A DNA stretch of 22,619 bases from a virus, in IMG/VR virus record IMGVR_UViG_3300037493_000553, positions 1-22,619 of that record, one strand, 5' to 3'. Of the stretch, positions 1 to 22,619 are shown in pieces. The position numbers and the translations under genes are program-made. The notes under the pieces were generated by a model. The model was not told the DNA's origin. It made no database searches and was given only the letters and a program-made list of their open reading frames with translations. Numbering within the stretch: position 1 is the first letter of the stretch; the number at the start of each line of letters is the position of its first letter.

Positions 1-990
1 GAGGAGAACCCGGATGCTTATGCTGGTGTGCATAATTTTGATGGTGTTCTGGTGATTTTTGATGAGGCGTCGGGGATTGCTGACCCGATTTGGTCGGTCA
101 CTGGTGGATTTTTCACGGAGAACACGCCGAATCGTTTCTGGCTGGCGTTTTCGAACCCTCGGCGCAACACGGGATATTTTTATGAGTGCTTCAATTCCAA
201 GAGGGATTTTTGGAAGACGAAGGTGGTGGATGCTAGGACGGTGGAGGGGACGGACAAGGCGGTGTATGAGCGGATCATTGCGGAGTACGGGCCGGATAGT
301 GCCCAGGCGCACGTTGAGGTGTATGGGGAGTTTCCGAATGCGGGGGATGATCAGTTTATTGGTGTGAGTTTGGTGGATGAGGCGATGCAGAGGGAGAGGT
401 ATAGGGATGTGAGTGCGCCGATTATTGTGGGGGTGGACCCGGCGCGGTTTGGGGCGGATGCGACGGTGATTGCGGTGAGGCAGGGGCGGGATATTGTGGC
501 GATCAAGAAGTACCGGGGGGATGACACGATGACGGTGGTGGGTCATGTGATTGAGGCGATTGAGGAGTACCGGCCGGCGATGGTGGTGATTGATGAGGGT
601 GGGTTGGGGGCGGGGATTGTGGATAGGTTGAAGGAGCAGCGGTTCAAGGTGAAGGGGGTGAACTTTGGGAGTAAGTCTCGGAATCAGATGATGTATGGAA
701 ATATGAGGGCGCAGATGTGGGGGGATATGAGGGAGTGGTTGAAGACGGCGAGTATTCCGAGTGACAGGTTCTTGAAAAATGACTTGACTTCGCCTATGAT
801 GAAGCCTGATAGCCGTGGGACGATCTTTCTGGAGAGTAAGAAGGATATGAAGGCCCGAGGGCTGGCGTCACCTGATGCGGCTGACGCGATTGCCGTTACA
901 TTTGCCTATCCGGTGGCAATTGATATTGGCGGCGGTGGTTCGACCCGAACGGGTTGGGCGGTGCCGGTTTTAAATTTCTGGAAGAACTGA
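1..990 (+). CDS. Phage terminase large subunit, 5' partial (ATPase end plus nuclease domain)
   Basis: DNA-packaging motor subunit: its ATPase drives DNA into the procapsid and its RNase H-like nuclease cuts the concatemer. The frame is open from base 1, so the true start and about the first third of the protein (P-loop included) lie outside the window. Visible (codon 1 = base 1): Walker B VLVIFDEASG with D21-E22; the coupling motif AFSNP near codon 54; then the nuclease acidic cluster, D146 in IIVGVDPARFG, D198-E199 in VVIDEGGLG, and D292/D295 in SPDAADAIAV. All catalytic acids seem intact. It ends one base before the portal start. Codon use is odd: to about base 770, glycine is mostly GGG, isoleucine mostly ATT, and valine and alanine mostly GTG and GCG, unlike the later head genes. 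The family call is firm; headful versus cohesive-end packaging cannot be told from this fragment. Confidence 0.95.
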   Translation, partial: EENPDAYAGVHNFDGVLVIFDEASGIADPIWSVTGGFFTENTPNRFWLAFSNPRRNTGYFYECFNSKRDFWKTKVVDARTVEGTDKAVYERIIAEYGPDSAQAHVEVYGEFPNAGDDQFIGVSLVDEAMQRERYRDVSAPIIVGVDPARFGADATVIAVRQGRDIVAIKKYRGDDTMTVVGHVIEAIEEYRPAMVVIDEGGLGAGIVDRLKEQRFKVKGVNFGSKSRNQMMYGNMRAQMWGDMREWLKTASIPSDRFLKNDLTSPMMKPDSRGTIFLESKKDMKARGLASPDAADAIAVTFAYPVAIDIGGGGSTRTGWAVPVLNFWKN

Positions 991-991
991 T

Positions 992-3028
992 ATGTCACGA
1001 ATCTCCAACGAACAGAGGCTGGCGAATGTCCATAGTGAGGCGTTGGCTGAGTTTGACAGTATTCAGTCTGCGCTGCGTGACGAGCGTTTGCAGTGTTTGC
1101 AGGACCGGCGGTTTTATTCGATTGCTGGCGCACAGTGGGAGGGGCCGCTGGGTGAGCAGTTTGAGAACAAGCCGAAGTTTGAGGTAAACAAGGTTGCTTT
1201 GGCGGTGCAGAGGATTCAGAGTGAGTACCGGAACAACCGGATTACGGTGAAGTTCACGGCCAAGGATGGGAGCAATAGCAAGCTGGCCGATATCTGCGAT
1301 GGGCTGTACCGGGCTGATGAACAGGATTCGGTGGCCGAGGAGGCGTATGACAACGCCTTTGAGGAGGCGGTGGGGGGTGGGTTTGGGGCTTGGGAGTTGG
1401 AGCCGAGTTACGAGGATGAGGAAGACCCTGAGAATGAGCATCAGCGAATCAAGATCAAGCCGATTTTTGATGCTGACAGTTCGGTGTTCTTTGACTTGGA
1501 GGCCAAGCGTCAGGACAAGGCCGATGCCAAACGGTGCTTTGTACTGGTGTCGATGACACGCGAGGCGTACAGGGAAACGTACAACGATGACCCATCGTCC
1601 TGGCCGAAGGACATTCATCAGTATGAGTTTGATTGGCTGACGCCGGATATTGTGTATGTGGCGCGGTATTACCGGGTTGAGGAGGTGGCTGAGACGATCT
1701 ATATCTATCAGTCGCTGGATGGTTCTGAGGAGCGGTATTCCAAGGAGCAATTGACGGATGAGATGCTGGAGCAGTTGTATGCCATCGGCAGCAGGGAAGT
1801 GCGTCAGAAGCGCATCAAACGGCGCAAGGTGCGTTTGTATGTAATGTCAGGCTCCAAGATACTGGATGACTATGGTTACATCGTAGGGCGCAATATCCCT
1901 GTGGTGCCGGTGTATGGCAAGCGGTGGTTCATTGACAACGTAGAGCGCTGCATGGGCCATGTCCGGCTGGCGAAGGATGCCCAGCGCCTGGGCAATATGC
2001 AGCGTTCCAAACTGGCTGAGATTTCGGCACTCTCAAGTGTGGAGAAGCCAATTTTCACGCCTGAACAGGTTGCAGGCCACCAGGTCATGTGGTCTGAGGA
2101 CAATCTCAAAAATTACCCGTACCTGCTGTTGAACCCGGTCAGTGGGCCGGATGGCAGTATGCAGATTTCCGGGCCGGCTGGGTACACCAAGCCCCCGGCA
2201 GTGCCGCCTGCACTGGCTGGATTGCTTCAAATCAGCGAACAGGACATGAAAGATGTTCTGGGCAATCAGGAGCAGGGCGACAAGATTGTGAGCAATATTT
2301 CTGGCCGTGCGGTTGAGATGGTGCAGCAGCGCCTGGATATGCAGACATATATCTATATGTCGAACCAGGGCAAGGCCATTCGCCGGTGCGGTGAGATTTG
2401 GCTTGGCATGGCAAAGGAGATGTACGTCGAAGATGGCCGCAAGATGAAGGCCATTAGCAACCAATCAAAGATTCAGACGGTTCAACTGATGAAGCCGATG
2501 ATCAATGAGTCTGGTGAGATGGAGTATGAGAACGACTTGAGCAAGGCTGATTTTGATGTGGCGGTGGACGTTGGGCCGTCGAGCAGCAGCAAACGTGCGG
2601 CTACGGTTCGCGCCCTGACCGGCATCATTGCCATCACGGAAGACCCGCAGATCAAGAATGTGTTGCTCTCAATGGCGATGATGAACATGGAAGGCGAGGG
2701 TCTGACCGACATCAACGACTATTTCCGCAGCCAACTGGTGCAGATGGGGGTTGTCAAGCCGACTGAGGAAGAACAAGCCCAGTTACAGGCCATGATGGAG
2801 AACAAGCCGCAAGACATGAATGCCATGTACTTGCAGGCCGAGGCTGAGAAGGCCATTGCCCAAGCCGAACAAGCCCGTGCCAAGACGGTGGAGACGGTGG
2901 CAAGTGCTGAACTCAAGCGCGCACAGACGATGGAAACCCTGTCCAATATGGACATGGACAGCCAAGACCATGCTTTGAACATGATGAAAGAAATGGTAAC
3001 GCCGCAGCAACTGGCACCAAGTCAATAA
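992..3028 (+). CDS. Portal protein, P22 gp1-like
   Basis: Dodecameric head-tail connector through which DNA is packaged and ejected. The 678 residues compare with about 725 in P22 portal. The N-terminal part (RRFYSIAGAQWEG, then FEVNKVALAVQRIQSEYRNN, residues about 40-80) has the typical start of P22-type portals. An acidic linker (YEDEEDPENE) lies near residue 140. The C-terminal 90 residues are an Ala/Glu/Gln-rich helix (AEAEKAIAQAEQARAK) consistent with the coiled-coil barrel that projects into the P22 head. The ATG at 992 follows the terminase stop by one base, with a weak GGAAG upstream, so translation is probably coupled. The first half shares the G/T-rich codon style of the terminase gene, which fades after roughly base 1750. 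It is followed by a structured 48-nt gap before the scaffold gene. Confidence 0.93.
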   Translation: MSRISNEQRLANVHSEALAEFDSIQSALRDERLQCLQDRRFYSIAGAQWEGPLGEQFENKPKFEVNKVALAVQRIQSEYRNNRITVKFTAKDGSNSKLADICDGLYRADEQDSVAEEAYDNAFEEAVGGGFGAWELEPSYEDEEDPENEHQRIKIKPIFDADSSVFFDLEAKRQDKADAKRCFVLVSMTREAYRETYNDDPSSWPKDIHQYEFDWLTPDIVYVARYYRVEEVAETIYIYQSLDGSEERYSKEQLTDEMLEQLYAIGSREVRQKRIKRRKVRLYVMSGSKILDDYGYIVGRNIPVVPVYGKRWFIDNVERCMGHVRLAKDAQRLGNMQRSKLAEISALSSVEKPIFTPEQVAGHQVMWSEDNLKNYPYLLLNPVSGPDGSMQISGPAGYTKPPAVPPALAGLLQISEQDMKDVLGNQEQGDKIVSNISGRAVEMVQQRLDMQTYIYMSNQGKAIRRCGEIWLGMAKEMYVEDGRKMKAISNQSKIQTVQLMKPMINESGEMEYENDLSKADFDVAVDVGPSSSSKRAATVRALTGIIAITEDPQIKNVLLSMAMMNMEGEGLTDINDYFRSQLVQMGVVKPTEEEQAQLQAMMENKPQDMNAMYLQAEAEKAIAQAEQARAKTVETVASAELKRAQTMETLSNMDMDSQDHALNMMKEMVTPQQLAPSQ

Positions 3029-3057
3029 CGCCAACCACCCAGGCGTTTAATTGGGTG
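3027..3057 (+). promoter_or_regulatory. Possible H-type RNA pseudoknot in the scaffold leader
   Basis: Stem 1 pairs AACGCC (3027-3032, beginning in the portal stop codon) with GGCGTT (3042-3047). The 9-nt loop contains CACCCA (3036-3041), which is complementary to TGGGTG (3052-3057). The two 6-bp stems abut with no base between them, with connecting loops of 3 and 4 nt, a geometry allowed for a compact pseudoknot. It lies 8 nt before the scaffold Shine-Dalgarno AGAGG (3066-3070). A role in scaffold translation is inference; P22 scaffold is known to down-regulate its own synthesis after transcription. Stem 1 followed by TTTAATT could instead act as a weak terminator. Confidence 0.45.
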
Positions 3058-3076
3058 AGACTGAAAGAGGATGAGC

Positions 3077-3895
3077 ATGGACGACGAAAACGAAGTGATT
3101 GACGACAACCAGCAAGTGAAGGACGCGCCGGAACTGGATGAAACTCCAGCGCCAGAAGGTGAGGAAACCACTACTGCCGAGGATGAAATTACCGTCCAGA
3201 TTGGCGATGAGCAGCCGGCAGAAGAAGAACGTGCGCCAGATTGGGTGCGTGATTTACGCAAGCAGCATCGTGAGTTGCAGCGCAAAAACCGGGAACTGGA
3301 AGAACAGATTCGCACTGCGCGGCCATCTGTATCGGTGCAGCTTGGCAAGAAACCAACGCTGGAAGACCACAATTACGACTCTGATGCCTACGAGGCGGCG
3401 CTGAGTGAATACTTTGAGCGCAAGCGTCAGGTGGATGCCGAGGCCGAGAAGATTGAAGCCAAGCAGCGCCAAACGCAGCAAGATTGGCAAGAAAAACTCA
3501 ACAGCTATGGCAAGGCCAAGGCTGAGTTGAAGGTCAGTGACTTTGACGATGCTGAATCGGCGGTACAAGAGCAATTCAATGTCACCCAGCAGGGTATTTT
3601 GCTCCAAGGGCTGGATACGCCTGCGATGGTGGTGTATGCCTTGGGCAAGAACCCAAAACGTGCAAAAGAACTCGCGGCAATCACCGACCCGGTGAAATTT
3701 GCTGTGGCAATCGGAAAACTGGAGGAGAAATTGAAAGTCATTCGCAAAGCCCCGCCACCCCCGCCAAAACCCGTAACCGGCACTGGCCGAGTATCTGGTT
3801 CGGTGGATTCCACACTGGAGCGTTTGCGCGCTGAAGCCGAAAAAACTGGTGATATCAGTAAGGTGCTTGCATACAAGCGCCAAAAACGTGCATAA
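3077..3895 (+). CDS. Head scaffolding protein (P22 gp8 positional equivalent)
   Basis: Assembly chaperone expected inside the procapsid, lost before or during packaging. The 272 residues compare with about 303 in P22 gp8. Layout: a strongly acidic N-terminus (to about residue 55), a charged helix (LRKQHRELQRKNRELEEQI, about 60-80), a second coiled-coil stretch (YFERKRQVDAEAEKIEAKQ, about 110-150), a Pro run (APPPPPKP), and a basic C-terminal helix ending AYKRQKRA. In P22, a basic C-terminal helix pair binds coat, and the same job is likely here. Two in-frame ATGs exist. The one at 3071 touches the Shine-Dalgarno AGAGG (3066-3070), whereas 3077 is 6 nt away, so 3077 is chosen. The call rests on position between portal and coat plus composition rather than a recognised domain. 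Confidence 0.85.
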   Translation: MDDENEVIDDNQQVKDAPELDETPAPEGEETTTAEDEITVQIGDEQPAEEERAPDWVRDLRKQHRELQRKNRELEEQIRTARPSVSVQLGKKPTLEDHNYDSDAYEAALSEYFERKRQVDAEAEKIEAKQRQTQQDWQEKLNSYGKAKAELKVSDFDDAESAVQEQFNVTQQGILLQGLDTPAMVVYALGKNPKRAKELAAITDPVKFAVAIGKLEEKLKVIRKAPPPPPKPVTGTGRVSGSVDSTLERLRAEAEKTGDISKVLAYKRQKRA

Positions 3896-3952
3896 TGTGA
3901 GCCATCAGGTTTCGCAAGCCTCATAAATTGCAGTGTGATCGAGCGGCCATCC

Positions 3953-4011
3953 GGCTCCAGAATGGATGAGTTAAGCGGCGATAAGCCTTTTTTCTCATCT
4001 ATTTTGGAGTC
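3953..4011 (+). promoter_or_regulatory. Long RNA hairpin burying the coat-gene Shine-Dalgarno
   Basis: GGCTCCAGAATGGATGAG (3953-3970) pairs without a break with CTCATCTATTTTGGAGTC (3994-4011): 18 consecutive pairs, three of them G-U (3954/4010, 3960/4004, 3964/4000). All three wobbles have G in the left arm and U in the right, so they would be C-A mismatches in a minus-strand RNA; the structure favours the + transcript. The 23-nt loop can form a further hairpin, GGC-GATAA-GCC (3977-3987), extended by A-U and G-U pairs. The coat ribosome-binding site GGAG (4006-4009) lies inside the right arm, and the hairpin ends 6 nt before the ATG. Pairing is seen directly. Whether it is a translational switch, an RNase III site or a protein-binding operator is unknown. 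Confidence 0.75.
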
Positions 4012-4017
4012 CATATC

Positions 4018-5292
4018 ATGGCAAACGCATTTAGCAAGGAAGAGCGCGTAGCGTTCGAAGACATTCTCGAAGGTTTCCAGGACGCTCTTGTCCTGTCGAA
4101 AAACGTAGCGACCTACAACACCGATCAGGTGATGATGGAGCGCACGAACAACATCATCTGGCGTCCGCAGCCGTACATCGCTACGAGCTACACCGGCACC
4201 GACATGACCAGCAACTTTGACGACTACACGCAGTTGTCCGTCCCCGCTACGATTGGCTTTCCCAAGTCTGTGCCGTGGGTGATGACCGCTACCGAACTGC
4301 GCGACGCCATGCAAGAGGGCCGACTCGGTGACGCTGCCAAGCAAAAGCTGGCATCCGACATCAACGTTGCTATCATGAACGTGGCTGCCGCTCAAGGCAC
4401 GTTGGTGGTCAAGCGCACTTCGACAGCCTCCGGGTTTGATGACGTTGCTCAGTGCGAGGCCGTCATGAACGAGCAAGGCGTCCCGATGTACGAGCGGTAT
4501 CTGGCTCTGTCCACACGCGACTACAACGGCATGGCGAATGACCTGTCCAAGGCTTCGCGCTCGTTCGGCAACGACATCAGCGACCGCGCTCTGCGCAAGG
4601 CTTTCGTGGGTGAGATGGCATCCTTTGCCACCTTCAAACTCGACTATGCCAACCGCAAGGCCGCTGCCGCTGGTGGTGGTTCGATCACGATTGACACGCG
4701 AGTGGCCGGCGCCAACTACTACACCCCGAAGGCAACTTCGACGGCAGCGACTGGCGAGACGAACAACGTGGACAACCGTTTCCAGACCGTGACTGTTTCC
4801 AGCACCACCAGCGTGGCCGCTGGAGACGCCTTCACGATTGCGAACGTCAACGCTGTGCATCACATCACCAAGGGTGACACCGGCCAACCGAAGACCTTCC
4901 GGGTCATCAGCGTGACCAACGGCACCACGATGGTCATCAGCCCCCCGATCATCAGCAACCAGGGTGCAACGGATGCCGAGGCTCAGTACCAGAACGTCGT
5001 GGTCAACGCTACCAGCGCCACCGCCGCGATTGTCTGGCTGAACACCGTCACCAACTACCTGAACCCGTTCTGGCAGCGTGATGCTCTGGAAATCCTGCCG
5101 GGCCGCTACGCTGTGCCGACCGATGCCGGTGCCGCAGTGCTGCGCGCTTCGACCGACCAGGGCATCGAGTTGGTGTGGCAGAAGCAGTACGACATCAACA
5201 CCATGAAGACCAAGTATCGCCTTGATACCTTGTTCGGCGTGGTGAACAAGCAGCCGGAAATGTCCGGTGTAATGTTGTTTTCGCAAACATAA
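4018..5292 (+). CDS. Major capsid (coat) protein, P22 gp5-like
   Basis: Main shell protein with the HK97 fold. The 424 residues compare with 430 for P22 coat. Recognisable P22-coat features: TNNIIWRPQPY near residue 43, corresponding to the SNTIWMP region of gp5; LASDINVAIMNVAAAQGTLV near 118-137; and VDNRFQTVTVSSTTSVAAGD near 251-270, which closely matches the gp5 segment VDNRFATVTLSATTG. The middle is long enough to hold the inserted I-domain of the P22 family. The ATG at 4018 has GGAG at 4006-4009, but that site sits in a long hairpin (3953-4011). Codon use is GGC/GGT- and C-rich, as expected of a highly expressed gene, and unlike terminase. Downstream, AAGGAA leads into the next head gene after a 9-nt gap. 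Confidence 0.95.
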   Translation: MANAFSKEERVAFEDILEGFQDALVLSKNVATYNTDQVMMERTNNIIWRPQPYIATSYTGTDMTSNFDDYTQLSVPATIGFPKSVPWVMTATELRDAMQEGRLGDAAKQKLASDINVAIMNVAAAQGTLVVKRTSTASGFDDVAQCEAVMNEQGVPMYERYLALSTRDYNGMANDLSKASRSFGNDISDRALRKAFVGEMASFATFKLDYANRKAAAAGGGSITIDTRVAGANYYTPKATSTAATGETNNVDNRFQTVTVSSTTSVAAGDAFTIANVNAVHHITKGDTGQPKTFRVISVTNGTTMVISPPIISNQGATDAEAQYQNVVVNATSATAAIVWLNTVTNYLNPFWQRDALEILPGRYAVPTDAGAAVLRASTDQGIELVWQKQYDINTMKTKYRLDTLFGVVNKQPEMSGVMLFSQT

Positions 5293-5301
5293 GGAACCAT
5301 C

Positions 5302-5913
5302 ATGAGCTACAACGTAATTTTTACTCAAGGCACGGCGACCGTTACTGTGCCAGCAGGCGAGAAAATCGCTGTTCAAGCCTACTCACCAGCAAGCGTGTTC
5401 CAGGAAGTTGGTTACCCCAATTACCCAGAGTCACAGGATCTGCTAACCGTTGTTGATAACACCACCTATGTGTCAGCCGCATTCACCAATGCCACCAGCG
5501 TGACCATCCAGGCCGGTGCATCGGGAGCGTTTTACGCTGTTGGTGTTTCGCCCGTCATTACTGACGATGGCAATTGGCAGCTTCAGGGCGCACCTGGTGA
5601 CGTAGCCGATGGCGGCGCAATGATTGCTACCGCAGCAAATGTGCTGACTGGCATCGTCACTGCTACGCCTACGACAACCCGATCTATTCAAATGCCACTA
5701 GGTTCAAACCTTGATCTGGCAACTGAATGGGCAATCGACGAATCGTTTGACTTCAGCGTCATCACTCTGGCTGCATTTGCTTTGACCATTACGGTTAACA
5801 CAGGTGTGACCATTGTTGGCTCTGCTGCAACGGCTGCAACGTCTGGCGCTTCTGCACGTTTCCGCCTTCGCAAGACTGCTGCTGATACCTTTATCGTGTA
5901 TCGGATTAGCTGA
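5302..5913 (+). CDS. Probable capsid decoration or head-fibre protein
   Basis: 203 residues, almost entirely beta-rich and Ala/Thr/Val/Gly-rich, without a signal peptide or membrane segment. The N-terminal half (ATVTVPAGEKIAVQAYSP) reads like a small beta-sandwich that binds capsid. The C-terminal 55 residues alternate hydrophobic strands and end RFRLRKTAADTFIVYRIS. A comparable tail is seen in the protein at 6924 and, more weakly, in the tailspike, suggesting a shared trimeric module. It follows the coat gene by 9 nt with AAGGAA as ribosome-binding site, and its stop is followed at once by a terminator-like hairpin, so coat and this gene look like one expression unit. The role is inferred from position, size and composition; no named family is recognised. 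Confidence 0.6.
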   Translation: MSYNVIFTQGTATVTVPAGEKIAVQAYSPASVFQEVGYPNYPESQDLLTVVDNTTYVSAAFTNATSVTIQAGASGAFYAVGVSPVITDDGNWQLQGAPGDVADGGAMIATAANVLTGIVTATPTTTRSIQMPLGSNLDLATEWAIDESFDFSVITLAAFALTITVNTGVTIVGSAATAATSGASARFRLRKTAADTFIVYRIS

Positions 5914-5918
5914 TAAAC

Positions 5919-5951
5919 AGACGGGTCAGCAGAGATGTTGGCCCGTCTTTA
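5919..5951 (+). terminator. Terminator-like hairpin after the coat/decoration unit
   Basis: AGACGGGTCAGCA (5919-5931) pairs with TGTTGGCCCGTCT (5936-5948): 13 continuous pairs (two G-U wobbles) closed by a GAGA tetraloop of the stable GNRA type. It begins 6 nt after the stop of the 203-aa gene. The following T tract is short (TTTA), so termination is probably partial, which would lower expression of the genes behind it relative to coat. It could also mark an mRNA 3' end protected from exonucleases. Confidence 0.65.
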
Positions 5952-5962
5952 TGGGGAACAGA

Positions 5963-6130
5963 ATGCCATTGAAAAAAGGTTATTCATCCAAGACCATCTC
6001 CAAGAACATTTCAAAGGAAATGAAATCAGGGATGCCACAGAAACAAGCGATTGCAGTGGCTTTGTCCACGGCTCGGACCGCAGCACAAAAGGCCGGTAAA
6101 CCCGGCAAAGCGCCAAAGGGCAAAAAGTGA
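5963..6130 (+). CDS. Small very basic phage protein (DUF6496-like)
   Basis: 55 residues, rich in Lys and Ala, with a central KQAIAVALSTAR segment and a Lys/Pro/Gly tail ending APKGKK. Short phage proteins with the KQA(I/V)A(I/V)A-S pattern are common beside head genes; the similarity to DUF6496 is from memory and no function is established. The start at 5963 is preferred over the in-frame ATG at 5951 because GGGGAA (5953-5958) gives it a ribosome-binding site, while 5951 would start at the foot of the terminator-like hairpin. The next gene starts inside its stop codon (GTGA). The strong positive charge suggests nucleic-acid or capsid-interior binding, which is inference. Confidence 0.75.
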   Translation: MPLKKGYSSKTISKNISKEMKSGMPQKQAIAVALSTARTAAQKAGKPGKAPKGKK

Positions 6131-6438
6131 TTTTCCCGACCATCGTTTACCGTTGCCCTGGCGCACACTTTGGCCCGGATGGCAGCACGTTTAACTCCAT
6201 CGGCGCGGCTGATCTGGAGGCGTACGAGGCCGCGATTGCAGCCGGCTGGAGCGCCACCCTACCCGCTGCCGTCAAACTGTGGCGCAATGGCCCCGATGAG
6301 CCAAAGCCAGAGCCAGCCGATACCGCACCGCCGACACGCGATGAGATGCTGGAGCAGGCCGACAAACTCAAGATTCAGGTGGACAAGCGCTGGAGCGATG
6401 CCACCCTTCTGAAAAAGATCAATGAGGCCATGACATGA
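6127..6438 (+). CDS. Small head protein with C-terminal LEM/HeH-like helix pair
   Basis: 103 residues, starting with GTG in a GTGA overlap with the previous stop; AAAGGG (6115-6120) is 6 nt upstream and supports this start. The N-terminal part (IVYRCPGAHFGPDGSTFNS, then an AAIAAGWSATLPAAV segment) is a short motif seen in many phage head-region proteins. A Pro/Glu-rich linker follows, then residues about 69-103 (RDEMLEQADKLKIQVDKRWS onward) look like the small helix-extended-loop-helix fold (HeH/LEM/SAP-like) found in phage head-assembly and DNA-associated proteins. The role is unknown, probably a minor virion or assembly protein. Its end overlaps the gp4-like start by ATGA. Confidence 0.7.
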   Translation: MIFPTIVYRCPGAHFGPDGSTFNSIGAADLEAYEAAIAAGWSATLPAAVKLWRNGPDEPKPEPADTAPPTRDEMLEQADKLKIQVDKRWSDATLLKKINEAMT

Positions 6439-6914
6439 GCTACAGCAAGCGCCAATTCGTCACCGCTGCGTTCGAGGAGATTGGGCTTGCGTCTTACGTT
6501 TTCGACCTTCAACCCGAGCAACTTGATTCTGCCGTTCAGAAACTGGACAGCATGATGGCCGCTTGGAATGCCGCAGGCATCCGGCTCAGTTACCCCATTC
6601 CCGGCAACCCTGACAACACGGACATCGACGCCATCACGAACGTACCCGATTCGGCCAATGAGGCCATCGTCATGAGTTTGGCCGTGCGACTGGCCCCAGG
6701 CTTGGGAAAGGCTGTCAGCATCGACACCAAGGTGAGCGCGAAGCAGGGCTACAACACGCTACTGAGCCGCGCCGCTGTGCCGCCACAAATGCAGTTCCCG
6801 TCGAATATGCCTGCCGGTGCAGGTAACAAGCCTTGGAGCATTGACGACCCATTCTTGGTCGATCCCGTCGATGCGCTTTTGGCCGGCCCTGACGGCGACA
6901 TTCAATTTACCTGA
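6435..6914 (+). CDS. Tail accessory factor, P22 gp4-like
   Basis: In P22, gp4 forms a ring below the portal, making the first part of the head-tail junction; it is 166 residues, compared with 159 here. The N-terminal pattern (helix, then LDSMMAAWNAAGIRLSYPI, residues about 37-56) matches gp4's DLEAMMAEWYQDGI region. The diagnostic segment FPSNMPAGAGN (121-131) corresponds to YPSRMPTGSGN in gp4. The middle helix LAVRLAPGLGKAVSI matches the gp4 ACRIAPDYALEA region. The start overlaps the previous stop (ATGA) with GAGG 7 nt upstream, so expression is probably coupled. This is one of the most secure P22-family matches here apart from coat and gp10. Confidence 0.9.
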   Translation: MSYSKRQFVTAAFEEIGLASYVFDLQPEQLDSAVQKLDSMMAAWNAAGIRLSYPIPGNPDNTDIDAITNVPDSANEAIVMSLAVRLAPGLGKAVSIDTKVSAKQGYNTLLSRAAVPPQMQFPSNMPAGAGNKPWSIDDPFLVDPVDALLAGPDGDIQFT

Positions 6915-6923
6915 GGTTTCACC

Positions 6924-7376
6924 ATGCCACAAATCAATCAACTGTCTGCCGTGGACGAGGTTTTTGCAGGCGATGCGGTTCCGATTTACAGCAACGACAA
7001 CGGCGATGCTCGGCGCGCTTCCATGTCCGTCATCCGCGCGTTCATGCAAACCGGCCTGACCACCGAAGAAAAGGTGACGCAGTACGCCGCACCCAGCGCC
7101 ACCGGGTTCTCGGTGCAAGTCACGGATGGCAGCGATAGCGTCTGGCTGGTGCTTACGCCTACCGCTACCTTTGCCGCTGGCACGATTGTTCTGCCGGCCG
7201 TGGCGAACTGCGTGGACAAGCAAGAGCTATTGCTGAACTGCACTCAGATCGTTACCGCGCTGACCGTATCCGGCAACGGCGCAACAGTGACCGGCGCACC
7301 GACCGCGCTGGCAGCAAACGGGTTTTTCAGGCTCCGATTCGATGACGCTACAAACGTCTGGTATCGGGTAGGTTAA
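6924..7376 (+). CDS. Small beta-rich virion protein of unknown role
   Basis: 150 residues. The N-terminal 45 residues (QINQLSAVDEVFAGDAVPIY, then SMSVIRAFMQTG) resemble the attachment segments found at the start of phage tail-fibre-like proteins. From about residue 55 the protein is beta-rich and ends FFRLRFDDATNVWYRVG, a pattern also seen at the end of the 203-aa head protein and common at C-termini of small trimeric phage fibres. The start has TGAGGT upstream and follows the gp4-like stop by 9 nt. Position between gp4 and the large repeat protein suggests a minor virion component, perhaps a small fibre. No named domain is recognised. Confidence 0.65.
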   Translation: MPQINQLSAVDEVFAGDAVPIYSNDNGDARRASMSVIRAFMQTGLTTEEKVTQYAAPSATGFSVQVTDGSDSVWLVLTPTATFAAGTIVLPAVANCVDKQELLLNCTQIVTALTVSGNGATVTGAPTALAANGFFRLRFDDATNVWYRVG

Positions 7377-7399
7377 TTTGCCAATTTTTAGGGGGTAAT

Positions 7400-9883
7400 A
7401 TGGCAGACATCATCAAGAGCTACAACGATGTAGCGCGGCGCAATGTGGACATGAACGACGGCACTTATGCCGAAGTTATCAGCGCCATCGCCAACAACAT
7501 CACCAACAAATTCCGCGAGTCGTTTGAGACTTACGATCCCGTCAACGGTGGTCGATGGAGGGAATCCAAAGCCAGCGGCGACCTGATCTATGTGGACGGC
7601 AACGCTGCGGCAGCGTCTTATCTGACGATCAGCAAAGACCCATTGTCAGCAGACACGGAAAGCTCGATCACATCCATCGGCGTGGTTGGCCTGCCCATCG
7701 AGGCGGCTATCGGCCTGTCCATGTCTCAGCGCACTCTGGGGCAAGAGTTCTCCATTGAGATGATCGACACCGGCCTACCGTTGGTTGATGTGCCTGATGT
7801 TGCCATCTCCAGCATCACGCAAGCCACCACCACATTGACCGTGGACACGACGACAGCGCACGGTCTGAGCATCGGCAAGTCCATCGGCATCTCGGGATGC
7901 TCCAACCCCATCGCAAACTACCCTGCGCTGGTGGTTGCTACGGTGCCAAGCCCTACGCAATTCACCGCAACCGCTGGCCCTGGCGGCACCATCCCCAGCC
8001 AGACGATCACCAACCCGGCAGGCGCGAAGGGTTCGGTCTACTTCCGCGAGCGTTTGGGCCGCGCGCAAAACGGCATCAGCGAGATTTTCGAGCAGCCAAC
8101 GGCCACCCAGGCTTCGCTCTACATTCGCTCGGAATCCGGCGATGCCCTGATGTCCGGCACCATCGCAGGCAACCACAGCGCGACCGTTGGCACGACCGCT
8201 CCGGTGCAGTTGGTCAACGCTGCCTACACCTACGCCTTTGCGCCTACCACCGAGTACCGGTTGTTTGTGCAGGCTGATCGCACTCAGTGGGCTGATAGCG
8301 CTGTGGATGCGGTGGCTCAGACCACCTCGCGCCTGCTGCGCACCCAGGTCTGCCCCGACCCGGGCGAAACCTACAAAGTGCGCATCCGCGCCACCAACAA
8401 CAAGGCGCTGACGGTCCCGAATGCCCAGATTGTGTCTGCCGTCAAAACCGGCACCACCACAGCCACCATCGTGACTGACGTTGCGCATGGCTTGTCTACG
8501 ACTGATGTGGTGACCATCTACGGCATCCGCGACCAGGCCGCCGCATCCTTCCCGAACCTGCTCACCGCCACAACCGTTGCTTCAATTGTCAGCCCCACCT
8601 CTTTCACCATCGTCATCGGAACGGCCAGCACCGTCACCAGCTACGGCGGCTATGTCGCTCGGGTGCAGGGTGGTAACCTGCCGTCAGCCTTGGGCCACAG
8701 CGCGGTCATCGCGCAGTCTGCGATTCTGTCCACCCTGTCGGATGGCATTCGGCAACTGGTGGTGACGGGTAACACCAATTGGGCCAGTTTGTCCATTGGC
8801 GACTTGGTGAACCTTGTTGGCGTTCGCAACAACACCACCGGCGCAACACTTGGCGTCGATGGTGCTTGGAAGGTGGCGAACGTGGCGACCACGGCACTGA
8901 CGCTGGTTCTGCCTTATGCCGGTAGCCTGACGCTGCCGGTTGACTTTGGCTCCATCAACTGCGGCGGCGGCGTCATCAAGCGCACCGACCTGCGTGTCAG
9001 CTTCCTGCGTGTGTTCGACTACGAGCGCGAGCGCGTCGAACTGCTGGCCCGTCCGGCTGGTGACTTGGCGGCTGCCGTGCCTGTAGCGATGCAGGGCGGC
9101 ACACTGACAACACTGTCCACCGTGACGACTGTTTCCACAGTAACCGCCTTGACGGGCGGCGGCGCTGCCGAAGATGCGGCGGCTGGTGCGAACCCGGTTA
9201 CCGTTGGCGGTGTGGTGCGGTCTGCGGTAGCCCCGACGACCTTGGTGGCTGGTGACGCTGCCCGTATCACGATGACAACCGGCGCGGCCGCGGTCATGCA
9301 TCCGTTCTCTGTGCCTGAGGTTTCTTGGCAGACGCCGGCCCCTATTGGCGGCATTGTCAACACCGCTACAGCATTCCAGATCAAGGAAGCGGCTGGCGCA
9401 TTGCTGCGGAACTACATCGCAAGCATCGACTTTTACAGCGAAACACTGACCAACGCCACAGATCTGCGTGTGCGTGAGCCTGACCTTACCTGCGCCTCGC
9501 AGACCATCGCCACCAACATCTTGACCGTCAGCACTACGCACAATCTGGGCATTGGCGATGCTGTGGTGTTCACGGCCAGCACAGTGACGGGTATCACGGC
9601 AGGCGTGACCTACTTTGTGCTGACGACACCGGCAGCGACGACCATCACACTGTCGGCAACGCGCGGCGGCGCAACGCTGGCGATCTCGGGAACCGGTGTA
9701 ACAGCCACATTCCACAAGGTGCTGTGGCAGACCCGCATCCCGACGACCGGCATGGTGCCTCGTCAGATTGACTTTCCGGTTCCCCTGCGCGGCTCGGTCA
9801 ACACGGCAACCCAGGTGCAGACCGCCACAGCTTCCGGCGCTGGTGCTGTGTTCTTGGCGGCTCAAGGCTTCGTATCTCAATAA
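7400..9883 (+). CDS. Large modular beta-repeat virion protein with FCCH-like modules
   Basis: 827 residues with no signal peptide. At least two, probably four, related modules of about 65-75 residues share the pattern T-x-T-V-(8-10)-HGL-(2)-G/T-D-x-V-(5)-G and end in TxFT(I/A). Module 1 begins near residue 134 (TAHGLSIGKSIGISG), module 2 near 341 (VAHGLSTTDVVTIYG), a looser copy near 452 (LSIGDLVNLVG), and a fourth near 697 (THNLGIGDAVVF). Such modules are often matched to the E1 FCCH-type beta-barrel in phage structural proteins. Strand-rich linkers with Thr/Ala/Gly runs lie between them (VSTVTALTGGGAAEDAAAG near 577-595). P22 has no such gene between gp4 and gp10. AGGGGGT precedes the ATG. 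It is likely a head-vertex or tail-fibre-like appendage or an adaptor; the exact role is unknown. Confidence 0.75.
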   Translation: MADIIKSYNDVARRNVDMNDGTYAEVISAIANNITNKFRESFETYDPVNGGRWRESKASGDLIYVDGNAAAASYLTISKDPLSADTESSITSIGVVGLPIEAAIGLSMSQRTLGQEFSIEMIDTGLPLVDVPDVAISSITQATTTLTVDTTTAHGLSIGKSIGISGCSNPIANYPALVVATVPSPTQFTATAGPGGTIPSQTITNPAGAKGSVYFRERLGRAQNGISEIFEQPTATQASLYIRSESGDALMSGTIAGNHSATVGTTAPVQLVNAAYTYAFAPTTEYRLFVQADRTQWADSAVDAVAQTTSRLLRTQVCPDPGETYKVRIRATNNKALTVPNAQIVSAVKTGTTTATIVTDVAHGLSTTDVVTIYGIRDQAAASFPNLLTATTVASIVSPTSFTIVIGTASTVTSYGGYVARVQGGNLPSALGHSAVIAQSAILSTLSDGIRQLVVTGNTNWASLSIGDLVNLVGVRNNTTGATLGVDGAWKVANVATTALTLVLPYAGSLTLPVDFGSINCGGGVIKRTDLRVSFLRVFDYERERVELLARPAGDLAAAVPVAMQGGTLTTLSTVTTVSTVTALTGGGAAEDAAAGANPVTVGGVVRSAVAPTTLVAGDAARITMTTGAAAVMHPFSVPEVSWQTPAPIGGIVNTATAFQIKEAAGALLRNYIASIDFYSETLTNATDLRVREPDLTCASQTIATNILTVSTTHNLGIGDAVVFTASTVTGITAGVTYFVLTTPAATTITLSATRGGATLAISGTGVTATFHKVLWQTRIPTTGMVPRQIDFPVPLRGSVNTATQVQTATASGAGAVFLAAQGFVSQ

Positions 9884-9892
9884 GGAATCATC

Positions 9893-10057
9893 ATGGGACT
9901 GTCTGAACTCATCTCCATTCTGAACAATCGCCTAGCCTACCTTGCAACGCAACGGGCCGAGGCATTTAGCCGCGGCGATCTCACCATGATGGCGGCGCTG
10001 GATGCCGACACCGCCACGACCACGGCCACGCTGCATATTCTGCAAAGCGCGGCCTGA
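9893..10057 (+). CDS. Small helical protein (54 aa)
   Basis: A 54-residue protein starting MGLSELISILNNRLAYLATQ. It is almost wholly helical, with a heptad-like pattern in residues 3-30 and a Thr/Ala-rich second half, consistent with a short helical hairpin. AAGGAA (9882-9887) lies 5 nt upstream of the ATG, and the gap to the previous stop is 9 nt. The stop is followed after one base by the next ATG, so it fits the operon exactly. Similar short proteins occur beside structural genes of other phages, but no function is known to me. Confidence 0.7.
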   Translation: MGLSELISILNNRLAYLATQRAEAFSRGDLTMMAALDADTATTTATLHILQSAA

Positions 10058-10058
10058 A

Positions 10059-10313
10059 ATGGACGCAAAACTGAAAGCGGCTGGTGTGTCAGGCTATAAC
10101 AAGCCGAAGCGCACCCCGTCACATCCCACGAAAAGCCATGTTGTCGTGGCTAAGTCTGGGGATGAGACAAAGACGATTCGGTTCGGTCAGCAGGGCGTGA
10201 AAGGCTCTCCCGAGGGTTCAAAGCGTAACGAGGCATTCAAAGCCCGTCACGCTGAGAACATCGCCAAGGGCAAGATGAGCGCGGCGTATTGGGCTAACAA
10301 GGTCAAGTGGTAA
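10059..10313 (+). CDS. Small basic conserved phage protein (84 aa)
   Basis: 84 residues, Lys/His-rich. It begins MDAKLKAAGVSGYNKPKRTP, then has SHPTKSHVVVAK, a central TIRFGQQGVKG, and ends GKMSAAYWANKVKW. I recognise this as a type of small protein recurrent in podovirus structural regions, but know no assigned function. The ATG at 10059 is preferred because it sits one base after the previous stop; longer readings would overlap the 54-aa gene. Its TAA overlaps the ATG of the gp10-like gene by one base (TAATG). The basic, aromatic C-terminus suggests DNA or RNA contact inside the head; this is inference. Confidence 0.75.
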   Translation: MDAKLKAAGVSGYNKPKRTPSHPTKSHVVVAKSGDETKTIRFGQQGVKGSPEGSKRNEAFKARHAENIAKGKMSAAYWANKVKW

Positions 10314-11716
10314 TGCAAATCCCTATCCTCAACGGAATCTACACTGACAACGGGCCGGACGTGCGAACGTCCTACCCTGTCAACATGGTTCCGATTGCCC
10401 TGCAAAACGGCACGTCAACGGGATACCTGCGCCCTGCTTCCGGCATTGAGGATTTCGGCACCGGTCCCGGCATTGACCGTGGCGGCATTGAGTGGGATGG
10501 CATTTGCTATCGCGTCATGGGCAGCAAGCTGGTGCGCGTCGATGCTGACGGCACAGTAACAGTGCTGGGTGACGTTGGCGGCGGCACTGAACTGGTCACG
10601 ATGGATTACAGCTTCACCCTGCTGGCAATCGCATCGGGCGGCAATCTGTTTTATTGGGACGGTACAACCCTTACTCAGGTGACAGACCCAGACCTTGGCC
10701 TGGTGCTGGATGTGATCTGGATTGACGGCTATTTCATGACCACAGATGGCGAAAACATCGTGGTGACGGAATTGTCCGACCCGACGCAGGTCAACCCGCT
10801 GAAATACGGTAGCGCCGAGGTAGACCCCGATCCGGTGGTTGCGGTTCTCAAGCTCCGCAACGAAGCCTATGTGGTTGGCCGGCACACAATCGAAATCTTC
10901 GACAACGTAGGCGGCGATTTCTTTCCGTTCCAACGCATTGACGGCGCACAAGTGCCCAAAGGCGCAGTCGGCACCCATGCCTGCTGCCTGTTCATGGATT
11001 CGGTGGCCTTCCTTGGCAGCGCACGGAATGAGGCGCCATCCATTTACATGGGCGTCAACGCGACACCGACCAAGATTTCCACCCGCGAGATTGACCAGAT
11101 TCTGTCCACCTACACCGAGGAAGAACTTTCTGCGGTGCTGCTGGAGGCCAAGGTCGAAAAAAACCAACAGCAGCTGATGGTTCACCTGCCAGACCGGACG
11201 CTGGTGTTTGATGGCCTTGCATCGCAGGCGCTGTCTAATCCGGTCTGGTTCACGCTCACCAGCGCGATAGAGGGCTTTTCGCAGTATCAGGCGCGTAGCC
11301 ATGTCTGGGCCTACAGCAAGTGGATTGTGGGCCATCCTGGCACGTTTGATCTGGGTGTTTTGGTGAATGACGTTTCCACCCACTACGGCGAAGATGTGCG
11401 CTGGGAGTTTGGCACGACCATGCTCTACAACGAGTCGAAAGGCGCCATCGTCCATGAGTTGGAGTTGGTCTCGCTCACCGGGCGGGTTGCACTCGGCACC
11501 AGCCCACAGATCGCCACCAGCTACTCATGGGACGGCATGACCTGGAGTCAGGACAAGTTTGTCACGGTGGGCAGCATTGGCGACCGGACAAAGCGCATTT
11601 GCTGGCTGTCAAACGGCTTCATGCGAAGCGTTCGGATGCAGCGATTCCAAGGCGACACGCAAGCCCATGTGTCATTTACGAGGCTTGAGGCGCGAATTGA
11701 GCCTCTTGCGTTCTAA
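10313..11716 (+). CDS. Head completion / DNA stabilisation protein, P22 gp10-like
   Basis: In P22, gp10 forms the hexameric tube that closes the portal after packaging and receives the needle. The 467 residues compare with 472 in P22. Matches by eye to gp10: YPVNMV near 21-26, GYLRPASGI near 37-45 (gp10 GYLRSFPGI), EAPSIYMG near 242 (gp10 GAPSVYI), and YTEEELSAVLLEAK at 267 followed by LMVHLPDRTLVFDG at 288 (gp10 YTAEEMATGVMETL and LLIIHLPRHVLVYD). Repeating blades are compatible with the beta-propeller body. The start ATG overlaps the previous TAA (TAATG). An in-frame GTG at 10307 is less likely because it lies further inside the preceding gene. Confidence 0.92.
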   Translation: MQIPILNGIYTDNGPDVRTSYPVNMVPIALQNGTSTGYLRPASGIEDFGTGPGIDRGGIEWDGICYRVMGSKLVRVDADGTVTVLGDVGGGTELVTMDYSFTLLAIASGGNLFYWDGTTLTQVTDPDLGLVLDVIWIDGYFMTTDGENIVVTELSDPTQVNPLKYGSAEVDPDPVVAVLKLRNEAYVVGRHTIEIFDNVGGDFFPFQRIDGAQVPKGAVGTHACCLFMDSVAFLGSARNEAPSIYMGVNATPTKISTREIDQILSTYTEEELSAVLLEAKVEKNQQQLMVHLPDRTLVFDGLASQALSNPVWFTLTSAIEGFSQYQARSHVWAYSKWIVGHPGTFDLGVLVNDVSTHYGEDVRWEFGTTMLYNESKGAIVHELELVSLTGRVALGTSPQIATSYSWDGMTWSQDKFVTVGSIGDRTKRICWLSNGFMRSVRMQRFQGDTQAHVSFTRLEARIEPLAF

Positions 11717-12450
11717 TGGCAAATGAACCCCTGCGCCTTACCCGCGACCAGCTCGCCAAGTTTCTGCCCGACCATGAGGCGATTCGGCGGTTTGAAAAAC
11801 TGTTTTCCATCGTAGAAACAGTTGCGCCTGACGTTATCAACGAGGTCAACAACGCAGCCGAGAATGCCGGCTCAAGGGCCACGCAAGCACTCGGTGAAAT
11901 CAGCCGCTTGGCCGATGCGCTGGAGTTTTTGGCCTTGGCCCCACAGAGCCAACTGACCACGCCCGACTTCATTGAACGCTCACCGACAGAGTTCCCGCCG
12001 CCCAGGTACGGTTCTTTCTACGACACCACCACCCAGACGCCGGCAGCAATCAACACAGCCTACGCGATCACCCTCAACACGACCGACGTTGCTTTCGGGG
12101 TGTACCGTGGCGCGACGACCAGTCAGATTTTTGTCACCAGCCCCGGCGTCTACAACATCCAGTTTTCGGCGCAGTTGGACAACACCTCGTTCGGCAATCA
12201 CATCATCTACATTTGGCTGAGGGTCAATGGCGTCGATGTAGCCAACAGCGCCAGCCAAGTGCGGCTTAAAGGCACACAGGCCGAAGTGGTGGCGGCTTGG
12301 AATTTTGCGGCAAGCCTCAAGGCCGGCGATTACTTTGAACTGATGTACTCAGTCACAGATACAGCCGTCCAGATTCTGGCGCAGGCTGCAGCGGCTCCAG
12401 TGCCGGGTATTCCATCCATCATTCTTACCGTACAGGAGATTTCAAAGTGA
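11716..12450 (+). CDS. Candidate tail needle: helical stalk plus C1q/TNF-like jelly-roll tip
   Basis: 244 residues directly behind the gp10-like gene, the place of P22 gene 26 (tail needle plugging the channel). Residues 1-75 are helical (LTRDQLAKFLPDHEAIRRFE, then AENAGSRATQALGEISRLAD) and could form a trimeric coil. After a Pro-rich hinge (ERSPTEFPPPRYGSFYD, about 88-104), residues about 97-240 read like a C1q/TNF-type jelly roll: AYAITLNTTDVAFGV, then SPGVYNIQFSAQL, then HIIYIWLRVNG, then LKAGDYFELMYS. The related phage Sf6 has a needle ending in a jelly-roll-like knob, so the architecture fits. The short stalk is unusual and the opening motif also occurs in other phage tail proteins, so a small fibre remains possible. 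The start overlaps the previous stop by one base. Confidence 0.6.
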   Translation: MANEPLRLTRDQLAKFLPDHEAIRRFEKLFSIVETVAPDVINEVNNAAENAGSRATQALGEISRLADALEFLALAPQSQLTTPDFIERSPTEFPPPRYGSFYDTTTQTPAAINTAYAITLNTTDVAFGVYRGATTSQIFVTSPGVYNIQFSAQLDNTSFGNHIIYIWLRVNGVDVANSASQVRLKGTQAEVVAAWNFAASLKAGDYFELMYSVTDTAVQILAQAAAAPVPGIPSIILTVQEISK

Positions 12451-12782
12451 CCGTCACTGTAAAAAATATCATCCCGCGAAAGCAGGCCGAAAACACCCAG
12501 ACCACGCAGTACACGGCGACGAACTGCAAGACCATCATCGACAAGTTCACCGTGACCAATACCACGGCATCGAACGTGGTGTTCTCGGTCAACCTGGTGG
12601 CTTCTGGTGGCTCTGCTGGGTCATCCAATCTGGTGCTGCAAACCCGCACCATCGTACCGGCCGAAACCTACCTTTGCCCCGAACTGGTCGGGCAGACGCT
12701 GGAGTCGGGCGGGTTTATCTCCACCTTGGCCGGCGCAGCGACTTCGCTCACCATCAGCGCCAGCGGTCGCGAAATCACATAA
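12447..12782 (+). CDS. Small beta-rich structural protein, unknown role
   Basis: 111 residues starting with GTG inside a GTGA overlap with the previous stop; AGGAG (12434-12438) about 8 nt upstream supports this start. The protein is a string of short beta strands (TIIDKFTVTNTTASNVVFSV, LQTRTIVPAETYLCP, AATSLTISASGREIT) with a layout like small phage adaptor or fibre-tip proteins of beta-sandwich type. It has no signal peptide, membrane segment or catalytic motif. Position between the needle candidate and the ejection block makes a minor tail or head-assembly role likely (P22 has gene 14 in this interval), but no sequence link to gp14 is seen. Confidence 0.65.
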   Translation: MTVTVKNIIPRKQAENTQTTQYTATNCKTIIDKFTVTNTTASNVVFSVNLVASGGSAGSSNLVLQTRTIVPAETYLCPELVGQTLESGGFISTLAGAATSLTISASGREIT

Positions 12783-12791
12783 AGGCAAGCC

Positions 12792-13187
12792 ATGAAAGAC
12801 TTCATGATGATCCCCAAGGGCTTTTTCGGATTCCCGGCAGAGGAGCTGTTTATCACGGCATCCGAAAATTCCAAAAATACGCAAGTCGTCATCAAAGACT
12901 GGATGCTTGGCCCCAAAGCTCCAGACAACCGGCCCGATGCCAACAAAACATACTGGATGGCCTTAGGCAAGGCGATGCAGATCGACGAAAAAGAGGCGCG
13001 GCGGCGTCGATGCTCAAACTGCGAGTATTACGACAACACCCCGATGACCCAGGCCAAGATGAGCAAGATCCCTTTGAACCAGTGGGATGAGAATGCTGGT
13101 TATCGCGGTTACTGCGAAAAGTTTGATTTCATCTGCCATGACCTGCGATCCTGCCAAGCCTGGGAAGAGCGCGAGTCTGAGGATTGA
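12792..13187 (+). CDS. Cys-rich small protein, putative metal or Fe-S site
   Basis: 131 residues. The N-terminal 60 residues (MIPKGFFGFPAEELFITASE) are unremarkable. The C-terminal half carries five cysteines: C74-x2-C77 (RRCSNCEYYDN), C108-x6-C115 (GYCEKFDFICHD) and C121 (RSCQAW), with H116 next to the fourth. Spacing and flanking aromatics suggest a small metal- or Fe-S-binding knuckle, like Cys-rich modules recurrent in phage structural regions. It sits where P22 has gene 14 (head assembly), so it could be a functional stand-in; no homology to gp14 is claimed. The ATG at 12792 follows the previous stop by 9 nt, with AAAGGCAAG as a modest ribosome-binding site. Confidence 0.65.
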   Translation: MKDFMMIPKGFFGFPAEELFITASENSKNTQVVIKDWMLGPKAPDNRPDANKTYWMALGKAMQIDEKEARRRRCSNCEYYDNTPMTQAKMSKIPLNQWDENAGYRGYCEKFDFICHDLRSCQAWEERESED

Positions 13188-13189
13188 AT

Positions 13190-13267
13190 ATGTGCGAAAA
13201 TTCTGCTGCTGAGAAACTTGCTACCAGCGGCATCCAAGAAATTGAGGTGTTGACATGGGTTTATTAA
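13190..13267 (+). CDS. Possible 25-aa leader peptide
   Basis: A short reading frame (MCENSAAEKLATSGIQEIEV, then five more residues) with GAGG upstream of its ATG. It fills the 67-nt gap after the Cys-rich gene and overlaps the start of the first ejection gene by 13 nt. The arrangement would allow translational coupling across the gap. It is too short for any coding statistic to be trusted and could be chance. Confidence 0.3.
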   Translation: MCENSAAEKLATSGIQEIEVLTWVY

Positions 13268-14088
13268 GTCTTTTAGGCGGCGTCGCTGGTTCATTTTTTG
13301 GTGCGCCAGCCATTGGTGCTGCTATCGGTGGCGCTATTGAGGGTAGCCAAGCATCCAGCAGTGCATCACAAGCCCAGCAAGGTGCAGCTCAAGCTGGGAT
13401 TGATGAACAGCGCCGACAGTTTGCCGAAATTCAAAAACTCCTTGCGCCTTACGTCCAGGCTGGGCAAGGTGCCATTGGTGGCTTCCAGCCATTCCAGCAG
13501 GCCGGCGCACAGGCTTTTGAGCAACAGCGCGCATTGGCTGGATTGGGTGGTACGGCAGCGCAACAAGCCGCCATCAATCAGATTGAACAAAACCCGTTGT
13601 TTCAGAGCCAGATTCGCCAAGGCGAGGAAGCACTATTGCAGCGCGCATCCGCAACGGGCGGGCTACGAGGCGGCAACATCCAGGCGGCACTCGCTCAGTT
13701 TCGGCCACAGATGCTCCAGCAAGCCATTGAGCAGCAGTATGGGCGGCTTGGTGGCATTGCAGGCACTGGTCTAGGTGTGACTGAGCAACTTTACCGGGGT
13801 GGTCAAGCGTCAGCCGCTGGTCAGGCATCGCAGGCTGGTACTCTGGGTTCAAACGTAGCCAACCTGCTTGCCCAACAAGGCGCAGCGCAGGCCGGCGGCA
13901 TCATGGGACAGCAACAAGCATTTGGCGGCGTTCCTGCTGCTTTCGGCTTTGGTCAAACTTCAGGTATGAATCCTTTTTCTAATGGCCTGTCTGGATTGCA
14001 AGCCGGGTTTTCTGGCACATCATTAGGCAGTTCTGGGTTTGGCAGTGGCATGGCATACGGCAATGCTGACCTTGGATCATTTCTCTAA
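13255..14088 (+). CDS. Ejection (DNA transfer) protein 1, P22 gp7-like by position
   Basis: 277 residues, low-complexity Ala/Gly/Gln-rich. The N-terminus is a glycine-zipper-like hydrophobic stretch (LLGGVAGSFFGAPAIGAAIG, residues 5-24) able to insert in membrane, followed by a Gln-rich helix (SASQAQQGAAQAGIDEQRRQ). Later come AGLGGTAAQQAAINQIEQN and a Gly/Phe/Ser-rich tail to residue 277. This build is usual for podovirus proteins annotated as DNA transfer protein, ejected from the head to help build the conduit through the cell envelope. GAGG (13244-13247) is 7 nt before the ATG. It leads a block of three genes matching P22 genes 7, 20 and 16 in order. Codon use shifts here toward CAA, GCA and GGT compared with the upstream genes. 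Confidence 0.8.
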   Translation: MGLLSLLGGVAGSFFGAPAIGAAIGGAIEGSQASSSASQAQQGAAQAGIDEQRRQFAEIQKLLAPYVQAGQGAIGGFQPFQQAGAQAFEQQRALAGLGGTAAQQAAINQIEQNPLFQSQIRQGEEALLQRASATGGLRGGNIQAALAQFRPQMLQQAIEQQYGRLGGIAGTGLGVTEQLYRGGQASAAGQASQAGTLGSNVANLLAQQGAAQAGGIMGQQQAFGGVPAAFGFGQTSGMNPFSNGLSGLQAGFSGTSLGSSGFGSGMAYGNADLGSFL

Positions 14089-14096
14089 AGGCAATC

Positions 14097-15446
14097 ATGG
14101 TTCAGCCAATCAACTATTTTCAAGGCGTCCAAGATCCATTTGCTCAGGCTTTGGCCGGTATGCGGTTGGGTGAAACCTATGCTGCCAACCAAAGAGCGCA
14201 AGAACAAGCGCGACAACTGGCAATTGCTAAACAGCAGCAGCTAGAGCAACAAATCCAAGAGCAACAAAAGATTGCTACAGCACGCGACACATTTTTGGCA
14301 AAGCCAAAGCCAACCATGCAAGATGCTCTGACATTTGCATCAATTCTGCCAAAAGATCAGGCAGATGCAATCCGACCATACATTGAAGGCGTCAGCAAAG
14401 AGCAACAGCAAAACGTATTGCGGTTCAATGGCCAAGTTTTATCTGCACTGCAAACCGATCCACCAGCAGGCATCAGACTGTTGCGAGAACGCGCATTGGC
14501 TGAAAGAACATCTGGTGACGAGCAAGAGGCTTCGCTGTACGAACGCATGGCCGACACTGCTGAAAAACAAGGGCCAGAAATTGCATTCAAAGGTCTGACG
14601 TACATCATTTCGTCAATGCCTGGTGCAAAAGAGATGTTTGAAAACATCGACAAGACACTATCAACGAGCAGGCTTGAAGCAGAACAACCACTCAAAGCTA
14701 GGAAACTAACCGCTGAAACCGTTGTTGAAGAAGCAAAAGCTAAGTACGCCCCACAAAAGTTTGGTTTGGAAATCAACCTGACTGAATCTCAGATTAAACA
14801 AGCCGACGCTGCAATCCGTGCATCTGATGCGGCGGCAAAGTTATCTGGCGCTCAAGCAACCCGTGCCGAGGCAGAAGCAAAAGAGATGGCAATGGGTGTC
14901 ATTCCTGCGGATAAACGAACAGCGGCTGAGGCGCAATTTCGAAAAGAATACAGCGATCAAACAAAGGGTTATCAAGATACAAAAGCTGCTTACGGGCGAA
15001 TTTTGGCTGTGTCTGATCCGAAAACACCAGACGAAGAAGCAGCAGCAGACTTGGCATTAGTTTTCAACTTTATGAAAATGCAAGATCCTGGTTCAACAGT
15101 GAACTCTGGTGAATTTGCCAATGCACAAAATGCTGCCGGTGTTGGTGATCGGGTTGTGAACTTGTACAACAATCTACTCAAAGGCAGCAGACTAAATCCA
15201 TCACAGCGAAAATCTTTTAGGGGACAGGCTGAAAATCTTTACAAGGTTACTGGACAACAAGAAGACATTGTTCGCCAAGGTATCGGCCGCATTGCCACGG
15301 GCTATGGCCTAAACCTAAATAACATTTTCTACACAGCGACTGAGGTTGCACCGGTTGCACTTAGAACACCAGGCACACCACCAGCTGCGCCTGCCAGGGC
15401 AACAAATCCCCCTGCTGGTCAACGCAACATAACGGTGGATTACTGA
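14097..15446 (+). CDS. Ejection protein 2, P22 gp20-like by position
   Basis: 449 residues, mostly helical. A Gln/Ala coiled-coil stretch (QLAIAKQQQLEQQIQEQQKI, about 41-60) follows a short N-terminus. Residues about 75-190 form helical repeats (ALTFASILPKDQADAIRPYI). A conserved-looking block at about 282-385 (KEYSDQTKGYQDTKAAYGRI, then FNFMKMQDPGSTVNSGEFAN, then AAGVGDRVVNLYNNLLKG) is one I recognise from ejection or internal virion proteins of many podoviruses. No enzyme motif is seen. It starts 8 nt after ejection protein 1 with AAAGGCAATC as ribosome-binding site. Expected to be packaged inside the head and released into the host envelope with the DNA. Confidence 0.78.
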   Translation: MVQPINYFQGVQDPFAQALAGMRLGETYAANQRAQEQARQLAIAKQQQLEQQIQEQQKIATARDTFLAKPKPTMQDALTFASILPKDQADAIRPYIEGVSKEQQQNVLRFNGQVLSALQTDPPAGIRLLRERALAERTSGDEQEASLYERMADTAEKQGPEIAFKGLTYIISSMPGAKEMFENIDKTLSTSRLEAEQPLKARKLTAETVVEEAKAKYAPQKFGLEINLTESQIKQADAAIRASDAAAKLSGAQATRAEAEAKEMAMGVIPADKRTAAEAQFRKEYSDQTKGYQDTKAAYGRILAVSDPKTPDEEAAADLALVFNFMKMQDPGSTVNSGEFANAQNAAGVGDRVVNLYNNLLKGSRLNPSQRKSFRGQAENLYKVTGQQEDIVRQGIGRIATGYGLNLNNIFYTATEVAPVALRTPGTPPAAPARATNPPAGQRNITVDY

Positions 15447-15447
15447 T

Positions 15448-18108
15448 ATGCCGTACTCCATCACTACCAAAGATGGCATCACCATCAACAACATCCCCGA
15501 CGATGTTGCACCAGATTCGCCTAGCCTGAAAGCACGGGTTGCGGAAATTCGTGCCGGTAATGCTCCAGCATCTGCACCAACTGCCCCAGCAGCCCTGGCC
15601 GCAAGTTCACAGGTTACACCAACTCAACAAGTTGACCGCGACAAAGACGCTATTCCAATTTTGATGCGGGAGTTACAAACTGCACAAGCAAAAGCACAAG
15701 CCGGTGATCCAAGAGCGCCAGGTGATATTGATGCAATTGGTAGGGAATTGGCTCGGCTAGGTGTTTCTGTTGATCTAGGTGCTTTGCCTGCACTTGCGCC
15801 AGCATCAGCATCTGCCCCCATTGCTGCACCAGCACCAGCTCCAGCACCATCTGCACCAGCCGCGCAGCCTCAGATGGGATTCTTTGAGGGTTTAGCCGAG
15901 CAGGTTACTGGATCAAGACGCGCAACACCTCAGACGCAAACGCTGCCCGAGTGGACATCAATGCCAGAAATGAATCAGGTGAGCGTGGCATCGTTCAAAT
16001 CTGCTCTTGGCACAATGATGAGCAACCCCAAGGAAACGGTGCAGATCCTGCAAGCCAATTTCCCGGGCGTCCAGGTACGTCAAGATGCCAAGGGAAATTA
16101 CCTGCTGCGTTCGTCAGTTGATCAGAAAGAGTATGCAATCACGCCTGGCTTCACAATGGGAGACATTCCCCGTGCGCTTGGTGGCGTAGCAGCATTCACA
16201 CCGGCGCGTGCCCCTATGGCCGCATTAAGCCGCACAATTCCTGGCGCTGTTGCTTTTGGCGCAGGCACTCAAGCAGCCATCGAAGCAAGCCAAGCAGCAA
16301 TGGGCGGCGGTACAGGTCTGGCAGACCTTGGTGAAGTGCCATTGGCAGGCGCTCTAGGCCCAGCAGGACAGATTGTTCAGCGAGTAGGGGCACCAGTAGT
16401 CCAGGCAGTTAAAAGCGGCGCACAGAGGGTTATGGCGCGTCCTGCCCCTGCTCCTGTTACACCGCGAGTTGAACCAACCTTTGAAGCACAACCTGTGATG
16501 CCAGAAGTGCCGCCTGTTGCACCAACAGCAGCACCAACACCGCCAGTAACACCAGCCGCTGCGCCAACTGCGACAACCACCGTGACCACAGAGGTTGTCA
16601 ATAATCTAGTTCAGAAAGCATCTGGCACTGGTTTTGGTGCGGCAGCGGCACGCGACAAGCTGGCTGATCTTGCACAAATCAATGTTGGAGCCAAAGAAGC
16701 AGCCGACCGTCTTGGCATAAAACTGCCTGCTGATGTGTTCAGCGATAGCCCACAGGTTCGCGCAGCCGCAGGGTTAACCCGTTCAGCCGCAGCAAGCGAA
16801 GCCGAGGCAGCATGGCGCACTACCGTTTCTCAGGCCGTGGACAAGGCCGACGATGTGATCAGGCAGTTTGATGCCACCTTTGTTGAAGGTGCAGTAGCGC
16901 CTGGCGTAGTCTCGCAGAAGATCAAAGACTCACTAACAGCAACTCGATCTGACCTAAATGCACAAGCAAGCAAAATTTATAACGCCGTTGACGAAGTAGT
17001 GCCAAAAACGTCAGTAGTTGAATTGCCAAAGCTCCAAGAAATTCTTGCGTCTGTTAAAGCGGAAGTTGGCGAAAAAGGAATGTCAGCCGCAGAGCGCAAT
17101 CTGGCCAAGATGATTGAAGAAGGCAATGTCACGTATGGCCGACTCAAGCGCGAAAAAACGCTGATTGGCAAAGCCATTGATAAGCTGGAATCACCATATG
17201 GAAGCATGGCTGAGGCTGATTTAAAACGCCTGTATGCAGCACTTGCTGACGATCAACTGACAAACGTGGGCAAAATTGGTGGCGAGGAACTGCGTAAGCA
17301 ACTCCGTGCGGCTAACCTGATCTACGCCAAAGAACGCGCATTAGGTCAACGCATTGTGAATGCGTTTGGTAATGACATTGAAGGCAGCGTGGCAAACAAA
17401 ATGCGTGCTGCCATCACAGGTGCAGCCAAGGGCGATGCAGGCGAATTCAATCGTTTGCTTAAGGCTGTACCAGAAGATTTACGCAAAGAGACAATTGCCA
17501 CCGCACTGGCATCAGTTACTCGATCAGCCCGAGGCGCAGAAAAAGGCGGTTTTGGCTTCTCAGAATTTGCTGACATTTACCCTAAGCTACGCGCAAATCC
17601 ACCGGTCTACAAGACGATTGTAGAGACACTAGGCAAAGACTCAGCAAACGTGCTGCGCGATCTGTTTGAGGTCTCTAAGCGCGTTACAGAGGCTAGGGCC
17701 AATGTGCTGACCACTGGTAAGGCAAACCAAGCATTTGCAAACCCTGAAGGGCTTATTGGCAAGGTAATGGATAGCACTATCACTCAGCGCATTGTGACGA
17801 CCGTTACGGGTCTAGTACCTGGTGGTGGTGCAGTGGCGCCTGACATCATCAAATTCATGTCAACCGGTGCAGAGGAACGAGTTAAAGCAGCCGGTAAACT
17901 ATTTGCTGATGAAGCATTCCAGAAACTTGCAGTTGAAGCAGCAACCAAACCAGCACCAAGTGCAGCAGCTTTACGCCGTACGGCCATGTCACAATCCTTC
18001 CAGAATTTTGCAGACGCAGCCAGATTGCCAAAATCACTTGATGCAAGGGTTCAGTGGTTGCAGTCAGCAGCGCAGGCCGGCCGACAATCCACCCAGGAGA
18101 ACCAATAA
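15448..18108 (+). CDS. Ejection protein 3, P22 gp16-like by position
   Basis: 886 residues, larger than P22 gp16 (about 609). The N-terminus (YSITTKDGITINNIPDDVAP) is a small beta unit. A Pro/Ala linker lies at about 115-141. Residues about 179-245 contain FKSALGTMMSNPKETVQI and NFPGVQVRQDAKGNYLLR, a segment recurrent in large podovirus ejection proteins. A small-residue hydrophobic region at 245-300 (RTIPGAVAFGAGTQAAIEAS) could be membrane-active. A second Pro/Ala/Thr linker spans 332-384; the remainder is helical, with a hydrophobic stretch (TTVTGLVPGGGAVAPDI) near 785-800. No lysozyme motif is visible. It starts one base after the previous stop, and its TAA overlaps the next ATG by one base. 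Third of the 7-20-16-type block. Confidence 0.78.
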   Translation: MPYSITTKDGITINNIPDDVAPDSPSLKARVAEIRAGNAPASAPTAPAALAASSQVTPTQQVDRDKDAIPILMRELQTAQAKAQAGDPRAPGDIDAIGRELARLGVSVDLGALPALAPASASAPIAAPAPAPAPSAPAAQPQMGFFEGLAEQVTGSRRATPQTQTLPEWTSMPEMNQVSVASFKSALGTMMSNPKETVQILQANFPGVQVRQDAKGNYLLRSSVDQKEYAITPGFTMGDIPRALGGVAAFTPARAPMAALSRTIPGAVAFGAGTQAAIEASQAAMGGGTGLADLGEVPLAGALGPAGQIVQRVGAPVVQAVKSGAQRVMARPAPAPVTPRVEPTFEAQPVMPEVPPVAPTAAPTPPVTPAAAPTATTTVTTEVVNNLVQKASGTGFGAAAARDKLADLAQINVGAKEAADRLGIKLPADVFSDSPQVRAAAGLTRSAAASEAEAAWRTTVSQAVDKADDVIRQFDATFVEGAVAPGVVSQKIKDSLTATRSDLNAQASKIYNAVDEVVPKTSVVELPKLQEILASVKAEVGEKGMSAAERNLAKMIEEGNVTYGRLKREKTLIGKAIDKLESPYGSMAEADLKRLYAALADDQLTNVGKIGGEELRKQLRAANLIYAKERALGQRIVNAFGNDIEGSVANKMRAAITGAAKGDAGEFNRLLKAVPEDLRKETIATALASVTRSARGAEKGGFGFSEFADIYPKLRANPPVYKTIVETLGKDSANVLRDLFEVSKRVTEARANVLTTGKANQAFANPEGLIGKVMDSTITQRIVTTVTGLVPGGGAVAPDIIKFMSTGAEERVKAAGKLFADEAFQKLAVEAATKPAPSAAALRRTAMSQSFQNFADAARLPKSLDARVQWLQSAAQAGRQSTQENQ
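15790..15869 (+). repeat. GCACCA-type low-complexity run (Pro/Ala linker)
   Basis: Irregular repeats of GCACCA/GCATCA/GCTCCA encode an Ala-Pro-Ala-Ser-rich flexible linker inside ejection protein 3. A second, looser Pro/Ala/Thr run of the same kind lies at about 16441-16600. Such tracts can slip during replication and usually mark borders between folded domains. Confidence 0.6.
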
Positions 18109-18731
18109 TGTCCACGATTGAAGTGAAGCCACCATACCCAGCATTTGCTGGCGCTGACGGTCAGCCGCTGGAAGATGGGTACATCTGGATCGGCGTGGTT
18201 AACCTCTCACCACAGGTCAATCCCATTGCAGTTTATTGGGATGATGCACAGACCATTGCAGCAGTCCAGCCCATCCGAACGCAAGGCGGTTACCCGGTAT
18301 ACCAGGGAACGCCATCGCGTTTTTACACTGCCAGCGACTACAGCATTCAAGTGCTGGACTCCAAAGGAAGTGTGGTCTATACATCGCTGAATGGGAATTC
18401 AATTGGTTCAGGCTCTATTGCAAGTGATGCTAACAAAATTTCAGGGTTTGTACCAACAGGAGCGCCACTAAGTGCAGCCGCTTTGGCAAGTGCTATGGGT
18501 GGCGGTGCAATGGGCTTTTTAAAAACACTTGGCACGGCGGCATCCATTGGGGCGATTACACGAATTTATGAGTCTGCTCCCGTCAGAAATTTGATGATCA
18601 AAATTCCAAGAACAATTCCAGGTAGCAAAGAAGAAGCCGCGCTGATGAAGCGCCTAAACAGTACGATGCAAACAGAGTTTGATGCTTTGCAGCAGGTTGG
18701 AAATCAGTCACAATCGCCCATCTCGGAGTAA
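18108..18731 (+). CDS. Head-binding-domain protein without a spike body
   Basis: 207 residues. Residues about 10-112 match the P22-tailspike-type head-binding domain (EDGYIWIGV, NPIAVYWDDAQTIAAVQPIR, GGYPVYQGTP, YSIQVLDSKGSVVYTS), the part that docks a spike onto the tail. Residues 35-69 are identical at 26 of 35 positions to residues 34-68 of the next gene, so the two are paralogues. No beta-helix follows. Instead there is a Gly/Ala hydrophobic stretch (AALASAMGGGAMGFLKTLG, about 125-143) and a charged helix (APVRNLMIKIPRTIPGSKEE, about 158-177). That tail resembles the ends of some podovirus ejection proteins as I remember them. It could be an adaptor, a competitor for the docking site or a remnant. 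AGGAG (18095-18099) supports the start at 18108, which overlaps the previous stop. Confidence 0.75.
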   Translation: MSTIEVKPPYPAFAGADGQPLEDGYIWIGVVNLSPQVNPIAVYWDDAQTIAAVQPIRTQGGYPVYQGTPSRFYTASDYSIQVLDSKGSVVYTSLNGNSIGSGSIASDANKISGFVPTGAPLSAAALASAMGGGAMGFLKTLGTAASIGAITRIYESAPVRNLMIKIPRTIPGSKEEAALMKRLNSTMQTEFDALQQVGNQSQSPISE

Positions 18732-18734
18732 GCA

Positions 18735-20633
18735 ATGACCTCACCAGTTTTCACCCCCCTGCAAATGTTCTTCAACACCAGTGGCGCGCCACTGACTGAC
18801 GGCTATCTGTACATCGGCACAGCCTCGCAGAACCCGCAGACCAACCCTATCGCGGTCTATTGGGATGCAGCAGGCACGATACCCGCTGCCCAGCCTATTC
18901 GTACATCAGGCGGCTATCCGGTACGCAATGGATCCCCGGCGACTGTGTTTGTGCTGGCAACAGACTTCTCGCTGATCGTGCGCGACAAGTCGTCCAGCTT
19001 GGTGTTTAGCCGGCTGTCGGGCAATGCGTTCTCGGCTGAGTGGGTGACATACACCCCCGCAGGCACTGGCGCGGTGGCGACGACTGTGCAGACTAAGCTG
19101 CGTGAGAGTGTGAGTGTGTTTGACTTCATGACCGCTGCGCAGATTGCTGCGGTTCAGTCGTATGCGCTTACAACAGATGTGACCACCCCAGTGCAGGCAG
19201 CAATGGATGCGGCATGGACAATGCGCGCCGACTTGTTTATGCCAAGTGGCGGCTATTTGGTCACAGGGCTTACCTTGCCTGGAACTTACCCAACGCTGGA
19301 TCAGCGGGATCGAGCCATTCGTATTTATGGACAAGGATATGGTAATCCTTTTGCAAATGGAAACACAGGAGGCACGGTACTTAAAAGTGTAACCAATGCG
19401 CCGATATTTACTGACAGGTCTTTTACCGCACCTAACGCTCAAGGTACATACGAGATTGATCACATTCGATTTGACGGCACTTCTACCACCCCGGTAGTTC
19501 AGTTTTACGGGTTCTACGGCACATCTTCGTTTTACAACAACGTCATTTACCAACGTGGAACTGGCGATGGGCTAAAAATTATTTATGGCGCAACTGGTCA
19601 CATTTACGAAAACTACGCAGTCAACAAAGATTTTGTGACGGTTGGATTGGGAGCCTCGCGTACAGGCATTGGGTTCAATTTACCTCTGACATATACAAGC
19701 GGCTTGACAACTTTTAGCAAAAATTCATCCAGGGGATGGCTAACTGGTTTTCAAATTGGTGGCGGTGGGGCTAGTCCGATCAGTACAAGAATCGTTGATT
19801 GCGAATGCTCTACTGTTTACAACGGTATTGTTGTCGCGAGCACTTGCGACAAAACCGTAATTGACAGTTGCTACTTTGAAGGCGGCGACGGCGGGGTCGG
19901 CATTTATGACGCCGGAAAATATACCGTTATTCGGAACAACGCAATATATCCAGGATTTTTAAAGGGCGTTGAGTCATCAGTTGCAACTAATTTTGGAACA
20001 CTTATTGATGGCAATATTATTTCAATGGGTAATGTTGTTGGCTCGACAGGCGTTGTTGTTTCTGCAAATGCCGCTGCTTCTTTTGGCGCAAAATCAGAAA
20101 CCAATAACGCCATTTTGGTTACTGCTGGAACTGCAAGTTGCACAGGCCTTTCTTTGTCGGGGCTTGATTCTCGCGTAACGGTTACAGGAAACTTTTTCTC
20201 TTCTTTACCTTGGACTGGCTCGGGATCAAACGCAATTGTTGATACTGTTACTAACGGGGCGCGAGGATATACGACAGGCATCAACGGAACCCAAGATTTT
20301 CCTAAGCTGAACCAAGGCGCTATCTCGTTCAGCCAACCGGCAGCAGCATTTACGCAGGCTGACGTTACAGCCAATACATTGACCGTTCCTGACGGAAGTT
20401 ATTTCGTTTGCTCTGCTACTGGTGCTGCCAGCGTCCTGTTGTTTTCTGCTGGGTTGACCAGTGGAAGGTATGTGACGTTTAGAACGACCACCGCAAATAT
20501 GTCGTTTGAAAACTCTGCGTATAACAAAGTTGCTGGGGGTGTCAGTTTCACCGGGCCGGGGACAATCAGCTTTTTGATTGACCGCGTCGGGGCTGATAGC
20601 TACGCCTATGAAGTTTCACGAACGGTGTTCTGA
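18735..20633 (+). CDS. Tailspike: P22-like head-binding domain plus right-handed beta-helix
   Basis: 632 residues, near the 666 of P22 tailspike. Residues 1-110 form the head-binding domain (TDGYLYIG, NPIAVYWDAAGTIPAAQPIR, GGYPVRNGSP). A linker (TKLRESVSVFDFMTAAQ) of the kind that precedes pectate-lyase-like helices follows, then PVQAAMDAAWTMRADLFMPS. Residues about 160-520 carry short repeated strands typical of a parallel beta-helix (STRIVDCECSTVYNGIVVAS, CYFEGGDGGVGIYDAG, YTVIRNNAIYP, GTLIDGNIISMG). The C-terminal domain ends GADSYAYEVSRTVF and may be the trimerisation unit. It should bind, and perhaps cleave, a surface polysaccharide; the catalytic acids cannot be assigned by reading. GGAG (18725-18728) is 6 nt before the ATG. 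From about 19300 the codons become more AT-rich, consistent with swapping of the receptor-binding part. Confidence 0.9.
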   Translation: MTSPVFTPLQMFFNTSGAPLTDGYLYIGTASQNPQTNPIAVYWDAAGTIPAAQPIRTSGGYPVRNGSPATVFVLATDFSLIVRDKSSSLVFSRLSGNAFSAEWVTYTPAGTGAVATTVQTKLRESVSVFDFMTAAQIAAVQSYALTTDVTTPVQAAMDAAWTMRADLFMPSGGYLVTGLTLPGTYPTLDQRDRAIRIYGQGYGNPFANGNTGGTVLKSVTNAPIFTDRSFTAPNAQGTYEIDHIRFDGTSTTPVVQFYGFYGTSSFYNNVIYQRGTGDGLKIIYGATGHIYENYAVNKDFVTVGLGASRTGIGFNLPLTYTSGLTTFSKNSSRGWLTGFQIGGGGASPISTRIVDCECSTVYNGIVVASTCDKTVIDSCYFEGGDGGVGIYDAGKYTVIRNNAIYPGFLKGVESSVATNFGTLIDGNIISMGNVVGSTGVVVSANAAASFGAKSETNNAILVTAGTASCTGLSLSGLDSRVTVTGNFFSSLPWTGSGSNAIVDTVTNGARGYTTGINGTQDFPKLNQGAISFSQPAAAFTQADVTANTLTVPDGSYFVCSATGAASVLLFSAGLTSGRYVTFRTTTANMSFENSAYNKVAGGVSFTGPGTISFLIDRVGADSYAYEVSRTVF

Positions 20634-20677
20634 TTATGACCCGCACCGCCTCTGGCCTAATCCTCTGAAAGACCACC

Positions 20678-20866
20678 ATGATTCTCCAACTCCTCAAATC
20701 CCGCACCGTCATCTTCGCCCTGCTGCTGGCCGTGCTTTCCATCGTGCAAGGCTACGTTGCCCTGCTGCCCATCACGCCATTTGGTCAGATGCTGGTGGGC
20801 TGCGCCATCGCGGTGTGCATCACGCTGCTGCGGATCATCACGACAACGCCGATTGCTGAGAAATAA
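20678..20866 (+). CDS. Small membrane protein with two helices, possible holin
   Basis: 62 residues with two predicted membrane helices (about 9-30, TVIFALLLAVLSIVQGYVAL; about 36-56, GQMLVGCAIAVCITLLRI), a short turn between them and a few charged residues at the ends. Size and build fit small holin-like or lysis-associated phage proteins. It opens the block behind the tailspike after a 44-nt gap with only a weak ribosome-binding site, and its TAA touches the ATG of the cysteine-hydrolase gene. It is one of four membrane proteins in this block, so which of them is the true holin is unclear. Confidence 0.7.
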   Translation: MILQLLKSRTVIFALLLAVLSIVQGYVALLPITPFGQMLVGCAIAVCITLLRIITTTPIAEK

Positions 20867-21361
20867 ATGCGCTACGAGTTTGCCCGTCCGCTCATCCGTT
20901 CGGGCGATCTCCTGGCGTGGTCTCACCGCGAACCGTGGTGGCGATCTTGGCACGATTTCAAGATTGCGATGGTGCGCGCCTTCACGCAGTCGGAATACTC
21001 CCACGTTGGTACAGCCTGGGTGGTCGGTGGCCGGGTGTTTGTCATCGAGGCGGTTATGCCGTTGGTGCGGATTTACCCGCTATCCAAGGCCGGTGAGTTC
21101 TACCACTTGCCATTTGATGCGCCGTGGTTAGACAAAACGCTAGAATTCGCCTTGTCAAAGGTCGGGCATAAGTACAGCCAACTTCAAGCCATGCAAGCAT
21201 TTTTTCGGCTACCAAAAGCCGATGATCTGTGGGAATGTGCCGAATTGGCCAGAGATATTGCCGCGATGGATGGGATTTCGTTAGGGAGCAAAGCCACCCC
21301 CACAGCAGTCGTCAGAGCGGCTCAGTTGAACGGGGCAACCTGCATACTGGTAACACCATGA
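20867..21361 (+). CDS. Permuted NlpC/P60-like (YiiX/YebB-type) cysteine hydrolase
   Basis: 164 residues. RSGDLLAWS (11-19), SEYSHVGTAWVVGGRVFVIE (42-61) and WECAELARDI (122-131) are the three hallmarks of circularly permuted NlpC/P60 (papain-fold) enzymes: a GDLL start, a catalytic His in SHVG (H46) and a catalytic Cys in ECAEL (C124). E61 is a possible polar partner, and VGHKYSQLQAM (99-109) matches the GxxY segment of this group. Members hydrolyse amide bonds in peptidoglycan peptides or lipids. There is no signal peptide, so export would need a holin or injection. The ATG abuts the previous TAA, and the stop overlaps the next ATG (ATGA). It is most likely a lysis-related or cell-wall enzyme; the substrate is unknown. 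Confidence 0.8.
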   Translation: MRYEFARPLIRSGDLLAWSHREPWWRSWHDFKIAMVRAFTQSEYSHVGTAWVVGGRVFVIEAVMPLVRIYPLSKAGEFYHLPFDAPWLDKTLEFALSKVGHKYSQLQAMQAFFRLPKADDLWECAELARDIAAMDGISLGSKATPTAVVRAAQLNGATCILVTP

Positions 21362-21810
21362 AACGCGCCATCACAATCTTTCTGCACTTCTTTGCACCCT
21401 TTGTCGGTGCAATGATTGGCCTGTTTGTCACTTACAAGGTCGAGATGGCATTTATCCCGGTGGTAACCGACTTCAAGGTTACCGAACTGGTGAAAGAGGG
21501 CGGCGCCTACAAAGTGACCGGCAGTTACAACAAGCGCAGATCTTGCGAACTTCTCAGCACCAGCATTCTGGCGATCAACGAAAACGACAAACTCCAGCCG
21601 GCTAAGCTGCTCTACCAGATCAAACACCAAGATGTCGGCGCAAATCTGCCGGTAGGCCGGGTATCCTGGGGGCCGTACCTCATCCCATCCCCGCCTAGTT
21701 TCGGCAACGCTACCAAACTGACAGCCACCAGCCTGCACAGGTGTCACGCCCTTTGGCTGCACGAGTCGCACTACATCACACTGCCCATCGCGGCCATCAA
21801 GGGGCTGTGA
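21358..21810 (+). CDS. Membrane-anchored periplasmic protein, unknown function
   Basis: 150 residues. The N-terminus has one membrane helix (ITIFLHFFAPFVGAMIGLFV, 5-24) preceded by Lys/Arg, which predicts an inner-membrane anchor with the rest in the periplasm. The soluble part is beta-rich (VVTDFKVTELVKEGGAYKVT) and has two cysteines, C63 and C129, that could form a disulfide. It is not a recognisable spanin (no lipobox and no long coiled coil). The start ATG overlaps the stop of the hydrolase gene (ATGA), and its own TGA overlaps the next ATG (TGATG), so all are probably co-translated. It could be a lysis regulator or an immunity/exclusion factor, but nothing in the sequence decides this. 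Confidence 0.7.
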   Translation: MKRAITIFLHFFAPFVGAMIGLFVTYKVEMAFIPVVTDFKVTELVKEGGAYKVTGSYNKRRSCELLSTSILAINENDKLQPAKLLYQIKHQDVGANLPVGRVSWGPYLIPSPPSFGNATKLTATSLHRCHALWLHESHYITLPIAAIKGL

Positions 21811-22214
21811 TGGCAGAGCCAATCTCATCCAGCGCCGTCACACTGGCGTCCACCGTCACGGCAGCGGCGGCAGTGCCAGCCTTGACCATCCTCGGCATTT
21901 CAACCGGCGTCAGGCTGGATTTCGTCCTGGCAGGCTTCAGCGGCTCCTTGGTGGCTATCGTGCTGCTCAATTCAGTGCCATCGTCCGGAGATACTTGGCG
22001 GCACATGATTGGCACTGCGGTTCGGCGCATGGCGATTGCCGGGGCTTCTGCTTTGCTGGCCGGTTACCTGGCCCCCGCATTGATTGACTTGGCCGGCATC
22101 CCCGACCGCTTGGCGATGGCCGTGGCTTTTGTGGCTGGTGCAGGCGCGCAGCGGGTTCTGCAAGCGGCCATGTCCCGGCTCAATAAAGTTGCAGAGGACG
22201 AAAAGCCATCATGA
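21810..22214 (+). CDS. Putative holin with three or four membrane helices
   Basis: 134 residues, very hydrophobic and Ala/Gly/Leu-rich. Likely membrane segments lie at about 8-33 (TVTAAAAVPALTILG), 36-55 (LDFVLAGFSGSLVAIVLLNS), 72-94 (MAIAGASALLAGYLAPALID) and possibly 99-119. It ends in a short charged tail (NKVAEDEKPS), usual for holins. Position between membrane proteins and just ahead of a peptidase M15 endolysin supports a lysis role: making the membrane lesion through which endolysin escapes. Start and stop overlap the neighbours (TGATG and ATGA). The role is inferred from build and place; no named holin family is asserted. Confidence 0.7.
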   Translation: MAEPISSSAVTLASTVTAAAAVPALTILGISTGVRLDFVLAGFSGSLVAIVLLNSVPSSGDTWRHMIGTAVRRMAIAGASALLAGYLAPALIDLAGIPDRLAMAVAFVAGAGAQRVLQAAMSRLNKVAEDEKPS

Positions 22215-22489
22215 TTGACTTACTCGTGTGGCTGCACGTTTTCTCCGGCGTGATTGTGCTGGCCGAAGCATTGAACAAGCTAGAGCGCACCGCCCCATTC
22301 AGGCCGGGTATCTGTGGGCATCAGCGATTGGTTGACGGTCTGAAAGCCATCGCTTGGATGCTCTTGGCGGTGGGTGCGGCCGGCGCCATGATTTCGCCTT
22401 TGCTGTCGCATCAGCCAACACTTGACCAAGTATGCGTTTTGGCCGGCTTTGCGGTGCTGATTGTTCGAACCAGGGTCAAGGAGGGATGA
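22211..22489 (+). CDS. Small membrane protein in the lysis block
   Basis: 92 residues with three hydrophobic segments: about 2-20 (IDLLVWLHVFSGVIVLAEAL), 45-67 (AIAWMLLAVGAAGAMISPLL) and 74-87 (VCVLAGFAVLIV), ending RTRVKEG. A basic loop (ERTAPFRPGICGHQRLVDGL) lies between the first two. The ATG overlaps the holin candidate's stop (ATGA). The end of this gene encodes the strong Shine-Dalgarno AAGGAGGG (22478-22485) used by the next gene. It may be an accessory holin or antiholin. No family name is recognised. Confidence 0.65.
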   Translation: MIDLLVWLHVFSGVIVLAEALNKLERTAPFRPGICGHQRLVDGLKAIAWMLLAVGAAGAMISPLLSHQPTLDQVCVLAGFAVLIVRTRVKEG

Positions 22490-22619
22490 TGACGCCACAC
22501 TTTAGCCTTGAGGAATTCACGCAGTCCGACACGGCAGACCGGCTCGGCATTGACAACACCCTGCCCGAGATATTGCACGACAACGCCCGGAAAACGCTGG
22601 AGATGATGGAGCGCATCCG
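22489..22619 (+). CDS. Peptidase M15-type endolysin, 3' partial
   Basis: Runs off the right edge; 43 codons are visible. The protein begins MTPHFSLEEFTQSDTADRLG and continues IDNTLPEILHDNARKTLEMM. This is the N-terminal signature of M15A zinc D-Ala-D-Ala carboxypeptidase/endopeptidase endolysins: FSLEEF, then SDTA-RLGIDNT-P, then a helix leading to the catalytic part. The zinc ligands lie beyond the window. The start could be 22486 or 22489 (ATGATG); 22489 is better spaced from AAGGAGGG. It should cleave peptidoglycan cross-links after holin action. Confidence 0.85.
   Translation, partial: MTPHFSLEEFTQSDTADRLGIDNTLPEILHDNARKTLEMMERI

Follow-up and report, generated by a model that had tools for sequence, protein, structure and literature searches.

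The scaffolding protein of phage P22, the product of gene 8, reportedly regulates its own synthesis after transcription, as King, Hall and Casjens are said to have described in 1978 and both Casjens and Adams and Wyckoff and Casjens in 1985. Although this autoregulation has been known since about 1978, we know of no defined RNA target for it, and scaffold autoregulation was not found in the searched passages of P22-related papers.

The closest described pseudoknot is that of the T4 gene 32 leader. It is located some 67 nt upstream, separated from the ribosome-binding site by A+U-rich repeats, and is bound by the single-strand DNA-binding protein (PMC3014915). In E. coli rpsO, a pseudoknot is part of the translational operator through which S15 exerts autogenous control (PMC3014915). 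According to this 2010 review, only one viral pseudoknot was known in translational autoregulation (PMC3014915).

The DNA analysed here, hereafter the window, is the whole virus record IMGVR_UViG_3300037493_000553 of IMG/VR (22,619 bases). Profile matches place a portal gene (P22_portal), a scaffold gene (phrog_648) and a P22-type coat gene in this order, with the following features in and around the leader of the scaffold gene:

992-3028, plus strand: portal gene (PF16510 P22_portal), its stop overlapping the start of PK-S
3027-3057, plus strand: PK-S, the scaffold-leader pseudoknot, from sequence and inverted repeats, relatives and covariation
3027-3032 with 3042-3047, plus strand: PK-S stem S1, AACGCC with GGCGTT
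3033-3035, plus strand: PK-S loop L1, AAC, 3 nt
3036-3041 with 3052-3057, plus strand: PK-S stem S2, CACCCA with TGGGTG
3048-3051, plus strand: PK-S loop L3, TAAT, 4 nt
3058-3059, plus strand: AG directly 3' of S2, from the 63-row alignment
3066-3070, plus strand: scaffold Shine-Dalgarno AGAGG, read from the sequence, 8 nt past PK-S
3077-3895, plus strand: scaffold gene (phrog_648 head scaffolding protein, E 1.3e-55), ATG 3077 preferred over ATG 3071
4018-5292, plus strand: coat gene (PF11651 P22_CoatProtein), downstream of a second (coat) leader

The spacing of AGAGG suits ATG 3077 better than ATG 3071. The portal stop TAA occupies 3026-3028, so that PK-S starts within the stop codon, and zero nucleotides separate the 5' strand of S2 from the 3' strand of S1. 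The two 6-bp stems and the loops of the original prediction were thus exact, and the coordinates agree with its placement between the portal stop and the scaffold Shine-Dalgarno. Elsewhere in the window, a P22-like head and tail module is represented by a P22 tail accessory factor (6435-6914, PF11650), a phage stabilisation protein (10307-11716, PF11134) and, slightly below its cut-off, a weak match to a beta-helix family (18735-20633, PF13229).

The T4-type gene 32 element and PK-S are both H-type pseudoknots with two coaxial stems upstream of the ribosome-binding site of the adjoining gene. Unlike the T4 element, pseudoknots of the PK-S type lie only 6-22 nt from the start codon, the gene encodes a head scaffold (phrog_648) rather than a single-strand DNA-binding protein, and A+U-rich repeats are absent between PK-S and the start in the window (3058-3076, read directly). 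The rpsO operator likewise contains a pseudoknot, and rpsO is a ribosomal protein gene, unlike the scaffold gene behind PK-S.

An unbiased whole-window search for perfect 6+6-bp H-type pseudoknots returned the PK-S site alone (on both strands, as its reverse complement qualifies too), and any such pseudoknot was held by 4 of 40 dinucleotide shuffles of the window. A stricter descriptor built from relatives, which demands an L1 ending in C, a C-G pair opening S2 and AG after S2, gave two matches on both strands of the window, PK-S and one coat-leader site, where shuffles predict 0.13 matches per window at score 9.5 and 15 shuffles yielded none at score 11 or more. Nested folding of the scaffold leader was unremarkable (z -0.17), because pseudoknots cannot be represented by nested minimum-energy folding; the strong evidence for PK-S is comparative. 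Furthermore, Rfam 15 gave no match at or above the gathering threshold in the window or in 15 related loci, and permissive Rfam scans gave only matches below threshold.

The same architecture, built from altered stems, was seen when the leaders of 80 related virus loci and of three named phages were compared. The window has CGCC/GGCG as its S1 core, most relatives have CGGC/GCCG, and others have TGGC/GCCA, CGGA/TCCG or AGGC/GCCT; the S2 variants include CACCCA/TGGGTG, CGCGCG/CGCGCG, CGCTAG/CTAGCG and CGGCTG/CAGCCG. The descriptor motif was found just 5' of the scaffold start in 169 of 212 loci encoding a scaffold relative (collected with several scaffold queries, overlapping loci counted). Many of the other 43 are truncated by the contig end, and two (L115 and L146) carry the motif but failed the start-codon rule of the script; uncut leaders without it include L039, the L045 group, L204, L212 and L213. 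The motif rate was 0.0003 in shuffled leaders (64 non-redundant leaders, themselves chosen for carrying the motif, with 50 shuffles each), and 3 of 1,104 control leaders of other genes had the motif (the raw count was 4 of 1,105, one being the window's own scaffold leader under a different locus id). In a gene-blind pattern scan, the stems paired in 21 among at least 80 matches listed, and among these matches 18 of the 21 pairing sites had a scaffold homologue downstream.

Among 23 named phage records examined, the strict form is carried by eight (L082, L083, PfAn1 L084, Shewanella ZP9 L205, APSE-1 L206, phiSG1 L207, Sf6 L208 and E. coli Huey L218), and the topology with a different tail by C130_2, STP9, Skarpretter, PVA1, MW202520 and MW202674. 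Among nine genome contigs examined, the motif was present in L319, L320, L321, L322 and Pseudorhodoferax L323, and the hosts of motif-bearing phages include Pseudomonas fluorescens, Shewanella and Shigella. A tendency of the strict form to track scaffold homology among the named phages was suggestive and was not counted as evidence. As separate observations, the scaffold leader of L501 seems to hold two tandem pseudoknots, the second ending AACTG-AG, and those of L045, L046, L049, L059 and L060 hold none; in L045, a short hairpin (TAGTGGA-CAGA-TCCACTA) immediately precedes the scaffold start, and little of a Shine-Dalgarno is present.

In three alignments of scaffold leaders, compensatory changes bear out S1 as well as S2. 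In the largest (A3, 63 of 65 non-redundant motifs, L048 and L057 being omitted for their 4-bp S2 and 2-nt L1, and about ten shorter-stem rows misaligned by MAFFT being retained as noise), both partners had changed in 11 of 12 pairs. The covariation score of 0.393 was reached by none of 500 shuffles, and the best slid control gave 0.061. In this alignment 89.1% of cells pair, a figure that is partly circular as the descriptor that chose the rows demands pairing, and the real evidence is the variety of compensatory pairs, not the percentage. The AG after S2 and the last C of L1 are invariant across the 63 rows, both likewise demanded by the descriptor. Separate searches of three scaffold families gave concordant results. 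In the MW202674 family (A4, all 35 unique leaders, five finder misses and L510 being placed by hand), 28 distinct rows showed two-sided changes in 9 of 10 pairs, with a score of 0.594 against 0.105 for the control; in the Sf6 family with APSE-1 and phiSG1 (A5, L489 omitted, L206 and L207 added), 10 distinct rows showed them in 4 of 9 pairs (0.281 against 0.084). In the C130_2 family, the topology is present in 5 of 6 unique leaders, with a CG tail rather than AG. The looser finder used for these families hit shuffled leaders at rates of 0.041 (MW202674 family), 0.018 (Sf6) and 0.017 (C130_2). Pairing between the last C of L1 and the G of AG, with the A bulged out, suits the main family; it was dropped as a general rule, as the GT, GC and GA tails of the MW202674 family generally misfit.

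Thus both helices are kept by compensatory change across related phages, including Shigella phage Sf6. The original prediction had named two outcomes against it, neither stem being conserved in relatives, or stem 1 alone forming and acting as a terminator, and neither was observed: no terminator-like site lies at PK-S, the sole one in 2900-4100 being at 3681-3695. Sequence comparison and folding thus identify 3027-3057 as a cis-acting RNA pseudoknot that is conserved in the scaffold mRNA.

The position of the element was compared across 46 non-redundant leaders that also had a portal match; a few of the portal ends are outliers derived from partial matches. The pseudoknot end lies 6-22 nt before the scaffold AUG, and the portal stop falls before or at the pseudoknot start in 30 leaders and inside the pseudoknot in 11; in the other 5 it coincides with the pseudoknot end or lies beyond it. 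Since the distance to the AUG is near-constant while the portal stop drifts, the element belongs to the scaffold start and not to the portal end, which strongly bears out its placement as a structured scaffold leader. In C130_2, two other genes separate portal and scaffold, and the variant pseudoknot still precedes scaffold. A Shine-Dalgarno-burying helix competing with PK-S was not found (mean z +0.66 over 65 scaffold leaders).

These positions bear on two other explanations. The overlap of PK-S with the portal stop in the window, and the 5 of 46 leaders in which the pseudoknot lies inside the portal frame, might suggest that it stimulates frameshifting or readthrough, acts as a terminator or is a by-product of coding constraint on the 3' end of portal. 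Any of these is barely conceivable, as the distances from portal stop to scaffold ATG span all three frames (15, 20 and 11 of the 46 leaders), the terminator is missing at the site, most portal stops lie upstream of or at the pseudoknot start, and both stems covary. A translational element that fixes the scaffold:portal ratio without any ligand, either by marking the 5' edge of the initiating 30S or by being unfolded by ribosomes finishing portal, would agree with the near-constant AUG distance, the frequent location of the portal stop within or near the pseudoknot and the lack of a burying helix in scaffold leaders. We nevertheless consider it unlikely, given that the portal-stop position is not conserved, that C130_2 keeps its variant before scaffold despite the two intervening genes, and that pseudoknots related to it turn up again in a coat leader with the layout of a switch.

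This second leader, lying between the scaffold and coat genes, carries the following features in the window:

3907-3931, plus strand: PK-A, with S1 3907-3909/3919-3921 and S2 3914-3917/3928-3931, then AG; moderate support
3941-3968, plus strand: PK-B, with S1 3941-3944/3954-3957 and S2 3948-3953/3963-3968, then AG
3953-4011, plus strand: alternative coat-leader helix, 3953-3970 with 3994-4011, 18 bp

Two additional pseudoknots of this kind, PK-A and PK-B, are found in long coat leaders, which as a rule measure 118-201 nt, and PK-B is the second window site of the descriptor that finds PK-S. The strand of PK-B from the S1 3' strand to GAGU pairs with the region around the coat Shine-Dalgarno, and the resulting 18-bp helix encloses this Shine-Dalgarno (GGAG, 4006-4009); because the strands are shared, PK-B and the burying helix cannot coexist. 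The window's burying helix has -28.4 kcal/mol (z -6.4) and dominates the minimum-energy fold of the coat leader (MFE -52.3, z -4.8). It is present in all 27 aligned coat leaders (A2, 27 of 30 non-redundant leaders; L119, L085 and L181, short-leader loci picked up by a loose pattern, were dropped), with negative z throughout (mean -4.0) and pair types differing along the helix among relatives; in 14 of the 27 it was unmatched by any of 200 shuffles, and the weakest helices were those of L021 (z -1.1) and L061 (z -1.3).

When RNAalifold, which is blind to pseudoknots, was run with no structure supplied, the consensus consisted of stem 2 of PK-A and stem 2 of PK-B. When stem 1 was included, 93.7% of cells were paired, 8 of 16 pairs showed two-sided changes and the covariation score was 0.223, as against 0.073 for the best slide. 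The number of further pair types in the coat leaders did not exceed that of shuffles, 253 of 500 of which reached it. PK-A is the weaker of the two, with strict pairing in 45 of 73 unique leaders, most misses retaining S1 with a 3-bp S2. The PK-B pattern gave 121 matches among the loci examined (overlaps counted), 111 of them 51-70 nt before the coat start, 4 at 534-537 nt before coat, 2 off the contig and 4 by chance. Among 202 loci with both scaffold and coat genes, the coat leader exceeds 60 nt in 132, and of these the PK-A sequence pattern and the PK-B descriptor each occur in 119; PK-S is paired with a short coat leader in 48 of the 202, so the coat half is not universal.

Together, sequence comparison and folding reveal related pseudoknots in the coat mRNA of the same phage and an alternative fold that buries the Shine-Dalgarno. 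Judged from its sequence, the coat leader is a predicted translational switch, in which a conserved fold and a Shine-Dalgarno-burying helix exclude each other. The suggested link between the scaffold leader and a structured coat leader is thereby strongly supported. The coat-leader hairpin of the original prediction is the OFF state of this predicted switch, the other state being the same kind of pseudoknot. As in translational riboswitches and other bistable leaders, the Shine-Dalgarno pairs with a strand otherwise held by a conserved upstream fold; unlike riboswitches, this leader uses small tandem pseudoknots and has no Rfam match. A small-molecule riboswitch, with compact pseudoknot aptamers and a Shine-Dalgarno-burying platform, would account for this classic switch logic, yet it is highly improbable, because in the scans run the element occurs almost exclusively before phage head genes, matches no Rfam riboswitch and has no obvious metabolite link.

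In P22-type phages, stem 1 is absent in all 80 loci examined (5 unique leaders), and a hairpin corresponding to S2 plus AG is present; the idea that P22 carries the full pseudoknot was therefore rejected. Portal and coat homologues are kept in these phages. P22 gene 8 shares gene position and product role with the scaffold gene of the window and is autoregulated post-transcriptionally; its leader differs in having only the hairpin C-CGGC..GCCG-AG without stem 1. This hairpin is a candidate site of P22 scaffold autoregulation. The loci concerned are L209 (upstream of 3683), L327, L328 and L212 (upstream of 1354). The P22-type hairpin reads C-CGGC-AGTGTA-GCCG-AG, and in Proteus phage Brookers the corresponding stem is CGAC/GTCG, which differs by a compensatory change.

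Because the shape rather than the sequence is kept, the site is nearly fixed and the motif recurs before two head genes, the pseudoknot points to a translational operator for head-protein ratios, and in many P22 relatives it probably sets the amount of each head protein made. That it is such a control element and is bound by free scaffold protein is, in our judgement, about evenly balanced. Scaffold is the likeliest ligand, since P22 scaffold reportedly represses itself and since P22-type phages keep portal and coat while lacking stem 1; at the same time, the lack of stem 1 in P22, where the autoregulation was measured, and the uncut scaffold leaders without the motif count against this overall reading. 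The same operator may instead be bound by coat, portal or another RNA-binding protein of phage or host, which would fit the motif before coat and its occurrence in phages of several hosts and in the Pseudorhodoferax genome contig. We regard such a ligand as quite unlikely, and portal or coat as the sole ligand is weakened by the retention of both in P22-type phages without stem 1.

If the pseudoknot is a protein-binding operator, a free capsid-assembly protein, most likely scaffold, would stabilise PK-S beside the scaffold ribosome-binding site and so reduce scaffold initiation. Repression there would need steric occlusion, because the scaffold leader has no burying helix. Where the coat leader is long, this ligand would also stabilise PK-B and open the burying helix, which would increase coat translation; scaffold and coat synthesis would then follow assembly. 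A single pseudoknot aptamer with opposite outputs in two leaders of one phage, by which free scaffold protein shuts scaffold off by occlusion at PK-S and turns coat on by releasing the coat Shine-Dalgarno at PK-B, is a tentative and rather unlikely proposal, the opposite outputs being what we infer from leader anatomy alone. If true, this two-output aptamer would amount to an RNA circuit that keeps the coat:scaffold ratio steady while heads are assembled, and would span a broad group of phages with P22-like heads.

Such an element was not described in the accessible parts of the literature searched, which leaves out most subscription journals. This looks like an undescribed RNA family of small pseudoknots, one of which precedes scaffold, whereas a tandem pair coupled to a bistable switch precedes coat. 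It offers an exact candidate site for scaffold autoregulation in laboratory phages such as Sf6, and, with the stem swaps already made by evolution, this site makes the autoregulation question directly testable.

Some minor features of the coat leader were also observed. Its tandem pseudoknots and mutually exclusive Shine-Dalgarno-burying helix (3907-4011 in the window) form a conserved RNA family in themselves. At the head of long coat leaders such as those of L005, L017 and L266, a promoter-like TTGCAC or TTGACC stands before TACATT, suggesting a separate coat transcript; a scan of the window gave no clear match to this motif. In L018, a gene is inserted between the coat leader and coat (3902-4378), with the same spacing in L019, L261 and L231; the L018 gene product is of the endonuclease VII type (PF02945, E 2.8e-22), and the gene is perhaps a mobile one of the homing type.

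Follow-up and report, generated by a model that had tools for sequence, protein, structure and literature searches.

Little is known about how double-stranded DNA phages time and dose their major capsid protein. They need no other product more, and it can misassemble if its synthesis is mistimed. A coat gene of the P22 type lies in the 22,619-nt stretch of viral DNA analysed here (the window; IMG/VR virus record IMGVR_UViG_3300037493_000553, positions 1 to 22,619). The original prediction had placed over its Shine-Dalgarno sequence a stem of 18 bp (here P5), composed of 15 Watson-Crick and three G-U pairs with every wobble G on the left and U on the right, and this was reproduced exactly; the position of GGAG in the right arm, the 6 nt between the end of the stem and the ATG at 4018, and the 122-nt gap between the scaffold stop at 3895 and the coat start were also reproduced (Table 1). 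When the RNA of 3896-4040 (145 nt) was folded against dinucleotide shuffles, as the prediction had proposed, the minimum free energy was -52.8 kcal/mol compared to -37.2 +/- 3.7 kcal/mol for 200 shuffles (z = -4.3), none of which (0/200) was equally low. P5 is the longest uninterrupted short-loop stem of the window with both strands considered, and in 20 mononucleotide shuffles of the whole window the longest stem measured 12-17 bp and never reached 18.

The unbroken 18 bp is found only in the window phage and its near-twin L001, and P5 is interrupted in the other relatives. Compensatory changes across these relatives keep the pairing, which supports the proposal of a sense-strand RNA element over the coat ribosome-binding site. 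In an alignment of 53 elements the P5 pairs on the Shine-Dalgarno side vary between GC, GU, AU, CG, and UA, and the apical hairpin P4 (helix 6) has both-sided changes at all four of its pairs. In the right arm, U frequently faces G or A (column 149), in keeping with the remark about the orientation of the wobbles. Together with the six U that follow it (3988-3993), P4 resembles a weak intrinsic terminator inside the coat leader of the window phage, a feature shared by certain clades only. An intrinsic terminator (GGC-GAUAA-GCC-U6) as the role of the element was rejected, since it is confined to those clades and the U-run is not conserved.

The stem was correctly seen, but two tandem pseudoknots upstream of it, one of which excludes it, as well as a predicted promoter were missed in the original prediction, and the conserved element starts about 45 nt upstream of 3953-4011. 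Both pseudoknots, PK1 and PK2, follow one minimal H-type design, S1 - NNC - S2 - R (purine) - S1' - loop - S2' - AG, and the tandem arrangement occurs once in the window.

Table 1. Features of the coat leader and its surroundings in the window.
Feature	Position	Strand	Detail
Scaffold gene, upstream neighbour	3071..3895	+	By position; scaffold annotated there in relatives
Predicted sigma70-like promoter	3867..3896	+	-35 TTGCAT 3867-3872, 18-nt spacer, -10 CATAAT 3891-3896
PK1, H-type pseudoknot	3907..3933	+	AGGU-UUC-GCA-A-GCCU-CAUAAAU-UGC-AG; S2 paired in 53/53
PK1 S1	3907-3910 with 3918-3921	+	
PK1 L1	3911-3913	+	UUC
PK1 S2	3914-3916 with 3929-3931	+	
PK1 junction; A-rich loop; terminal AG	A3917; 3922-3928; 3932-3933	+	
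PK2, H-type pseudoknot of the PK1 design	3941..3970	+	GAGC-GGC-CAUCC-G-GCUC-CAGAAU-GGAUG-AG; S2 paired in all scorable cells
PK2 S1	3941-3944 with 3954-3957	+	GAGC with GCUC
PK2 L1	3945-3947	+	GGC
PK2 S2	3948-3952 with 3964-3968	+	CAUCC with GGAUG
PK2 junction; loop; terminal AG	G3953; 3958-3963; 3969-3970	+	
P5 left arm	3953..3970	+	Same bases as PK2 junction, S1', loop, S2', and AG; from pairing and shared-base table
P4 apical hairpin, then U6	3973..3991	+	GGC 3977-3979 with GCC 3985-3987
P5 right arm	3994..4011	+	Holds Shine-Dalgarno; P5 cells 78-96% paired, figures favoured by the A3 alignment having been fitted to P5
Shine-Dalgarno GGAG of coat gene	4006..4009	+	Predicted unpaired probability ~0.00 in full-length RNA
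P22-type coat protein gene, regulated target	4018..5292	+	Pfam PF11651, E 6e-92

The pseudoknots are supported by covariation in helices that had no part in building the alignment. PK1-S2, PK2-S1, and PK2-S2 were absent from the covariance model that aligned the 53 elements, and standard pairs occupy 95% of the pseudoknot cells, compared to 22-45% when the partners are slid by 1-3 columns. Cells changed on both sides number 84 in the pseudoknot helices as against 29 in shuffles, which ignore the kinship of these related sequences. The varying pair of PK1-S2 is CG in 41 elements, UA in seven, GC in three, and AU in two, with no exceptions, and the two varying pairs of PK2-S1 are AU (27) or GC (23) and CG (29), UA (11), or UG (9). 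In PK2-S2, where several columns are invariant, the varying pair is CG in 26 and UA in 18 elements. Reading PK1-S2 as four base pairs (GCNA:UNGC) was tried and abandoned, because the fourth pair fails in 23 of the 53; its A is therefore assigned to the junction, in line with PK2. Outside the helices, the C that ends L1, the purine junction, the terminal AG, and the A-rich loop of PK1 are conserved. One clade carries GGGUGAGUAA, which resembles a stretch of 16S rRNA; the resemblance was dismissed, since other clades are without GGGUGAGUAA.

In a register-free scan of 68 leaders, 66 had one module or more and 52 at least two, against a background of 0.03 per dinucleotide-shuffled leader. The two modules of L290 as well as the CGCAUG/CAUGCG modules of L314 indicate that the same kind of module occupies both positions. 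Canonical PK1 is missing from the leaders of L053 (2748-3000), L310, L314, and L267, which contain two or three tandem modules (three in L053), and this suggests module duplication and replacement. The weak model score of L053, which has the longest gap, follows from the loss of canonical PK1.

Because the left arm of P5 is the 3' half of PK2, the two structures are mutually exclusive, and in the 53-element alignment both are conserved despite sharing bases. At column 68 the triplet of PK2 partner, shared base, and P5 partner is A-U-A in 22 and G-C-G in 15 elements, and 42 of the 53 can form either pairing; at columns 80, 82, and 83 all 53 can do so. The leader thus has what characterizes a translational RNA switch, namely two exclusive conserved structures of which one sequesters the Shine-Dalgarno, with three-way covariation, and of the roles considered in the original prediction it is the switch that this sharing of bases supports, while a static operator hairpin for coat or scaffold protein becomes less likely than a two-state switch. 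With PK1 held folded, the predicted pairing in the window phage is 0.96 for the PK2 stem in nascent RNA and 1.00 for P5 in full-length RNA (medians of the 53 members, 0.76 and 0.996). Folding without this constraint gives 0.14 and 1.00 for the window phage and medians of 0.50 and 0.99, and in some GC-rich members (L181, L170, L205, and L244) unmasked folding leaves P5 below 0.2. Averaged over members, the predicted unpaired fraction of the Shine-Dalgarno in full-length RNA is about 20%.

The element is present in at least about 100 distinct phage or prophage leaders, each time directly before a P22-type coat gene. DNA-pattern scans of IMG/VR contributed many of them; among the matches listed, the true ones lead to such a gene, and the matches in other gene contexts were rejected as chance occurrences within coding sequence. 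A search of 20 long phage records in full found exactly one copy in 14 and none in six. A covariance model built from 34 elements and run on whole genomes picked up members outside its training set (E 1e-9 to 7e-24), namely in a Burkholderiales MAG, an alphaproteobacterial MAG, and two others; it also recovered additional members upstream of more divergent coats. The coats of element bearers range down to about 36% identity to the window coat in L148, whose leader at 6136-7455 (- strand) has canonical PK1 and PK2, while much closer coats are without the leader. Eighty IMG/VR contigs with coats 76-98% identical fall into two classes, one with a scaffold-coat gap of about 27 nt or less and no element, and one with a gap of 104-253 nt and the element. 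The loss of pairing in relatives that retain the coat gene, named in the original prediction as a possible refutation, therefore has a divided outcome: leaders with long gaps keep the pairing through compensation, but many close relatives lack the whole element. Phages without it have scaffolds of the same kind and coats 85-92% identical to the window coat, and on the coat tree the presence label needs eight changes, at least six of them forced by well-supported branches. This distribution points to a cassette that is gained and lost rather than to a fixed coat operator.

Phage P22 (Lederbergvirus) has the same order of scaffold and coat genes as the window; unlike the window, P22, Sf101, IME_EC2, and C130_2 have short scaffold-coat gaps, and model R1 found no element in these four, with one chance-level match away from the leader. 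A DNA search of GenBank phages with two leaders gave no match and the full element was not found there; a single PK2-like module, in diverged form, occurs in Sphingopyxis phage VSN-002. Beyond the copies already known, no non-phage copy was present in about 700 Burkholderiales and Sphingomonadales genomes. A prophage-like locus of Sphingomonas sp. SRS2 (L256, 98.5-kb contig, 2890-3003) retains a diverged 3' half of the element and, being in the genome of a named isolate, could serve as a laboratory system.

Taking the sequence and the modeled folding together, we consider the 5' leader of the coat mRNA to be probably a bistable RNA switch that acts in cis and is ON while the pseudoknots hold. 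The predicted -10 overlaps the scaffold stop, so that transcripts would begin a few nt upstream of PK1, and if this promoter is real the coat gene is predicted to have its own mRNA starting at PK1. A promoter-like match is found in 79% of the 53 elements (shuffle p<=0.1), with about a fifth lacking a clear promoter; in most cases 7-17 nt separate the end of the -10 from PK1, and the mean promoter score is 7.6 in the elements vs. 4.5 in element-less leaders. Transcription from it would form PK1 first and PK2 next. As long as PK2 stands, its loop and 3' strand would be kept from the right arm and the Shine-Dalgarno would stay open, which is why we infer PK2 to be the ON state; once PK2 comes apart, its bases would be free to form P5 with the right arm, sealing the site (OFF). 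Since P5 is far more stable, coat translation would be limited to newborn mRNA or would depend on something that holds PK2. The conserved non-helical positions and the tandem copies argue for a module that is recognized, presumably by a trans-acting protein or a small ligand. Whether the tandem H-type pseudoknots constitute a new class of leader RNA, being sensors for one particular assembly protein or small ligand whose binding would switch on synthesis of the major coat by taking the strand that seals the Shine-Dalgarno, seems to us evenly balanced.

Leader switches over a Shine-Dalgarno are a known kind of regulation, of which the element is a variant. The coat operators of MS2, Q-beta, and PP7 are single hairpins at the replicase start of RNA phages; they share with the element a structured RNA at a phage gene start and possible control by a structural protein, whereas the element is a two-state leader of dsDNA phages. 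Its nearest working analogue is the gene 32 leader of T4, T2, and RB69, likewise a phage gene leader, in which an H-type pseudoknot well upstream of the start codon acts on translation, and which, according to a review, may be alone among viral pseudoknots in serving translational autoregulation (PMC3014915). If our reading is true, the element adds to the few cases in which viral pseudoknots control translation. In the gene 32 leader, however, a single pseudoknot is followed by unstructured A+U-rich RNA, with no competing stem that seals the Shine-Dalgarno, and it serves a single-strand DNA-binding protein with a known repressor instead of a coat gene with a sealed, structured ribosome-binding site. 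The preQ1-I and other H-type pseudoknot riboswitches are small as well and control access to the Shine-Dalgarno, and in preQ1-I the 3' strand of P1 is immediately preceded by UC or AC (PMC11625349). The element differs in the purine junction after C (CA or CG in most members), in its tandem copies, and in a distinct sequestering stem that is built out of strands of the knot itself. Three leaders scanned against Rfam gave nothing credible, the preQ1 families did not match at E up to 5-10, and no described RNA family was found to match the tandem-pseudoknot design. The original prediction knew of no such element at P22-type coat genes, and none was found in the open-access literature searched; a conserved coat-leader element of tandem pseudoknots thus appears to be undescribed. 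A conserved switch dedicated to the coat gene, which numerous environmental phages carry and laboratory P22 lacks, would make the timing and dosing of capsid protein testable with a 120-nt reporter.

Several other explanations have to be weighed against the switch. It is possible, though we hold it only tentatively, that the leader is an autogenous or cross-protein operator, its tandem modules being bound by coat or scaffold protein so that coat translation is repressed or activated. Coat output would then be tied to the state of assembly, as with the coat operators of phages or the gp32 pseudoknot of T4. A module that recurs in tandem with a conserved loop start and 3' AG resembles protein sites, only the coat gene is served (among the matches listed and the long records), and the gene 32 leader provides a precedent for a pseudoknot operator (PMC3014915), but closely similar coats and the same kind of scaffold do without the element in many phages. 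More doubtful is a kinetic timer that needs no effector, where newborn mRNA would be translated until it relaxes to P5, so that coat synthesis follows transcription. The MS2 maturation gene offers a comparison for it, and both the large gap in stability between P5 and the PK2 stem and the transcription of PK2 before the right arm fit; the identical fixed non-helical bases in both pseudoknots and the conservation of PK1, which lies outside P5, would however be left unexplained.

A metabolite riboswitch, in which each pseudoknot is a small aptamer and ligand binding holds PK2 and opens the Shine-Dalgarno, is unlikely. Size and topology are like those of known H-type pseudoknot riboswitches, the sequestor/antisequestor layout is classical, and L1 ending in C, the purine junction, and the terminal AG are conserved, but no Rfam family matches, metabolite control would be odd for a late structural gene, and the genomes of the two bacterial orders searched yielded no non-phage copy. 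It is quite improbable that the element serves mRNA processing or stability, with P5 as an RNase III site and PK1 as a protector of the 5' end. P5 with P4 does form a long duplex in the window phage and PK1 would stand at the 5' end if the promoter prediction is right; across the family, however, the pairing to the Shine-Dalgarno is conserved and the long unbroken duplex is not, which also makes the plain RNase III site of the original prediction less likely. A chance hairpin that merely lowers translation would agree with the many relatives that do without the element, but it is contradicted by the folding z-score and the family-wide covariation and hardly deserves belief.

Concerning the genes around the proposed switch, a Pfam search of the ORF in the scaffold position gave no match, and a search of about 3 kb around the coat gene revealed no partner gene that tracks the element. 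A glycine-rich ORF (MARLGAFNPILEPKAWFDAKVLPEG...) about 2 kb upstream of the coat gene is present in nine of 31 element-bearing and none of 38 element-less loci, a distribution that probably reflects lineage and not linkage. In L087 and L200 (both on the - strand), an HNH/endonuclease VII-like ORF of 161-163 aa lies between the Shine-Dalgarno of the element and the coat gene. Since the nuclease ORF directly follows the element in both, the element would drive the nuclease there, and the arrangement resembles an insertion of the homing type at the coat gene start.
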